This document shows, piece after piece, positions 1-64,000 of a stretch of 64,000 nt of DNA. Below the pieces are notes generated by a model. It saw only the letters and a program-made list of their open reading frames with translations. It was not told the DNA's origin and ran no database searches. Both the position numbers and the translations under genes were made by a program. The DNA comes from Actinomycetota bacterium (GTDB taxonomy: Bacteria > Actinomycetota > Actinomycetes > Mycobacteriales > HKI-0501). Each line of letters begins with the position of its first letter. The first letter of the stretch is position 1. The DNA lies in the NCBI GenBank assembly GCA_030840805.1, contig JAVEDU010000024.1, forward strand, positions 1 through 64,000, read 5' to 3'.

Positions 1-5
1 AACAC

Positions 6-21
6 GACACGCCGGCGTGTC
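6..21. repeat. 16-bp perfect palindrome downstream of crtB
   Basis: GACACGCC followed directly by GGCGTGTC. It lies 17 bases beyond the crtB stop. It could fold as a 6-bp stem with a CCGG loop (weak terminator) or be a protein-binding site for whatever lies left of the window. There is no T-run on either side. Confidence 0.4.
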
Positions 22-38
22 TGTTGCAAACCCCATGA

Positions 39-956
39 TCAACGCGGAGTTCGGCGCGCGCGGACGGCCCGCACCAGGCCCGGGAGCGCCACCGAGGCCC
101 GCCGGCCCGCGCCGACCGACACCCGGCGGTCGAGCACCCGGTAGTCCGCGCGCTCCACCTCGTCGAGGATCCCGCCGTACAGCCGGAACGCCGTCCGCAT
201 GCAGTCCCGGCTCGTCGGGTCGAGCAGCCGGATGCCCGGCTCCGCCGACCGGTACACCTCCCGGCAGCGCGCGATCTCATGCGCGAGCAGCCGCCGCACC
301 GGGCCGTCGACGACCCCGCGAAGCAGGTGCTGCCGGTCCACGCCGAACATCGCCAGGTCCTCCATCGGCAGGTAGATGCGGCCCCGCCGCAGGTCCTCGC
401 CGACGTCGCGGATGAAGTTCGCGAGCTGGAACGCGATGCCGAGGTCCACGGCGTACGGCTCGACCACCGACCGCGGCACGCCGGGGTGCCCGAGGATCGG
501 CAGCATCTCCAGCCCGATCACCGCCGCCGACCCGTACACGTAGGTCAGCAGATCGTCGTAGGTCGCGTACTCGGTGACCGAGAGGTCCATCCGCATCGAC
601 GCGAGGAAGGCCCGCAGCTGCGCGACCGGGATGTCCCAGCGCCGGACGGTGTCGACCAGCGCCCGGGTGACGGGGTGCGCCGAGTCGCCGCGGACCACGT
701 CGGCGAGCACCTCGTCGCTCCAGCGGGTCAGCCACGCGGTGCGGTCCACCGTGACGGCGAGGTCGTCCACGATCTCGTCGGCGTGCCGGGCGAAGCCGTA
801 CAACGCGTGCACGTACGGCCGTTTCGCCGGGGGCAGCAGCAGGGTCGCGAGGTAGTAGGTCTTGCCGTGCACGGCGTTGAGCCGGCGGCAGGCCTCGTAC
901 GAGGCGCGCAGCGCGGGATCGGTGATGCCCGCGGCGTCGAGCGCCCGGCCGCTCAT
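39..956 (-). CDS. crtB: phytoene synthase
   Basis: Condenses two geranylgeranyl diphosphates to 15-cis-phytoene, the first committed step to carotenoids. The 305-residue product has normal family length and both Asp-rich metal/diphosphate motifs: DEIVDD at about residues 60-65 and DVGED at about 184-188, the latter followed by GRIYLP. The ATG chosen begins at the usual N-terminus of the family and overlaps the stop of the upstream mannosyltransferase by four bases (ATGA), so the two are probably translationally coupled. Substrate would come from crtE and product would go to crtI, both on the same strand a few kb upstream. A much longer open frame continues upstream but is only absence of stops in GC-rich DNA. 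Confidence 0.95.
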   Translation of the reverse strand: MSGRALDAAGITDPALRASYEACRRLNAVHGKTYYLATLLLPPAKRPYVHALYGFARHADEIVDDLAVTVDRTAWLTRWSDEVLADVVRGDSAHPVTRALVDTVRRWDIPVAQLRAFLASMRMDLSVTEYATYDDLLTYVYGSAAVIGLEMLPILGHPGVPRSVVEPYAVDLGIAFQLANFIRDVGEDLRRGRIYLPMEDLAMFGVDRQHLLRGVVDGPVRRLLAHEIARCREVYRSAEPGIRLLDPTSRDCMRTAFRLYGGILDEVERADYRVLDRRVSVGAGRRASVALPGLVRAVRARRTPR

Positions 957-2353
957 GCCGACACCCGCGCGCGGCGCCGGGCCGCCACCACGACGGCCAG
1001 CACCACGACCGCCGCCACCACGGCGACATCCAGCAGGATGCCGGGGAGCACCGTGGCCCGGGCGAGGTTGTAGCCGTCCGGCAGCACGAGGAAGCACAGC
1101 GCGGTGACGGCGACGGCGAGCCGGGTCCGGACCCGGTCGTCCACGGTGGCGGCCAGCGGCACGAGGGCCCACAGGGCGTACCAGGGGTGGAACGCCGGCG
1201 CCAGCAGCACGACCGCGCCGAGACTCCAGCCCAGCGCCGCGACCACCGCGCCCGGCTCGTCGGCCCTGTTCCGTACCCGCCACCACAGCGCGACGGCCAC
1301 GGCGAGGGCGACGAGCGTCCCCACCGTGCGGGCCACGGTGAGCGCGGGCTCGCGGGACCCCAGCACCCAGCCGGCCGCGAGCCCGAGCCCGGTCGGCAGG
1401 GAGGTCCACTGCACCGAGTCGCCGGGCGTGCGCAGCGCCTGCACCCAGCCGAGGCCCAGCCCGCTCGCGGCCGTCACCGCGGCGAAGACCGCGGCCGCGA
1501 CCGCCCCACCGGCCGCCAGCCCGCGCCACACCCGCGGGAAGGCGAGCACCGCCACGAACGGCAGCGCCAGCGCGGCGGGCGCCTTCACCGCGGCGGCGAG
1601 CGCGACCAGCGCCGCCGCGGCGACCCCGTGCCGCTCCACCGCGTACGCGAGCGCCGCCACGAGCAGCCCCACCATGAGGGCGTCGTTGTGTGCGCCGGAC
1701 ACCAGATGCGCGAGCAGCAGCGGGCTGCCGAGGCCGAGCCAGGTCGCCGTCCGCTCGTCCGCACCGCAGCCCCGCGCCAGCCGGGGCAGGTACACCGCGA
1801 CGAGCAGCACCCCCGCGAGCGCGACCAACCGGAGCAGCAGGACGGTCACCACGAGATGGCCGCCGGAGAGCCCGACCGCCGCGCGGGCGAGCATCAGGAA
1901 CAGTGGGCCGTACGGCGCGGGCGAGTCCCCCCAGGTCGGCGAGATCGACCCGAGCCACGCCGAGGGCAGCGCGGCGGGCCCGGCGGTGTACGGGTCGAGG
2001 CCGTGGGCGAACACGTCCCCCTGGGCGGCGTAGGCGTACACGTCCCGGCTGAACAGCGGGGGAGCGCACAACAGGGGCAGTGCCCACAGCGCTGTGGTCC
2101 GCACGGACCACCGGACCGGCGGCCGGGACCGGCCTGCCCGCCACCAGGCCACCACCAGGACCAGCATCCCCACCGCGGCCAGCACGACGCCCGGCCAGAG
2201 GTGGGACCGCAGCGCGCCGAGGACCGGCCAGCTCCGCGCCGGATCGGGCCGCGGGAACACCCCCGCCACGGTCGCCCCGGCCGCCAGGGCGAGCGCGCCC
2301 CCGAAACCGGCCAGCCGCAGACGGGCGAGCGGGTCGGCGGGCACGGGCGTCAT
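953..2353 (-). CDS. MptB-like polyprenol-phosphate-mannose-dependent mannosyltransferase
   Basis: Multi-pass membrane glycosyltransferase of the GT-C fold, most like actinobacterial alpha-1,6-mannosyltransferases (MptB family), which use polyprenol-phosphate mannose on the outer membrane face. The 466-residue protein is mostly hydrophobic helices; the first extracytoplasmic loop carries SRDVYAY at about residues 102-108, the acidic loop motif expected of GT-C enzymes. It starts at an ATG at the head of a two-gene unit and overlaps crtB by four bases. In mycobacteria and corynebacteria the family builds the lipomannan backbone; the acceptor here is unknown. Coupling to crtB suggests co-regulation with pigment synthesis, perhaps glycosylation of a carotenoid or envelope lipid, which is inference only. 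Confidence 0.8.
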   Translation of the reverse strand: MTPVPADPLARLRLAGFGGALALAAGATVAGVFPRPDPARSWPVLGALRSHLWPGVVLAAVGMLVLVVAWWRAGRSRPPVRWSVRTTALWALPLLCAPPLFSRDVYAYAAQGDVFAHGLDPYTAGPAALPSAWLGSISPTWGDSPAPYGPLFLMLARAAVGLSGGHLVVTVLLLRLVALAGVLLVAVYLPRLARGCGADERTATWLGLGSPLLLAHLVSGAHNDALMVGLLVAALAYAVERHGVAAAALVALAAAVKAPAALALPFVAVLAFPRVWRGLAAGGAVAAAVFAAVTAASGLGLGWVQALRTPGDSVQWTSLPTGLGLAAGWVLGSREPALTVARTVGTLVALAVAVALWWRVRNRADEPGAVVAALGWSLGAVVLLAPAFHPWYALWALVPLAATVDDRVRTRLAVAVTALCFLVLPDGYNLARATVLPGILLDVAVVAAVVVLAVVVAARRRARVSA

Positions 2354-2559
2354 GCTCCCACGACGGTCCGTCCGCGGCAGACGCGAACCTCGCCGTATCG
2401 CTTGCTGTGCTCCCGTGACGGGTACACACTCGGCCCCCGAATACGAGGGGCGGACGCCGGTGGGGCGGCGGCGGGGGCGCAGGTCGAGAAGGGGGGCACG
2501 TCCGTGATCGTGCGGGACGTGCGGCGCCGTGCCCGAGACGGTGGGTTCCGGAGGGTTGT

Positions 2560-2997
2560 GTGGTGAAGCATCTGGCCGTCGTCCTGGACGGTTCCCGGCC
2601 GCCGGGGATGTATCGCTGGCGCTCGACCGCGCACCGGGCATCGGTCTGCCGGGGGCTCGCCCCGGCCGGGGTCTGGTGCCACTTCCTCGACGGCGGCCGG
2701 GTGACGGACGCGGCCGGCCTCTTCGCCGCGTGCGCCATCGCGTTGCGGTTCCCGGACCGGTTCTCCGGCGACTGGGAGGGGATGGCCGACTGCCTGGGTG
2801 ACCTGTCGTGGCTACCGGGCCGCGTCCACGTGCTGGTCTGGGAGCACTACGGGACGCTCGCGCGGAACGACCCGCCGGCCTGGGAGACCGCCCGGGAGGT
2901 GTTCTCCGTGCAGGCCACGGCGTCGGGCAAGGACGGGCCACCGCTGTACGTCCTGCTGCGCGGCACCGGACCGGTCGACGAGCTGCCCGTGCTGTAG
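2560..2997 (+). CDS. barstar family protein
   Basis: Probable small cytoplasmic RNase inhibitor of the barstar fold. The 145-residue protein shows the barstar pattern: a short strand ending in FLDG, a helix with two aromatic/hydrophobic positions leading to FPDRF, then a tryptophan-containing segment (SGDWEGMADCL) and a strand with VHVLVW. Known barstars bind a barnase-type RNase through an acidic helix. No RNase gene is present in this window, so the partner is unknown. A GGAGGG Shine-Dalgarno at 2550-2555 favours GTG 2560 or the adjacent in-frame GTG 2563. The gene diverges from mptB-crtB and converges with crtI with only four bases between the stops. Confidence 0.8.
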   Translation: MVKHLAVVLDGSRPPGMYRWRSTAHRASVCRGLAPAGVWCHFLDGGRVTDAAGLFAACAIALRFPDRFSGDWEGMADCLGDLSWLPGRVHVLVWEHYGTLARNDPPAWETAREVFSVQATASGKDGPPLYVLLRGTGPVDELPVL

Positions 2998-3001
2998 GCG
3001 G

Positions 3002-4513
3002 TCAGCGCAGCGCGCGGGAGCGGTACGCCGGGTCCGGGCCGGTGATGCGCTCGGCCGCGAGCCGGCCGGACACCAGCACCATCGGGACCCCGACGCCGGG
3101 CTGGGTGCCGGAGCCGGTGAACACCACGTTCGCCAGGCCGGGGGCCAGGTTCGACGGGCGGAACGGACCGGTCTGCCCGAACGTGTGCGCGCTGGCGAAC
3201 GGCGCGCCGGCCGCGAGGCCCATCGCCTCCCAGTCCGCCGGGGTGACGGCGTGCTCGACCTCGATCGCGGCCCCGAAGCCCCGGTATCCGGCGGCCTCCA
3301 GGCGGGCCACCACCTCGTCGCGGTACCGGGGCCCGACCACGGACCAGTCGATCGGCGCGGTGGCGTTCGGGGTGGGGAACAGCACGTAGTAGCTCTGCCG
3401 GTCGTCCGGTGCGAGCGACGGGTCCGAGTACGTCGGGTTGGTGACCAGGAAGGACGGGTCGCTCATCAGGCTGCCGTCCCGGATGATCTCCCGGAATACG
3501 CCCCGCCAGGACCGTCCGAAGTGGATGTTGTGGTGGACGATCTTCCGGTACGCCGCGGTGGATCCGACGTGGAGCACGAAGCAGGACGGGGAGTAGTCCA
3601 GCGCGCGCACGCGCCGGGGCACCGGGGTGCCCGGCAGCAGGTCGCGGTACGCCGTGGGCAGGTCGGGGTTGAGCACCACCACGTCCGCCGGGATGCGCTC
3701 GCCGTCCGTGGTCACCACGGCCGTGGCCCGATCGCCGCGGAGCTCCACGTGGTCGACGGTGGTCGAGTACCGGATGTCGACGCCGTGCTTCTGCGCCGCC
3801 CGGGCCAGCGCGGTCGGCACGGCGTGCATGCCGCCGGCCGGGAAGTACACGCCCGCCACCGAGTCCATGTAGGCGATCACCGCGTAGATCGCGAGTGCGT
3901 CGTGCGGGGACAGCCCGGCGTACATCGCCTGGAAGCTGAAGACCCGCTGGGTGCGCGGGTCCTTCAGGTACTGCGCCACCTTCGGGGCGAGCCGGCGCAC
4001 GCCGCCGAGCCCGACCAGGCGCAGCAGGTTGACGCCCAGCAGGTCGGCGGGGGAGTCCAGGTTCCGGTCGATGAAGTCGCGCATCTCCACGCGGTAGAGC
4101 GCGGAGACGAAGTCCGCGAAGCGCAGGTAACCGTCCGCCTCGCGCCGGCCGCAGACCCGCTCGATCTCGGCCGCCATCGCGGCCCGGTCGGCGTGCACGT
4201 CCAACGTGGACCCGTCCGGATAGGACGCCCGGTACAGCGGGGAGACCGGGCGCAGGTCCAGCCAGTCCGCCATCGACTCGCCGACGCAGTCCAGCGCGTC
4301 GGCGATGAGGTCCGGCATGGTCAGGACCGTGGGCCCGGTGTCGAAGTGGTAGCCGTCGAGGTCCAGCCGCCCGGCCCGGCCGCCGGGGACCGCCGCCCGC
4401 TCCACGATCGTGACGTCGCGGCCGGCTCCGGCGAGGCGCAGCGCGCACGACAGCCCGCCCAGTCCCGCGCCGACGATCACGACCCGATCGGTCCGGCCGG
4501 TCACGGTGCGCAT
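3002..4513 (-). CDS. crtI: phytoene desaturase
   Basis: FAD-dependent CrtI-type desaturase that converts phytoene in several steps to neurosporene, lycopene or further. The 503-residue protein begins with the dinucleotide-binding motif GAGLGG at about residues 15-20, followed by ERAAVPGGRAGR and FDTGPTVLTMP, and ends with the typical CrtI signature GTQPGVGVPMVL. Start: the ATG is preferred over the GTG three codons upstream because a TACTGT box on this strand (4521-4526) sits seven bases before it, consistent with a leaderless message, and the GTG would fall inside that box. The promoter overlaps the 3' end of the phosphatase gene. Confidence 0.93.
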   Translation of the reverse strand: MRTVTGRTDRVVIVGAGLGGLSCALRLAGAGRDVTIVERAAVPGGRAGRLDLDGYHFDTGPTVLTMPDLIADALDCVGESMADWLDLRPVSPLYRASYPDGSTLDVHADRAAMAAEIERVCGRREADGYLRFADFVSALYRVEMRDFIDRNLDSPADLLGVNLLRLVGLGGVRRLAPKVAQYLKDPRTQRVFSFQAMYAGLSPHDALAIYAVIAYMDSVAGVYFPAGGMHAVPTALARAAQKHGVDIRYSTTVDHVELRGDRATAVVTTDGERIPADVVVLNPDLPTAYRDLLPGTPVPRRVRALDYSPSCFVLHVGSTAAYRKIVHHNIHFGRSWRGVFREIIRDGSLMSDPSFLVTNPTYSDPSLAPDDRQSYYVLFPTPNATAPIDWSVVGPRYRDEVVARLEAAGYRGFGAAIEVEHAVTPADWEAMGLAAGAPFASAHTFGQTGPFRPSNLAPGLANVVFTGSGTQPGVGVPMVLVSGRLAAERITGPDPAYRSRALR

Positions 4514-4520
4514 GCGGGTC

Positions 4521-4526
4521 ACAGTA
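4521..4526 (-). promoter_or_regulatory. candidate -10 box of crtI
   Basis: TACTGT read on the minus strand, seven bases upstream of the crtI ATG, matching the TANNNT pattern of actinobacterial housekeeping promoters. A good -35 is not visible (TGAGCT at 18-bp spacing is weak). Confidence 0.35.
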
Positions 4527-4547
4527 GGCCGCGGACCGGCCGCAAGC

Positions 4548-7154
4548 TCAGTCGGGGAGAACGCGGCGGGGCTTCGGGAGATGCAGCAGCCGCGGGGCCG
4601 GGTCGAGCTCGCTCCGCAGCGCGATCAGCGCGATGTCGTCGTCGGCGGGACCGGGGACGGTGGCGAGAAGCTCGTCGAGGATCTCGTCCGGGATGCTGCG
4701 GGAGCTGCCGCGCAGCGCGTCGAGCAGCCGGTCCAGCCCGGCGTCGAACGGTTCGTTCCGCCGCTCGACGAACCCGTCGGTGTAGCCCAGCAGCCATGAT
4801 CCGGCGTAGAGGTCGGCGGTCGCCTCCGGGTAGGTGGCGTGCTCGTCCACCCCGAGCGGCAGCCCCGCCGGGCCGTCCAGCAGATGCGGGTCCCAGCCGT
4901 TGCCGGCCGGCTCCACCAGCACCAGCGGCGGGTGCCCGGCGCGCGCATGGCGTACCTGCCCGGTGGTGAGGTCGACCACCGCGTACGCGACGGTCGCGAG
5001 CTGTTCGGGGGGCAGGGCGGACGCCGACGTCGCGCGGTTGAGCGCCGCGAGCACCTGGCCGGGCGGGCGCCCCTCCAGCGCGTACGCGCGCAGGGTGCCG
5101 CGCAGCTGTCCCATCAGGGCGGCCGCCCGCACCCCGTGGCCCGACACGTCCCCGATCGCGACGCCGATGCGGCCGTCCGCGAGCGGGATCACGTCGTACC
5201 AGTCGCCGCCGACCTGCGCGGCCCGGCCGGCCGGGAGGTACCGCGCCGCGGTCAGCACCCCGGGCGGCTGGGCGAGCCGGTCCGGCAGCAGGCTGCGCTG
5301 GAGGAGCTCCGCGACCTCGCGCTGCGCCTCGAAGAGGCGGGCCCGCTCCAGCGTCGTGGCGGCGAGGTCCGCCGCCGTGGTGAGGAACCGTTCCTTGTCC
5401 TCGGTGCGGACGTGCTCGCCCGGCCACCGGAGCTCCCAGCCGCCGTGCAACACGCCGTGGCTGACCAGGGGCAGCGCCATCGACGCGCCCCGCCCCGGCC
5501 CGGCGGGGGTCCAGACGGGCGTACGGTGCCGCAGCGCGTCCCGGACCGCGGGGGTCAGCTCCGCCTCGGTGGGGGAGGGCGGGACCCAGCGGGCGCGCTC
5601 GGAGTCGAACACCGAGAACGCGCTGGCCGGGCGACCCGGCATGTCCGCGGACGTCTGGACCAGCGCGGCCCGCACCTCCTCGACGGTCAGGGCCTCGGCC
5701 AGCGCGGCGGTGAGCCGCTGGAGTCGGATGGCCCGCTCGGCCGCCTGCTGCTCCGCCGCACGCAGGGCCGCGCGCTCCTCCTCGGCGTGGTGCCGGTCGG
5801 TCACGTCCAGGCTCACCCCGACGAGGCGGTTCGGCCGGCCCTCGGAGTCGCGCACGAGCTCGGCACGGGAGAGGACCCACCGCAGGCCGCCGTCCGGCTG
5901 CGGGACCCGGAACTCCAGGTCGAACCGGCCGTCGGTGATCGCGCGGTCGTGGGCGTCCGCGACCGCGGTGCGGTCGTCCGGGTGGAGCTGCGCGAGCGCG
6001 GGCCCCGACGGGTCTGCCTCGAGGCCGAGGAGCCGGGCCGCCGTCGCGCTGCGGTACACGGTTCCGGCGACGAGGTCCCATTCCCAGCTGCCCGTGCCGG
6101 CCACCTCCAGGGCCAGGCTGAGCCGGGCATCACGCCGCCGTCGCCGCTCGGTGACGTCCTGGGCCTGGGCGAGATACCAGCCGGGGTTGCCCGCGTCGTC
6201 GTCCAGCACCGACAGGGTGACCAGCGCCCACACCTCGGTGCCGTCCGGTCGCACGTAGCGCTTCTCGCGCTGGATCGTCCGCCGCTCGGCGGCACGGGCA
6301 GGAGGCACCGGCCCGCCGGCACCCCACAGGTCGTCCTGGTGGGTGAACTCGGCGTAGTCGTGGCCCACGATCTCGGCGGCGTCCCGGCCGAGCAGGGCAC
6401 ACATCGCGGCGTTCACCTCGACGTACCGGCCGGTCAGCGAGACGCGGGCGATGCCGACGGGCGCGTCGTCGATCACCTGCTGGGCCCGGCGCGCGGTGCC
6501 CTGCCGGGCCTTCTCCGCGGTGAGCTCGCGGACGTGGGAGCGCTCGCTGGCCCGCCAGAACGCGAGCTGGGCGGCGCAGAGGGCCAGCACGAAGCCCGTG
6601 TGCACGGCGGTCCACAGCCACGGGCTGTCATCGGAGTGACCGAAGACGTCGAACGGGTCGAGCGAGCCCATGATCCCGTGCTGGAGCACCACGAACAGGA
6701 CCGCGACCGCGTAGACCAGCCATTCCTCGTACAGCGCGATGAGGGCGACCGCCACGAAGTAGTGGAAATGCGCCTCCGCCAGGCCGTGGGTGAGATGCAC
6801 GACGACCGCGGAGGAGACCAGCAGGCCGAGGCACGACGCGAGTGAGCGGGTCCGCCGGCGACCGCCCCATATCGCGACGGCGAGCGCGACGACGATGGCG
6901 CTCACCTCGAGCGTGGCCGCGCCGAGCCCGCGGCCGGTGTGCAGGGCGTACAGCCACAGCAGCGGGACGTGGACGGCGACGACGGTGGTGACGGTGCGGT
7001 GCCGCGACCGCCACTCCTCCCGGGAGAGCCGGGTGACGTGCGGGAGCCAACGGGCCCAGGCCACGTTCGTCACCCCCCGGGTGGGACCTGGTGCATGCGG
7101 GATCTCCGCCCGCACCTCGTACGTGTCGTAAACCTTACGTCTTCGTATGGTCAC
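4548..7154 (-). CDS. PAS/GAF sensor with SpoIIE-type PP2C phosphatase domain
   Basis: Predicted membrane-tethered Ser/Thr phosphatase of the SpoIIE/RsbU class; relatives dephosphorylate anti-sigma antagonists to release stress sigma factors. Order in the 868-residue protein: N-terminal block of about six hydrophobic segments (roughly residues 45-205); PAS with PAC (about 220-335); second PAS/PAC (about 340-460); coiled linker; GAF-like region (about 480-620); SpoIIE phosphatase domain from about 640, with GGDWYD near 650 and GDVSGHG as metal-binding motifs. No histidine kinase or anti-sigma ATPase domain is present. GTG 7154 is used because a TATAAC box ends five bases before it; GTG 7073 is an alternative. 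The gene lies between crtE and crtI on their strand, so a role in controlling pigment genes is possible but not shown. Confidence 0.87.
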   Translation of the reverse strand: MTIRRRKVYDTYEVRAEIPHAPGPTRGVTNVAWARWLPHVTRLSREEWRSRHRTVTTVVAVHVPLLWLYALHTGRGLGAATLEVSAIVVALAVAIWGGRRRTRSLASCLGLLVSSAVVVHLTHGLAEAHFHYFVAVALIALYEEWLVYAVAVLFVVLQHGIMGSLDPFDVFGHSDDSPWLWTAVHTGFVLALCAAQLAFWRASERSHVRELTAEKARQGTARRAQQVIDDAPVGIARVSLTGRYVEVNAAMCALLGRDAAEIVGHDYAEFTHQDDLWGAGGPVPPARAAERRTIQREKRYVRPDGTEVWALVTLSVLDDDAGNPGWYLAQAQDVTERRRRRDARLSLALEVAGTGSWEWDLVAGTVYRSATAARLLGLEADPSGPALAQLHPDDRTAVADAHDRAITDGRFDLEFRVPQPDGGLRWVLSRAELVRDSEGRPNRLVGVSLDVTDRHHAEEERAALRAAEQQAAERAIRLQRLTAALAEALTVEEVRAALVQTSADMPGRPASAFSVFDSERARWVPPSPTEAELTPAVRDALRHRTPVWTPAGPGRGASMALPLVSHGVLHGGWELRWPGEHVRTEDKERFLTTAADLAATTLERARLFEAQREVAELLQRSLLPDRLAQPPGVLTAARYLPAGRAAQVGGDWYDVIPLADGRIGVAIGDVSGHGVRAAALMGQLRGTLRAYALEGRPPGQVLAALNRATSASALPPEQLATVAYAVVDLTTGQVRHARAGHPPLVLVEPAGNGWDPHLLDGPAGLPLGVDEHATYPEATADLYAGSWLLGYTDGFVERRNEPFDAGLDRLLDALRGSSRSIPDEILDELLATVPGPADDDIALIALRSELDPAPRLLHLPKPRRVLPD

Positions 7155-7159
7155 AAACA

Positions 7160-7165
7160 GTTATA
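7160..7165 (-). promoter_or_regulatory. candidate -10 box of the PAS-phosphatase gene
   Basis: TATAAC on the minus strand in an AT-rich island between crtE and the phosphatase gene. The predicted transcription start falls on or next to GTG 7154, giving a leaderless mRNA, or an 80-base leader if GTG 7073 is the true start. Confidence 0.45.
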
Positions 7166-7218
7166 ACGGCGCAGGTGGCGAGACGTGACGCGTTCGGCGC
7201 GACAATCGCCCCGAACGG

Positions 7219-8337
7219 TCAGCCGCGCCGGGTGGTCGCGGCGACGGCGAGCTCCCGGAGCACGTCGCGGGCCGTGCGGTCCAGGCCGTCGACGTCCAGC
7301 GCCGCGAGGGCACTCCCGGTGAGCTCGCCGATCACCCGCTCGGTCTCGGCCAGCGCTCCCGTCGAGGAGATGACCTCCCGCAGCTCGGCGACCCCTGCCT
7401 CGGACAGCGCCGGGTCGCCGAGGTGGCGCTCCACCACCGCGGCCTGGTCCGAGGTCGCGGCGGCGAGCGCCTTGGCGATCAGCACGGTCCGCTTGCCCTC
7501 ACGGAGATCGTCGCCCGCCGGCTTGCCGGTCACCGACGGGTCGCCGAACACGCCGAGCACGTCGTCCCGGAGCTGGAACGCCTCGCCGAGCGGCAGGCCG
7601 TACGCCGTGTACGCCCGGATGATGTCCGGTCCGGCCCCGGCGAGGGCGGCCCCGAAGTGCAGTGGGCGCTCGACGGTGTACTTCGCGGACTTGTACCGCG
7701 CCACCGTCATCGACCGCTCGACGGAGTGGCCGCCCACCGCCTGCGCCAGCAGGTCGAGGTACTGGCCCGCCATCAGCTCGGTACGCATCTCGTCGTACAC
7801 CGGCTGGGCCCGGCGCAGCGCCTCGGCCGGGAGGCCGGAGGTGTTCACCATCTCGTCGGCCCAGATCAGCGCCAGGTCACCGAGCAGGATTGCCGCGGCG
7901 GTCCCGAACGCCTCCGCCGAGCCCTGCCAGCCCTCGGCGCGGTGCCGGCTCGCGAACTGCCGGTGGACCGCCGGGCGGCCGCGACGGGTGTCCGACCCGT
8001 CCATCACGTCGTCGTGGATCAGCGCCGACGCCTGGAGCCACTCCAGCGCGGCGGCGGCGGACACGATCGCGTCGTTGTCCTCGCCGCCCGCGCCGCGCCA
8101 GCCCCAGTACGCGAAGGCCGGGCGGAGGCGTTTCCCGCCGTCGAGCAGGAACGCCTCCAGCGCGTCGGCGGCCGGGATCAGGTCGAGACTGATCGCGTCG
8201 AGACGCGGCCGCTGCCCGGTGAGGAACGCCTCGACGGCCTTGGTGACCCGCTGACGGAGGTCTTCACGGTCGGTCGGGGACACGGCTGCTCCAGGGTTCT
8301 GTCCGTCGTGGCGCGGCGGACGTTCGTTGTTCGGCAC
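7219..8337 (-). CDS. crtE: geranylgeranyl diphosphate synthase (polyprenyl synthetase)
   Basis: Trans-isoprenyl diphosphate synthase that extends allylic diphosphates with IPP to the C20 precursor used by crtB. The 372-residue protein has the first Asp-rich motif DDVMD at about residues 109-113 and the second at about 258-262 ([11 protein letters not shown]), plus GGKRLRP near 68. The residues four and five positions before the first motif are small (Ala, Ser), not aromatic, which fits a product longer than C15; exact chain length cannot be read from sequence. The GTG start is the only one near the family N-terminus. It is divergent from metF and lies upstream of the phosphatase gene on the same strand. 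Confidence 0.9.
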
Positions 8338-8386
8338 GGTAACGGTTCGTTCTCCCGGGGTGCGGAGGGGCTGCCGGCCACCCCAC

Positions 8387-8392
8387 TACCAT
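8387..8392 (+). promoter_or_regulatory. candidate -10 box of metF
   Basis: TACCAT six bases before the metF ATG (8399), which predicts a leaderless transcript. It lies in the 61-bp divergent gap shared with crtE. Confidence 0.35.
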
Positions 8393-8398
8393 GTGGCC

Positions 8399-9307
8399 AT
8401 GGCGCTCGGCATCCCTTCCATCATGCCCGGGGCGGCAGCCTCGGTCGCGGACCTCCTGGCGGCGCCGCACCCGGCGTTCTCGTTCGAGTTCTTCCCGCCG
8501 AAGACCGACGAGGGCGAACGGCAGCTCTGGCAGGCGATCCGTGAGCTGGAGTCCCTGCAACCCTCCTTCGTGTCGATCACCTACGGCGCCGGCGGGTCGA
8601 CCCGGGAACACACCGTGGAGCTCACCGAGCGCGTCGCCGCGGAGACCACCCTGCTCCCGCTGGCCCACCTCACCTGCGTCGGGCACAGCGTGGCCGAGCT
8701 GCGCAACATCATCGGCGCGTACGCCGGCGCCGGGGTGCGCAACGTGCTCGCCCTCCGCGGCGACCCGCCGGGCGACCCACAGGGCGAGTGGATCGCGCAC
8801 CCGGACGGCTACTCCTACGCATCCGAGCTGGTGGAGCTGCTGCGCGAGTCGGGGGACTTCAGCGTCGGCGTGGCGGCGTTCCCGGAGAAGCACCCGCGCT
8901 CGGCCGACCTGGACTCCGACGTCCGGCATCTGGTGGCGAAGCTGCGAGCCGGGGCGGACTACGCGATCACCCAGTTCTTCTTCCGCTGGCAGGACTGGGC
9001 CCGGCTCCGTGACGGCGTGGCCGCGCACGGCCTGGACGTGCCGCTGGTGCCGGGCGTGATGCCCGTGACGAACGTCAAGCAGATCGAGCGGATGTCGGTC
9101 CTGTCCGGGGCGGCGTTCCCGGTCGACCTCGCGGAGCGCCTGCATGCCGTGGCGGACGACGCCGTCGCGGTCCGGGCGATCGGTGTCGAGGTGGCGACGG
9201 CCCTGTGCGAGCGGCTGCTCGCCGAGGGGGCGCCGGGTGTCCACTTCATCACCCTCAACCGGTCGACCGCGACGCGCGAGGTGTGGCAGAACCTGTCCAC
9301 GTCGTGA
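8399..9307 (+). CDS. metF: methylenetetrahydrofolate reductase
   Basis: FAD-dependent reduction of 5,10-methylene-THF to 5-methyl-THF, the methyl donor for methionine synthesis. The 302-residue TIM-barrel protein shows the family motifs [10 protein letters not shown] near the N-terminus, [23 protein letters not shown] and ITQFFF, and ends near THF-site residues in the usual place. An in-frame reading extends upstream, but the family starts at the ATG used here. The stop overlaps the next gene as GTGA, so the two are coupled. It has no evident link to the surrounding carotenoid genes. Confidence 0.95.
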
Positions 9308-9930
9308 CCTTCGACGCCTACGTCGATCGGTGGTCCGCCCTCCACGGCGGCTACGACCCGCGCACCTCGACCTGGGCCCGGACGTGGCTGCGCCTCACCT
9401 TCCGGCTCGCGGCCCTACTGACTCGGGCCGGCCTGTCCCCGCACCTGCTGACCGGGGCCGGGCTGCTCGCGGCGGCACTCGTCCCGGCCGCCGTATACGC
9501 CGGGTACCCGCTGGTCGCGGTGCCGCTGGTCGTGCTGTCCGGGCTGCTCGACTCGCTGGACGGGGCGGTGGCGGTGCTCGCGGACCGGGTGACCCCCCTC
9601 GGGTACGTGCTCGACTCGGTCGCCGATCGGCTGGGGGAGGCGCTGCTGCTCGCCGCGCTGTGGCTCGCCGGTGCCACCGGGTGGCTGTGTGTGCTCGCCG
9701 GTGCCGCGATGTGGTTGCACGAGTACATCCGGGCGCGGGCCACCGGCGCCGGGCTGGCCGACCTCGGCGTCGTGACGGTCGGAGAGCGGCCGGTGCGGCT
9801 GGTCCTGGTCGCGGCCGGGCTCGCCCTCGGCGTGCCGGAGACGTTCGCGGCGTTCGCCGCGGGGATCGCCCTCGCCGGTGTCGTGCAGCTGCTCGTGGTC
9901 GTGCACCGGCGGCTCACGCCGGGCCGATGA
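9304..9930 (+). CDS. CDP-alcohol phosphatidyltransferase family protein
   Basis: Integral membrane enzyme of the family that transfers a phosphatidyl or similar phospho group from a CDP-linked donor to an alcohol. The 208-residue protein has about six hydrophobic segments and the family motif at about residues 83-109 (DSLDGAVAV ... G ... D ... D). All four aspartates and both glycines are present, but the canonical Ala-Arg pair reads Ala-Val. Substrate cannot be assigned. GTG 9304 overlaps the metF stop by four bases. The 3' end overlaps the convergent crtD stop by 17 bases. Confidence 0.85.
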
Positions 9931-11371
9931 GCCCCGCGGTGATCTCCGCCGACAGCGCGACCAGCGGCAGCCCGCCGCCCGGGTGGCTGGACCCGCCGAC
10001 CAGGAACAGCCCCGGCACCGGCGACCGGTTCGCCGGACGGCGGAACGCGGCTCGTGCCCCGTTGCTGGACGTCCCGTAGATCGCGCCGCCCACCGACCGC
10101 GTCCGTGTCTCCAGGTCGGCGGGGGAGACCACCTCGCGGAACAGCACCCGGTCCCGGACGTCGAGGCCGCGCGCCGCGAGCCGGTCGAGGAGGTGGCCGG
10201 CGTACCAGTCGGCGAGGCCGGGGGCGCGCCAGTCCACCGTGCCGGGACCGGTGCCCTGCCGGGCGGCGTTCACCAGCAGGAAGACGGCCTCGTGCCCGGC
10301 GGGGGCGGCGTCCGGCGGCACGCTCAGGTACAGCGCCGGGTCGGCCACCGGCCGGGCCGGGTCGCCGAACACCGCGTCGAACTCGGCGTCGTAGTCGGCC
10401 GGGAAGTCCACGGTGTGGTGCGCCAGGCCGGGGGTGCGCCCGCGGAGCCCGAGCAGCAGCACGAAGCCGGACAGCGACCGCGGAGCCCGCCGCAGCCGCC
10501 GCGCCTCACCCGGTACCCGGATCAGGTCGGTGTACAGGTGCTCGGCGTCGGCGTCGGCGACGATCGTGTCGGCGGCCAGCACGGTGCCGTCGGCGAGCTC
10601 GACGCCGGTGGCGCGGTGGCGGTCGGCGGTGACGCGGACCACCTCGGTACCCGTGCGGAGTTCGACGCCCAGCGACTGGCACCGCTCGGCGAGGGCATCG
10701 GCGAGCCGGCGCAGGCCGCCCCGGATGTACCAGCCGCCGAAGGCGAGCTCGGCGTGCGGCACCGCGGCGAGCGCGGCGGGGGCGCGCCGCGGGTCCGAGC
10801 CGGAGTAGGTGGCGTACCGGTCGACCATCATCCGGAGCCGCGGATCGTCCAGATAGGACCGGGCGAGCGCGCGCAGCGACCGCCACGGCGCGATGGTGGC
10901 GGTGTGCCGGGCCTGACGCAGCAGGGTCGCCGGGTCCAGGGCGGACTCCAGGAACGGACCGTGCGAGGCGTCCCAGATCCGCTCCGCGCGGGTGGCGAAC
11001 GCGCGCCACTGCCGGGCGGCCACGGGACCGAACCCGTCCGCGATCCGCGCCGCGAACTCGACCGGGTCGCGGCAGGAGTCCAGCACCGTGCCGTCCGGGA
11101 ACCGGTGCCGGACGATCGGGTCCAGCGGCACCAGGTCGAGGACGTCGGCAAGCGGGGTGCCGGTCGCCGCGAACAGGTCCGCGAAGACGTGCGGCAGGGT
11201 CAGCAGGCTCGGGCCGGTGTCGAAGCGGAAGCCGTCCCGGTGGAGGACGCCGAGCTTCCCGCCCACGACGGGGGCCTGCTCGCAGACCGTCACGCGGTGC
11301 CCGGCGGCGGCCAGCCGGGCGGCGACGGCGAGGCCCCCGACCCCGGCACCGATGACGACCACTCCGCTCAC
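9914..11371 (-). CDS. crtD: CrtD-like carotenoid desaturase (CrtI family)
   Basis: Second FAD-dependent carotene desaturase, distinct from crtI. The 485-residue protein starts with GAGVGG at about residues 8-13 and FDTGPSLLTLP at about 47-57, and has YATYSGSDPRR and GGWYIRGGL in the mid region, which I associate with hydroxycarotenoid 3,4-desaturases (CrtD) rather than phytoene desaturases. The neighbours support this: a CruF-type hydratase and a glycosyltransferase directly upstream in the same overlapped operon, the set that makes 1-hydroxy-3,4-didehydro carotenoid glycosides in other bacteria. GTG 11371 overlaps the upstream stop (GTGA). It could instead be a paralogous phytoene/neurosporene desaturase. 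Confidence 0.8.
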   Translation of the reverse strand: MSGVVVIGAGVGGLAVAARLAAAGHRVTVCEQAPVVGGKLGVLHRDGFRFDTGPSLLTLPHVFADLFAATGTPLADVLDLVPLDPIVRHRFPDGTVLDSCRDPVEFAARIADGFGPVAARQWRAFATRAERIWDASHGPFLESALDPATLLRQARHTATIAPWRSLRALARSYLDDPRLRMMVDRYATYSGSDPRRAPAALAAVPHAELAFGGWYIRGGLRRLADALAERCQSLGVELRTGTEVVRVTADRHRATGVELADGTVLAADTIVADADAEHLYTDLIRVPGEARRLRRAPRSLSGFVLLLGLRGRTPGLAHHTVDFPADYDAEFDAVFGDPARPVADPALYLSVPPDAAPAGHEAVFLLVNAARQGTGPGTVDWRAPGLADWYAGHLLDRLAARGLDVRDRVLFREVVSPADLETRTRSVGGAIYGTSSNGARAAFRRPANRSPVPGLFLVGGSSHPGGGLPLVALSAEITAGLIGPA

Positions 11372-12459
11372 AGGCGCCGGCCCTTCCAGTGCAGGGTGCC
11401 GCGGCGGCGGGCGCGCCAGGACCGCCCCGTGAGCGCCACGAGGGCCACGACCGACACCGGGTGGGCGAGTGCGTCCGGCCACGCCCGGCCGCCGGTCGCC
11501 CGGGCCGTGACCACCCGGCCGGCGACCCCGGCGAGATAGCCCGCGAGACCCGCCCGGGACCCGGCCAGTGCGGCGACGGCGGGGACGACGTACAGGCCGG
11601 TGAGCAGCGCGGCGGTGGCCGTGGCACCGGCCGGGGAGCCGAACGCGGCCCACAGGGACTTCTCGTACCCGGCGGCCAGCGCGGGGCCGGAGCTGTACAT
11701 CCGGCACGTCGCGAGCGCGGTCCCGTCGGCGACGACACCCCGGCCGCCGGACCGTTTGACGGCCCGCAGCAGTGCCAGGTCCTCCAGTACCTCGCCCGCC
11801 ACCGCGGCATGCCCGCCCGCGCGTTCGTAGGCGTCCCGGCGTACCGCGAGGAGCTGGCCGTTCGCGGCGGTGAGCGAGGGGCGCGGCGAGCGTTCGGCGG
11901 CCCGCAGCGGCAGGAACGTGAGCCACGACCACTGCAGCAGCGGCTGGACGAGGCGCTCGGCCGGGGTGACCGCGAGCTGCCGCGGGTACGGCGAGACGAG
12001 GTCGAGGCCGTGCCGTTCCAGCAGGTCGACGCAGGCCGCGACGGCGTGCGGCGCGAGCATCACGTCGGCGTCGACGAACACGAGGTGCTCGGCGCCGCCG
12101 GCCCGGGCGGCGGCCTGGGCGCAGGCGTGCGGCTTGCCGAGCCGGCCCGGCGGGAGCGGAGCGCCGGTGACGAGTTCGACGCGGTCGTCGCCCGCCGCCG
12201 TCTGCCGGACGATCGCGGCGGTGCCGTCGGTGGACCCGTCGTCGAGCACCACGATCCGGACGTCGGCGGTCTGGGCGAGCAGCGCCCGCAGGCAACCCTC
12301 GACCCGCGCCGCCTCGTCGCGGACCGGGAGCAGCACGGCGACCCGGCCGGCGGGCGGCGGGGGCGCGGCCGCGGGGCGCCGCAGCACCCGAGCGTTGAGT
12401 GCCGAATGGACGGTCGCGGCCGCGGCGCCGAGCGCCGCGTACCGGAGCAGCCGGCTCAC
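11368..12459 (-). CDS. family 2 glycosyltransferase, CruG-like
   Basis: Membrane-anchored GT-A glycosyltransferase, probably glycosylating the hydroxycarotenoid made by the neighbouring hydratase. The 363-residue protein has an N-terminal hydrophobic segment, the GT2 opening VAVLLPVRDE at about residues 39-48, VLDDGSTDGT near 71-80, the metal-binding DVD-like DADV (FVDADVML), and a later EDLALLRAVKR motif corresponding to the catalytic ED/QxxRW region, followed by hydrophobic C-terminal segments. Its operon position between cruF and crtD is the main reason for the CruG assignment; sugar donor and acceptor are inferred. GTG start overlaps the cruF stop. Confidence 0.78.
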   Translation of the reverse strand: MSRLLRYAALGAAAATVHSALNARVLRRPAAAPPPPAGRVAVLLPVRDEAARVEGCLRALLAQTADVRIVVLDDGSTDGTAAIVRQTAAGDDRVELVTGAPLPPGRLGKPHACAQAAARAGGAEHLVFVDADVMLAPHAVAACVDLLERHGLDLVSPYPRQLAVTPAERLVQPLLQWSWLTFLPLRAAERSPRPSLTAANGQLLAVRRDAYERAGGHAAVAGEVLEDLALLRAVKRSGGRGVVADGTALATCRMYSSGPALAAGYEKSLWAAFGSPAGATATAALLTGLYVVPAVAALAGSRAGLAGYLAGVAGRVVTARATGGRAWPDALAHPVSVVALVALTGRSWRARRRGTLHWKGRRL

Positions 12460-13196
12460 CGGCGCGCCCGCCACAGCGTGACGGCCAGCGGGATCGCCAC
12501 CGGCCCCATCGCCACCGCACCCCAGGCCGCCGATTGCGGAAGGCCGAGGAAGACGGCGTGCGCCAGCACCGAGGAGGCATAGGTCCACAGGTACACGGCG
12601 TACATCGGGGCGTCGCCAGGTCCACTGTGGACGTCCACTCCGGACGGCCTCGCCGCTGGAGCCAGCACTGCCATCATGACCAGCGCGACGCCGAGCCACG
12701 CGGCGTAGTTCGTCAGCGGGATGTCGCCCCGCTCCCAGGTCCAGTGCCCGGCGGCGACCATCTGCGGGTCGAGGAACACGTCCCAGGACGCCAGGGCCCA
12801 GCCGGCCACCGCGATCCGGGCGGCCGGACGGCGGACCAGCCGGCCGGCCGCCAGCCACGCGGGCCACGCCATCATCGTCCAGGCCGCCGGGATCACCCAG
12901 GGCACGCCGAGGACGTGCGGGCCGAGCGAGTCGGCGTAGGTGTACGCCCCGAACGGGTACCCGGTCGCCGTGCCGACCGCCTCGACCGCCAGCCCACCGC
13001 CCGCCGTCACCACGACCAGGGCCGCGGCCGTGCGGGGGCCGCGGGTCACCAGCGCGTGGGTCACCGAGGCGGCGCAGAACACGGCGACCGTGACGACGGT
13101 CAGCCGGTCGCGGACGGCTCCGGCGCTGAGCGGATAGGCGATCTCGGACAGCACGGTCGCGCCGACGAGGGTCCAGACGAGGCGCGCCGGGGTCAA
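12456..13196 (-). CDS. cruF: CruF-like carotenoid 1,2-hydratase
   Basis: Integral membrane protein of the carotenoid-biosynthesis (DUF422/CruF) family, which adds water across the terminal double bond of acyclic carotene ends. About seven hydrophobic segments are seen, with family-like charged positions inside them: EAVGTATGYPFGAYTY, WVIPAAWTMMAW and SWDVFLDPQM. A TTG start (TTGA overlap with the GNAT stop) gives 246 residues, the normal size; the open frame continues upstream but the added residues are Arg/Pro-rich and unlike the family. The TTG is therefore chosen on both overlap and homology pattern. Confidence 0.8.
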   Translation of the reverse strand: MTPARLVWTLVGATVLSEIAYPLSAGAVRDRLTVVTVAVFCAASVTHALVTRGPRTAAALVVVTAGGGLAVEAVGTATGYPFGAYTYADSLGPHVLGVPWVIPAAWTMMAWPAWLAAGRLVRRPAARIAVAGWALASWDVFLDPQMVAAGHWTWERGDIPLTNYAAWLGVALVMMAVLAPAARPSGVDVHSGPGDAPMYAVYLWTYASSVLAHAVFLGLPQSAAWGAVAMGPVAIPLAVTLWRARR

Positions 13197-13759
13197 CGCC
13201 CGGGTTCCAGCGGCAGCGGGCGACCCAGTACCGCGAAGGGCCGTTCGTCGCCGGGGAACAGGTGGTGGCGCAGCACGTCGACGAACCCGAGCCGCCGGTA
13301 CAGCCGCCACGCGCGGGACTCGCCCTCCGGGGTCGAGAGGATGACCGTCGCCCCGGGGGCGCCGTCCAGCAGCGCCCGCAGCTGCGCCTCGCCCAGCCCG
13401 GTGCCCTGCGCCCGCGGCAGCACGTGCAGCTCGACCAGCTCGAAGGCGTCACCCATCCAGCGGTCGTAGTGGTCGTCGGACAGCCCGGAGCGGACCTGCT
13501 CGTGCCACCACTGGCCCGGCCCGCTCAGGTAGCCGTAGCCGAAGCCGAGGACCCGGCCGGTGCCCTCCTCCAGCGTCGCCACCGCGCGGAACTCCGAGCG
13601 CCGGGTGTGCCCCGCCACGAACCCGCGGCGGATCGACAGGATCTCGGGGGAGTAGTTCATCGCGGTGACGTACACGGCCAGGACATCGTCGAGCCGGGCG
13701 AGCATCTCGCCGCCGTTCCACCGCACCAGCCGCGTCGCCGGCCCCGCCTTCGCCGTCAT
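13193..13759 (-). CDS. GNAT family N-acetyltransferase
   Basis: Acyl-CoA-dependent acyltransferase of unknown substrate. The 188-residue single-domain protein has the acetyl-CoA binding motif A (LPRAQGTGLGEAQLRALL) at about residues 119-136, preceded by the beta-4 strand FELVELHVL, and a C-terminal YRRLGFVDV. It lies between crtA and cruF with four-base overlaps on both sides, so it is made together with the carotenoid tailoring enzymes. A role in acylating the pigment or its sugar is an attractive guess; small-molecule or protein acetylation is equally possible. Confidence 0.85.
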   Translation of the reverse strand: MTAKAGPATRLVRWNGGEMLARLDDVLAVYVTAMNYSPEILSIRRGFVAGHTRRSEFRAVATLEEGTGRVLGFGYGYLSGPGQWWHEQVRSGLSDDHYDRWMGDAFELVELHVLPRAQGTGLGEAQLRALLDGAPGATVILSTPEGESRAWRLYRRLGFVDVLRHHLFPGDERPFAVLGRPLPLEPGR

Positions 13760-14463
13760 GCCACCGGATCCCTTCCGCCGTAGGTCCCCGCCGACCGCAG
13801 TACCGCGAAACGGGCGAACAATTCCTCGGCGTACCACCGTTCCCGCCCGGTCTGCCGGATCGCGTCGACATGGGCGTTGCCCCGGTACGCGTACGAGGTG
13901 AGGTGCTCGGCGCTCCGCCACACGCTGAACGTGCCCTGCAGGCCCACCGGCGCCTCGCCGACCCCGACCGCGGCGAGCAGCCCGGCGTGGGTGCGCAGGT
14001 CCGCCGCCACCGGCGGGACGGCGCGCCAGAACGTCGCCGCCTTCCGCGGGGCGATCCGGGCGCGGGTCAGCGCGGCCACCGGGCCGTCCCAGGCGGTCGG
14101 CGCCGGGTCGCCGAACGGGGCCTTGCCCGCCCATCGGCCCCGGGACGCGAGCGGCCTCAGCTCGACGCGCCACTCCTCGTCGGCGGCGCGGCGCCAGGAC
14201 CGGACCGCACCCGACCGCTCGAAGTCGTCGGCGTGCGCGCGGGAGGCCCAGCAGGCGAGCAGACCCCAGCGGTACGGGTCCGCGTCGCGCGGCGTGAACG
14301 TGCGCCCGTGGCCGGTACCGAGCAGCTTGCCGAACGTCAGCCCGGCGGTCCGCCGCAGCCGTGATCGGTGGGTCGCCATCCGGGCCACCGCCCCCGGGAC
14401 CCGGCGCCCGGGCACCCGCCACAGGTGCAGGGTCACCAGTGCGGGGACGGCGGGGGCGTGCAT
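13756..14463 (-). CDS. crtA: spheroidene monooxygenase family protein (CrtA-like)
   Basis: CrtA-type carotenoid oxygenase, which in purple bacteria introduces a keto group at C-2 of acyclic carotenoids. The 235-residue protein matches the family along its length: LTFGKLLGTG near residue 41, RWGLLACW, GPVAALTRARI, FWRAVPP, GVGEAPVGLQGTFSVW and WYAEELFARF near the C-terminus. First gene of the five-gene overlapped operon; its stop shares ATGA with the GNAT start. Substrate here would be the hydrated or desaturated acyclic chain. The cofactor is not evident from sequence. Confidence 0.87.
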   Translation of the reverse strand: MHAPAVPALVTLHLWRVPGRRVPGAVARMATHRSRLRRTAGLTFGKLLGTGHGRTFTPRDADPYRWGLLACWASRAHADDFERSGAVRSWRRAADEEWRVELRPLASRGRWAGKAPFGDPAPTAWDGPVAALTRARIAPRKAATFWRAVPPVAADLRTHAGLLAAVGVGEAPVGLQGTFSVWRSAEHLTSYAYRGNAHVDAIRQTGRERWYAEELFARFAVLRSAGTYGGRDPVA

Positions 14464-14502
14464 ACCGGGAGCCTACGGCGAGGCGGTGGCCCGACCGCCG
14501 AA

Positions 14503-14526
14503 GGGCCGCACCTTGCGGTGCGGCCC
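14503..14526 (-). terminator. hairpin after cysH
   Basis: Perfect 10-bp stem GGGCCGCACC / GGTGCGGCCC with a TTGC loop (14513-14516), 20 bases beyond the cysH stop. No T-run follows, as is common in high-GC actinobacteria. Function as terminator is inferred from position. Confidence 0.65.
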
Positions 14527-14545
14527 CTCGGTGTGATGCGACGAA

Positions 14546-15262
14546 CTACAGGTGCAGGCCGCACTCGGTCTTCTCGCGGCCCGCCCAGCGGCCCGCCCGG
14601 GCGTCCTCGTCCTTGCGGACCGGCCGGGTGCACGGCGCGCAGCCGATCGAGCGGAAGCCGTGGTGGACGAGCGGGTTGATGATCACGTTCCGCTCGGCGA
14701 TGTAGGCGTCCACGTCGTCCTGGTTCCAGAACGCGAGCGGGTTGACCTTCACCTTGCCGCGCTTGCCGTCCCAGCCGACGGCCGGCGTGTCGGCCCGGCT
14801 CGGGCCTTCGTCGCGGCGCAGACCGGAGCCCCACGCGAGGTACGGCTGGAGCGCGTTGTCCAGCGGGACGACCTTGCGCATCGAGCAGCAGAGGTCGGGG
14901 TCGCGGGCGTACAGGCTCTGGCCGTACAGCTCGTTCTGCTGGGCGACGGTGATCGCCGGCTTCACGGAGACGACGTTGACGTTGAGCTCGGCGGCCACGC
15001 GGTCGCGGGTCTGCAGCGTCTGCGGGAAGTGGTACCCGGTGTCGAGGAAGACCACGTCGATCTTCTCCGGCAGCACGTCGGAGGCGAGGCTGGCGAGCAC
15101 CGCGTCGCCCATCGAGGACGTCAGGGCGAACCCGGTCCCGAACGTCTCCCACGCCCAGCGCAGCACGTCGTGCGGCAGTGCGCCCTCGAGGTCACGGCCG
15201 GCCTGCCCGGCGAGAGCCTCGAGCTCCGCGGCCGCGAGGTCCCGGCTGAGAGAGAGCGTCAC
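14546..15262 (-). CDS. cysH: adenylyl-sulfate (APS) reductase
   Basis: Reduces APS (possibly PAPS) to sulfite using thioredoxin. The 238-residue protein has the PAPS-reductase fold motifs SSMGDAVL and FLDTGYHFP, and the [4Fe-4S] cysteines that mark the APS type: Cys125-Cys126 (LCCSMRK) and Cys208/Cys211 (GCAPCTRP). The catalytic cysteine is in ECGLHL at the C-terminus. GTG 15262 is chosen because AGGAGG lies seven bases upstream and it overlaps the stop of the zinc-ribbon gene (GTGA); in-frame ATG further upstream lies inside that gene. Third gene of the sulfite-reductase operon. Confidence 0.95.
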   Translation of the reverse strand: MTLSLSRDLAAAELEALAGQAGRDLEGALPHDVLRWAWETFGTGFALTSSMGDAVLASLASDVLPEKIDVVFLDTGYHFPQTLQTRDRVAAELNVNVVSVKPAITVAQQNELYGQSLYARDPDLCCSMRKVVPLDNALQPYLAWGSGLRRDEGPSRADTPAVGWDGKRGKVKVNPLAFWNQDDVDAYIAERNVIINPLVHHGFRSIGCAPCTRPVRKDEDARAGRWAGREKTECGLHL

Positions 15263-15432
15263 GAGGTCGCCTCCTGGTTTTCGGTGGTGATAGTGCCGAT
15301 CAAGCGCAGATTCCATACCCGCAGACAGGAACCGCAGCGGTATCCGGAAGATTCCTCGCCATGCGGGCGGATGTTCTCCTCGCCGCAGTACGGGCAGTAG
15401 AACGGCGGCGCGTGCCGGGGCGTCTCGGTCAC
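15259..15432 (-). CDS. 57-residue zinc-ribbon protein between sulfite reductase and APS reductase
   Basis: Small protein with two CxxC pairs, YCPYCGEEN and YRCGSCLRVW, spaced about 16 residues apart, a classic zinc ribbon or rubredoxin-like metal site. No catalytic domain is visible. It overlaps the stop of the sulfite reductase gene and the start of cysH by four bases each, so it is co-translated with both. A cofactor-delivery, redox or structural role for the sulfur enzymes is inferred from position only. GTG start. Confidence 0.8.
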   Translation of the reverse strand: MTETPRHAPPFYCPYCGEENIRPHGEESSGYRCGSCLRVWNLRLIGTITTENQEATS

Positions 15433-17108
15433 AGCAACCAGGCCTCCTCGGCCCGCGCGACGTACGCGGCGAAGGTCTCGCCGGGCTCCCGGTGCTCGGT
15501 GAAGCCCCGGAGCACCCGCTCGGTGTAGTCCGCGGTCTCCTCGGCGGTGACCTTCAGGCCGCGGAACTTGCGCCCGAACGTGGGGTCCGCACCCATCTGA
15601 CCGCCCAGGTGCACCTGGAAGCCCTCGACCTGCTGGCCGTTGGCGTCGGGGACGATCGAGCCCTTGAAGCCGATGTCGGCGGTCTGGAACCGCGCGCACG
15701 AGTTCGGGCAGCCGTTCACGTTGATCGTGATCGGGGTGTCGAACTCCGGCATGCGGCGCTCGAGCTCCTCGTACAGCCAGTGCGCGCGGGCCTTGGTCTC
15801 GACGATCGCGAGCTTGCAGAACTCCAGCCCGGTGCACGCCATCGTGCCGCGGCGGAACCGGCTCGGCCGGACCTGCAGGTCGTGGACGTCCAGGGCCGCG
15901 GCCAGCGCGTCCACCCGGTCGCCGGGCACGTCCAGGATGACGAACTTCTGCTGCGCCGTGGTGCGGACGCGGCCCTGCGCGTACTCGTCGGCGAGGTCCG
16001 CGATCGTGGCGAGGAGCGTGCCGCTGACCCGGCCGGCGCGCGGGGCGAAGCCGACCGCGAAGTTGCCGTCCCGCTGCGGGGTCACGCCGACGTGGTCACG
16101 CTCGACGTGGACCGGGGGAGCGGCCTGCGGGCCGTCCGGGAGCGCCGCGCCGAGGTAGTCCTTCTCCAGCACCTCGCGGAACTTCTCGGGGCCCCAGTCG
16201 GCCATCAGGAACTTGATCCGGGCGTGGTTGCGCGAGCGGCGGTAACCGTGGTCGCGGAAGATTCCGCAGACGCCGGCCCACACGTCGGTCACCTGGTCGG
16301 GCTGGACGAACACGCCGAGGCGTTGGGCGAACATCGGGTTCGTCGACAGGCCGCCGCCGACCCACAGGTCGTAACCCGGCCGGCCGTCCGGACCGACGAC
16401 GCCGACGAAGGCGATGTCGTGGATCTCGTGGTGCGTGCACTGGTCGGCGCAGCCCGAGATCGAGGTCTTGAACTTGCGGGGGAGGTTCGAGAAGGCCGGG
16501 TCGCCGACAAAGCGCTCGACCGTGGCCTCGAGCGTCGGCGTCCCGTCGAGGACCTCGTCCGTGACGATGCCGGCCAGCGGGCAGCCGAGCATGACGCGGG
16601 GGGTGTCACCGCAGGCCTCGGTGGTCGACAGGCCGACCGCCTCGAGGCGGTTCCAGATCTCCGGCACGTCCTCGACGCGGATCCAGTGGTACTGCACGTT
16701 CTGCCGGTCGGTGACGTCCGCCACGTCCCGGCCGAACTCGGTGCTGATACCGGCGACGACCCGCAGCTGCTCGGACGTGAGCTGACCGCCGTCGATGCGG
16801 ACCCGCATCATGAAGTACGAGTCCTCCAGCTCCTCCGGCTCCAGCACCGCGGTCTTGCCGCCGGGGATGCCCTGGGCGCGCTGGGTGTACAGGCCCATCC
16901 AGCGGAACCGGCCGCGCAGGTCGGCGCCGTCGATCGAGTCGAAGCCGCGCTTGGAGTAGATGTCGATGATCCGCTGACGGACGGCGAGACCGTCGTCGTC
17001 CCGCTTCATCCGCTCGTTCGGGTTCAGCGGCTCGCGGTAGCCCAGCGCCCACTGACCCTGCGGGCGGACGGCCTTGGGGCGGGCGGGGCGAGCGGACGGC
17101 GTGGTCAT
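15429..17108 (-). CDS. sir: ferredoxin-dependent sulfite reductase
   Basis: Reduces sulfite to sulfide in six-electron steps with siroheme and a coupled [4Fe-4S] cluster. The 559-residue protein is full length and carries the cluster ligands Cys425-x5-Cys431 (CTGLEFC) and Cys467-x3-Cys471 (NGCPNSC). Two nitrite/sulfite reductase ferredoxin-like half domains and two siroheme domains follow the expected order. The ferredoxin-type (NirA-like) architecture distinguishes it from CysI; assimilatory nitrite reductase is the main alternative, but the cysH neighbour and cysteine-type leader argue for sulfite. ATG with AAAGGAT about five bases upstream. Transcribed from beyond a leader peptide and two hairpins. 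Confidence 0.93.
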   Translation of the reverse strand: MTTPSARPARPKAVRPQGQWALGYREPLNPNERMKRDDDGLAVRQRIIDIYSKRGFDSIDGADLRGRFRWMGLYTQRAQGIPGGKTAVLEPEELEDSYFMMRVRIDGGQLTSEQLRVVAGISTEFGRDVADVTDRQNVQYHWIRVEDVPEIWNRLEAVGLSTTEACGDTPRVMLGCPLAGIVTDEVLDGTPTLEATVERFVGDPAFSNLPRKFKTSISGCADQCTHHEIHDIAFVGVVGPDGRPGYDLWVGGGLSTNPMFAQRLGVFVQPDQVTDVWAGVCGIFRDHGYRRSRNHARIKFLMADWGPEKFREVLEKDYLGAALPDGPQAAPPVHVERDHVGVTPQRDGNFAVGFAPRAGRVSGTLLATIADLADEYAQGRVRTTAQQKFVILDVPGDRVDALAAALDVHDLQVRPSRFRRGTMACTGLEFCKLAIVETKARAHWLYEELERRMPEFDTPITINVNGCPNSCARFQTADIGFKGSIVPDANGQQVEGFQVHLGGQMGADPTFGRKFRGLKVTAEETADYTERVLRGFTEHREPGETFAAYVARAEEAWLL

Positions 17109-17151
17109 GAGAGATCCTTTGTGGCCTTGGGTGGCTCTACAGCGGCGGGAC

Positions 17152-17171
17152 GGCGCGCGCGGGCGCGCGCC
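17152..17171 (-). repeat. GC hairpin in the sir leader (segments 3 and 4)
   Basis: GGCGCGCGC-GG-GCGCGCGCC, a 9-bp perfect inverted repeat about 45 bases before the sir start. Its arm facing the leader peptide can alternatively pair with the 17223-17229 arm of the preceding hairpin. Confidence 0.6.
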
Positions 17172-17222
17172 AGGGACCCGGGCGGGTCGGGGGAGGGCCT
17201 ACGGAGTCGATCCGTGAACGTG

Positions 17223-17245
17223 GGCGCGCGTCGAAATGGCGCGCC
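17223..17245 (-). repeat. GC hairpin just after the sulfur leader peptide (segments 1 and 2)
   Basis: GGCGCGC / GCGCGCC arms with a 9-base loop, beginning 13 bases beyond the leader-peptide stop in the direction of transcription. The arms share the GCGCGC core with the 17152-17171 hairpin, allowing 1:2 plus 3:4, or 2:3 pairing. Confidence 0.55.
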
Positions 17246-17257
17246 TGGTGCCGACCC

Positions 17258-17356
17258 TCAGGCCGGACAGGCGGCGCTGCGTACGCGCTGCAGATCGATG
17301 TGCAGTCGCGCAGTCAGAAGGTCGCCGGGGAACTTCACCTGCACAGGATCGCACAT
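17258..17356 (-). CDS. sulfur-assimilation leader peptide
   Basis: Short open frame of up to 32 codons ending in ARLHIDLQRVRSAACPA. The RLHIDLQRV...AxC ending is the hallmark of the small leader peptides found before cysteine/sulfur operons in actinobacteria. A cysteine codon (TGT, scarce in such GC-rich DNA) is third from last, suitable for sensing cysteinyl-tRNA by ribosome stalling. It precedes sir-zinc ribbon-cysH by about 150 bases containing two competing hairpins. Start is uncertain: ATG 17356, or GTG 17344 or 17338. Confidence 0.75.
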   Translation of the reverse strand: MCDPVQVKFPGDLLTARLHIDLQRVRSAACPA

Positions 17357-17413
17357 GTGGCGTCCGCTGTGTACGGCGACGGGTGACGAGTCGGTCACTC
17401 CGAGGTGGCTGGC

Positions 17414-17419
17414 TAGCAT
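17414..17419 (+). promoter_or_regulatory. candidate -10 box of the chelatase gene
   Basis: TAGCAT six bases before the ATG at 17426, predicting a leaderless message; no convincing -35. Confidence 0.4.
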
Positions 17420-17425
17420 CGAGAC

Positions 17426-18286
17426 ATGACCTCCCGGGCGGTGACCGATCTCCCGCTCCCCGGGCACCGTCCGGTCCTGCTCGCCGTCGCCCACGGCACC
17501 GCCGAGCGTGCCGGCATCGCCGAGCTCGACGCGCTGATGGATCGGATCCGCTCGCTGGCGCCCGGGCTTCGCGTCGAGCTGTCGTACGTCGACCACGAGC
17601 CGCCGTCGGTGTCCTCGGCGCTGGGCTCGCTCGCCGGGGAGGGCGTACCGGTCGTGGCGCTGCCGCTGCTGCTGGTCGCGGCGACCCACAGCAAGAGCGA
17701 CATCGCCGGGGCGCTGCGGGAGGCGCGGATCGCCGCGCCCGGCTTCCGGGTGGCGTACGGGCGGCCGCTGGGGGCACACCCGCGGCTGCTGGACGTGCTC
17801 TCCGCGCGGCTGGCGGAGGCGGGGGCGGGTCCGGACACCGCCGTCCTGCTGGTGTCCGCCGGGTCGGCGGACCCGGACGCGAACGCCGAGATACCCCGGA
17901 TCGCCCGGCTGCTCTGGGAGCGTCGGCGGGTCGCCGCGCCCGTCGAGATCGCCTACGCCAGCGCCACCTCGCCGACGGTGCCCGAGGCGCTGGAGCGACT
18001 GCGCCTGCTGGGGTACGGCGACGTGGTCGTGGTGCCGTACTTCCTCGCGCCGGGGCGGTTCACCGCCGCCGTGGCCGCCGCCGCCGCGGCCGGCGGGGCG
18101 CGGATGGCCGACGTGCTCGGCGCGCACCCGGACGTGGCCCGGGCCGTGTTGGAGCGGTACGAGGAGGCGGTCGCCGGAGACATCCGGATGAACTGCGACG
18201 TGTGCATGTACCGGGTGGCCTGGCCGGGCAAGGAGACACGGGTCGGGGCGCCGCAGAAGCCGCACGCCCACCCGAGCGACGTCTGA
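17426..18286 (+). CDS. sirohydrochlorin chelatase (CbiX/SirB-like)
   Basis: Inserts Fe2+ (or Co2+) into sirohydrochlorin; next to sulfite reductase this most likely completes siroheme. The 286-residue protein contains two CbiX half domains: the first opens with LLAVAHGT (His of the active site) and ALPLLLVAATHSKSDI, the second with LLVSAGSADPDAN and VVVPYFLAPGRF. The C-terminal MNCDVCMYR holds two cysteines, possibly a metal site. It is divergent from the sulfite reductase operon across about 70 bases, so the two may share control. Confidence 0.88.
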   Translation: MTSRAVTDLPLPGHRPVLLAVAHGTAERAGIAELDALMDRIRSLAPGLRVELSYVDHEPPSVSSALGSLAGEGVPVVALPLLLVAATHSKSDIAGALREARIAAPGFRVAYGRPLGAHPRLLDVLSARLAEAGAGPDTAVLLVSAGSADPDANAEIPRIARLLWERRRVAAPVEIAYASATSPTVPEALERLRLLGYGDVVVVPYFLAPGRFTAAVAAAAAAGGARMADVLGAHPDVARAVLERYEEAVAGDIRMNCDVCMYRVAWPGKETRVGAPQKPHAHPSDV

Positions 18287-18363
18287 GGGCCCCACCGGCG
18301 CGGCGCTACCTGTGCCCTCGACCCCGGCCCACATCGGGTCGGCCACGGGGCGGGCGGTACGCC

Positions 18364-18426
18364 CTCACGGGGACGTGAGCGGTCCCGCCCGCCGGCTCAC
18401 GGGGACGTGAGCGGTCCCGCCCGCCG
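18364..18426. repeat. tandem 32-bp repeat, each unit carrying a hairpin
   Basis: Two copies (18364-18395 and 18396-18426) identical over 31 bases. Each begins with CTCACG-GGGA-CGTGAG, a 6-bp stem with a 4-base loop, and continues GCGGTCCCGCCCGCCG. Located about 80 bases after the chelatase stop; may act as terminator or be an expanding intergenic repeat. Confidence 0.7.
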
Positions 18427-18480
18427 CGGACCGGCCGTGCTCCTCGCCCTCGTGTTCGCCGGGCCGGTCCTCGCCGGGCC

Positions 18481-18544
18481 GGTCCTGCTCCCGAGTTGGT
18501 CCTGCTCCCGAGTTGGTCTGCTCCGGGTTGGTCCTGCTCCGGGG
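18481..18544. repeat. degenerate 17-bp tandem repeats
   Basis: GGTCCTGCTCCCGAGTT occurs twice in perfect tandem (18481-18514), then two shortened or altered copies to 18544. Preceded by a twofold GCCGGGCCGGTCCT motif. Non-coding; no further function seen. Confidence 0.6.
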
Positions 18545-18711
18545 GGCCCTCGCCGGGACCGGGCCGACTCCGGGAGCCGGGCCGGTCGGGACGCCCGGCG
18601 CACCCCACCCCGGCCGTCCGCAGGCCGCTTCTCGCTCGCCGGCCTAGACCCTTCGTGTTGACAAAAATACGAACAGTGATCAAAACCGAGGTCGCCGTTC
18701 GCGTTGACGGG

Positions 18712-18734
18712 TTGTCGGTGGCGGGGTTTACTCT
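18712..18734 (+). promoter_or_regulatory. RecA-NDp (PafBC-type) DNA-damage promoter
   Basis: TTGTCGGTG, eight bases, then TACTCT. This matches in full the mycobacterial LexA-independent damage promoter TTGTCRGTG-N8-TANNNT that depends on PafBC. The -10 ends seven bases before the LexA palindrome, so transcription should start at its edge. Confidence 0.75.
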
Positions 18735-18741
18735 TCTTGTG

Positions 18742-18759
18742 TTCGAACAAATGTTCGAA
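18742..18759 (+). promoter_or_regulatory. LexA (SOS) box
   Basis: TTCGAAC-AAAT-GTTCGAA, containing the actinobacterial SOS core CGAAC-N4-GTTCG at 18744-18757. It covers the expected transcription start of the damage promoter, an effective place for repression. Confidence 0.85.
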
Positions 18760-19016
18760 CGGCGGGCGCCGAACCGGGGGGTCTGCCGCGGAACGGTACG
18801 TCTGTTCGAACAGCACGGCGGAACGGGTGTCGCGGCCCGCCCGTCGTGAGGTGACCTCTGCCGCCGCCCGGTTCGACCCCCGGGCGGTGGCGGGGGAACG
18901 CCGGCCCGGGCGAGGCGTGGGGAAGCGCCCCGTCCGGGTCGGCGTCACCGTTGCGCCTTCCCCCGCAGCGGCAGGGCACCCGCCCGGGTGCACCGTCCAC
19001 GAGGAGGGAAGAGCCG

Positions 19017-19325
19017 ATGTCCATGTTGTCCACGGTGTTCCCGGTAGCCGCCTCCGGTGCCGAGCAGGGCCCGGTCCGTCGCGGCGAGGCGGGGGATGCC
19101 CCCGCGCAGTTCGTCTGGCAGGGCCGGCTCCACGTCGTGCGTTCCGTCCTCGCGCACACCACGACGGGCCGCATCGAGGAGTGGCGGGTGCGGGCCTCGG
19201 CGGGGCGTGAGGCCGCGCCGAGGGTGTTCCTGCTCCGGTTCGACTGGTCGGAGGGCCGGTGGACGGTGTTCCCGGAGCCCGCCGACCCCCTGGAGCCCGG
19301 GTCGCGGACGGGGATGCCGGCATGA
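19017..19325 (+). CDS. DUF6504 family protein
   Basis: First gene behind the LexA/RecA-NDp promoter. The 102-residue protein has the DUF6504 core: APAQFVWQGRLHVVRSVL, then WRVRASAGRE and VFLLRFDWSEGRWTVF, a compact beta-rich domain often encoded beside actinobacterial imuA-imuB or dinB genes. No catalytic residues can be proposed. GAGGAGGG lies nine bases before the ATG, a strong ribosome site. The stop overlaps the next start (ATGA). Function unknown; a role in translesion synthesis is inferred from operon position. Confidence 0.75.
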   Translation: MSMLSTVFPVAASGAEQGPVRRGEAGDAPAQFVWQGRLHVVRSVLAHTTTGRIEEWRVRASAGREAAPRVFLLRFDWSEGRWTVFPEPADPLEPGSRTGMPA

Positions 19326-19789
19326 AGCCCCCGCGGAAGCCTCCTCAGGTGTCCGTGCCGGCCCACGTGCTGCCGCACCGTTCCCCGGAGGACCTGCTCG
19401 CCCTGTCCCGGCACGGGCTGCTCGAGGCCGGTGAGACCCGGCCGCCCGGCCTGCGGTACGCCCTCGCCCATCTCGCCGCGCTCCGGGCGGCGGCCGCCGT
19501 GCTCGCCGCCCGGGCCCGCCCGGCCGCACCCGGCCGGCGGCGCGGGGGCCGCCCCGTGTCGGTGTGGGCGCTCCTCGCGATGGTGGCTCCGGAACTGGGC
19601 GAGTGGGCGACGTTCTTCGCGGCCGGGGCGGCCAAGCGCGCCGCCGCCGAGGCCGGGATCCCGCGGGTGGTCACCACCAGGGAGGCCGACGACATGCTCC
19701 GGGACGCCGAGCGGTTCCTCGCGGTGGTCGAGACGACCCTGGGCAAGCCGCACCAGCCGCTGCTCGCCGCCGTCGCCCGGGCGGGCTGA
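19322..19789 (+). CDS. SAV_6107-type HEPN domain protein
   Basis: Mostly helical 155-residue protein of the SAV_6107 HEPN family, regularly found beside actinobacterial mutasome genes. The central segment from about residue 45 to 150 forms the predicted HEPN bundle (LRYALAHLAALRAAAAVL, ELGEWATFFAAGAAKRAAAEAG, ADDMLRDAERFLAVVE). The RxxxxH ribonuclease motif of toxic HEPN proteins is not apparent. It overlaps the DUF6504 gene and is followed 56 bases later by imuA. Biochemical role unknown. Confidence 0.75.
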   Translation: MKPPRKPPQVSVPAHVLPHRSPEDLLALSRHGLLEAGETRPPGLRYALAHLAALRAAAAVLAARARPAAPGRRRGGRPVSVWALLAMVAPELGEWATFFAAGAAKRAAAEAGIPRVVTTREADDMLRDAERFLAVVETTLGKPHQPLLAAVARAG

Positions 19790-19845
19790 CCCGGGCGGGA
19801 CAGAGGTACGGCACAGGACGAGATGACAGGGGGGTGAGGATCGGC

Positions 19846-20652
19846 ATGACCGCAGCACTGTGGGGAGAGGGTGCCGGTCTCTCCCTCGCGGAGCGGGTAC
19901 GGCAGGCCGCCGCGCCGGCGACGGCGCTGGCCGGTCGGGAGGCCGAACAGGTCCTCCCGGTGGACCCGGCACTCGCCCGGCTGCTGCCCTGGGGGGGACT
20001 GCGGCGGGGGTCCACGGTGGCGGTGGAGGGCTCCGCGTCGCTGCTGCTCGCGGTGCTCGCGGAGGCGTCCAGGGCCGGGTCGTGGTGCGCGGTGGTCGGC
20101 GTGCCCAGCCTCGGGGCGGTGGCCGCCGCCGAGGCCGGGGTCGCCACCGCGCGGCTCGCCCTGGTTCCGCACCCGGGCACCGACCTCGCCGGGGTCGTGG
20201 CCGCCCTCGTCGACGGGATGGACGTCGTGGTGGTCGGGGGCACCGCGAGGCTGTCCGCGGCCGACGGCCGGCGGCTCGCCGCGCGCGCCCGGCAGCGCGG
20301 GGCGGTGCTGATGCCGTACGGGCCGTGGCAGGGCGCGGACCTGGAACTGTCCTGCGCCGAGGGCCGCTGGCGCGGACTGGGCGCCGGGCACGGTCATCTG
20401 CGGTCCCGTGAGGTCACCGTGCGGGCGCGGGGCCGCGGCGCGGCCAGCCGTCCGCGCAGCACGCGGGTGCTGCTGCCCGCGCCGACGGGGGAGCTCGCCC
20501 CGGTGCCCGTGCCCGTCCCGGTACCCGTGCCGATGCAGGCCGGCGGTCCGGGCGGCCGGGTGCCCGCACTCCGCGGTCCGGCCCGGGTCGGACCGATCGG
20601 TCCGGCCGACCGGGCGAGCCCCGCCGAACCGGTCCCCGCGAAGGCGGGATGA
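19846..20652 (+). CDS. imuA: mutasome accessory protein ImuA'
   Basis: Actinobacterial ImuA'-type protein, a degenerate RecA-like partner of ImuB and DnaE2 in damage-induced mutagenesis. The first 190 residues of 268 resemble a RecA core (LPVDPALARLLPWGGLRRGSTVAVEG, residues cut here to the conserved stretch LLPWGGLRRGST), but no complete Walker A GxxxxGK[ST] is seen. The C-terminal third is low complexity with a Pro-Val repeat (PVPVPVPVPVPM). ATG 19846 is used; GTG 19834 is an in-frame alternative. The stop TGA lies three bases before the imuB ATG used here. Confidence 0.82.
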   Translation: MTAALWGEGAGLSLAERVRQAAAPATALAGREAEQVLPVDPALARLLPWGGLRRGSTVAVEGSASLLLAVLAEASRAGSWCAVVGVPSLGAVAAAEAGVATARLALVPHPGTDLAGVVAALVDGMDVVVVGGTARLSAADGRRLAARARQRGAVLMPYGPWQGADLELSCAEGRWRGLGAGHGHLRSREVTVRARGRGAASRPRSTRVLLPAPTGELAPVPVPVPVPVPMQAGGPGGRVPALRGPARVGPIGPADRASPAEPVPAKAG

Positions 20653-20655
20653 GCG

Positions 20656-22536
20656 ATGGCCCTGACCCCGCCCTCGCCTCCCGCCTCCGCCGCTCGGCCG
20701 GGCGGGCGCGTGTCGGCCGCCTCCGCCGGGTCTGTCGCCGGGTCCGCCGTGCCCGCCGTGCCCGCCGTGCCCGCCGGGTCTGCCGCCGGGTCCGCCGTGC
20801 CCGCCGGGTCCGCCCGGTCTGCCGCCGGGTCCGCCGCTCGGCCGGCCGGGCGCGCGTCGGCCGCCTCCGCCGGGTCCGCCCGGTCCGCCGGGTCGCCCCG
20901 CGACGCCCCGGTCCGGACGGTGGCGGTGTGGTGCCCCGACTGGCCGGTCGCCGCCGCCGCCGCGGCCGAGGACCTCCCGCCGCATGTCCCGATCGCGATC
21001 GTCGCGGACAACCGGGTCGTCGCGTGCTCGGCGATCGCCCGGGCGGACGGCGTGCGCCGGGGACTGCGCCGCCGCGAGGCCCAGTCCCGCTGCCCCGAAC
21101 TCGTCGTGCTCGCCGCCGATCCGGGGCGGGACGCGCGGTTCTTCGAGCCGGTCGTCGCCGCGGTGGAGTCGCTCGCCCCCGGGGTCGAGATCGTCCGTCC
21201 CGGCGTCGTCGTCGTACCGGCCCGCGGACCCGTCCGGTACTTCGGCGGCGACGAGGCCGTCGCCGAGCGGCTGGTCGACCACGTGGCCGGGACCGGGACG
21301 GAGTGCCAGGTCGGGATCGCCGACGGGGTCTTCGCGTCGGTCCTGGCCGCGCGCCGGGGCCTCGTCGTCGCGGCCGGCGGTACCGCGGGTTTCCTCGGCC
21401 CGCTCGACATCGGCGAGCTGGACCTCCCCGGGGAGTCCGAGGGCGGCGGCCGGGGCACCGCGAGCGGCGGTACGAGGACGGCCGACCGCGCCGAGCTGGT
21501 GGACCTGCTGCGCCGGCTCGGGCTGCGCACGCTCGGGGCGTTCGCCGCGCTGCCGGTCCGGGACGTGGTGTCCCGGTTCTCCGCCGATGCCGCGCTCGCC
21601 CACCGACTGGCCCGCGGCCTCGACCCGCGGCCCCCCTCGGCCCGGCGCCCCCCGGCCGATCTCACCGTCTCCGTCGAGCTGGACCCGCCGGTGGACCGGA
21701 TCGACGCGGCCGCGTTCGCCGCCCGGTCCCTGGCGGAACAGCTCCACGAGGTGCTGTCCGCCCACGGCCTCGCCTGCACCCGGCTCGGCATCGAGGCCGA
21801 GACCGGCAACGGGGAGCACCTGCTCCGCACCTGGCGGCACGAGGGCGCGCTGGGCGCCGCCGACATCGCCGACCGGGTCCGCTGGCAGCTGGAGGGCTGG
21901 CTGACCGGCCGCAACTCCGGCCGGCCCACCGCCGAGGTGACCCGGCTGCACCTCGTCCCGGAGGAGGTCGTCTCCCGCGCCGGGCTCCAGCTCGGGCTGT
22001 GGGGCGGCCTGGGGGAGTCCGGCGAACGCGCCCATCGGGCGCTCACCCGGGTGCAGGGCATGCTCGGCCCCGAGGCGGTGCTCACCGCGGTGCTCGGCGG
22101 CGGCCGGGGCCCGGGAGACCAGGTGCGCCTGGTGCCGTGGAAGGACGAGCGCACCCCCGCGCTGCCGGCGGAGGCGCCGTGGCCCGGCCGGCTCCCCACC
22201 CCGGCCCCCGCCACCGTGCTCCCCGAGCCGCTGGCCGCCGACGTCCGCGACGCGTCCGGTACGCCGGTCGGGGTCACCGGGCGGCACGCCGTGACCGCCC
22301 CGCCGGCCGAGCTCGGCATCGGCGGGAAGCGCCGGCCGGTGCTCGCCTGGGCCGGCCCGTGGCCCGCCGACGAGCGGTGGTGGGACGCCGCGGCGGCCCG
22401 GCGGCGCGCCCGGTTCCAGGTCGTCGTGGCGGGGGACGTGCTCCCGGAGTCCGACGGCGACGACGGGGTGGAGGGCACCGCGCTGCTGCTGGTGCTGGAG
22501 GGCGGCCGCTGGTGGGTCGAGGCGGTCTACGACTGA
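20656..22536 (+). CDS. imuB: Y-family polymerase-like mutasome protein ImuB
   Basis: Catalytically degenerate Y-family polymerase that bridges the beta clamp and DnaE2 during error-prone synthesis. The recognisable core starts near residue 91 (VAVWCPDWPVA), where active polymerases have DxD; here the acidic palm residues are largely absent, as expected for ImuB. Little-finger region follows, with C-terminal LEGGRWWVEAVYD typical of actinobacterial ImuB. The first 90 residues are Ala/Gly/Ser/Pro low-complexity encoded by expanded repeats and are not family sequence, so the true start may be GTG near 20921 or a frame-shifted ATG 20649 that overlaps imuA (ATGA). Confidence 0.85.
   Translation: MALTPPSPPASAARPGGRVSAASAGSVAGSAVPAVPAVPAGSAAGSAVPAGSARSAAGSAARPAGRASAASAGSARSAGSPRDAPVRTVAVWCPDWPVAAAAAAEDLPPHVPIAIVADNRVVACSAIARADGVRRGLRRREAQSRCPELVVLAADPGRDARFFEPVVAAVESLAPGVEIVRPGVVVVPARGPVRYFGGDEAVAERLVDHVAGTGTECQVGIADGVFASVLAARRGLVVAAGGTAGFLGPLDIGELDLPGESEGGGRGTASGGTRTADRAELVDLLRRLGLRTLGAFAALPVRDVVSRFSADAALAHRLARGLDPRPPSARRPPADLTVSVELDPPVDRIDAAAFAARSLAEQLHEVLSAHGLACTRLGIEAETGNGEHLLRTWRHEGALGAADIADRVRWQLEGWLTGRNSGRPTAEVTRLHLVPEEVVSRAGLQLGLWGGLGESGERAHRALTRVQGMLGPEAVLTAVLGGGRGPGDQVRLVPWKDERTPALPAEAPWPGRLPTPAPATVLPEPLAADVRDASGTPVGVTGRHAVTAPPAELGIGGKRRPVLAWAGPWPADERWWDAAAARRRARFQVVVAGDVLPESDGDDGVEGTALLLVLEGGRWWVEAVYD
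20686..20876. repeat. 47-bp duplication and short GCC-rich tandem repeats in imuB 5' end
   Basis: Two 47-bp copies (20686-20732 and 20830-20876) differ at two positions and are 144 bp apart, a multiple of three. Between them are 9-bp units of the type GTGCCCGCC and GGGTCCGCC. The tract keeps the imuB frame open while adding about 60 low-complexity codons. Confidence 0.75.
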
Positions 22537-22549
22537 TGGGAGCGAACTG

Positions 22550-25500
22550 ATGGGCTGGGGCAATCCCGCCGTGCCGTGGTCGGAGCTGGAACGCGTGCTC
22601 TCCGGCCGCCCGGCGCGCGATCCCGGGACCGGCGGCCACCCCCGCGACCCCGGCCACCCCGGCGACGGCGGGGACAGCCCGGCCTGGTCGCGTACGCGCA
22701 CCGAGTACGTGCCCCCGGCGCCCCCGCGGACCGGGAAGACCCCGTACGCGGAGCTGCACGCCCACTCCAACTTCAGCTTCCTCGACGGCGCGAGCCACCC
22801 CGAGGACCTGGTGGAGGAGGCCGCCCGGCTCGGCCTGGAGGCCCTCGCGATCACCGACCACGACGGGATGTACGGCGTGGTGCGGTTCGCCGAGGCGGCC
22901 GCCGCGACGGGGATCCGCACCGTGTACGGCACCGAGCTGAGCCTCGGCCTGACCGGTCCGCAGAACGGCGAGGCCGACCCCGAGGGCACCCATCTGCTGC
23001 TGCTGGCCCGGGACCCCGAGGGATACCACCGGCTCTGCCGCACGCTGTCCACCGCGCATCTCGCCGGTCACGAGAAGGGCCGCCCGATCTACGACCTGGA
23101 GGAGATCGCCGCGGCGGCCGGCGACCACTGGCTCGTCCTCACCGGCTGCCGGAAGGGCTCGGTCCGCCGGGCGCTGACCCAGGGCCCCGGCGAGGCGGCG
23201 CGCGAGCTGGACCGGCTCGTCGCGCTGTTCGGCCGGGACAACGTCGCCGTCGAGCTGACCGACCAGGGTGATCCGGCCGACAGCACCCGCAACGACCTGC
23301 TGACCGAGCTGGCGGCGGGCGCGGGCCTGCCCACCGTCGCCACCGGCAACGTCCACTACGCGACCCCGGGCCGCCGCAGGCTCGCCACCGCCCTCGCCGC
23401 CGTCCGCGCCCGGCGCAGCCTCGACGAGATCGACGGCTGGCTCCCCGCCGCCGCGACCGCGCACCTGCGGTCGGGGGAGGAGATGGCGGCGCTGTTCGCG
23501 CGGTACCCGGGCGCCGTCGAGCGCGCCGCCGCGTACGGCCGGGAGTGTGCCTTCGACCTGCGGCTGGTCGCGCCGAAGCTGCCCCCGTTCCCGGTGCCGG
23601 CGGGGCACACCGAGTCCAGCTGGCTCCGGGAGCTGACCCGGGAGGGCGCGCTGCGCCGGTACGGCCCGCCGGAACGGGAACGCATCCCCGGCGCGTACTC
23701 CCAGATCGCCCACGAGCTGGACGTGATCGACGAGCTGGGCTTCCCCGGGTACTTCCTGATCGTCCACGACATCGTGGACTTCTGCCGCCGGAGCAACATC
23801 CTCTGCCAGGGTCGTGGCTCGGCCGCCAACTCCGCGGTCTGCTACGCCCTCGGCATCACCAACGTGGACGCGGTCGGCTACGGGATGCTGTTCGAGCGGT
23901 TCCTCGCCCCCGAGCGGGACGGGCCTCCCGACATCGACCTCGACATCGAGTCGGACCTGCGCGAGAAGGCCATCCAGTACGTCTACGACACGTACGGCCG
24001 GGACCGTGCCGCCCAGGTGGCGAACGTGATCACCTACCGGCCGCGTTCCGCCGTCCGGGACATGGCGAAGGCGCTCGGCCACGCCACCGGTCAGCAGGAC
24101 GCGTGGAGCAAGCAGATCGAGCACTGGGGCCCGCTGTCGGGCGCCCAGGAGCACGACATCCCGGCCCCGGTGCTGGCGCTCGCCGACGAGCTGCAGGGGT
24201 TCCCGCGGCATCTCGGCATCCACTCGGGCGGCATGGTGCTCTGCGACCGGCCGGTGGTGGAGGTCTGCCCGGTGGAGTGGGCGCGGATGCCCGGCCGCAC
24301 CGTGCTCCAGTGGGACAAGGACGACTGCGCGGTGGCGGGCCTGGTGAAGTTCGACCTGCTCGGCCTCGGCATGCTCTCCGGACTGCACTACGCGATCGAC
24401 CTGATCCGCGACCACCACGGCATCGAGGTCGACCTCGGGATGCTGCCGCCGGACGACCCCGCCGTGTACGACATGCTCTGCGCCGCCGACTCCGTCGGGG
24501 TGTTCCAGGTGGAGAGCCGCGCGCAGATGGCGACCCTGCCGCGGCTGCGGCCCCGCCGGTTCTACGACCTCGTCGTGGAGGTGGCGCTGATCCGCCCCGG
24601 CCCGATCCAGGGTGGCTCGGTGCACCCGTACATCCGCCGCCGCAACGGCCTCGAACCCGTCACCTACGCCCACCCGCTGCTGGAACGGTCGCTGTCCAAG
24701 ACGCTGGGCGTGCCGCTGTTCCAGGAACAGCTGATGCAGATGGCCGTGGACGTCGCCGGGTTCAGTCCCGCGGAGGCCGACCAGCTCCGGCGGGCGATGG
24801 GCTCGAAGCGGTCGAGCGGGCGCATGGAACGGCTCAAGGCCCGGATGTACGAGGGGATGGCCGAGCGCGGCATCACCGGCGAGGTGGCCGACGGGATCTA
24901 CGAGAAGCTGCTGGCGTTCGCGAACTTCGGCTTCCCGGAGAGCCACTCGGTGAGCTTCGCGCTGCTGGTCTACGCCAGCGCGTGGATCAAGCGCTACCAC
25001 CCGGCGGCGTTCTGCGCGGCGCTGCTCAACGCGCAGCCGATGGGCTTCTACTCGGCGCAGACGCTGGTCGCCGACGCCCGGCGGCACGGGATCGAGGTCC
25101 GCGGCCCGGACGTCAACGCGAGCGACGCGAAGGCCCGGCTGGAACCGGTCGGGCCCGGCGACCCGCTGGTCGGCCCGGACCAGACGGTACGGATGGGGCT
25201 CGCGTCCGTCCGCCACCTCGGGGAGGACGTCGCCGAGCGGATCACCGCCGACCGCGCCGAGCACGGCCCGTACACCGACATGGCCGATGTCGCCCGGCGG
25301 GTCGGCCTCACCGTGCCGCAGGCGGAGGCGCTCGCCACCGCGGGGGCGTTCGGATGCTTCGGGTCCACCCGCCGGGAGGCGCTGTGGGCGGCCGGGGCCA
25401 TCGCCCAGGAGCGGCCCGACCGGCTCGCCGGGGTCGCGGTCGGGGTGGAGGCGCCGATGCTGCCGGGCATGACCGAGGTCGAGGAGGCGATGGCGGACGT

Positions 25501-25882
25501 GTGGGCCACCGGGGTGTCGCCGGGGAGCTACCCGACGCAGTACGCCCGGGCCGACCTCACGGCGCGGGGCGTGGTGACGGTGGAGGGACTGGCCGAGGTG
25601 GAGCCGGGCCGCCGGGTCGTGATCGGCGGAGTGGTCACCCACCGGCAGCGGCCGGCCACGGCGGGCGGCGTCACGTTCCTCAACATCGAGGACGAGACCG
25701 GCATGGTCAACGTCGTCTGCTCGCCCGGGGTGTGGGCACGGCACCGGCGGGTGGCGCGCTCCTCGGCGGCCATGCTGATCCGGGGGAGGCTGGAACGGAG
25801 CGAGGGCGTGACCAACGTCGTCGCCGAGCGGATCGAGCACCTCACCCTGAAGGTCGCCAGCACCTCGCGGAACTTCCGGTGA
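22550..25882 (+). CDS. dnaE2: error-prone DNA polymerase DnaE2
   Basis: C-family DNA polymerase that performs damage-induced translesion synthesis with ImuA' and ImuB. The 1110-residue protein begins with a variable Gly/Pro-rich linker, then a PHP domain (ELHAHSNFSFLDGAS near 66-80, ITDHDGM), palm/fingers with the catalytic PDIDLDIESD near residue 460, thumb and helix-hairpin-helix region, and a C-terminal OB fold (VVIGGVVTHRQRP, FLNIEDETG). It lacks the long tau-binding and clamp-binding C-terminal of DnaE1, placing it in the DnaE2 class. ATG has GGGAG about nine bases upstream. Distal gene of the LexA-controlled operon. Confidence 0.95.
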   Translation: MGWGNPAVPWSELERVLSGRPARDPGTGGHPRDPGHPGDGGDSPAWSRTRTEYVPPAPPRTGKTPYAELHAHSNFSFLDGASHPEDLVEEAARLGLEALAITDHDGMYGVVRFAEAAAATGIRTVYGTELSLGLTGPQNGEADPEGTHLLLLARDPEGYHRLCRTLSTAHLAGHEKGRPIYDLEEIAAAAGDHWLVLTGCRKGSVRRALTQGPGEAARELDRLVALFGRDNVAVELTDQGDPADSTRNDLLTELAAGAGLPTVATGNVHYATPGRRRLATALAAVRARRSLDEIDGWLPAAATAHLRSGEEMAALFARYPGAVERAAAYGRECAFDLRLVAPKLPPFPVPAGHTESSWLRELTREGALRRYGPPERERIPGAYSQIAHELDVIDELGFPGYFLIVHDIVDFCRRSNILCQGRGSAANSAVCYALGITNVDAVGYGMLFERFLAPERDGPPDIDLDIESDLREKAIQYVYDTYGRDRAAQVANVITYRPRSAVRDMAKALGHATGQQDAWSKQIEHWGPLSGAQEHDIPAPVLALADELQGFPRHLGIHSGGMVLCDRPVVEVCPVEWARMPGRTVLQWDKDDCAVAGLVKFDLLGLGMLSGLHYAIDLIRDHHGIEVDLGMLPPDDPAVYDMLCAADSVGVFQVESRAQMATLPRLRPRRFYDLVVEVALIRPGPIQGGSVHPYIRRRNGLEPVTYAHPLLERSLSKTLGVPLFQEQLMQMAVDVAGFSPAEADQLRRAMGSKRSSGRMERLKARMYEGMAERGITGEVADGIYEKLLAFANFGFPESHSVSFALLVYASAWIKRYHPAAFCAALLNAQPMGFYSAQTLVADARRHGIEVRGPDVNASDAKARLEPVGPGDPLVGPDQTVRMGLASVRHLGEDVAERITADRAEHGPYTDMADVARRVGLTVPQAEALATAGAFGCFGSTRREALWAAGAIAQERPDRLAGVAVGVEAPMLPGMTEVEEAMADVWATGVSPGSYPTQYARADLTARGVVTVEGLAEVEPGRRVVIGGVVTHRQRPATAGGVTFLNIEDETGMVNVVCSPGVWARHRRVARSSAAMLIRGRLERSEGVTNVVAERIEHLTLKVASTSRNFR

Positions 25883-26052
25883 GACCGGGTCGCGGGACCA
25901 CCCGCCCCGCCACGCGTACAGCCGTGGCGTTCCCACGGGACCCGGATAGGCTCGCCCCGGGCCGCGTCGAGCGGCGCCACGGCCGGTGCCCGACACCGGC
26001 GCGGGGATCCGCCGTCGGCGAGGTCCCCCATCGACGAGACGGGAGCTGCCGG

Positions 26053-26799
26053 GTGGTGGAGCGGACGCGGGCACAGTCGTCGCCCCGTACGGCGGTCGTG
26101 TGGGAGGTGCTCCGCGCCGAGCTGGCTCGGCGGGACGCCGACGGGCCGCTCCGGATCGTCGACGCGGGCGGGGGCACGGGCGGGTTCGCCGTCCCGCTCG
26201 CCCGGTCGGGCCACGACGTCACCGTGATCGACGCGAGCCCGGACGCCCTGGCCGCGCTGAACCGACGTGCCGCCGAGGCGGGCGTCGCCGATCGGGTCCG
26301 CGCCGTCCAGGGCGACGCGGACCGGATGCTCGACGTCGTCGCCGCCGGCTCCGCGGACCTCGTCCTGTGCCACAGCGTGCTCGAACACGTCGACGACCCG
26401 GCCGCCGCCGCGTCGTCGATGGCCGGCATCCTGCGCACCGGCGGCTGCGCGAGCGTGCTCGTCGCGAACCGCGCCGCGACCGTGCTGTCCCGCGCGCTCG
26501 GTGGTCATTTCGGCCAGGCCACGGCCGCGCTGGCGAGCCCGGACGGCCGGTGGGGCCCGGCGGACACGACGCGGCGCCGGTTCGACGCCACGTCCGCCGA
26601 GGTGCTGCTGGCCCGCGCCGGGCTGGCCGTCGAGCAGATCCACGGCGTGCGGGTGGTGTCCGACCTCGTCCCCGGTGCGCTGCTGGACTCCGAGCCGGGC
26701 GCCCTCGAGGCGCTGCTCGCCCTCGAGCTCGCCGCCGCGGAGCTGCCGCCGTACCGGGACATCGCCACGCAGCTCCACCTCCTCGCGAGGCGCACGTGA
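26053..26799 (+). CDS. class I SAM-dependent methyltransferase
   Basis: Rossmann-fold methyltransferase, substrate unknown. In the 248-residue protein, motif I is IVDAGGGTGGFAVPLA at about residues 34-49, the acidic strand-2 motif is VTVIDASPDAL, and the motif-IV region is ADLVLCHSVLEHVDDP, typical of small-molecule or tRNA/quinone methyltransferases of the Methyltransf_11 type. GTG 26053 follows GGGAG by eight bases. The stop overlaps the phosphodiesterase start (GTGA), so the two are coupled. In streptomycete-like genomes similar genes sit between dnaE2 and dinB, hinting at a shared context but not a shared function. Confidence 0.87.
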   Translation: MVERTRAQSSPRTAVVWEVLRAELARRDADGPLRIVDAGGGTGGFAVPLARSGHDVTVIDASPDALAALNRRAAEAGVADRVRAVQGDADRMLDVVAAGSADLVLCHSVLEHVDDPAAAASSMAGILRTGGCASVLVANRAATVLSRALGGHFGQATAALASPDGRWGPADTTRRRFDATSAEVLLARAGLAVEQIHGVRVVSDLVPGALLDSEPGALEALLALELAAAELPPYRDIATQLHLLARRT

Positions 26800-27992
26800 G
26801 CGCGCCGGACCTGGTGGGGCCGGACGCTGCGCGCGTCCGGCCCCCGCCCCCGGTACCGGTCCCCGCGTACGGTGCCGCGGCGCTGGCCGACCTCAGCCCC
26901 TCCGTCGGCGCGCTGCTGGGCGTGCCCGGCTGTCGGGACGTGCTCGGCCTCGGCGAACGGACCGGTGGCGTGCGGCGGGTCTGCGTGCTGCTCGTGGACG
27001 GGCTCGGCGGGGCGCTGCTCGACGCCCACCCGGAGCACGCGCCGTTCCTGTCGTCGCTGCGCGGGTCCGGGCGGACGCTGACCGCCGGGTTCCCCTCGAC
27101 GACGGCCACCAGCCTCGGCTCGCTCGGCACCGGCCTGCCGCCGGGCGCCCACGGGGTGCTCGGCTACCTGGTCGCGATCCCCGGCACCGGCCGCCTGATG
27201 AACTCGCTGCGCTGGGACCGGGAGGTCGACCCGCTGGCGTGGCAGCCGCACCCGACGATCTTCGAGCGGGCGGCCGCCGCGGGGGTGGCCGTGCGCCACG
27301 TCGGCCCCGGATTCCACCACGGAACGGGGCTGACGACCGCGGTGTTCCGCGGCGCCGAGTACCGGCCGGCGGAGAACCCGGGGGAGGTGGCGGCGCTCGC
27401 GGGGGTCGCCGCCCGGGACGGGGACCGCAGCCTGGTCTACGCCTACCACGGCGATCTGGACCGGGCCGGTCACGTGTACGGGTGCGACTCGGCGGCGTGG
27501 CGGTACCAGCTCCGGCACGTCGACCTGCTCGCCCGGTCCCTCGCCGAGGCGCTGCCGTCCGACGCCGTGCTCCTCGTCACCGCGGACCACGGCATGGTCG
27601 ACGTCGTGCCGGAGCGGCGCGTCGACGTCGACCGCGTCCCGGCCCTGCGCGACGGCGTGGAGCTCCTCGGGGGCGAGGCGCGGGCCCGGCACGTGTACAC
27701 CCGGCCGGGCGCGGCCGCCGACGTGCGGGCCACCTGGACCGCGCTCCTCGGCGACCGGATGTGGGTGACGTCCCGCGAGGAGGCCGTGGCGGCGGGCTGG
27801 TTCGGCCCCGACGTATCGGCCGAGATCGCCCTCCGGATCGGTGACGTCGTGGCGGCCGCGTTCGGCGAGGTCGCCGTGGTCGCGAGCGAGGCCGAGCCGC
27901 TGGAGTCCGCCCTGATCGGCCTGCACGGCTCGATGACGACCGCCGAGCAGCGCGTACCGCTCCTGCTGGCCCGTGCCGGCGGGACGCTCTAG
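26796..27992 (+). CDS. alkaline phosphatase superfamily protein (nucleotide pyrophosphatase/phosphodiesterase type)
   Basis: Binuclear-metal phosphodiesterase-like enzyme. The 398-residue protein shows the metal-binding and nucleophile pattern of the AP/NPP superfamily: LLVDGLGGALL near residue 69, GFPSTTATSLGSLGTG near 95-110 (Thr/Ser nucleophile), YHGDLDRAGHVYG near 220 and TADHGMVDV near 263. No signal peptide is seen, so a cytoplasmic location is likely. Substrate is unknown. It is coupled to the methyltransferase and ends nine bases before dinB. Confidence 0.87.
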   Translation: MSAPDLVGPDAARVRPPPPVPVPAYGAAALADLSPSVGALLGVPGCRDVLGLGERTGGVRRVCVLLVDGLGGALLDAHPEHAPFLSSLRGSGRTLTAGFPSTTATSLGSLGTGLPPGAHGVLGYLVAIPGTGRLMNSLRWDREVDPLAWQPHPTIFERAAAAGVAVRHVGPGFHHGTGLTTAVFRGAEYRPAENPGEVAALAGVAARDGDRSLVYAYHGDLDRAGHVYGCDSAAWRYQLRHVDLLARSLAEALPSDAVLLVTADHGMVDVVPERRVDVDRVPALRDGVELLGGEARARHVYTRPGAAADVRATWTALLGDRMWVTSREEAVAAGWFGPDVSAEIALRIGDVVAAAFGEVAVVASEAEPLESALIGLHGSMTTAEQRVPLLLARAGGTL

Positions 27993-28001
27993 GACCGCAC
28001 C

Positions 28002-29339
28002 GTGGGCCGAAGTCACGACCTGCCGCGGCAGGCACCGCAGGGACCACCCCCGGACGACACCGGGTGCACGATCCTGCACGTCGACATGGACGCGTTCTTC
28101 GCGTCCGTGGAGGTCCGGCGCAATCCGGAGCTGCGGGGCAGGCCCCTCGTCGTGGGCGGGACCGGTGGCCGCGGCGTCGTCGCGTCGGCCAGCTACGAGG
28201 CGCGCAGGTTCGGCGTCCGCAGCGCCATGCCGACGGCGCACGCGCGCCGGTTGTGCCCGCAGGCCGTGTTCATCCAGCCCGACCACGGCGAGTACGCCGA
28301 GACGTCCCGGGCCGTGATGGCGATCTTCCGCGACGTCACGCCGCTGGTCGAGCCGCTGAGCCTCGACGAGGCCTTCCTGGACGTGACCGGCGCGGTGCGC
28401 CGGCTCGGCCCGCCCGCCGCGATCGCCGCCCAGATCCGGGCCCGGGTCGAGGCCGAACAGCAGATCACCTGCTCGGTCGGGGTGGCGCCCACCAAGTTCG
28501 TCGCCAAGCTGGCGTCCGCCCGGTGCAAGCCGGACAACGTGCTGGTCGTCCCGGTCGACGGGGTGCTCGAATTCCTGCATCCGCTCCCGGTCGGGGCGCT
28601 GTGGGGCGTCGGCGAGCGGACCGGGGAGGCGCTGCGGAAGTTCGGGCTGCGGACGGTCGGCGATCTCGCCCGTACACCGCTGCGAACGATCCAGTCCGTC
28701 GTCGGCAAGGCGGTCGGCGGGCACCTGTACGAGCTGTCGCACGGCCGCGACCTCCGCCGCGTCAGCACCGAGGACGTGGACAAGTCGATCGGCAGCGAGG
28801 AGACGTTCGCGGTCGACGTCACCGACCACGTGGTGATCCGCCGCGAGCTGCTGCGCCTGTCCGAGAAGGTCGCGGCCCGGCTGCGCGCGAGCGGGCAGGC
28901 CGGGCGCACGGTGTCGATCAAGGTCCGGTACGCGGACTTCACCACGATCAACCGGTCACGGACCCTCGGCTCGCCGACCGACGTCGCCCGCGAGGTCTAC
29001 GACACCGCGACCGCGCTGTACACCGCGCTCGGCCTGGACCGGCCACGGATCCGCCTCGTCGGGGTCCGGGTCGAGGGGCTCGCGGAGGCCGGGGACGCGC
29101 CGCACCAGCTGACGTTCGGCGAACGGGAGAGCGGCTGGCGCGAGGCCGAGCAGGCCGTCGACGCCGCGGTACGCCGATTCGGGTCGGGGGCGGTCCGGCC
29201 GGCGACCCTCGTACCGGGGGAGGGCCGGACGGCCGAGTCCCACGGCGGGCCCGCCGGCTCCGCGTCCGGAGAAGACGCGGACCGCGAGCTCCCCGCCACG
29301 CGCGCCGAGCGGCAGTCTCGCGGTCGGACCGACCGTTGA
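28002..29339 (+). CDS. dinB: DNA polymerase IV
   Basis: Active Y-family translesion polymerase. The 445-residue protein has catalytic HVDMDAFFASVE (Asp28) and SLDEAFLDV (Asp122-Glu123), the fingers YEARRFGVRSAMP, a helix-hairpin-helix thumb, and a little finger ending with QLTFG near residue 369, which fits a beta-clamp binding motif. The last 70 residues are a disordered charged tail. GTG start; a leaderless ATG is not available. No LexA box or damage promoter is seen directly before it, so it may depend on readthrough from upstream genes. Confidence 0.95.
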   Translation: MGRSHDLPRQAPQGPPPDDTGCTILHVDMDAFFASVEVRRNPELRGRPLVVGGTGGRGVVASASYEARRFGVRSAMPTAHARRLCPQAVFIQPDHGEYAETSRAVMAIFRDVTPLVEPLSLDEAFLDVTGAVRRLGPPAAIAAQIRARVEAEQQITCSVGVAPTKFVAKLASARCKPDNVLVVPVDGVLEFLHPLPVGALWGVGERTGEALRKFGLRTVGDLARTPLRTIQSVVGKAVGGHLYELSHGRDLRRVSTEDVDKSIGSEETFAVDVTDHVVIRRELLRLSEKVAARLRASGQAGRTVSIKVRYADFTTINRSRTLGSPTDVAREVYDTATALYTALGLDRPRIRLVGVRVEGLAEAGDAPHQLTFGERESGWREAEQAVDAAVRRFGSGAVRPATLVPGEGRTAESHGGPAGSASGEDADRELPATRAERQSRGRTDR

Positions 29340-29449
29340 ATCGTCGCCCGGGGCCCCGAATCGGCATGGTTCGAGGGTATTTTGGGGCTTCTCCCCGGAA
29401 GGGTCCGCTCAGTCTGGGGGTTCACCTTTCCGCGGAAGCGCGGCGCTCG

Positions 29450-29455
29450 TAGACT
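29450..29455 (+). promoter_or_regulatory. candidate -10 box of the DUF3040 gene
   Basis: TAGACT with a weak TTTCCG -35 at 17-bp spacing (29427-29432). It would give a leader of about 85 bases containing a CCGTC/GACGG hairpin (29474-29487) followed by GTTTTG. Confidence 0.35.
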
Positions 29456-29547
29456 GGGCCACGAAGTGGCCGTCCGTCCCCTGACGGTCGGTGTTTTGTC
29501 ATCGCACGCCCCGCCTCGCGGGGCGCCTGGCAGCGGGGAGGAGTGCC

Positions 29548-29958
29548 GTGCCGCTCTCAGAGCACGAGCAGCGCCTGCTCGAGCAGATCGAACGCGCCCT
29601 GCTGGCCGAGGATCCGAAGTTTGCCTCCACCGTGCGGTCCACCGATCCGCGTCACCACGTCCGGCGGCGCGTGATCGTGGCCGGTCTGGTGTTCGTGGCC
29701 GGCGCGGGATTGATGATCGCCGGGGTCGTGGGGATCAAGGGGGCCAACGTCGCCGGCATCCCGCTCGTCGGGGTCGCCGGGTTCCTGGTCATGTTCGCGG
29801 CCGTGCTGTTCGGCGTCACCGCCTACCGCCGCGGATCCGGGGTCGAGCCGCTACGCGTGGTCGGCGGCACGCGAAGCGGCCGGACCAGGGCGCGGCGCGG
29901 CACGTTCGCCGACCGCCTCGAGGACCGCTGGCGCCGTCGCGCCGATGACGGGCACTGA
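29548..29958 (+). CDS. DUF3040 membrane protein
   Basis: Actinobacterial DUF3040 protein of 136 residues. It opens with the family signature PLSEHEQRLLEQIERAL and DPKFAS, then two hydrophobic helices (about residues 43-65 and 70-92) and a basic cytoplasmic tail rich in Arg. Function unknown; genes of this family are often found close to dinB and the cell-division cluster in actinobacteria, as here. GTG start with GGGGAGGAG about five bases upstream. A putative promoter lies about 95 bases before it. Confidence 0.88.
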   Translation: MPLSEHEQRLLEQIERALLAEDPKFASTVRSTDPRHHVRRRVIVAGLVFVAGAGLMIAGVVGIKGANVAGIPLVGVAGFLVMFAAVLFGVTAYRRGSGVEPLRVVGGTRSGRTRARRGTFADRLEDRWRRRADDGH

Positions 29959-30222
29959 CGTAGGGGAGTAGGTAGCGGGTCGGCGTCCCGGCGTCCCGGG
30001 GCAGTTGCCGACGCGATCAGGCCCGGTCCTCGGGCCCGGGTCGTCGGGCGTGAGGTCGCTCTCGCGCCCGCTCGCCCGCGGAACCGTGAGTGCTCCCGCC
30101 GGTGCGGCCCCGGCCCTGGCGCCGCCTGATCTCGGCGGTCCGGGCCCCGCGCCCTGGGGCCGGCTCGTCTCGGTGAGTCCGCCGATCTCGCGCCTCGTCG
30201 GTCGGCTCCGCCCCCCGCCCCG

Positions 30223-30344
30223 CTCGCGCCGCCTCGGCCTGAGCGCCGCTCAGTGGCCGGCCCCTGCGGTCGGCTCTCGCGCCGCCTCGGCCTGAGCGCC
30301 GCTCAGTGGTCGGCCCCTGCGGTCGGCTCTCGCGCCGCCTCGTC
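30223..30344. repeat. 53-bp tandem repeat (2.3 copies) in the convergent DUF3040/transglutaminase gap
   Basis: Units start at 30223, 30276 and 30329 with period 53; the two full units differ at one base or so (GGCC versus GGTC). Each contains CTGAGC-GCC-GCTCAG, a 6-bp stem with 3-base loop. No spacers, so not CRISPR. The rest of the 570-bp gap (29959-30526) is GC-rich and shows no coding signal; a bidirectional terminator role for the hairpins is possible. Confidence 0.7.
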
Positions 30345-30526
30345 CGCACCGCGCCGCCCTGCCTCGCATCCGGTGTCAGAGTCATCCTCATGCTGAGGTC
30401 GAGGCTATCCGACGTAAAGCGAACAATCCTCGACCTGGACGAGAGGCCGGGCCGAACCGGGGACGAGGGCCACGGGCGGTCGCCGGCGGGGGTGGAGCGC
30501 CGACCCGGCGGGACGGGCCGAACCTC

Positions 30527-32902
30527 TCAGGGCGCCGTCCTCGGCCGCAGTCGCCGGATCCGCTCCGTGGCTCGCCCGCCCGCCGCGCCGAGCCACGCCG
30601 ACCCGGCCTCGACCACCGACACCGGCGCGATCGTCGCCCGCAGCACCGCCGGTCGCCCCGCGGCAGCCAGCAGCCGGCTCCGCACCGCTGCGACCGCCTC
30701 GGCCAGCCCGTCCGGGGGCACGGCGACCGGCGCGTAGCGGGCCCGTTCCTCCGCCCGGGCCAGCCGGTTCAGTGCGTCCCGGCCGGCCTCGTCGAACCCG
30801 CCGAGCCCGGCCACCCGGGCCGCCGTGGCCCGGGGCGTCTCGGCGTCGGCCACCGGCGTCCGGAGGTCCGTCATCGTGTCGAGGACCTCGTCCCAGGCCG
30901 CATGCGCCGCCGTCACCGCGCCGCCGCCCGCGGCCAGCACGGCGAACCGTCGCCGTCGCCGGACCACCCGCGCGACCGCGGGGAGCACCAGCAGCACCGC
31001 CGGCAGCAGGCCGCCCAGCATCGCCGGCCACAGCGAGGCCCGCGACGCCGGGGCGGCGGAGGCGAACGGGGGCGGCACGGGCCCGGCGTCGCCGTGCTGC
31101 TCACGGTCGAGCTGGTCGGCCTTCGGGTTCACCGGCGCGCTGCCCGAGGGCTGCGGGACCGCCTCCCCGGGCGTTCCCGTCCCCGCGACGCCGGGGACCG
31201 GTGCCGCGGGCCTCGTGTACGGGAGCGTCACCGCGTTGCCCTGGCCGCCGAGCGGCGTCGGGTCGAACGGCACCCACCCGACGCCCCGGAAGTAGATCTC
31301 CACCCAGGCGTGCGCGTCGCGGGTGCCGACCGACCACTCGCCGCCCGTCTTCTCGCCCCGGGTGAACCCGATCGCCACCCGAGCCGGGAGCCCGGCCCGC
31401 CGCGCCATGTACGCCATCGCGGACGCGTACTGCTCGCAGTAGCCCTGCTTGTTGACCAGGAAGTCCGCCAGCGCGTCGCCGGAGGTGCCCTGCTCGGTGC
31501 TGAGGCTGTACCGGAACCCGTTCGCCGGCGAGAAGTAGTCGTTGAGCGCGAGCGCCTTGGCGTACGGCGTCCGCCTGCCCGCCACCAGGCCGTCGACGAG
31601 GGGCTGCACGACCGGGTCGGGCGAGACGCCGGCGAACCGGCGGCTCACCGCGCTGGTGACCGGCTCCGGGGGGGCCGCGGCGAGCAGCGCGGGCCGGTAG
31701 TCGGCCCGGTACGACCGCATCCGGTACGACAGGTCGCGGGTGTTCGTGCGGACGCTGAACACGGTCTGGGTCCGCGGCTCGAACCGCCAGTCGCCCTCCA
31801 CGTCGACCTCCCGCAGGCCCGCGTAGACCGGGAGGTACTGCGAGTCGGCGAGCCCGCGGATCCGGACCGAGGTGGCGAACTGCTGCCCGGGGAGGTCGGG
31901 CCGGATGCCCGGCTCGGCCGGCAACCCGGCGGACACGCGCTGCGTCTGCCGGGCCTCGAGCGGGGACTGGCTCCAGCCCTCCGTCCGCTGGAACACGTCG
32001 AGCGTGGTCAGCCGTAGGTAGAACGGGTTCGGGTCGTCGGTGCGCACGCGCAGCATCTCGACGTTGTCGCGCTGCTCCAGGTCGCCCTTGAGACGGGTGA
32101 TCGGGTTGATCGTCTCGATGTTGCGGTTGCCGCTGCGGCCGAACCCGGCGCCGTCGCCGGTGCTGAACAGCCCCGCCGGCGACAGGCTCGGCAGCAGCGC
32201 GGGGACCAGCAGTGCGGTCGCCAGCCCGGCACCGGCGAACGCGACCCCGATCCCGCCCGTGGGCCGGGGCGGCAGCTCGACCGGGGAGGCGGCCGCGGCC
32301 GCCGGCCCCGCGGACGGTCCGGGCCGGAACGGCCGTCCCCAGCGGCGCACCCGGTCCGCGCCGTCCGTGCGCAGCAGCCACAGGTAGCCGGCCCCGCCGA
32401 GCACGAACCAGTACCACCCGACCGGGTCGTTGCTCACCGCCACCGGTACGGCGTAGACGGCGAGCAGCGGCAGCCCGGCGAGCGAGGCACGCCGGAGCCC
32501 GGTGGCCAGCAGGTCGACGAGGATCGCCACGACCCCGAGACCCGCCGCGGTGAGCAGCACGAGGCCGCGCCGGGTCGGGACGGGCGCCGCGAGGTCGGTC
32601 ACGTCCCGGAACCCGGCGGCCGCGACGTCACCCAGCGCGCGCAGCGTGCCCGGCGTGGGCAGCGGACCGCCGGGCCCGAAGAACAGGCACAGGTATCCGA
32701 GCAGCGCGACCAGCATGCCGAGCGTCTGCGCCCACCTCGGTGCGCGCAGGGCGCGGAGCCCCATCCCGGTCACGGTGACGGTGCCGGTCACCGAGACGAG
32801 GTACGGCACCCAGCCGGCGTCGGCGAAGACGGCGTTGAGCGACAGCCCGGCGAGCACGGTGGCCGCGCCGGCGACCGCGCCGATCCGGAGGTAGCCGGTC
32901 AT
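30527..32902 (-). CDS. DUF3488 and transglutaminase-like domain membrane protein (TgpA type)
   Basis: Membrane protein with an extracytoplasmic transglutaminase/protease-like domain. The 791-residue product has six or so N-terminal transmembrane helices, a long external region, the catalytic triad Cys489 (QGYCEQYASAMA), His531 (TRDAHAWVEIYF) and Asp547 (WVPFDPTP), then a further membrane helix near residue 630 and a cytoplasmic C-terminal domain. Third gene of the moxR-DUF58 unit; its ATG overlaps the DUF58 stop (ATGA). Such trios are thought to act in envelope protein assembly or processing with the MoxR AAA ATPase; substrate unknown. Confidence 0.9.
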   Translation of the reverse strand: MTGYLRIGAVAGAATVLAGLSLNAVFADAGWVPYLVSVTGTVTVTGMGLRALRAPRWAQTLGMLVALLGYLCLFFGPGGPLPTPGTLRALGDVAAAGFRDVTDLAAPVPTRRGLVLLTAAGLGVVAILVDLLATGLRRASLAGLPLLAVYAVPVAVSNDPVGWYWFVLGGAGYLWLLRTDGADRVRRWGRPFRPGPSAGPAAAAASPVELPPRPTGGIGVAFAGAGLATALLVPALLPSLSPAGLFSTGDGAGFGRSGNRNIETINPITRLKGDLEQRDNVEMLRVRTDDPNPFYLRLTTLDVFQRTEGWSQSPLEARQTQRVSAGLPAEPGIRPDLPGQQFATSVRIRGLADSQYLPVYAGLREVDVEGDWRFEPRTQTVFSVRTNTRDLSYRMRSYRADYRPALLAAAPPEPVTSAVSRRFAGVSPDPVVQPLVDGLVAGRRTPYAKALALNDYFSPANGFRYSLSTEQGTSGDALADFLVNKQGYCEQYASAMAYMARRAGLPARVAIGFTRGEKTGGEWSVGTRDAHAWVEIYFRGVGWVPFDPTPLGGQGNAVTLPYTRPAAPVPGVAGTGTPGEAVPQPSGSAPVNPKADQLDREQHGDAGPVPPPFASAAPASRASLWPAMLGGLLPAVLLVLPAVARVVRRRRRFAVLAAGGGAVTAAHAAWDEVLDTMTDLRTPVADAETPRATAARVAGLGGFDEAGRDALNRLARAEERARYAPVAVPPDGLAEAVAAVRSRLLAAAGRPAVLRATIAPVSVVEAGSAWLGAAGGRATERIRRLRPRTAP

Positions 32903-34179
32903 CCGCCGCCGCCGAGGAGGATCCCGGCGCCGCGCTCGGCGGCGTGCGGCCACACGTCCGGCAGCTGCGTGCCCCGGCGGACCGGCAGCACGTGCCAGCC
33001 GGAGCGGAGCAGGGCGTGCGCGGCCGCGTCGTGGGCGGCGTCCGCGGCGGCCCGCCGCTCGGGTGAGAGCGTCACCCAGCTGGACGCGTCGAGCAGGATC
33101 GCGACGCAGGTCGTCCCGGTCGCGCGCACGGCGGCGAGCCGGGTGATCTCGTCCGGGTCGACCAGGCCGAGGACCGCCACCAGCAGGCCCTCGCCGGCGG
33201 AGCCGCCGGACCGCCGGAGGGCGTGCGCCGCGAGCTCCAGGCCGCCCCGCCGGGACGGCCGGACCTCGGCGAGATGGTCGAGCACCACGCCGTCGTCGCG
33301 GAGCGTGGTCGCGTCCAGGTCGGTCCCGGTATCCGTGACGAGGCGTAGCGTGTACCCGCCGTGGGCGAGGTGCAGGGCGACGCTGGCCGCCGCGCTGACC
33401 GCCCACTCGAGGCTGGACGCCGCGCCGTCGCCGCGGTGGGCCGCCGCCCGGGTGTCGAGCAGCACGGCCGCCCGGCTCTGCCGGGGCTGTTCCTCGCGCC
33501 GCACCATCAGCTCGCCGACGCGCGCGGTGGAGCGCCAGTGGACCTTCCGGAGGTCGTCGCCGTGGCGGTACTCCCGCGTCGCGGCGTCGTCCTCGCCGTG
33601 CACCGCGGCGGACCGCTGCCGGGTCTCCCCGGCGCCGGTCCACTCGCCCCCGAACCGGGCCGTCGGCAGCGGCTGCACGACCGGGGTGACGGTGAGCATC
33701 GTGCTGTTCGTGAACGCCTTCTCGACCTCGCACAGCCCGAACAGGTCGGTCAGCCGGACCCGTAGCGGTCCGAGCGGGTAACGCCCGCGCACCTCGGCCC
33801 GCACCGTGTACGTCACGGTGGACACCTGGTGCGGCCACAGCCGGTGGAGCACGAAGCGGGGCCGGGTGCCGAGCACGGACGGCACCTCGTCCTCCAGCAG
33901 CATCATCCCGGTGGGCAGCCGGGAGATGTTCTCCAGCCGGAGGCGCACCTGCGCGGCGGTCCCGACCTGGAGACGGTCCGGGTCCAGCGTCCGGCGACAG
34001 GACAGCCGGTACCGGGTCAGTGCCACGGCGGCCGCGGACAGCAGCGGGAGGACGGCGAGCAGGACTGCCACCCGCAGCAGATCGCTCTCACCCAGCACGA
34101 CGGAGCTCACGGCGGCGGCGACCCCGGCGGCCAGGAAGCCCCGCCCGCGGGTCGTCAGGCCACGGAGCGCGCTGCCCAC
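32899..34179 (-). CDS. DUF58 domain protein
   Basis: Membrane protein of 426 residues with two N-terminal hydrophobic helices (about residues 12-55), a beta-rich extracytoplasmic or peripheral segment and the DUF58 signature YRHGDDLRKVHWRSTARVGELMVRR in shortened form (GDDLRKVHWRSTAR near 220), leading into a von Willebrand A-like fold. It is expected to partner with MoxR. The GTG start shares one base with the moxR TAG stop, and its own stop overlaps tgpA, giving a tightly coupled three-gene operon. Confidence 0.9.
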   Translation of the reverse strand: MGSALRGLTTRGRGFLAAGVAAAVSSVVLGESDLLRVAVLLAVLPLLSAAAVALTRYRLSCRRTLDPDRLQVGTAAQVRLRLENISRLPTGMMLLEDEVPSVLGTRPRFVLHRLWPHQVSTVTYTVRAEVRGRYPLGPLRVRLTDLFGLCEVEKAFTNSTMLTVTPVVQPLPTARFGGEWTGAGETRQRSAAVHGEDDAATREYRHGDDLRKVHWRSTARVGELMVRREEQPRQSRAAVLLDTRAAAHRGDGAASSLEWAVSAAASVALHLAHGGYTLRLVTDTGTDLDATTLRDDGVVLDHLAEVRPSRRGGLELAAHALRRSGGSAGEGLLVAVLGLVDPDEITRLAAVRATGTTCVAILLDASSWVTLSPERRAAADAAHDAAAHALLRSGWHVLPVRRGTQLPDVWPHAAERGAGILLGGGG

Positions 34180-35183
34180 TAGCGGTCCTCGCGGGAGTCC
34201 CGTGCGGTCGGTACCGGGACGCGGCGGAGGATGTCGGCGAGGACCTGCTCCGCGCCGCGGTGGTTGATCTGGGCGTCCGCGCCGAGCAGCAGCCGGTGCG
34301 CGAGCACCGGACCCGCGAGGGCCTGGAGGTCGTCCGGCAGGACGAACTCGCGCCCGTCCAGCGCCGCGACCGCCCGGGCGGTGCGGAGCAGCTGCAGGGT
34401 GGAGCGGGGGCTGCCGCCGAGACGCAGCTCCGGGGCCTCCCGCGTCGCCGCGACCAGGTCCACGGCGTACCGCTTCACCGGGTCGGCGACGTAGATCTGC
34501 CGCGCCGTCTGGATCAGCGCGCGCACCTGGGCGGCGTCCGAGACCGGTCCGAGCTCGTCCAGCGGGTCGGTCCGGCCGTGCCCGTCGAGCATCGCGAGCT
34601 CCGCGGCCGGGTCGGGGTAGCCCATCGCCAGCCGCACGGTGAACCGGTCCCGCTGCGCCTCCGGCAGGGAGTACGTCCCCTCCATCTCGATCGGGTTCTG
34701 GGTGGCGATGACCATGAACGGGCTCTGCAGCTCGTACGTGGTGCCGTCGACCGTGACCTGCCGCTCCTCCATGCACTCCAGGAGGGCGGACTGGGTCTTC
34801 GGCGAGGCGCGGTTGATCTCGTCGCCGACCACGAGGTTCGCGAAGACGGCACCGGGCTTGAACTCGAAGTCCCGGGTCTCCTGGTTGTAGACGCTGACCC
34901 CGGTGACATCGCTGGGCAGCAGGTCGGGGGTGAACTGGATGCGCCGCACGGAACAGTCGATGGAGCGTGCCAGGGCCTTCGCGAGCTTGGTCTTGCCGAC
35001 CCCGGGGACGTCCTCGATCAGCAGGTGCCCCTCGGCGAGCAGGACCGCGAGGGCGAGCCGGACCGCGTCGGGCTTGCCCTCGATGACCCGCTCGATGTTG
35101 CCGATGATGCGCGCGCTCACCGCCTGGAGGTCATCGAGACCCGTGCCGGGACCCGGCTCGGCCAAGGTTCCGTGGGCTGTCAC
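34179..35183 (-). CDS. MoxR family AAA+ ATPase
   Basis: Cytoplasmic AAA+ chaperone-like ATPase, often paired with VWA-like DUF58 partners. The 334-residue protein has Walker A EDVPGVGKTKLAKA near residues 57-70, Walker B LVVGDEINRA near 115-124, sensor 1 IATQNP and a C-terminal lid with sensor 2 GSPRSTLQLL. GTG 35183 is selected because GGGAGG is seven bases upstream; the open frame extends upstream into non-family sequence. First gene of the operon. Confidence 0.92.
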   Translation of the reverse strand: MTAHGTLAEPGPGTGLDDLQAVSARIIGNIERVIEGKPDAVRLALAVLLAEGHLLIEDVPGVGKTKLAKALARSIDCSVRRIQFTPDLLPSDVTGVSVYNQETRDFEFKPGAVFANLVVGDEINRASPKTQSALLECMEERQVTVDGTTYELQSPFMVIATQNPIEMEGTYSLPEAQRDRFTVRLAMGYPDPAAELAMLDGHGRTDPLDELGPVSDAAQVRALIQTARQIYVADPVKRYAVDLVAATREAPELRLGGSPRSTLQLLRTARAVAALDGREFVLPDDLQALAGPVLAHRLLLGADAQINHRGAEQVLADILRRVPVPTARDSREDR

Positions 35184-35339
35184 AGATTTCCTCCCCCACG
35201 CCACTGGCGACGAGCCGGTGGTGGCGCCATGTCGGTCGTTGAGCCGGCGGGCGCACCTGTGGGCGCTCGCCGACCGCCTCGCGGTCATCCTCCCAGGCAA
35301 TTGCCACCCGGGCACGATGTCCGGCGGAACGCGCCCGCC

Positions 35340-35690
35340 CTACGACCGATCGTGCGGATCGGGGCCGGCCTCGTCCGGACCGGGGGAGCGAACGGCCCGG
35401 CCGCCCGGCGGCCGCAGCTCGTCGCCGCCGAACCAGCCCGCGTCCCAGTGCAACCGCCACGCCAGCAGGCCGACGACGAGCAGCCCGGGGCCGATGACCC
35501 GCGCCACGTGCTCCGCGGGCTCCGGCAGCCGACCGTCGGCCACGGCCGCGACGGTCAGCACGGCGATGCCCGCCACCTGGAGCCAGCTCCACCAGCGGCG
35601 CTCCCGGGCCGCGTAGCCGAGCAGCACGACGGCGATCGCGCTGCCCAGCGCATACCCGAGGAGGTCGACGGCCACGCCGCAGTCTGACAC
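35340..35690 (-). CDS. small membrane protein of unknown function
   Basis: A 116-residue protein with about three short hydrophobic segments (roughly residues 10-27, 35-52 and 62-78) and a hydrophilic, Gly/Pro-rich C-terminus. I recognise no family. GTG 35690 is used; GTG 35675 is possible. It begins four bases after the MFS gene stop on the same strand, so it is likely expressed with the transporter. Coding status is supported by codon pattern and spacing only. Confidence 0.55.
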   Translation of the reverse strand: MSDCGVAVDLLGYALGSAIAVVLLGYAARERRWWSWLQVAGIAVLTVAAVADGRLPEPAEHVARVIGPGLLVVGLLAWRLHWDAGWFGGDELRPPGGRAVRSPGPDEAGPDPHDRS

Positions 35691-35694
35691 CCCG

Positions 35695-37185
35695 TCAGGA
35701 CCCGGGGGTCTCCCAGGGATGCACCCCCGTGCTGCGGACCGCCGACAGCGGCCTCGCGACGTCCTCCAGGGACCGCCGCGCCGCCTCGACCCCGAACACG
35801 AGCTGGATCACCGCCGCCAGGACCATCAGCCCGGCCCCGACGAGGTAGCCGACGAACAGCAGGCCGCGGTCCCCGGTACCGATCAGGGTGCCGAACACCC
35901 AGGGCGCCACCACGCCGCCGACGAGCTGCCAGACCGCGAAGAAGAACGCGATGGCCTGCGCCCGCAGCTCCAGCGGGAACACCTCGCTCACCGTCAGGTA
36001 CGCGGAGCTGGCCGCCGCCGAGGCGAAGAAGAAGATGACGCACCACAGGATGGTCTGGGTGACGGCGGTGAGCGCGTCGATCTCGAACAGGTACCCGGTG
36101 ATCGCCAGGAGGATCCCGGAGATCGCGTACGTGCCGGCGATCATCGGCTTGCGCCCGATCGTGTCGAACAGGCGCCCGAGCAGCAGCGGGCCGAGCAGGT
36201 TTCCGAACGCGAACGGGAACAGGTAGAGCGCGGCGGTGCTGGCCGGCACCCCGTAGAAGTCCGTCAGGACCAGGACGTAGGTGAAGAAGATCGCGTTGTA
36301 CAGGAACGACTGGCTGATCCCCAGCGCGAACCCGACCACCGTCCGCTTCGGGTACGTCCGGAACAGGATGCCCGCGATCTCGACGAAGCCGACCTTCTCG
36401 CTGCGGACGATCTCCAGGGCCTGTGAGTCGTCGACGTCCGGGAGCCGGTAGCCGCGGTCGGTGAAGTCCTTCTCGATCTGCTCGACGGTGGCCTCGGCCT
36501 CGTCGGCACGGCCGTGCATGAGGAGCCAGCGCGGGCTCTCCGGGAGGTGCCTGCGCAGGCCCCAGATCGCGAGGCCGATGATCGGGCCGATCAGGAAGCC
36601 GATCCGCCAGCCGATGTCCACCGGGAGAATGTCGGGGTTGAGCAGCACGAACTGGGACGCCGCGCCGAGCATCGCGCCGAGCCAGTAGGTGCCGTTGATC
36701 GCGAGGTCGGTGTGGCCGCGGTGCCGGGCCGGGATCAGCTCGTCGATGGCGGAGTTGATCGCCGCGTACTCGCCGCCGATGCCCATCCCGGCGAAGAACC
36801 GGAACACGAAGAAGATCCAGAGGTCGAACGAGAACGCGGTCAGACCGTTCGCGACGAGGTAGAGCCCGAGCGTGACGATGAACAGTTTCCGCCGCCCGAG
36901 GTGGTCGGAGAGCCGGCCGAAGAACAGGGCTCCGACCACCTCACCCGCGAGGTACACCGAGGCGGCGAGGCCCACCTCGCCGGCGGTGAGGCCGAGGGTG
37001 GCGTCCTCCCGCAGGACGTCCCCGACCGCGCTGGCGATCGTGATCTCCAGGCCGTCCAGCACCCAGGTGATCCCCAGGGCGATCACGAGCTTGGTGTGGA
37101 ACGGCCCCCAGGGCAGCCGGTCCATCCGCGCCGGCACCAGGCTGCGCCGGGTGGTCGCCGCGATCCCTGAGGCCACCGTCACCAC
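35695..37185 (-). CDS. MFS transporter, sugar-porter-like
   Basis: Twelve-helix major facilitator. The 496-residue protein has the loop 2-3 signature GRLSDHLGRRKLF near residue 85 and its second-half counterpart GRLFDTIGRKPM, with PESPRWLL after helix 6, all features of the sugar porter/metabolite:H+ symporter subgroup. Substrate cannot be read; the TM1 DGLEITI motif resembles carriers of organic acids or aromatic compounds. GTG 37185 or adjacent GTG 37182 follow AAGGA. No adjacent catabolic genes give a hint. The upstream 700 bp hold only a decayed SDR fragment. Confidence 0.88.
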   Translation of the reverse strand: MVTVASGIAATTRRSLVPARMDRLPWGPFHTKLVIALGITWVLDGLEITIASAVGDVLREDATLGLTAGEVGLAASVYLAGEVVGALFFGRLSDHLGRRKLFIVTLGLYLVANGLTAFSFDLWIFFVFRFFAGMGIGGEYAAINSAIDELIPARHRGHTDLAINGTYWLGAMLGAASQFVLLNPDILPVDIGWRIGFLIGPIIGLAIWGLRRHLPESPRWLLMHGRADEAEATVEQIEKDFTDRGYRLPDVDDSQALEIVRSEKVGFVEIAGILFRTYPKRTVVGFALGISQSFLYNAIFFTYVLVLTDFYGVPASTAALYLFPFAFGNLLGPLLLGRLFDTIGRKPMIAGTYAISGILLAITGYLFEIDALTAVTQTILWCVIFFFASAAASSAYLTVSEVFPLELRAQAIAFFFAVWQLVGGVVAPWVFGTLIGTGDRGLLFVGYLVGAGLMVLAAVIQLVFGVEAARRSLEDVARPLSAVRSTGVHPWETPGS

Positions 37186-37280
37186 GTCCTTCCAGATCCT
37201 GGTGAAGGACGGTGGTGTCCCTCCCCGGGGCGATGCGGGAGGCAACTTCCCAGCCGCGCGAGACTTCAAACCCGGGGGGT

Positions 37281-37535
37281 TCAGGTCCGGTTCGGTGGCG
37301 GACCGGGCATCCGCTCCCGGGCAAGCCGCGGCGCCCAGCCGGTGATCCTCGTGGCGGCGGGGGAGAGCGCGAGGTTCACGCCCGGCACCAGGGCCAGCGG
37401 CAGCCACTCGGTCCGGACCGGGCCGGGGTGGACGGTGTGGACCCGCCCGCCGCGGGCCCAGACCTCGCGGCGCAGCGCCTGGGTGAACCCGTCCACGCCC
37501 GCCTTCGTCCCCTTCCCCCGGAGCGTGGTGCGTAC
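37281..37535 (-). pseudogene. C-terminal remnant of a short-chain dehydrogenase/reductase
   Basis: Translation reads GTKAGVDGFTQALRREV, then GGRVHTVHPGPVRTEWLPLA, the helix after the catalytic Lys and the PGxVxT segment of SDR enzymes, ending normally. The catalytic Tyr is not four residues before the Lys in this frame; a QVYA sequence lies in another frame just upstream, and no Rossmann GxxxGxG is found. This points to frameshift and loss of the N-terminal part. The remaining gap (37536-37901 and 37186-37280) shows no other gene. Confidence 0.55.
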
Positions 37536-37901
37536 ACCTGGCCCGCCGGATCGCGAAGGGGTCGAGCTGCCACCGGGTCGAGCGGCACCCCGGCGCAGGA
37601 GGTCTCGTGTTCCGCCACGACCAGGGCACCGACCTGCCGGAGAACGCCGGGCGGCACGGGCCGGCGGACCGGACGGGCCGGCTCACGGCATCGCGCGACG
37701 GCGACGGGCCGGCGCTGCGGGGCGCGGACTCCGGTCGCGTCGGCGGGACCGTGCCGGACCGTGCCGGGCCCCGCCGGCCGGGGGCCTGCGCTCGTCCGGT
37801 CGCTGCCCGCCGAGGCCGGCGCCGCACGCCGGAGCGCGCCGTGGTGCCGGCGGTGAGGCGGCCCGTGCCCCGGCCGCCGAGCCCCTGGCACACTGTCCGC
37901 C

Positions 37902-38618
37902 ATGTCGACGCCCGCCACCCCGCGTACCGAGCGGGGCGAGCGGACCCGCCGGCGCCTCCTCGACGCCGCCCGGGTGGCGTTCGCGCGCACCACCTGGGCC
38001 CGCGCGCGGGTGGAGGACGTGTGCCGGGAGGCGCGGGTCGGGCACGGCACGTTCTACGCCTACTTCCCGAACCGGACCGCGATCCTCGAGGCGCTGGTGC
38101 GGCGCCACGCCGCCGCGATGTACGGGCTGGTCGAGGCGCCGTGGACGTCCGGGGACGTGCGCGCCGACGTCCGGGCGGTGATCGCCGGGTTCACCATGCT
38201 CGCCCGGGACGACGCCGACATCCGCACGCTGTGGTCCGCGGCCGCCGCCGGCGAACCCGCGCTCGCCGAGCTGGAGCGGGAGGTCCGGGTGCAGTTCGTC
38301 CGGCGGATCGCCGCGAACCTGGCGGGCGCCGTCGAGGCCGGGTTCGCCCGCGACGGGCTGGACGTGGAGGTCGCCGCGACGGCGCTGGGGCTGATGGTGG
38401 AGCAGACCGTCCTGCTCGGCGGCACGGTCACCGGACCGGCCGTGGAGACCGGGCGGCTGGCCGACGCCCTGACCGACCTCTGGGTGCACGCCGTGTACCG
38501 GGGCCCGGGCGGTCCCGGGGGTATAGTCGGGGCATGGCCTTCTCCGGGCGGCTCCTTCCACGGCCGTGCTGACGGCGGTGCCGCTCCGGCACCCGGTCCG
38601 CACGGCGACCCCTCCTGA
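37902..38618 (+). CDS. TetR family transcriptional regulator
   Basis: One-component repressor. The 238-residue protein has the TetR HTH at about residues 10-56 ([42 protein letters not shown] shown in parts), then a helical ligand domain to about residue 200. The final 35 residues are Gly/Pro-rich and unlike the family. They are encoded over the leuS promoter, leader peptide and terminator arm. The neighbouring MFS transporter is a plausible target but is 700 bp away. Confidence 0.88.
38522..38527 (+). promoter_or_regulatory. candidate -10 box of leuS leader
   Basis: TATAGT, six bases before the ATG of the leader peptide, predicting a leaderless leader transcript. It lies inside the 3' end of the TetR gene. 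Confidence 0.5.
38534..38572 (+). CDS. putative leuS leader peptide
   Basis: Twelve-codon frame encoding [12 protein letters not shown] with two adjacent Leu codons, CTC and the rare CTT. It is followed by a GGTGCC-GCTCC-GGCACC hairpin (38577-38593) and a T-rich terminator before leuS. The layout is that of a classical attenuator sensing leucyl-tRNA charging; such attenuators have been predicted for leuS in some streptomycetes. Confidence 0.6.
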   Translation: MAFSGRLLPRPC

Positions 38619-38632
38619 GTGAGGGGTTTTTT
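38609..38632 (+). terminator. intrinsic terminator in the leuS leader
   Basis: CCCCTC-CTGAGT-GAGGGG followed by six T (38627-38632). It stands 40 bases before the leuS ATG, so it must be conditional or leaky for leuS to be expressed. Confidence 0.85.
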
Positions 38633-38671
38633 CATGCCCGATCTGTGCAGCGACGCGACGAGGACACCACG

Positions 38672-41518
38672 ATGAGCGACCAGACGATCCGCGCCGAGGA
38701 GCCGGACGCCCCGGCCTTCCGTTACACGGCGGGCCTGGCGGGCGAGATCGAGGCCCGGTGGCAGGACCGCTGGGAGTCCGAGGGCACGTTCCGCGCGCCG
38801 AACCCGGCCGGTCCGCTCGCCGAGCCCGAGAAGGTGCGGGACCGGCCGAAGCTGTTCGTGCTGGACATGTTCCCGTACCCGTCCGGGTCGGGGCTGCACG
38901 TCGGCCACCCGCTCGGCTTCATCGGCACCGATGTGTACGCCCGCTTCCACCGGATGACCGGCCACAACGTGCTGCACGCGATGGGGTTCGACGCGTTCGG
39001 CCTGCCCGCCGAGCAGTACGCGGTGCAGACCGGCCAGCACCCGCGGAAGACCACCGAGGACAACATCGACAACTACCGGCGGCAGATCCGCCGGCTGGGC
39101 CTCGGCCACGACGACCGGCGCAGCGTCGCGACGACCGACGTCGAGTTCTACCGCTGGACCCAGTGGATCTTCCTGCAGGTGTTCAACGCGTGGTTCGACC
39201 CCGAGCAGGACCGGGCCCGGCCGATCGAGGAGCTGATCGCCGAGTTCGAGGCCGGGACCCGCGCGACGCCGGACGGCCGCCCGTGGGCCGAGCTGTCCGA
39301 GGTGGAGCGCCGGCGGCTCGTCGACGACCACCGCCTGGCGTACCGCTCCGACGCGCCGGTGAACTGGTGCCCCGGCCTCGGCACGGTGCTGGCCAACGAG
39401 GAGGTCACCGCCGACGGCCGCAGCGAGCGGGGGAACTTCCCGGTCTACAAGCGCAACCTGACGCAGTGGAAGATGCGGATCACCGCGTACGCGGACCGCC
39501 TCATCGCGGACCTGGACCGGCTGGACTGGCCCGAGTCCATCAAGCTGATGCAGCGGAACTGGATCGGCCGCTCCACCGGCGCGAACGTCCACTTCCCGAC
39601 CGCCGCCGGACCGCTGACCGTGTTCACCACCCGTCCCGACACGCTGTTCGGCGCGACGTACATGGTGGTCGCCCCGGAGCACCCGCTGCTCGCCTCGCTC
39701 GTCCCGGCCGGGTGGCCCGAGGACACCCCGGCCGGGTGGACGCGCGGGTTCGCGACCCCGGCCGAGGCCGTCGAGGCGTACCGCGCCGAGGCCGCCGCGA
39801 AGTCCGAGGTGGACCGGCAGGCGGACGCCAAGGACAAGACCGGTGTCTTCACCGGCGCCTACGCGACCAACCCGGTGACCGGGGGCCGGATCCCGGTCTT
39901 CGCCGCCGACTACGTGCTGATGGGCTACGGCACCGGCGCGATCATGGCCGTGCCCGGGCAGGACCAGCGCGACTGGGACTTCGCCGCCGCGTTCGGCCTG
40001 CCGGTGGTCCGCACCGTCCGGCCCCCCGAGGGCTGGGACGGCGAGGCGTACACCGGCGACGGTCCCGCGGTGAACTCGCACAACGACGAGATCAGCCTCG
40101 ACGGCATGGAGGTCGCGCAGGCCAAGTCGGCGATCACCGGCTGGCTCGCCGCCCGCGGCGCCGGGGAGGGGACGGTCCAGTACAAGCTGCGCGACTGGCT
40201 GTTCAGCCGGCAGCGGTACTGGGGTGAGCCGTTCCCGATCGTGTACGACGAGACCGGCCTGCCGATCGCGCTGCCGGAGAGCATGCTGCCGCTGGAGCTG
40301 CCCGAGGTCGACGACTACGCCCCGCGGGTGGTCGCCGACGACGACCGGAGCGGCGAGCCGGAGCCGCCGCTCGGCCGGGCCACCGAGTGGGCCAACGTCG
40401 AGCTGGACCTCGGCGACGGGCTCAAGACGTACCGCCGCGAGCTGAACACGATGCCGCAGTGGGCGGGCTCCTGCTGGTACGAGATGCGGTACCTGGACCC
40501 GACGAACCACGACCGGTTCGTCGATCCCGAGGTCGAGCGGTACTGGATGGGCCCGGCGGCGCCCGGCGAGACCGGCGGCGTGGACCTGTACGTCGGCGGC
40601 GCCGAGCACGCCGTGCTGCATCTGCTGTACGCGCGGTTCTGGCACAAGGTGCTGCACGACCTGGGGCACGTGAGCTCCGCGGAGCCGTTCCGCCGGCTGT
40701 TCAACCAGGGGTACATCCAGGCGTACGCCTACACCGACGCGCGCGGGACCTACGTGCCCGCCGAGGAGGTCGTCGAGGTCGACGGCGGGTACTCCTGGCG
40801 CGGGGAGCCCGTCCGCCGCGAGTACGGGAAGATGGGCAAGAGCCTCAAGAACGTCGTCACCCCCGAGTCGATGTCCGAGCGGTACGGCGCCGACACGTTC
40901 CGGCTGTACGAGATGAGCATGGGGCCGCTGGAGGTCTCCCGGCCGTGGGAGACCCGGGCCGTCGTCGGGTCGTACCGGTTCCTGCAGCGGGTGTGGCGGC
41001 AGGTCGTGGACGAGCACACCGGCGAGGTGCGCGTGTCCGAGGACGCCCCGGACGACGAGACGCTCCGGCTGCTGCACAAGACGATCGACGGGGTGCGGAC
41101 CGACTACGCGGCGCTGCGGTTCAACACGGCCGTGGCGAAGCTGATCGAGCTGAACAACCACCTCACGTCGGCCGGCCGGCCGGCGTCCCGCGCCGTCGTG
41201 GAGCCGCTCGTGCTGATGATGGCGCCGCTGGTGCCGCACATCGCCGAGGAGCTGTGGTCCCGGCTCGGCCACGGGGACACGCTGGCGTTCGCGCCGTTCC
41301 CGGCGGCGGATCCGGCGCTGCTCGTCGCCGAGACCGTCGAGTACCCCGTGCAGGTGAACGGGAAGGTCCGCGGCCGGGTCACCGTGCCGGCCGACGCGAC
41401 GGCGGACGAGGTGTCGTCGGCGGCGCTCGCCGAGCCGAAGGTGGCGGCGCTGCTGGACGGCCGGGAGCCGCGGAAGGTCATCGTCGTGCCGGGGCGGATC
41501 GTCACGGTCGTCGTCTAG
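38672..41518 (+). CDS. leuS: leucyl-tRNA synthetase
   Basis: Class Ia aminoacyl-tRNA synthetase charging tRNA-Leu, cytoplasmic. The 948-residue protein has HVGH (76-79) as the HIGH motif, the CP1 editing domain with [13 protein letters not shown] and a universally conserved Asp region, KMGKS (720-724) as the KMSKS loop, and the C-terminal anticodon and leucine-specific domains. The ATG is preceded by GAGGA. Expression is likely limited by the leader-peptide/terminator arrangement upstream. A large hairpin follows the stop. Confidence 0.97.
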
Positions 41519-41546
41519 TCCCCGGCTCCGGCACGGGGCCACCTTC

Positions 41547-41579
41547 GGGCGTCTCACCCTCAGCGAGGGTGGGGCGCCC
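41547..41579 (+). terminator. leuS terminator
   Basis: Fifteen-pair stem: GGGCG, TCT (G-U and C-G pairs), CACCCTC, loop AGC, GAGGGTG, GGG, CGCCC. It starts 28 bases beyond the leuS stop and is followed by TCGTCGTGTT rather than a T-run. Confidence 0.75.
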
Positions 41580-41624
41580 GTCGTCGTGTTCGGCCGAACC
41601 TGCCGTGGTCACCCGGAGGCCGTC

Positions 41625-41640
41625 CTCCACTTCGCTCCCC
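41625..41640 (-). promoter_or_regulatory. MraZ-like half-sites, opposite orientation
   Basis: On the minus strand GGGGAG-CGAA-GTGGAG, two hexamers 10 bp apart with the same CGAA spacer as the main array. Lies 180 bp upstream of the main array. Confidence 0.4.
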
Positions 41641-41719
41641 GCACCTCGGGGAACGCCGCTCTCGGCCGCCCACAACGGGACATTCCCGCTCACTCCGCGC
41701 GTTCTCGCCCCGCGGGGTC

Positions 41720-41745
41720 CGGCACCTCGCTCCACTTCGCGCCAC
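41720..41745 (-). promoter_or_regulatory. MraZ-like triple repeat, opposite orientation
   Basis: On the minus strand GTGGCG-CGAA-GTGGAG-CGAG-GTGCCG, three hexamers with exact 10-bp period, one perfect GTGGAG and two near matches. Confidence 0.5.
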
Positions 41746-41807
41746 CCACTCTGACCTGCGGAATCACCGGGCTAAAGGTTGTGTGCCGGGCGGCCGATCA
41801 ATTGCAT

Positions 41808-41843
41808 GTGGAGCGAAGTGGAGTACAGTGGAGCGCGGTGGAG
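41808..41843 (+). promoter_or_regulatory. mraZ box: four GTGGAG repeats
   Basis: GTGGAG at 41808, 41818, 41828 and 41838, all perfect and exactly 10 bp apart, ending 32 bases before the mraZ start. MraZ proteins bind such direct repeats in their own promoter and repress the dcw cluster, so this is the expected operator. Confidence 0.85.
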
Positions 41844-41874
41844 GGACCCTCCGCCCTAGGGGAGGGGAGGGGCC

Positions 41875-42306
41875 GTGTTCCTCGGCACCCATTCCCCTCG
41901 GCTCGACGAGAAGGGCCGGCTGTTCCTGCCGGCGAAGTTCCGGGACGAACTCGCGGAGGGGCTCGTGATCACCAAGGGGCAGGAGCGCTGCCTCTTCGTG
42001 TTTCCGATGGGCGAGTTCACCCGGATCGCGACGCAGCTCCGCGACGCGCCGATGACGCACAAGGCCGCCAGGGCGTACAGCCGGGTGTTCTTCGCGTCGG
42101 CGTCGGACGAGGTGCCGGACCGGCAGGGCCGGGTCACGATCCCGCCCGCGCTCCGGGAGTACGCGGGCCTGTCCCGCGACTGCGTGGTGATCGGTGCCAG
42201 CACCCGGGTGGAGATCTGGGACCGGCAGGCATGGGAGGACTACCTCGCGGAGTCCGAGCCGGGCTTTGCGGACATCGAGGAGGAGGTGCTGCCGGGCGTC
42301 TTCTGA
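41875..42306 (+). CDS. mraZ: transcriptional regulator MraZ
   Basis: DNA-binding autoregulator at the head of the division and cell-wall cluster. The 143-residue protein is a tandem of two SpoVT/AbrB-like domains, each with the DxxGRxxxP core: [14 protein letters not shown] near residue 10 and [15 protein letters not shown] near 82. Ring-forming MraZ binds direct repeats such as the four GTGGAG units upstream. GTG start with a long GGGGAGGGGAGGGG Shine-Dalgarno region. About 200 non-coding bases separate it from rsmH. Confidence 0.95.
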
Positions 42307-42503
42307 CGGGCCGGGGGGCCTCGAAGACACACCAACGGGCAAGCGCGTGCACACCGTGCCGCGAGGTCTCCACCCGCTCACTCACCTGGCGCACCTTCCC
42401 CGGTGCCAGGCGGCGGAGCGGATGGGGACCTGGCGGCACGGACCCGCACAGCAGGGCGATGGGGACCGCGACCCCCGCGCCCGACGACAGACGAAGGGTC
42501 GAG

Positions 42504-43499
42504 ATGGGGGACAACGCGCCGCGCAAGGGGGCCGGGCCGCAGGGTCCGGATGCGCACGCACACGTGCCGGTGCTGGTCGACCGGATCCTGGCGCTGCTGG
42601 CGCCGGCGTTGACCGGCCACCCGGCGGTGCTCGTCGACGCCACGCTCGGGATGGGCGGCCACACCGAGGCCCTTCTCGCCGCGCACCCGCAGCTGACCGT
42701 GATCGGCCTCGACCGCGACCCGGAGGCCCTGCGCCGCAGCGCCGCCCGGCTGGAGCCGTACGCGGGTCGCACCCACCTCGTCCACGCCGTGTACGACGAG
42801 CTTCCCGACGTCCTGGCCCGGCTGGGCTACGACCGCGTCGACGGCGTGCTGATGGACCTCGGCGTCTCCTCCCTCCAGCTGGACGAGGCCGCCCGCGGCT
42901 TCGCGTACGCCCAGGACGCGCCCCTCGACATGCGGATGGACCCGACCCAGGGCATCAGCGCCGAGGAGGTCGTGAACACCTACTCGGCCAAGGACCTCGC
43001 CCGAGTGCTCAGGGTCTACGGCGAGGAGCGGTTCGCCTCCCGGGTCGCGAACGCGATCGTCCGCGAGCGCGAGCGGCACCGGCTCACCTCCAGCGCCCGC
43101 CTCGCCGAGCTGGTCCGGGACGCGATCCCGGCCGCCACCCGGCGCACCGGCGGCCACCCGGCCAAGCGGACCTTCCAGGCCCTGCGCATCGAGGTGAACG
43201 GCGAGCTGGAGGCTCTCGAGGGCGCGGTGCCCGCCGCGGTCGACGCCCTGCGGGTCGGCGGCCGGATCGCCGTCCTCTCCTACCACTCCCTGGAGGACCG
43301 GATCGTGAAGCGGGTCCTCGCGGCCGGAGCCAAGAGCACCAGCCCGATCGACCTGCCGATCGAGCTGCCCGGCACCGAGCCCCTCCTCAAGCTCCTCACC
43401 CGCGGCGCCGAGGACCCCACCCCGGCCGAGGTCGAGGCGAACCCCCGGGCGGCCTCCGCGCGGCTCCGTGCGGCCGAGCGCGTCCGGGACGCGGCATGA
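42504..43499 (+). CDS. rsmH: 16S rRNA m4C1402 methyltransferase
   Basis: SAM-dependent N4-methylation of C1402 in 16S rRNA. The 331-residue protein opens with [13 protein letters not shown], then the SAM site [15 protein letters not shown] near residue 44, [11 protein letters not shown] and the conserved C-terminal [15 protein letters not shown] 42504 is used; ATG 42459 is in frame but adds non-family residues. The stop overlaps ftsL (ATGA). Confidence 0.95.
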
Positions 43500-43933
43500 G
43501 CGCCGCCGCCCGGGCGACCGCGCCGTCCCGGGGGACCGTCTACGGCACCCCGATCCGGACCCCCAAGACCCCGCAGCTGCGCGTGGTGCCGCCGGCGAGC
43601 CTGCCGGCCCCCCGCGCCCCGTTCGTCCTGCTGGTCCTCGGGCTGGTCGTCGCCGGCCTGGTGTCGCTGCTGATGCTGAACACGCTCGTCAACGAGAACT
43701 CGTTCCGCATCCACGCCCTCACCACCGAGCAGGAGCAGCTCGACCTCCGCGAGGGCCAGCTCAAGCGCCAGGTCGACGGGCTCGAGACCCCCGGTTCGAT
43801 GGAGAAGGCGGCCCGCCGGCTCGGGCTCGTCCCGGCCGGGACACCCGCGTTCATCCAGCTCCCCAGCGGCCGGGTCCTCGGCGTCCCGACGCCGGCGAAG
43901 CCCACGAGGTCGTCGACCGGGGGTACCCGGTGA
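43496..43933 (+). CDS. ftsL: cell division protein FtsL
   Basis: Small bitopic division protein that links FtsQ/FtsB-type partners to FtsW-FtsI. The 145-residue protein has a cytoplasmic N-terminus of about 40 residues, one transmembrane helix (about residues 43-63), and a periplasmic-side coiled coil with leucine heptads ([19 protein letters not shown]). Assignment rests on topology and position between rsmH and ftsI, as FtsL sequences diverge rapidly. Overlaps rsmH by four bases. Confidence 0.85.
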
Positions 43934-44007
43934 CGCCCGCCCGGGGTGGGTCCGACCACCGCCGCGCCGCACCCGCCACCACCGATCGCAGGGAGGGGAG
44001 CACCGCC

Positions 44008-46194
44008 GTGCCGATGCGTCCGCGTACCGCCCCCAGCCGTTCCGCGTCTGCCCGTACGGTCCCCACCCGGACCGAGACCGGTCGCACCCGGCTGTCCGAG
44101 GCGCGGGCCTACTCGCCCCGTGGCACCACCATCCGGGAGGCCGCGCGCCGGGGGAGCGAGCCCGAGCGGCCCGCCGACCGCCGGACCGCCCCCGAGCGGC
44201 GCACCCCGACCGACCGTCGTCCCGCCACCGAGCGGCGTGCCCCGGCCGAGCGCCGGACCGCCGCCGAGCGGCGCTCCGCGGCCGAGCGCGGCGCCGGTGA
44301 GCCCCGCCCCGCGCGCCGCCGGACCGAGGAGCCGGCCCGCCGGGTGCCCCGGCAGGCGGTACGGCCGAGGTCCGCCCCGGCGCCGCGGAAGAAGACCGCA
44401 CCGGCGAAGCGGCGGCCCAGCCCCGCCGCCCGCTGGCTGCGCGGCCGGCTGGGCACGGCGTCCGGCGGCCAGCTCGGCGACCCGCAGCGGCGGCTGAGCA
44501 TCGGCCTCGTCCTGCTGCTCGCGGGCCTCGCGGCCGTCGGTGTGCGGCTGATCCAGATCCAGACGTTCGACGGTGCCGCGTGGGCCGCGAGCGCGACCGA
44601 CCAGCGCCTGTACAAGGAGGTCCTCCAGGCCCCCCGGGGCGCGATCCTGGACCGCGAGGGCGCCACGCTCGCGCAGACCGTCCAGGCGGTCACGATCTTC
44701 GCCGACCCGAAGCTGGTCACCGACCCGGCCGGCACCGCCGCCGCGCTCGCCAAGCCGCTCGGCGTCCCGCAGTCGGTGCTCCGCGCGAAGATGGCGAAGA
44801 AGCTGAACGACGCGGGCCGGGAGATCCGGTTCGTGTACCTGGCGCGCCGCCTCGACCCCGAGGTCGGTCAGGTCGTCGCCAAGCTGGACCTCGCCGGCAT
44901 CGGCCAGGAGCAGGAGGACCGGCGCGACGTGCCGGGCCACAACCTGGCCGCCAACGTCATCGGCTTCACCGGCGCCGACGGCACCGGTCTCGGCGGCGTG
45001 GAGGCCCGGTACGACGACGTGCTGGCCGGCAAGGACGGCACCCACTCGTACGAGGTCGGCGGCGGCGGCGCGGCGATCCCCGGCGGGGTGGACCACACGG
45101 TGGCCGCCCAGCCGGGCAGCGACGTGCAGCTCACCCTCGACCGCGATCTGCAGTTCGAGACCCAGCGGATCCTCACCGGGCAGATGAAGCGGGTGCGGGG
45201 CTACACCGGCACCGCCGTCGTCCTCGACGCGAAGACCGGCGAGGCGCTGGCCATGGCGAGCTACCCGACGTTCGACGCGGCCGACGTGTCGACGTCCTCG
45301 GCGGCGTCCCGCCTGGACCTGGCCACCGGCGCGGTCGTCGAGCCCGGCTCGGTGCACAAGGCCATCACGATGGCGGCGGGGCTGGAGACCGGCGTCATCA
45401 AGCCGGACACCGTCCTGCCGGTCAGCCCCACCGTGACCAAGGGTGGCACGACGTTCCGCGACACCCACCAGCACAAGGGGACGGTGAAGATGACGCTCCA
45501 GGGGATCCTGGCGCAGTCGTCCAACACCGGCACGATCGAGGTGGCCGACAAGGTGGGCGCGCAGCGGCTGTACGACTTCCAGCGGAAGTTCGGGCTGGGG
45601 AAGCGCACGAACGTCGGTCTGCCGGGGGAGAGCGCGGGCATCGTCCAGCCGCCCTCGAACTGGAGCGGTCCCTCCTACGGCGGAGTGCCGATCGGCCTCG
45701 GCGTCGCGGTCACCCCGCTGCAGATGGCGTCGGCGTACCAGGCGATCGCGAACGACGGCGTCCGCATCGCGCCCCGGGTGATCCGCGGGACGACCGACCC
45801 CGACGGCAGGTTCAGCGCCGCCCCGGCCCCGGAGCGGACCCGGGTCATGTCGGCCGCCAACGCCGCCGCGCTCCGGCGGATGCTGGAGGCCGTGCCGAGT
45901 GCGGAGGGCACCGCCCCCGCCGCGGCGATCGACGGCTACCGCGTCGCCGGCAAGACCGGCACCGGGCAGCGCGTGCTGGACAACAAGTACCTCCCCGGCA
46001 ACGTGGCCTCGTTCATCGGGATGGCGCCGGCCGACAAGCCGCGATTCGTCGTCGCGGTGTTCGTGCACTCCCCGGCGGGGGTGGGGGGCGCGATCGCGGG
46101 CCCCGCGTTCCACGACCTGATGAGCTTCACGCTGCGCCACTTCGACGTCCCGCCGACCGGGTCCAAGGCTCCGCCGATCCGCCTCTACGGGTGA
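44008..46194 (+). CDS. ftsI: septal peptidoglycan transpeptidase FtsI (PBP3)
   Basis: Class B penicillin-binding protein that crosslinks septal peptidoglycan together with FtsW. The 728-residue protein has an unusually long cytoplasmic tail (about 160 residues, Arg-rich, with hexapeptide repeats), one transmembrane helix (about 162-185), a dimerisation domain, and the transpeptidase domain with Ser448-x-x-Lys (SVHK), Ser504-Ser-Asn506 and Lys649-Thr-Gly. GTG 44008 is chosen because GAGGGGAG is seven bases upstream; GTG 43930, overlapping the ftsL stop, is in frame and would add 26 residues. Confidence 0.93.
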   Translation: MPMRPRTAPSRSASARTVPTRTETGRTRLSEARAYSPRGTTIREAARRGSEPERPADRRTAPERRTPTDRRPATERRAPAERRTAAERRSAAERGAGEPRPARRRTEEPARRVPRQAVRPRSAPAPRKKTAPAKRRPSPAARWLRGRLGTASGGQLGDPQRRLSIGLVLLLAGLAAVGVRLIQIQTFDGAAWAASATDQRLYKEVLQAPRGAILDREGATLAQTVQAVTIFADPKLVTDPAGTAAALAKPLGVPQSVLRAKMAKKLNDAGREIRFVYLARRLDPEVGQVVAKLDLAGIGQEQEDRRDVPGHNLAANVIGFTGADGTGLGGVEARYDDVLAGKDGTHSYEVGGGGAAIPGGVDHTVAAQPGSDVQLTLDRDLQFETQRILTGQMKRVRGYTGTAVVLDAKTGEALAMASYPTFDAADVSTSSAASRLDLATGAVVEPGSVHKAITMAAGLETGVIKPDTVLPVSPTVTKGGTTFRDTHQHKGTVKMTLQGILAQSSNTGTIEVADKVGAQRLYDFQRKFGLGKRTNVGLPGESAGIVQPPSNWSGPSYGGVPIGLGVAVTPLQMASAYQAIANDGVRIAPRVIRGTTDPDGRFSAAPAPERTRVMSAANAAALRRMLEAVPSAEGTAPAAAIDGYRVAGKTGTGQRVLDNKYLPGNVASFIGMAPADKPRFVVAVFVHSPAGVGGAIAGPAFHDLMSFTLRHFDVPPTGSKAPPIRLYG
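44161..44295 (+). repeat. 18-bp tandem repeats encoding xxxERR hexapeptides in ftsI
   Basis: About seven units reading ADRR, TAPERR, TPTDRR, PATERR, APAERR, TAAERR, SAAERG (residues about 54-97 of FtsI). Units are imperfect at DNA level but keep period 18 and GAGCGGCG-type cores. Confidence 0.75.
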
Positions 46195-47741
46195 CGCGGG
46201 TAGGGTCTGTGCCCGTGTCCGCGCAATCGATCCCGCGGCCGGAAAGGGTCCCCCCGACCCGGCTCGGCGAGCTGTCCGCCCTGCTCGCACCCGGTGACCG
46301 GCAGGTGACCGGCACACCGGAGGCCACGGTCACCGGCGTCACGCACGACAGCCGCGAGATCCGGTCCGGCGACCTGTACGCGGCGCTGCCGGGCAGCCGA
46401 TCGCACGGTGCCGACTTCGCGGCGCAGGCCGCCCGGGCCGGCGCGGCAGCCATCCTCACGGACCCGGCGGGACGCGCGGCGGCGGAGGCGGCCGGACTGC
46501 CCGCGCTGGTGGCCGACGACCCGCGCGGGGTGCTCGGCGAGGTCGCGGCGCGGGTGTACGGCGACCCCACCGCGCACCTCGCCGTTCTCGGCATCACCGG
46601 GACGAGCGGGAAGACGACCACCGCGTACCTGGCCGAGTCCGGCCTCCGCGCCGCCGGGCACGTCACCGGGATGCTCGGCACCGTGGAGACCCGCGTCGCG
46701 GACGACCGGGTCCCCAGCGTGCGGACCACGCCGGAGGCCACCGACCTGCAGGCGCTGTTCGCGGTGATGCGGGAACGGGGCGTCACGGCGGTCGCCATGG
46801 AGGTGTCCAGCCATGCGCTGGCGCTCGGCCGGGTGGCCGGCACCCGGTTCGCCACCGCCGCCTACACGAACTTCGGCCAGGACCACCTGGACTTCCACAC
46901 CGACCGGGACGACTACTTCGCGGCGAAGGCGCGCCTGTTCGACGGCCGCGCGGGCGCCGAGGTGCTCAACACCGACGACCCGGCCGTGGCCGTCCTGGCG
47001 CGGGCCCGGCCCGGCGCGATCACCGTCTCCTCCCGCGGCGAGGCGACCTGGTGGGCCGAGGACGTGTGGGACGACGGCCCGGCGCAGCGGTTCACCGTCC
47101 GCGGCCCGGGCGGCCTCCGGCTGCCCGGCCGGGTGCGGCTCGCCGGCCGGTTCAACGTCGACAACGCCCTGCTCGCGATCGCCGCGCTGGTGGCCACCGG
47201 GGTCGACCCCGAGACGGCGGTACGCGGCGTCGGCGACTGCGCGGGCGTACCGGGCCGGCTGGAGCGGGTGACCGCGGACGGCGCCCCCGTGTTCGGCGTC
47301 GTCGACTACGCCCACAAGCCGGACGCGGTCGCCGCCGTGCTCGCCGCGCTCCGGCCGGCCACGGCGGGGCGGCTGCTCTGCGTGCTCGGCTGCGGCGGCG
47401 ACCGGGACGCCGGCAAGCGGCCGCTGATGGGGGAGGCCGCGGCCCGGGGGGCCGACGTGCTGGTCGTCACGGACGACAACCCGCGGTCGGAGGACCCGGC
47501 GACCATCCGAGCTGCCATGCTGACCGGCGCCGCACGGGTACCGTCCGCGGCCCGCGCCGAGGTGCTCGAGCTCGGCGACCGGGCCGCGGCGATCGCCTGG
47601 GCGGCGAGGGCCGCGGAGCCCGGTGACACCGTGGCCGTGCTCGGCAAGGGACATGAGCCCTATCAGGAGGTGGCGGGCACGGTGCTGGCGTTCGACGACC
47701 GCGAGGTCCTGGCAACCGCACTGCGAGAGGTGTACGCGTGA
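46191..47741 (+). CDS. murE: UDP-MurNAc-L-Ala-D-Glu:meso-diaminopimelate ligase
   Basis: Adds the third residue to the peptidoglycan stem peptide. The Mur ligase has ATP-binding GITGTSGKTTT, the carbamoylated-lysine region and the DNPR motif (VTDDNPRSEDP) that selects meso-diaminopimelate rather than lysine, so the wall is predicted DAP-type. GTG 46191 overlaps the ftsI stop (GTGA) and fits the coupling pattern downstream; GTG 46209 and 46215 are in-frame alternatives closer to the family N-terminus. The stop overlaps murF. Confidence 0.94.
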   Translation: MTRVGSVPVSAQSIPRPERVPPTRLGELSALLAPGDRQVTGTPEATVTGVTHDSREIRSGDLYAALPGSRSHGADFAAQAARAGAAAILTDPAGRAAAEAAGLPALVADDPRGVLGEVAARVYGDPTAHLAVLGITGTSGKTTTAYLAESGLRAAGHVTGMLGTVETRVADDRVPSVRTTPEATDLQALFAVMRERGVTAVAMEVSSHALALGRVAGTRFATAAYTNFGQDHLDFHTDRDDYFAAKARLFDGRAGAEVLNTDDPAVAVLARARPGAITVSSRGEATWWAEDVWDDGPAQRFTVRGPGGLRLPGRVRLAGRFNVDNALLAIAALVATGVDPETAVRGVGDCAGVPGRLERVTADGAPVFGVVDYAHKPDAVAAVLAALRPATAGRLLCVLGCGGDRDAGKRPLMGEAAARGADVLVVTDDNPRSEDPATIRAAMLTGAARVPSAARAEVLELGDRAAAIAWAARAAEPGDTVAVLGKGHEPYQEVAGTVLAFDDREVLATALREVYA

Positions 47742-49129
47742 TCCCGCTGACCCTCGCCGAGGTCGCGGCCGCGACCGGCGGTGAGCTCATCGGCGGTGCC
47801 GATCCGAACGCCCGGGTGACCGGGTCGGTGGAGTACGACTCCCGGAAGGTGGGGCCGGGCGGGCTGTTCCTGGCGCTGCCCGGCGAGCGGGTGGACGGAC
47901 ACGACTTCGCGGCGGGCGCGATCGGGGCCGGGGCGGTGGCGGTGCTCGCGACGCGGGACGTCGGCGTGCCCGCGATCCTCGTCACCGAGCCGCTGGCCGC
48001 CCTCGGCCGGCTCGCCACCGCGGTGCTCGGCCGGCTGCCCGACCTGACCGTGGTGGGCATCACCGGGTCCTCCGGCAAGACCTCGACCAAGGACCTCCTC
48101 GGCCAGCTGCTCGCCCGCCACGGGGAGACGGTCGCGCCGCCCGGGTCGCTGAACAACGAGCTCGGTCACCCGTACACCGTGCTTCGGGTCACCGGCTCGA
48201 CGCGATACCTGGTGCTGGAGAAGAGCGCGCGCGGCCTCGGGCACATCACCGCGCTGACCGGGATCGCCCCGCCGCGGATCGGCGCGGTCCTCAACGTCGG
48301 GATCGCGCACCTCGGCGAGTTCGGCGACGTGGCGACCACCGAGCGGGCGAAGGGCGAGCTGGTCGAGGCCCTCCCGCCCGCCGCCGAGGGCGGGGTCGCC
48401 GTGCTGAACGCCGACGACCCCCGCGTCCGGGGCATGGCGGCGCGGACCCGGGCCCGGGTGGTGCTCGTCGGCCAGGCCGAGGATGCCCACGTGCGGGCCA
48501 CCGACGTGAGCCTCGACACCGCGGGGAGACCCTCGTTCGTCCTCACCACGGCGGCCGGTAGCGTTCCGGTACGGCTCAGCCTCCACGGTGAGCACCACGT
48601 GGCCAACGCGCTCGCCGCGGCGGCCGTCGCGCTGGAGCTGGGGATGACCCTGGAGCAGGTGGCGTCGGCGCTCGCCGGGGCAGGCGTGGTGAGTCGCCGG
48701 CGGATGGACGTCGTCGAGCGGTCGGACGGGATCACCCTCGTCGATGACTCGTACAACGCCAACCCGGACTCGACCGCGGCCGCGCTGCGGGCGCTGAGGG
48801 CGATGTCCGCGGGCCGGCGCACGTGGGCCGTGCTCGGGTACATGGCCGAGCTCGGCCCCGCGGAGCGGGACGAGCACGACCGGATCGGGCGGCTCGTCGT
48901 CCGGCTCGGGATCAACCGGCTCGTCGTGGTCGGTGACGAGGCGCGACCGCTCCACACGGGCGCGCTGCTCGAGGGATCGTTCGGAGGGGAGTCTGTGCAC
49001 GTGCCGGACCAGGATGCCGCGATCGAACTGCTTGCCGGGGAACTCAGGCCGGGAGACGTCGTGCTCGTGAAGGGCTCGCGTTACCGCGTCTGGGCCGTCG
49101 CCGACGCGCTCAGGGAGGCGGCGCAGTGA
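47738..49129 (+). CDS. murF: UDP-MurNAc-tripeptide:D-alanyl-D-alanine ligase
   Basis: Adds D-Ala-D-Ala to complete the UDP-MurNAc-pentapeptide. The 463-residue ligase has [13 protein letters not shown] for [16 protein letters not shown], the [11 protein letters not shown] segment and [10 protein letters not shown] in the C-terminal domain. In the conserved segment after the ATP site, most homologues read LEMGARGxGHI while this one reads [11 protein letters not shown], two unusual changes. GTG start overlaps murE. Confidence 0.94.
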
Positions 49130-50184
49130 GATCAGTCCTGTTCGCCGGGGGGCTCGCGTTCCTGATCTCGCTCTTCGCCACGCCGGTCGCGATCAAGTAC
49201 CTCACCCGGATGAAGATCGGCCAGGAGATCCGCGAGGAGGGGCCGAAGCACCACGCCACGAAGGCGGGCACGCCGACGATGGGCGGGATCGTCTTCATCC
49301 TCGCCACGGTGCTCGCCTACGCGATCGCCCAGCTGGTCGTGATGGGCAAGACCGGCCGCGGCGTCACCGCCACGGGCGTCGTCCTGCTCGGCGTGTTCGT
49401 GGCGATGGGCCTGGTCGGGTTCCTCGACGACTACATCAAGGTGCGGCGGCGCCGGAGCCTCGGCCTGAACAAGCGCGGCAAGATCCTCGGCCAGCTCGCG
49501 GTCGGCGTCGGCTTCGGCGTGCTCGCGCTGCAGGTTCCGAGCAAGACGGGCGAGACGGTCGGCTCGACCGCGGTCTCGTTCGTCCGCGACCTGGACTGGC
49601 TGCAGATCTCCAAGGTCGGCGCCGTCATCCTGTTCACGTTCGTGGTCATCGCGACCGCGAACGCCGTGAACCTCACCGACGGGCTCGACGGCCTGGCCAC
49701 CGGCAGCTCGGTGATGGTGCTCATCGCGTTCTCGCTGATCGGCTACTGGCAGTTCCGGCACGGCTCGCTGTACGAGGTCCGGGACCCGCTGGAGGTGGCG
49801 CTCGTCGCCGCGGCGGCCGCCGGGGCGTGTTTCGGGTTCCTCTGGTGGAACGCCTTCCCGGCCAAGATCTTCATGGGTGACACCGGCGCGCTGGGGCTCG
49901 GCGGCCTGATCGCCGGGCTCGCCGTGGCGACCAAGACGATCCTGCTGCTGCCGATCATGGGCATCCTGTTCGTGATCATCACGGCGAGCGTGATCATCCA
50001 GATCATCTCGTTCCGGACGACCGGCCGCCGGGTGTTCCGGATGGCGCCGCTCCAGCACCACTTCGAGCTCGCGGGGTGGGGCGAGGTGACGATCGTGATC
50101 CGGTTCTGGATCATCGCCGCGATCGGCGTCGCCTCGGCGCTCGGCCTCTTCTACTCGGACTTCCTCGGAAAGCACCAGCTGTGA
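49126..50184 (+). CDS. mraY: phospho-MurNAc-pentapeptide translocase
   Basis: Ten-helix membrane enzyme that transfers phospho-MurNAc-pentapeptide to undecaprenyl phosphate, giving lipid I. The 352-residue protein contains the signature loops [18 protein letters not shown] (catalytic Asp pair), [21 protein letters not shown] and the cytoplasmic HHFELAGW near the C-terminus. Full length. GTG start overlaps murF and the stop overlaps murD. Confidence 0.96.
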
Positions 50185-51584
50185 CCCCGGCCGGCCGTCC
50201 CGGGCCCGGCCGGTACGCCGGCCGGCACGTGCTGGTCGCGGGCGCCGGCGTCTCCGGCGTCCCGGTCGCGGAGGCGCTGCTCGCCGCCGGGGCCGCGGTG
50301 ACCGTCACCGACCGCAGCGAGTCCGCGGCGCTCGGCCGGCTGGAGGACGCGGGCGCCCGCGTCGTGCTCGACGCGCGGCAGCTGCCGGCGGGCGTCGACG
50401 AGGTCGTCACCTCGCCGGGCTGGCGGCCGGACCACCCGCTGCTCGCCGCGGCGGGGCGGGCCGGCCTGGACGTGTACTCCGAACCCGAGCTGGCGTGGCG
50501 CATGCGCGGCCCCGGCGCCGCGCCGTGGCTCGCCGTCACCGGGACGAACGGCAAGACCACGACCGTCACCATGCTGGCGTCGATGCTGCGCGCGGCCGGG
50601 CTGCGGACCGCGGCCGTCGGCAACATCGGGACGCCGTTGCTCACCGCCGCGCTCGACCCGGGCTACGACGTGCTCGCCGTCGAGCTGTCGAGCTTCCAGC
50701 TGCACTGGTCGCGGACCCTCGCCCCGCGCGTCGGCGTGGTGCTCAACCTCGCCGACGACCACCTCGACTGGCACGGCGGGTTCGACGCGTACGGCTCCGC
50801 CAAGACGGGGGTCTGGCGCGGCAACACGGTGGCGGTCGGGAACGCCGACGACGAGCGGGTCAGCCGGCTCCTCGGCTCGACCGGTGCGCCGCGGGTCGTG
50901 TCCTTCACGCTCGGCATCCCGCAGGCCGGTGAGCTCGGAGTGGTCGAGGACCTGCTGGTCGACCGGACGTTCGGACCCGGCGGGCCGGCGAACGCGGTGG
51001 AGCTCGGCACGGTGGGGGAGGTGCGGCCGAGCGGATCGCACAACGTCGCGAACGCCCTCGCCGCCGCGGCCCTCGCCCGGGCGTACGGCGTCCCGGCGGA
51101 CGCCGTCCAGGCCGGCCTGACCGCGTACACGCCCGAACCCCACCGCAACGCGCCCGTCGCCGAGATCGACGGCGTGACCTACGTGAACGACAGCAAGGCC
51201 ACGAACCCGCACGCGGCGCTCGCGTCGCTCCTCTCCTACGAGCGGGTCGTCTGGGTGGCCGGGGGACTGTTCAAGGGCGTCGACGTCGACGACCTGGTCC
51301 GGGCCGCTGCCGACCGGCTGGCCGGGGTGGTGCTGCTCGGCGCCGAGCGGGCCGCCGTGGCCGAGGCTCTGGCGCGACACGCCCCGAATGTCCCCGTCAC
51401 GGACGTCGCGGCGACGGATGATGGGGCCATGGTTCAGGTCGTCGACGCGGCGGCCCGGCTCGCCGTGCCGGGTGACGTCGTGCTGCTCGCACCCGCGGCC
51501 GCGTCGATGGACATGTTCCGGAGCTACGCCCACCGTGGGGAGTCCTTCGCCGTGGCGGTCGCCGCGCGGGCGGGATCGGTGTGA
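50181..51584 (+). CDS. murD: UDP-MurNAc-L-alanine:D-glutamate ligase
   Basis: Adds D-Glu to UDP-MurNAc-L-Ala. The 467-residue ligase has an N-terminal Rossmann-like domain ([17 protein letters not shown]), the ATP site [22 protein letters not shown]-type [11 protein letters not shown], and [13 protein letters not shown] in the C-terminal domain. GTG start overlaps mraY; stop overlaps ftsW (GTGA on both sides). Confidence 0.95.
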
Positions 51585-53008
51585 GTACGGAGTCCGAGCC
51601 GCGCCGCCGCACGGTGACGCCGGACGACCGCGCCGCCGTGAACCCGTTCGCGGCCCTCTCCGGCCTGCTGGACCGGCCGATGGCGTCCTTCTACCTGCTG
51701 CTGTCCGCCGCCGGGCTGCTGCTCACCATCGGGCTGCTGATGGTGTTGTCCGCGTCGAGCATCAAGTCGTACGCGGTCACCGGCAGCGCGTTCGCGTTGT
51801 TCAACAACCAGCTGGTGTACGCCGGGCTGGGCCTCGTCGCGTTCTGGCTCGCCCTGCGGCTGCGGGTGCGGGCGTTCCGGCTGCTCGGGTACCCGCTGCT
51901 GGCCGTCTCCGGCGGCCTGCTGCTGCTGCTCTTCCTGCTGCCGTCCGCCGGGGTGCGGGTGAACGGCGCCGTCCTCTGGATCAACATCGGCGGGCTGCAG
52001 GTCCAGCCGTCCGAGCCGGCCAAGCTGGCGCTCGCACTGTGGGCGGCGGACGTGCTCGTCCGCAAGCGCGCGCTGCTGGGGCAGGGGAAGCACCTGCTCG
52101 TCCCGCTGTTCCCGGTCGCCGGGGTGCTGCTCGCGATCGTCGGCAAGGAGGACCTCGGCGGGATGCTGTCCCTGCTGCTGATCCTGCTGGCCGTGCTGTG
52201 GGTGACCGGGGTGCGGTTCCGGGTGTTCGGCATGCTGATGGCCGTGGCGATGACGGGCATCGTGATGCTGATCATCGCGGCCCCGCACCGGATCGCCCGG
52301 CTCACCTCGTTCCGCGACCCGTTCGCCGACGCGCAGGACACCGGCCACCAGGCGGTGCAGGGCCTGTTCGCGCTGTCCACCGGCGGCTGGTGGGGTGTCG
52401 GCCTCGGCGCCAGCCGGCAGAAGTGGGGCGCGCTGCCGGAGGCGCACAACGACTTCATCTTCGCGATCATCGGTGAGGAGCTCGGCGTGATCGGCTGCCT
52501 GCTCGTGATCGGGCTGTTCTGCGTCCTCGGGTACACCGGATTCCGGATCGCCCGCCGCGCCACCGACCCGTTCGTCCGGATCGTCTCGGCCGCCTGCACG
52601 GTGTGGCTGATCGGGCAGGCGTTCATCAACATGGGCGGCGTCGTCGGGCTGGTCCCGATCACCGGTATCACCCTGCCGCTGATCTCCGCCGGTGGCTCGT
52701 CGCTGGTGCTGACGATGTTCGTGATCGGGATGCTGGCGTCCTTCGCCCGGATGGAGCCCGAGGCCGTGGCCGCGCTGCACGCCCGCGGCCGGACCAAGTG
52801 GGCCAAGCTGCTCGGCATCCCGCTCCCGCCCCGCCCGCGCCCGCAGCGGGACGTCCGGTCGCGGACCGAACCCGGCAGCCATCCGGATCCGGGGGCGCCG
52901 AGGCCCGCCCCGGTGCGCGCGGCGGCAGCGGCCGCGCGGAGTACCGCCCCCGCGGCGCGGGGGAGCGCCCCCGTCCCGCGGCAGCGCGGCGGCCGGAGCG
53001 CATCGTGA
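51581..53008 (+). CDS. ftsW: septal peptidoglycan glycosyltransferase FtsW
   Basis: SEDS-family lipid II polymerase of the divisome, working with FtsI. The 475-residue protein has ten predicted helices, [11 protein letters not shown] and [10 protein letters not shown] in the first half, the catalytic-loop segment KEDLGG (usually K/QPDLGT, catalytic Asp retained) and the C-terminal [11 protein letters not shown] Pro/Arg-rich cytoplasmic tail of about 70 residues follows the last helix. GTG start overlaps murD and stop overlaps murG. Confidence 0.94.
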
Positions 53009-54117
53009 CCCCGCTGCGCTCGGTGGTCCTCGCCGGCGGCGGCACGGGCGGCCACATCGAGCCCGCACTGGCGTTCGCCGAATGCCTGCGGCGGCACGAC
53101 CCCGACATCCGGATCACCTGCCTGGGCACCCCGAAGGGGCTGGAGGCCGAGATCATCCCCGCCCGCGGCTGGCATCTGGAGCTGGTCCCGGCCTACCCGC
53201 TGCCGCGCCGGCCCGGCGCCGAGCTGCTCCGCACCCCCGGCCGGATGGCGCGGGCGATGCGGGCGACCCGCTCGGTGCTCGACCGCGTCGAGGCGGACGC
53301 CGTGGTGGGCTTCGGCGGGTACGTCGCGGTCCCCGCGTACCTCGCGGCGTGGCGGCGCAGGACGCCGATCGTCGTGCACGAGAAGGACATGCCGCCCGGC
53401 TTCGGCAACCGGCTCGGCGCCCGGCTCACGCCGTACGTCGGACTGGGGTTCCCGCATCAGAACGGGGTGAGCGGCCGGCTGGTCGGCGTACCGCTGCGCC
53501 GCGCGATCGCCACCCTGGACCGGCCCGCCCGGCGGGCCGAGGCCCGGGCGTTCTTCGGCCTGGACCGGGACCGCCGCACGCTGCTCGTCACGGGCGGCTC
53601 GCAGGGCGCCCGCTCGATCAACCTCGCGGTCACCGGCGCCGCGGCCGCCCTCGCGGCGGCGGGCACCCAGGTGCTGCACCTGACCGGAGCGCGCAACGCC
53701 GAGGTGCGGCCGATGCCCGGCGGCGGGCCGTACGTGACCCTGCCGTTCACCGACCGGATGGACCTCGCCTACGCCGCCGCCGACCTGATGGTCGGCCGGG
53801 GTGGCGCGATGACCTGCGCCGAGCTCGCCGCGGTCGGGTTGCCGGCCGTGTACGTGCCCTACCCTCACGGCAACGGCGAACAGCGGCGCAACGCGCTGCC
53901 GGTCGTCGAGGCCGGAGGCGGGCTCCTCGTCGAAGATGCCGCGCTGACGCCGGCCTGGATCGAAGGGACCGTGGTACCCCTGCTCACCGATGCTTCCCGG
54001 CTGGACACGATGTCCGATGCCGCCGCCCGCTACGGGCGGCGAGACGGGGACGAGATGCTCCGCGAGCTGCTGCTCGAGGCGGTCTCCGCCGGTACGACGA
54101 CGGGGGTCCGGCGATGA
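53005..54117 (+). CDS. murG: UDP-GlcNAc:lipid I N-acetylglucosaminyltransferase
   Basis: Adds GlcNAc to lipid I at the inner membrane face, giving lipid II. The 370-residue GT-B protein has [15 protein letters not shown] at the N-terminus, [28 protein letters not shown], the second-domain [11 protein letters not shown], and the donor-site [22 protein letters not shown]. The usual HEQN is HEKD here. GTG overlaps ftsW; stop overlaps murC. Confidence 0.95.
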
Positions 54118-55568
54118 GCGTGCTGACCGGGACCGACGTGACCGGCCTGACCGCCGCCGACCTCGGCCGCGTCCACCTGATCGGGGTGGGCGGCGTCGGC
54201 ATGAGCGGTATCGCCCGCATCCTGCTCGCGCAGGGCGTACCGGTGTCCGGCAGCGACGCGCGGGAGTGGCCGGCGCTCGACGCCCTCCGCGCCCTCGGCG
54301 CGACGATCCACATCGGGCACTCCGCGGACAACGTGATCTCGGCGGACACCGTGGTGTTCTCCAGCGCGATCAAGCCCGGGAACGCGGAGCTGGACGAGGC
54401 CCGCCGGCGCGGCCTGCGCGTGCTGCACCGGTCCGAGGCGCTGGTCGCGCTGATGGGCGCCCACCGTGTCCTCGCGATCTCCGGCACGAACGGCAAGACG
54501 ACCACCACCTCGATTCTCACGACCGTGCTCCAGGCGTGCGGCGAGGACCCCTCGTTCGCGATCGGCGGTGAGCTGTCCGAGGCCGGGTCCAACGCGCACC
54601 ACGGCACGGGGGAGTACTTCGTCGCCGAGGCGGACGAGAGCGACAAGTCCTTCCTGATGTACCGGCCGCACGCCGCGATCGTCACCAACGTCGAGGCCGA
54701 CCACCTGGAGACCTACGGCACCCTCCAGGCGATCGAGGACGCCTTCGTGGAGTTCGCCGAGCGGATCGTGCCCGGCGGGTTCCTGGTCTGCTGCGCCGAC
54801 GACCCCGGTGCCGCGCGGCTCACCGAGCACGCCCGGGCGCGCGGCGTGACGGTCCACACGTACGGCGAGGCCGAGGGCGCCGACCTGCGCCTGGTCGACC
54901 TGTCCTCCGGCGCGGTCGGGGCCGGGTACCGGGCCGTGCTCGACGGGGTCGACCTCGGCCCGGTCACGCTGCCCGTCCCGGGGCGGCACATCGCGCTGAA
55001 CTCCGCGGGTGCCCTGCTCACGGCCGCCCGGCTGGGTCTCTCGACAGCAGCGGCCGTGGCCGCCCTCGCCGGCTACGGGGGGGTGCGCCGCCGGTTCGAG
55101 CTCAAGGGCACCGCGGCCGGGGTGCGGGTGTACGACGACTACGCGTACCACCCGACGTCGATGACCGCGCAACTGCGGACGGTGCGGGAGGTCGCGGCGC
55201 CCGGCCGGGTGGTCGTGGCGTTCCAGCCGTACCGGCTCGGCCGCACCACCACGTTCCAGGACGGGATCGCGGCGGCCCTCGGGCTCGCCGACGAGGTCGT
55301 CGTGATGGAGGTGTACGGACCGGGGGAGGACCGCGCACCCGGCGAGGGCGGGGTCGCACTCGCCGCGGCGGTACCGGTGGACGATGCCCGGAAGATCTTC
55401 GTGCCGTCCTGGTCGGAGGTCGCGGCGGAGGTGGCGCGGCGGTCCCGCGCCGGTGACGTCGTGGTGACGATGGGCGCGCCGCCGATCGCGATGCTCGGCG
55501 AGGAGATCCTGGTCGCGCTGGACGAGGCGTCGGCCGACCCGGCGGCCGGTCCCGAGCCGGCGCGGTGA
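54114..55568 (+). CDS. murC: UDP-MurNAc:L-alanine ligase
   Basis: First amino-acid addition to UDP-MurNAc. The 484-residue protein has [38 protein letters not shown] and the C-terminal DDYAYHPTS (usually DDYxHHPTE). ATG overlaps murG and the stop overlaps ftsQ. No ddl gene separates murC and ftsQ, as usual in actinobacteria. Confidence 0.95.
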
Positions 55569-56326
55569 GCCCAGGGCGCCCCGCTGCCGCGCGCCGCTGG
55601 CAGATGGTGCGCAGCGGCGGGACCGCCGGGCGGTTCGAGGCGCGTGCCCGGCGGCGGCGCCTGCGTTCCCTGCTCCCGCTGTTCGTGGTGCTGGCCACCG
55701 TGACGGTCCTGCTCGTGGCCGGGTGGCTGGTGCTCGGGACCCGGGTGTTCGACGTGCGGACGGTCACCGTCGAGGGTGCGGCCACGGTGACCTCGGCCGC
55801 GGTCCGGGACGCCGCCGCGGTCCGGCTGGGTTCCTCCCTCGCCCGGGTCGACGTGGACGGGGTCCGGACGCGGGTGTCGGCGCTCGGCCCCGTCGCGAAG
55901 GTGCAGGTCTACCGGACCTGGCCGCACACGCTGACCGTGCAGGTCACCGAGCGGGAGGCCGTCGCGGTGGTGCACCGGCGGGACGGGTACGTGGAGCTGG
56001 ACGCGGGCGGGGTGGCGTTCCGGACCGTGGCCCGGCGCCCCGCCGGGCTGCCGCTGGTCGTCCTCGCCCGGCCGGGGCCGAAGGACCGGGCCACCCGGAG
56101 CGCGCTCGTGGTGGCCGCGGCGCTGACCCCCGGGCTGCGGACCCGGCTCGTCCGGATCACCGCACCGACCGCGGAGCAGATCACCGTGGTGCTGAAGAAC
56201 GACCGGCGCGTGTTCTGGGGTGACTCCGACCGCAGCGACCGGAAGGCCACGGTCGCCACGGCCCTGCTGAGCCGGCCGGGCAAGCGCATCGACGTGAGCG
56301 CGCCGCGCGTGGTGACGGTGAAGTGA
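55565..56326 (+). CDS. ftsQ: cell division protein FtsQ
   Basis: Bitopic divisome scaffold. The 253-residue protein has a basic cytoplasmic N-terminus, one transmembrane helix (about residues 35-57), a POTRA domain starting FDVRTVTVEGAATV, then a beta domain with PHTLTVQVTEREAVAVV. GTG overlaps murC. It ends the uninterrupted run of overlapping genes; a 206-base gap with its own promoter signal precedes ftsZ. Confidence 0.93.
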   Translation: MSPGRPAAARRWQMVRSGGTAGRFEARARRRRLRSLLPLFVVLATVTVLLVAGWLVLGTRVFDVRTVTVEGAATVTSAAVRDAAAVRLGSSLARVDVDGVRTRVSALGPVAKVQVYRTWPHTLTVQVTEREAVAVVHRRDGYVELDAGGVAFRTVARRPAGLPLVVLARPGPKDRATRSALVVAAALTPGLRTRLVRITAPTAEQITVVLKNDRRVFWGDSDRSDRKATVATALLSRPGKRIDVSAPRVVTVK

Positions 56327-56427
56327 GACTCATCCGTACGGGTGAGGTTGGAAACGCCGGGGGACACGCCGGGGTGCGTGCTTGAACGACGGAGAGGGCA
56401 CGCCTACCGTCCGTGAAGTCGGACAGG

Positions 56428-56433
56428 TTGACA
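56428..56433 (+). promoter_or_regulatory. candidate -35 box upstream of ftsZ
   Basis: Perfect TTGACA in a locally AT-rich stretch (TTGACATAACAATAACC), 100 bases before the ftsZ ATG. A -10 at normal spacing is not obvious; CTAGTT at 56447-56452 is at 13 bp. The element probably marks the ftsZ-specific promoter region. Confidence 0.45.
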
Positions 56434-56532
56434 TAACAATAACCGTCTAGTTGAGGGTGAGAGTCGGCGCGACCCGCCGCCGTGAACCTCTCAGGCGGCG
56501 TCCGGCACGACTCGACCAGGAAGGCATCGGAG

Positions 56533-57663
56533 ATGACTCCCCCGCACAACTACCTCGCAGTCATCAAGGTCGTCGGCATCGGCGGAGGCGGCGTCAACGC
56601 CGTCAACCGGATGATCGAGGTGGGGCTCAAGGGTGTCGAGTTCATCGCGATCAACACCGATGCGCAGGCGCTGCTGATGAGCGATGCCGACGTCAAGCTC
56701 GACGTCGGCCGCGAGCTCACGCGCGGCCTCGGTGCCGGTGCGAACCCCGAGGTCGGCCGGAAGGCCGCCGAGGACCACAAGGACGAGATCGAGGAGGTCC
56801 TCAAGGGGGCCGACATGGTCTTCGTGACCGCGGGCGAGGGCGGTGGCACCGGCACCGGTGGTGCGCCGGTCGTCGCGAGCATCGCCCGCAAGCTCGGCGC
56901 GCTGACCATCGGTGTCGTCACCCGCCCGTTCGCCTTCGAGGGCAAGCGCCGCCAGACACAGGCCGACGTCGGCATCGAGGAGCTCCGCAACGAGTGCGAC
57001 ACGCTGATCGTGATCCCGAACGACCGGCTGCTCCAGCTCGGCGACCGGGCGATCAGCATGATGGACGCGTTCCGCACCGCCGACCAGGTGCTGCTGTCCG
57101 GTGTCCAGGGCATCACCGACCTGATCACCACCCCGGGCCTGATCAACCTCGACTTCGCCGATGTGAAGAGCGTCATGTCCGGCGCCGGCTCGGCCCTGAT
57201 GGGCATCGGCTCGGCGCGCGGGGACAACCGCGCGGTCGAGGCCGCCGAGTCCGCCATCGCGAGCCCGTTGCTGGAGGCCAGCATGGAGGGCGCCCGCGGC
57301 GTGCTGCTGTCCATCCAGGGTGGTTCGGATCTCGGCCTGTTCGAGATCAACGAGGCCGCGTCCCTGGTCGCCGACGCGGCCCACCCGGACGCGAACATCA
57401 TCTTCGGTGCCGTCATCGACGACGCGCTCGGCGACGAGGTGCGGGTCACGGTCATCGCGGCCGGCTTCGACAGCGGCGCCCCGCACCACCGCAAGGCCGA
57501 GGCCCCACGCCGCGCGGAGCGGCCGGCCGAGCAGGCGTCGCAGACCGGGTCCACGCCACCGCGGACTCCCGGCGCCGCGCCGGGCGACCGGGGCGACCGC
57601 GACGCGCACCGCGTCGTGCTGGACGACGTCGACGTACCGGACTTCCTGAAGAACGGGGCGTGA
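56533..57663 (+). CDS. ftsZ: cell division protein FtsZ
   Basis: Tubulin-like GTPase forming the Z ring. The 376-residue protein has [13 protein letters not shown], the tubulin signature [10 protein letters not shown] near residues 102-111, the T7-loop synergy region [11 protein letters not shown], and the C-terminal peptide DVDVPDFLK that binds partners such as SepF and FtsW. The linker of about 40 residues is charged and disordered. ATG 56533 has AGGAAGG about nine bases upstream. The stop overlaps the yggS start by four bases. Confidence 0.97.
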
Positions 57664-58421
57664 CCGAACCCGCCGATCCGGGCCGCCGCGCGGACCCCGG
57701 CAGGCGAGCCGCCCTGGCGGAGCGGCTTGCCACGGTGACGGCCCGGATTGCCACGGCGGCCCGGGCCGCGGGCCGGGATCCGGCTGACGTGTCGCTGGTC
57801 GCGGTCACGAAGACGTTCCCGGCCGCCGATGTCGTGCACCTGCGGGCCCTCGGCGTCACCGACGTCGCGGAGAACCGCGACCAGGAGGCGGCGGCGAAGG
57901 CGGCCGAGGTGATCGCCGTGCTCGGCGCCGGGGGGCCGCGCTGGCATTTCGTCGGGCGGCTCCAGCGCAACAAGGCGAGGTCGGTCGTGCGGTACGCCGA
58001 CGTGGTGGAGAGCGTGGACCGGCCCGAGCTGGTCCAGGCGCTCGCCGCGGCGGCCGGGCAGCACCGGAGCACCCCGCTGGACGTGCTGGTGCAGGTGTCC
58101 CTGGAGGTCGGGGTGGCGGGCGCCCCGGCGGGCCGCGGGGGAGCCGGGCCCGCCGATGTGCCGCGGATCGCGGATGCCGTCGCGGCGGCGCCCGCGCTGC
58201 GGCTCGCCGGCGTGATGGCGGTGGCTCCGTACGGCGCCGACCCGGGTCCGGCGTTCGCCGGGCTCGCGGCGGTGGCCGAACGCCTCCATCATGATCATCC
58301 GGAGGCGTCGGTCGTGTCCGCGGGGATGAGCGGCGACCTGGAAGCGGCAGTGGCGCACGGCGCAACACACGTGCGTGTCGGTACGGCGTTGCTCGGCGGC
58401 AGGCCGCCCCTCAGCGGGTAG
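57660..58421 (+). CDS. YggS family pyridoxal-phosphate homeostasis protein
   Basis: PLP-binding protein of the alanine racemase fold that buffers vitamin B6 and amino-acid pools. The 253-residue protein has the PLP lysine in [11 protein letters not shown] near residue 47, [25 protein letters not shown] and [12 protein letters not shown] near the C-terminus. GTG overlaps ftsZ. The gene is a standard member of actinobacterial dcw clusters between ftsZ and sepF. Confidence 0.94.
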
Positions 58422-58486
58422 CCTCCAGTCACACGAGTCACAACGTTGTAGTTCACCAGCAGGATCCGGACGGAAGGGGCGCCCCC

Positions 58487-59092
58487 ATGGGAGCGTGGCG
58501 CAAGGCAGGGGTGTGGCTCGGCCTCGTCGAGGACGACGACCGTCGTTACGTCGACGATGAGCTGGACGCCTTCGACGAGGAGTACGAGGAGCCGGTGCAC
58601 CGCTCCCGGGTCGACCGGGTGAGCGAGCGACCCGAGCGCACCTACGACCGGAGCCCCGAGCGGTTCGCCCCGCGCGAGCGGGCCGCGGTGCGGCCGATCG
58701 CGCGCGGCGCGGCGACCGTCACGAGCGGTTCCGGCGTCCTGACCCACGACAACCTCGCGCTGGCGCCCCAGGTGGCCCTCCGCGAGCGTGCCGTGCCTGC
58801 CGAGGAGGAGCAGCCGTACCGCATCACGACGCTGCACCCCACCACGTACAACGAGGCGCGCAGCATCGGTGAGCATTTCCGGGAGAACGTTCCGGTGATC
58901 ATGAACCTCACCGAGATGGACGAATCGGACGCGAAGCGACTGGTCGACTTCGCGGCGGGGCTCGCCTTCGGCCTGCGCGGTAGCATCGAGCGCGTCACGA
59001 ACAGGGTCTTCCTGCTCTCCCCGGCGAACGTCTCGGTGACGGCCGAGGACAAGGCCAAGATCGCCGAGGGTGGGTTTTTCAACCAGAGCTAA
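58487..59092 (+). CDS. sepF: cell division protein SepF
   Basis: Membrane anchor for FtsZ. The 201-residue protein begins with an amphipathic membrane-targeting helix (GAWRKAGVWLGLV), followed by an acidic then basic disordered linker (about residues 20-105) and the conserved SepF beta-alpha core (TLHPTTYNEARSIGEHF, VIMNLTEMDE, RLVDFAAGLAFGLRG). ATG with GGAAGGGG about ten bases upstream. A small ACAACGTTGT palindrome lies 38 bases before the start. Confidence 0.94.
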   Translation: MGAWRKAGVWLGLVEDDDRRYVDDELDAFDEEYEEPVHRSRVDRVSERPERTYDRSPERFAPRERAAVRPIARGAATVTSGSGVLTHDNLALAPQVALRERAVPAEEEQPYRITTLHPTTYNEARSIGEHFRENVPVIMNLTEMDESDAKRLVDFAAGLAFGLRGSIERVTNRVFLLSPANVSVTAEDKAKIAEGGFFNQS

Positions 59093-59107
59093 GGAGCAGT
59101 TAGCCCA

Positions 59108-59395
59108 GTGTCCCTCGTTTGGCAGGTGATCTTCTTACTGCTGTACGTGTTCCTCATCCTGCTGCTCGCTCGCCTGGTCGTGGACTGGGTGAGGATGTTC
59201 GCGCGGCGTTGGCAGCCCGGTCGGGGTGCCGCCGTCGCGCTGGAGCTCGTGTACAGCGCCACCGACCCGCCCCTCAATGCCTTGCGCAGAGTAATCCCGC
59301 CCCTCCGGATAGGTGGGATGAGTCTGGATCTAGGCTTCATCCTGTTGCTCGTGATTGTCTACGTCCTCATGAGCGTGGTGGGAGGGCTGACCTGA
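59108..59395 (+). CDS. YggT family membrane protein
   Basis: Two-helix membrane protein of 95 residues with the YggT features [14 protein letters not shown] in the first half and [21 protein letters not shown] before the C-terminal helix. Likely acts in envelope or division functions; precise role unknown. It lies between sepF and divIVA as in most actinobacteria. GTG start with AAGGAG about ten bases upstream. Confidence 0.92.
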
Positions 59396-59441
59396 TGCGA
59401 TCGAGTGCCCTACCGCCACGTACGTGTCCCGAGGAGATCTC

Positions 59442-60341
59442 ATGCCGCTGACCCCCGCCGACGTTCACAACGTCGCGTTCAAGAAGCCCCCGATCGGTAA
59501 GCGGGGGTACGACGAGGAAGAGGTCGACGCCTTCCTCGACGAGGTGGAGCGTGAGCTCGCTCGGCTGATCGAGGAGAACAACGACCTCCGGTCACAGGTC
59601 GAGCGCGCCCGCAGCGGCCAGCCCGCCGCACCCGCCGCCGGTGCGAACGACGCGGAGACGCGCCGCCTCGCGCAGGAGAACGCCGACCTGAAGGGCCAGA
59701 TGGAGCGGCTCCGCCAGGAGAAGGCCGCCGCCCAGCAGGCCGCGCAGCAGGCCCAGCAGGCCGCCGCGCAGGCCGCGCAGCAGGCCCAGCAGGCGGCGCA
59801 GCAGGCCGCCGCGCAGCAGCAGCAGGCTCCCCGCGCCGTTCCGGCCCCCGTGGTCAGCCCGGACGCGGGCGGCGAGCAGCAGGCCCTGCGCGTGCTCATG
59901 CTGGCGCAGCGCACCGCCGACGAGCACGTCGAGGAGGCGCGTCGCGAGGCCGACAAGCTCCTCTCCGACGCGCGCGCCAAGGCCGACGAGCTGACCCGGG
60001 ACGCCCGCAGCAAGGCCGAGGCGCTCGAGCGTGAGGCCCGCCAGCGCCACCAGGAGGCCATGGGCGGCCTGGACGCCAAGCGGTCGGCGCTGCAGAAGCA
60101 CATCGAGGAGCTCAAGGCGTTCGAGCGGGAGTACCGCACCCGCCTCAAGGCCTACCTCGACAGCCAGCTGCGTGACCTCGACAGTCGCGGTCAGGCCATG
60201 GAGAACGAGGTGGCCCGCGCCGAGGCGCAGCCGGCCGGGCTCGGTGGCGGCGCGTCGATGGGCGGTTCGTTCGGCGGCGGCATGCGTGGGCTCGGGCTCG
60301 GGCAGTCGGACGCCGGCTCCGCGGACGCGCGTGGGCACTGA
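59442..60341 (+). CDS. divIVA: DivIVA/Wag31 polar growth protein
   Basis: Coiled-coil polarity determinant that recruits cell-wall synthesis to poles. The 299-residue protein has the lipid-binding N-terminal DivIVA domain ([23 protein letters not shown] in parts; conserved [17 protein letters not shown]), a first coiled coil, an Ala/Gln-rich linker (about residues 93-130), a second coiled coil ([20 protein letters not shown] to [12 protein letters not shown]), and a Gly-rich tail. ATG with GAGGAG about six bases upstream. Confidence 0.95.
59730..59826 (+). repeat. CAGCAG/GCC-rich repeat encoding an Ala-Gln tract in divIVA
   Basis: Irregular repeat of GCCCAGCAG, GCCGCGCAG and GCCGCC units encoding runs of Ala-Ala-Gln-Gln. 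The Ala-Gln composition contrasts with the acidic/basic coiled coils on both sides. Confidence 0.7.
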
Positions 60342-60359
60342 TCTCCTGACGGGTGAGCA

Positions 60360-61172
60360 GTGATCGTCCTCAGCCTGGTGCTGCTCGCCGCCGCGGGGGT
60401 GCTGCTCGTCCTGGGCATCCTGCGGGGCGACGGCGGTACGGTCCTCCTCGCCGCGTCCATCGTGTCCACCCTCGCCGCCGCGACGCTGCTGTACCTCGGT
60501 GTCCGGCCCACGGGCGGGCGATCCGCCGCCGCGGGACGGCCGGACCCCAAGGCCGGTGACACGGGTGGTGAGACCACCGCGCCGGCCGCGGTCGACGCAC
60601 CGGCCGCCGGCGCCGCGAAGGACGAGCGGACGGCCGCAGACCGGACCCGGGTGCTCGAGACGGCGTCGTCGGCCGGCGGCGCGCCCGCTCGGACCGTCAT
60701 CGCCGGGGCGGCCGGTGCCGGTGCGGGCGCCGGAGCCACCCGTGGTACCGGCGGTGCGGGCGCCGGAGCCACCCGTGGTACCGGCGGCGCGCACGCCCAG
60801 GCAGCGGGCTCCGGTACCGCCGAGCGTGCCCGGGGTGCCGGAACCGGCACCCTCGCCGGCCCCCCGTCCGGCAAGCCCGCCGCCACGGCGGCCGACGCTC
60901 CCGCCGGCACGACGCGGGACGCCTCCGGCGGCGCGGTCGAGGTGGACCCCCCGGACGAGCCCGGGATCGAGTCGGCCCAGCTGGGCGACCTCGCGCGGGT
61001 CGCCGGCCGGGACGACGAGGTCCTCGTGGTGGACGGCCGGCCGCGGTACCACGTCACCGGGTGCGCGCATCTGACCGACCGCGAGTCCGAGGGGCTCCCG
61101 GTGTCGGAGGCGGCCGAGCTCGGCTTCACGCCGTGCGCCCGCTGCGCCCCCGTCGCCACGCTGCTGGGCTGA
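60360..61172 (+). CDS. membrane protein with C-terminal zinc-ribbon-like motif
   Basis: A 270-residue protein of unrecognised function. Two hydrophobic helices (about residues 2-19 and 26-47) are followed by a 150-residue Gly/Ala/Thr-rich linker that includes a perfect 11-residue tandem repeat. The C-terminal 50 residues read YHVTGCAHLTDR, then PVSEAAELGFTPCARCAP, the His-x3-Cys...Cys-x2-Cys pattern also seen at the end of some nucleases and Ada-like domains, likely binding one zinc. GTG start, 18 bases after divIVA, probably the same transcript. Confidence 0.72.
   Translation: MIVLSLVLLAAAGVLLVLGILRGDGGTVLLAASIVSTLAAATLLYLGVRPTGGRSAAAGRPDPKAGDTGGETTAPAAVDAPAAGAAKDERTAADRTRVLETASSAGGAPARTVIAGAAGAGAGAGATRGTGGAGAGATRGTGGAHAQAAGSGTAERARGAGTGTLAGPPSGKPAATAADAPAGTTRDASGGAVEVDPPDEPGIESAQLGDLARVAGRDDEVLVVDGRPRYHVTGCAHLTDRESEGLPVSEAAELGFTPCARCAPVATLLG
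60721..60786 (+). repeat. perfect 33-bp tandem duplication
   Basis: Two identical 33-bp units encode GAGAGATRGTG twice within the linker of the membrane zinc-ribbon protein. Identity at every third position indicates a recent event. Confidence 0.8.
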
Positions 61173-61220
61173 GCCGCGCGGCGCTGCGGTGCCGGCGTCT
61201 CCATGCGCCAAGATGAGCCG

Positions 61221-61523
61221 ATGTCGGAAGCGCCCCTGATGTTCGCGGTCCGGGTGAAGCCCGGTGCGTCGCGGACGAGGGTCGGCGGCCGGTACGACGG
61301 CGCCGGGGGGCCCGCGCTCGTCGTCGCCGTGACCGCGCGGGCCGTGGACGGTGCCGCCACGGCTGCCGTGCTCGGCGCGGTGGCCGAGTCACTGGGCCTG
61401 CGCCGCTCGGCCGTCCGGCTCCGGTCCGGCCGGACGAGCCGCGACAAGGTGCTGGCCGTCGACGTGGCACCGCCGGGTCTCGCCGCCCGCGTGACCGCGC
61501 TGCGCGACGGAACCGGCACGTGA
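61221..61523 (+). CDS. DUF167 (YggU) family protein
   Basis: Small 100-residue protein of the YggU fold, function unknown. The conserved pattern FAVRVKPGASRTRVGG and the C-terminal SGRTSRDKVLAVD are present. ATG 61221 is used; ATG 61203 is in frame and adds six residues. CAAGAT six bases before 61221 might be a -10 of a leaderless message. The stop overlaps the antiporter start (GTGA). Confidence 0.85.
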   Translation: MSEAPLMFAVRVKPGASRTRVGGRYDGAGGPALVVAVTARAVDGAATAAVLGAVAESLGLRRSAVRLRSGRTSRDKVLAVDVAPPGLAARVTALRDGTGT

Positions 61524-63028
61524 CGCTCGACGAGCTCGACCGCATCCTGCTGCTGGGGGCGGCCGTGCTGCTGGTCGCGGTGTCCGCGGTGCGGCTCTCC
61601 TCCCGGACCGGCCTCCCGTCGCTGCTGATCTACCTCGGGATCGGCGTCCTGCTGGGGGAGTCCGGTGTCGGCGGCATCGCCTTCGACGACCCACAGCTGG
61701 CCCAGGGCCTGGGCGTCTGCGCGCTGGTCGTGATCCTCGCCGAGGGCGGCCTGACGACCCGATGGCGCGAGGTCCGGCCCGCGCTGCCCCTGGCGGGAGT
61801 GCTCTCGACGGTGGGCGTCGCGGTCAGCGTCGCGGTGGTCGCCGTCGCGGCCCACCACCTGTTCGGGATGCCGTGGCAGCTCGCGCTCCTGGCCGGGGCG
61901 GTGCTGTCCTCGACCGACGCGGCCGCCGTCTTCGCGACGCTGCGCCGGCTGCGCCTTCGGCCCCGGCTCGGCGCCGTGCTGGAGGCCGAGTCCGGCCTCA
62001 ACGACGCCCCGGTCGTCATCGCGGTCACGCTGCTGTCGCTGGGGCCGGTCACGGAGATCTCGCCGCTCGCCGCGCTGGGGCTGGTCGCGTACGAGCTGGT
62101 GGCGGGTGCCGCGATCGGGCTCGCCGTCGGCTTCGGCGGAGCCTGGATCCTGCGCCGCAGCGCCCTGCCCGCCGCCGGGCTGTACCCGCTCGCCACGATC
62201 GCGATGACCGTGCTCGCGTACGCGGCCGGGTCGGTGGCCCACGCGTCGGGCTTCCTCGCCGTCTACGTGGCCGGGCTCGTGCTCGGCAACTCCCGGCTGC
62301 CGCACCGGCGCGCCGTGCTGGGCTTCGCCGAGGGGCTGGCGTGGCTGGCGCAGATCGGGCTGTTCGTGCTGCTGGGACTGCTCGTCAGCCCCGGGGACCT
62401 CGGCCCGGCGGTGCTGCCGGCGCTCGGGATCGGGGCGGTGCTGCTGTTCGCCGGCCGGCCGCTGTCGGTGCTGGCTAGCGCCTCGTGGTTCCGGGTCCGG
62501 CCGCGGGAGCAGGCGTTCCTCGCGTGGGCCGGGCTGCGCGGCGCGGTGCCCATTGTCCTGGCCACGATCCCGTACGCGGCCGAGGTGCCGGGCGGCAGGC
62601 AGCTGTTCGACATCGTGTTCGTGCTGGTCGTGGTGTTCACGCTCGTCCAGGGCACGACGCTGCCGCCGGTGGCCCGGCTGCTCGGCGTGCTGGAGCCCGG
62701 CCGCGCCGACGACCTCCAGGTGGAGGCGGCCCCGCTGGAGGAGCTCGGGGCCGACCTGCTGGCGCTGACGATCCCGCCCGGCTCGCGGCTGCACGGCGTG
62801 TACGTGGGGGAGCTGCGGCTGCCGGTGGGCGCCTCGGTGGTGTTCCTGCTGCGCGCCGGGCGGCGGTCCGTCCCGGATGGTGGAACTCGCTTGCGCACCG
62901 GTGACAGCCTGCTGATCGTGGCCACGGCGGACTGCCGCGACGACACCGAGCGCCGGTTGCGGGCGATCGGCCGGAGTGGCCGGCTCGCGCGGTGGTTCGC
63001 CGGGGGAAACGGGGGTACTGCGGGGTGA
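61520..63028 (+). CDS. potassium/proton antiporter, CPA1 family (CvrA/NhaP2-like)
   Basis: Twelve-helix cation/proton antiporter with a regulatory cytoplasmic domain. In the 502-residue protein the CPA1 ion-binding region is SSTDAAAVFATL, with ESGLNDAPV in the next helix and AWAGLRGAVPIVLA later in the membrane part. After about residue 400 a TrkA_C-like domain follows (LEELGADLLALTIPPGSRL ... TGDSLLIVAT in parts). The NDAP and TrkA_C combination favours K+/H+ over Na+/H+. Coupled to DUF167 by GTGA. Confidence 0.9.
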   Translation: MTLDELDRILLLGAAVLLVAVSAVRLSSRTGLPSLLIYLGIGVLLGESGVGGIAFDDPQLAQGLGVCALVVILAEGGLTTRWREVRPALPLAGVLSTVGVAVSVAVVAVAAHHLFGMPWQLALLAGAVLSSTDAAAVFATLRRLRLRPRLGAVLEAESGLNDAPVVIAVTLLSLGPVTEISPLAALGLVAYELVAGAAIGLAVGFGGAWILRRSALPAAGLYPLATIAMTVLAYAAGSVAHASGFLAVYVAGLVLGNSRLPHRRAVLGFAEGLAWLAQIGLFVLLGLLVSPGDLGPAVLPALGIGAVLLFAGRPLSVLASASWFRVRPREQAFLAWAGLRGAVPIVLATIPYAAEVPGGRQLFDIVFVLVVVFTLVQGTTLPPVARLLGVLEPGRADDLQVEAAPLEELGADLLALTIPPGSRLHGVYVGELRLPVGASVVFLLRAGRRSVPDGGTRLRTGDSLLIVATADCRDDTERRLRAIGRSGRLARWFAGGNGGTAG

Positions 63029-63049
63029 ACTCTCCCGCTGTGTGGCGCG

Positions 63050-63078
63050 TTGTGACCTGAACAGGCGGTCCGTATCCT
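63050..63078 (+). promoter_or_regulatory. promoter of the TraR/DksA-type gene
   Basis: TTGTGA, 17 bases, TATCCT: the best-spaced housekeeping-like promoter in the window. Predicted start about 63085, just before a perfect inverted repeat. Confidence 0.65.
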
Positions 63079-63087
63079 GTGCCACTT

Positions 63088-63108
63088 GCAAGCACGGAAC
63101 GTGCTTGC
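63088..63108 (+). repeat. 9-bp perfect inverted repeat at the transcription start
   Basis: GCAAGCACG-GAA-CGTGCTTGC. It sits at about +3 to +23 of the predicted transcript, so it may be a repressor operator or a 5' hairpin; it lies 32 bases before the ATG. Confidence 0.65.
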
Positions 63109-63140
63109 GTCGTGTCGGTGAGTGCTAGGGGGTGGGGCAG

Positions 63141-64000
63141 ATGGCCGATCGAACCGGCGTTGCCACCAAGCTGGCGCGCGTGCTCGGGGGACGGGGTCCG
63201 CGCGGCGGGGGTGAGCAGCCCGCCGAGGCGGTTCCCGCGGGCCGCCGTCGCTCCGGGACGGAGCCGTCGAGCCGGGCGAAGGCGGCGGACCCGACGGCCG
63301 CGGCGAAGACCGCCGGGACGAAGACCGCCGCCGCGAAGACCGTGAAGGCGACGCCGGCGAAGCGGGCCGAGAAGGCCACCGCCGCCAAGTCGGCGAAGGC
63401 GTCCCCGGCCAAGGCGCCCGCCAAGGCCGCGAAGTCGGTCACGGCGGCGAAGAGCACGACACCGAAGACCGCGACACCGAAGACCGCGACGAGGAGCACC
63501 AGGACCACCCCGGCGAAGGCCGGCAAGGCCACTGCCGTCAAGGCCGCCACCACGGCGGCCCGGTCGGCCGCGCGCGGCACCGACACCCCGAAGGCAGCCC
63601 TCGATCCGATGGCCACGACCGCCACCACCAAGACCGGCACGGCCCGCTCCACCGCGAGCGACGGCGAGTACGCCGACCTCCGCGCCGCCCTCGTGGCGCG
63701 GGCGGAGGAGCTCGGCCGCGAGCACGCGCGTGCCGTGTCCGACATCAACGACCTCCAGCGCGACCGGGTCGCGGACGGCGCGGGGGACGACCAGGCCGAC
63801 GCCGGCACCAAGACCTTCGAGCGGGAGCAGGAGATCTCGCTGGCAAACGGTATCCTCGACCGGCTCACCCAGGTCGAGCACGCGCTCGACCGTCTCGACG
63901 CCGGTACCTACGGCCGCTGCGAGCGGTGCGGCAGCGCGATCCCGACGGCCCGGCTCGAGGCATTCCCCAGCGTGACGCTCTGCGTCGCGTGCAAGCAGAT
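63141..64000 (+). CDS. TraR/DksA C4 zinc-finger protein with Lys/Ala-rich tail (runs off the window)
   Basis: Incomplete at the right edge: 286 codons without stop. Residues 1 to about 170 are Lys/Ala/Thr-rich with repeated AKTAA, TPKTA and PAKAAK units, like the basic tail of histone H1 or mycobacterial HupB. From about 172 a DksA/TraR-type domain begins (EYADLRAALVARAEELG, EREQEISLANGILDRL in parts) and ends with the zinc finger Cys260-x2-Cys263-x17-Cys281-x2-Cys284. Such proteins bind RNA polymerase through the secondary channel. GGGGGTGGGG precedes the ATG. Next gene is outside the window. Confidence 0.88.
   Translation, partial: MADRTGVATKLARVLGGRGPRGGGEQPAEAVPAGRRRSGTEPSSRAKAADPTAAAKTAGTKTAAAKTVKATPAKRAEKATAAKSAKASPAKAPAKAAKSVTAAKSTTPKTATPKTATRSTRTTPAKAGKATAVKAATTAARSAARGTDTPKAALDPMATTATTKTGTARSTASDGEYADLRAALVARAEELGREHARAVSDINDLQRDRVADGAGDDQADAGTKTFEREQEISLANGILDRLTQVEHALDRLDAGTYGRCERCGSAIPTARLEAFPSVTLCVACKQ

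Follow-up and report, generated by a model that had tools for sequence, protein, structure and literature searches.

Within the window (the whole stretch of DNA analysed, 64,000 nucleotides in length) we identified a compact group of promoter elements preceding a string of genes that includes several translesion polymerases (Table 1). The sequence TTGTCGGTG-N8-TACTCT, read directly at 18712-18734, is an exact RecA-NDp motif, occurring once in the window and twice in the whole 4.46 Mb genome, in agreement with a preliminary description of this DNA that had noted a full match to the LexA-independent damage promoter. The LexA palindrome is likewise present in a single exact copy in the window; TCGAACAAATGTTCGA conforms exactly to TCGAAC-N4-GTTCGA, the published actinobacterial LexA consensus being tCGAAC-N4-GNNCGa (PMC9380542). 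As previously described, the palindrome begins on the eighth base past the -10 element, with 7 bases between them, and the gap from the -10 to CGAAC is 9. While the earlier account of the -26 and -10 elements and LexA box holds, it missed the -35-like hexamer TTGACG overlaid on them, as well as a further TGTTCGAACA at 18803-18812. The register of the -10 is ambiguous between TACTCT and TTTACT, such that the -35/-10 pair can be read either as TTGACG-N17-TTTACT or with an N19 spacer to TACTCT. Transcription of the operon is predicted to start near 18741, ~7 nt past the -10. A scan of 18250-19100 for classical sigma-70 promoters with 16-18 nt between -35 and -10 found none by its criteria, and an Rfam scan of 17000-20000 returned no match. 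Also observed, between a CbiX gene and the promoter, were a perfect 31-nt tandem duplication (18364-18426) and further GC-rich repeats.

Table 1. Promoter elements and genes of the translesion locus, in window coordinates.
Feature	Position	Strand	Basis and remarks
-35-like hexamer TTGACG	18704..18709	+	read in sequence; 2 nt 5' of PafBC site, 19 nt before TACTCT
PafBC -26 element TTGTCGGTG (RecA-NDp)	18712..18720	+	exact against published consensus tTGTCRgtg-N8-TannnT (PMC5656591)
-10 element TACTCT	18729..18734	+	N8 register set by NDp consensus; alternative register TTTACT 18727-18732
LexA operator TTCGAAC-AAAT-GTTCGAA (TTCGAACAAATGTTCGAA)	18742..18759	+	perfect palindrome; covers predicted start site
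Third TGTTCGAACA palindrome, in leader	18803..18812	+	repeat search; falls short of full LexA box
DUF6504 gene, first gene of predicted operon	19017..19325	+	Pfam PF20114; GGAGG-type ribosome site ~19001-19009
SAV_6107-like HEPN gene, overlaps DUF6504 stop	19322..19789	+	Pfam PF18726, E 9e-36
imuA'	19846..20652	+	NCBIfam NF058630, E 1e-55
imuB (Y-family-like)	20656..22536	+	Pfam PF00817
dnaE2, error-prone polymerase	22550..25882	+	NCBIfam PRK05672, 1543 bits (cut-off 939)
SAM-dependent methyltransferase, start uncertain	26011..26799	+	Pfam PF08241; position same in relatives
Type I phosphodiesterase gene, start uncertain	26979..27992	+	Pfam PF01663
dinB (Pol IV)	28002..29339	+	Pfam PF00817/PF11799, NCBIfam
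DUF3040 gene, last of conserved gene string	29491..29958	+	Pfam PF11239; gene order kept in relatives

Adjacent imuA', imuB and dnaE2 genes, as in an ImuA'-ImuB-DnaE2 mutasome operon, were found at 19846-25882. The predicted operon comprises DUF6504-HEPN-imuA'-imuB-dnaE2, and may reach on through dinB if these genes are co-transcribed; an mraZ and division gene cluster lies farther downstream of the DUF3040 gene. The proposal that this promoter precedes a mutasome operon is upheld, although the two leader genes, DUF6504 and HEPN, had been overlooked. No paper on DUF6504 was found in the literature searched. The SAV_6107 HEPN family is listed in PMC3710099 as actinobacterial and as having no conserved active site; given this listing, we do not claim a catalytic role for the R-x4-H motif conserved in SAV_6107-type proteins (R in 104 and H in 91 of 113 sequences). 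A homologue of this gene might be cg2381 of C. glutamicum, a ciprofloxacin-induced LexA-regulon gene of unknown function (PMC5055667).

Both candidate regulators are encoded in the same genome. On contig C20, pafA is succeeded by tandem genes for PafB (331 aa) and PafC (315 aa), whose products match chains of solved PafBC complexes with E values of 1e-68 and 3e-80, respectively. The lexA gene is located on contig C71 with a LexA core upstream at 84339, and LexA cores were also identified at recA and ruvC. The preliminary suggestion that PafBC and LexA both provide inputs is therefore consistent with a genome encoding PafB, PafC and LexA, and with a -26/-10 pair and operator that share one predicted start.

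The preliminary description had also proposed looking for the composite element in related genomes, where it proved to be conserved, together with its gene context, across many families. The HEPN gene was detected in 52 of 61 genomes of the window's order. In families f1, f12 and f15 the genes after it are imuA'-imuB-dnaE2; f9 and f16 have a divergent DnaE there, and in f2, f3, f4 and others methyltransferase-dinB-DUF3040 comes directly next. The polymerase slot is hence variable, while the leader and tail of the gene string are conserved. The DnaE occupying this slot is divergent at L188 (f16) and L205 (f9); that of L188 reached the cut-off of neither the DnaE1 nor the error-prone DnaE2 model, and may represent a third DnaE group.

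Allowing up to one mismatch within the kilobase upstream of the HEPN gene, a LexA box was identified at 105 of 112 loci, representing 41 of 43 families, and at none in shuffled sequences. Among the same 112 HEPN loci, the -26, -10 and LexA box were found in register, with gaps of 9-11 and up to 4 NDp mismatches allowed, in 21 families. Several families (f12, f14, f25, f26, f32 and f46) retain the LexA box and lack the -26 element, so that PafBC input has been dispensable in evolution. The architecture of the remaining elements also differs with the presence of the -26, albeit as tendencies only, in sequences related by descent: where the -10 is unambiguous, 36 of 38 promoters that have a -26 show a -35/-10 spacer of 18-19 nt, and all 17 that lack it a spacer of 17-18 nt; the sixth base of TACTNT is a T in all 18 relatives that have the -26 and in 3 of the 14 that lack it. 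Spacers of 20 nt were additionally seen where the -10 register is ambiguous. At three loci (L234, L321 and L327, of families f3, f28 and f31), the LexA box upstream of the HEPN gene itself appears to contain a -10, as in CGAACGTATGTTCG, ~17 nt past TTGAC, constituting a distinct LexA-only layout.

Mycobacteria provided a further comparison. Through a composite identical to that of a named Mycolicibacterium record, one genus of the survey was taken as Mycobacterium, and imuA' was found in 39 of its 40 genomes. At 27 of the 30 imuA' loci that were read, TTGACG, a TGTCGG-type element, TTTACT and a LexA box follow one another in this order, the commonest gap being 8. The -10 in the N8 register here is TTTACT, positioned 17-18 nt from TTGACG; consequently, a rule equating a PafBC site with a 19-nt spacer was dropped and is retained as a tendency. 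These loci also qualify an earlier statement that mycobacteria often place the two controls at separate promoters. This is the case for recA, where PafBC acts at P1 and LexA at P2 (PMC5656591), so that the same motifs and regulators are distributed over two promoters there and combined in one composite in the window, but it does not extend to imuA'. The mycobacterial imuA'-imuB/dnaE2 mutasome, reported to be controlled by both SOS and PafBC (Adefisayo 2021, via PMC10421592), shares its cassette and both regulators with the present locus; it differs in that dnaE2 is split from imuA'-imuB, and the SAV_6107 HEPN gene is absent in the genomes searched. The composite is accordingly a well-conserved layout common to many actinobacteria, mycobacteria included, and not an oddity of this genome.

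We consider it likely that these elements form a single damage-inducible translesion promoter, in which LexA serves as a lock and PafBC as an amplifier, with binding, start site, gate logic, operon extent and the role of TTGACG as predicted features. A start ~7 nt past the -10 would place the box at ~+1 to +18, so that LexA should prevent initiation regardless of how the polymerase is recruited; LexA bound over the start site would then be the dominant lock on RNA polymerase, opened when RecA on single-stranded DNA leads to LexA cleavage. Such dominance fits the RecA-dependent induction of imuA', imuB and dnaE2 by mitomycin C in M. tuberculosis (PMC8151990). Once the box is cleared, the housekeeping holoenzyme would recognise the -10, and PafBC loaded with single-stranded DNA would bridge sigma to the -26 for full initiation; such contacts of PafBC, made with sigma domain 4 as well as with the -26 once ssDNA is bound, have been described (PMC11804915). 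At its distance of 19 nt from the -10, TTGACG probably acts as a weak -35 and gives some PafBC-independent initiation. The resulting coincidence gate would require removal of LexA, with PafBC setting the strength of the response. Points that weigh against this reading are the families that keep the LexA box without a -26, the ambiguous -10 register and the reported recognition of P1 by ClgR (cited in PMC5656591).

The recurrence of TTGACG in promoters of the same operon type, and the retention of a 17-18 nt -35/-10 promoter with a LexA box in families without a -26, could also be accommodated by an ordinary LexA-repressed housekeeping promoter, which the main sigma factor alone would read in either -10 register and in which the -26 would be ancestral and minor. 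This appears improbable given that the -26 is kept in register in the 21 families counted above as well as in most mycobacterial imuA' promoters, and that the -26 of the window is an exact consensus, as are only two in the genome. Much less probable still is that a different activator, such as ClgR or a further WYL-domain protein, is the main user of the -26 site while LexA represses. For ClgR, recognition of the M. smegmatis P1 promoter has been reported (cited in PMC5656591), and the genome contains a third WYL-domain frame; against this, in vivo as well as in vitro work has shown PafBC to act on the -26 motif (PMC6789036, PMC11804915), and PafB and PafC are encoded here beside pafA.

The association of the two motifs was further examined at larger scales. 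The LexA core CGAACN4GTTCG occurs at 20 places in the 4.46 Mb genome and its backwards control at 0, and a simulation of 20 Mb with the dinucleotide composition of the window produced 1 exact NDp, 20 LexA cores and 0 composites. Across 297 genomes of the class, a relaxed composite pattern (TTGTCRG-N10-TANNNT-N(0-30)-LexA core) gave 83 matches in 66 genomes, compared with 1 for gaps of 31-61 and 0 for the reversed control. A search for NDp-N(0-30)-LexA core in which each species was represented by a single genome identified at least 116 stretches, almost all with titles of actinobacteria. With this sharp fall past 30 nt, the empty reversed control and conservation at orthologous operons, a chance juxtaposition of the motifs can be set aside as having next to no probability. 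The NDp-LexA association is real, short-range and class-wide. Gaps from the -10 to CGAAC cluster at 0-2 and 8-12, and once families had been deduplicated none of 3-5 remained; this pattern, although striking as a sign of helical phasing of the LexA box, was not relied upon, as homologous promoters are non-independent and the list was partly hand-picked.

Among the matches listed, which were gathered irrespective of genes, all 26 HEPN-bearing composites have a gap of 8-12. A TTG[AC] overlies the PafBC site in 19 of these 26 and in 6 of 7 DUF6504-dnaE composites, as opposed to 1 of 79 composites from unrelated gene groups, which lack such an operon, carrying it at the same offset, and 3 of 5 composites of one further small group, again among the matches listed. 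A broader proposal, which we advance tentatively and hold to be less probable than not, is that the three overlaid modes (sigma at -35/-10, PafBC at -26 and LexA at the start) represent an ancient actinobacterial promoter class driving a translesion operon in which DUF6504 and SAV_6107-type HEPN proteins would be unrecognised polymerase partners, and in which PafBC would partly rescue a badly spaced -35. The latter component derives from the contrast between spacers of 17-18 nt where the -26 has been lost and mostly 18-20 nt where it is kept, to which Mycobacterium (17-18 nt) is an exception.

With respect to known systems, the window shares with PafBC sigma-adaptation promoters (PMC11804915; PDB 7p5x, 9fnd) an exact -26/-10 pair at consensus distance and PafB/PafC homologues; what it has in addition is TTGACG as a -35-like hexamer, along with a LexA operator. 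The dnaE2-dinP operon of Streptomyces venezuelae similarly places translesion polymerases under LexA control, but the PafBC motif is reported as not conserved there (PMC9380542). A class of genes that combine an SOS box with a RecA-NDp is already on record (PMC8223512), and dual control is reported for the mycobacterial mutasome (PMC10421592); the promoter therefore belongs to a known kind. In the limited literature searched we found no description of a -35 overlaid on a PafBC site, nor of a tie between DUF6504 or SAV_6107 HEPN genes and translesion operons. PafBC promoters reportedly have no working -35 element (Mueller 2021), and the TTGACG overlay raises the question of whether they truly lack one. 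The two uncharacterised, putatively co-regulated leader genes are likely members of the translesion pathway. More generally, in many actinobacterial families, including mycobacteria, the two damage pathways would meet at a single start of a mutagenic-polymerase operon, and damage-induced mutagenesis thereby becomes testable as a two-signal gate through a few promoter changes.

Composites were also identified upstream of other genes. Targets among the matches listed, named by eye from their sequences here and below, include recA in freshwater actinobacteria and a DnaB-like helicase gene. The freshwater recA composites (L031, L042, L060 and other loci) have a gap of 1 and a single promoter, in contrast to mycobacterial recA with its separate P1 and P2. 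Mycobacterium loci of the L037, L039 and L030 type carry composites with gaps of 0-2 at two groups of apparent HNH-type endonuclease genes. The second exact RecA-NDp of the present genome (G000:C41:45644-45666; L269) has no LexA core nearby, and the frame downstream of it looks like a glyoxalase/VOC protein.
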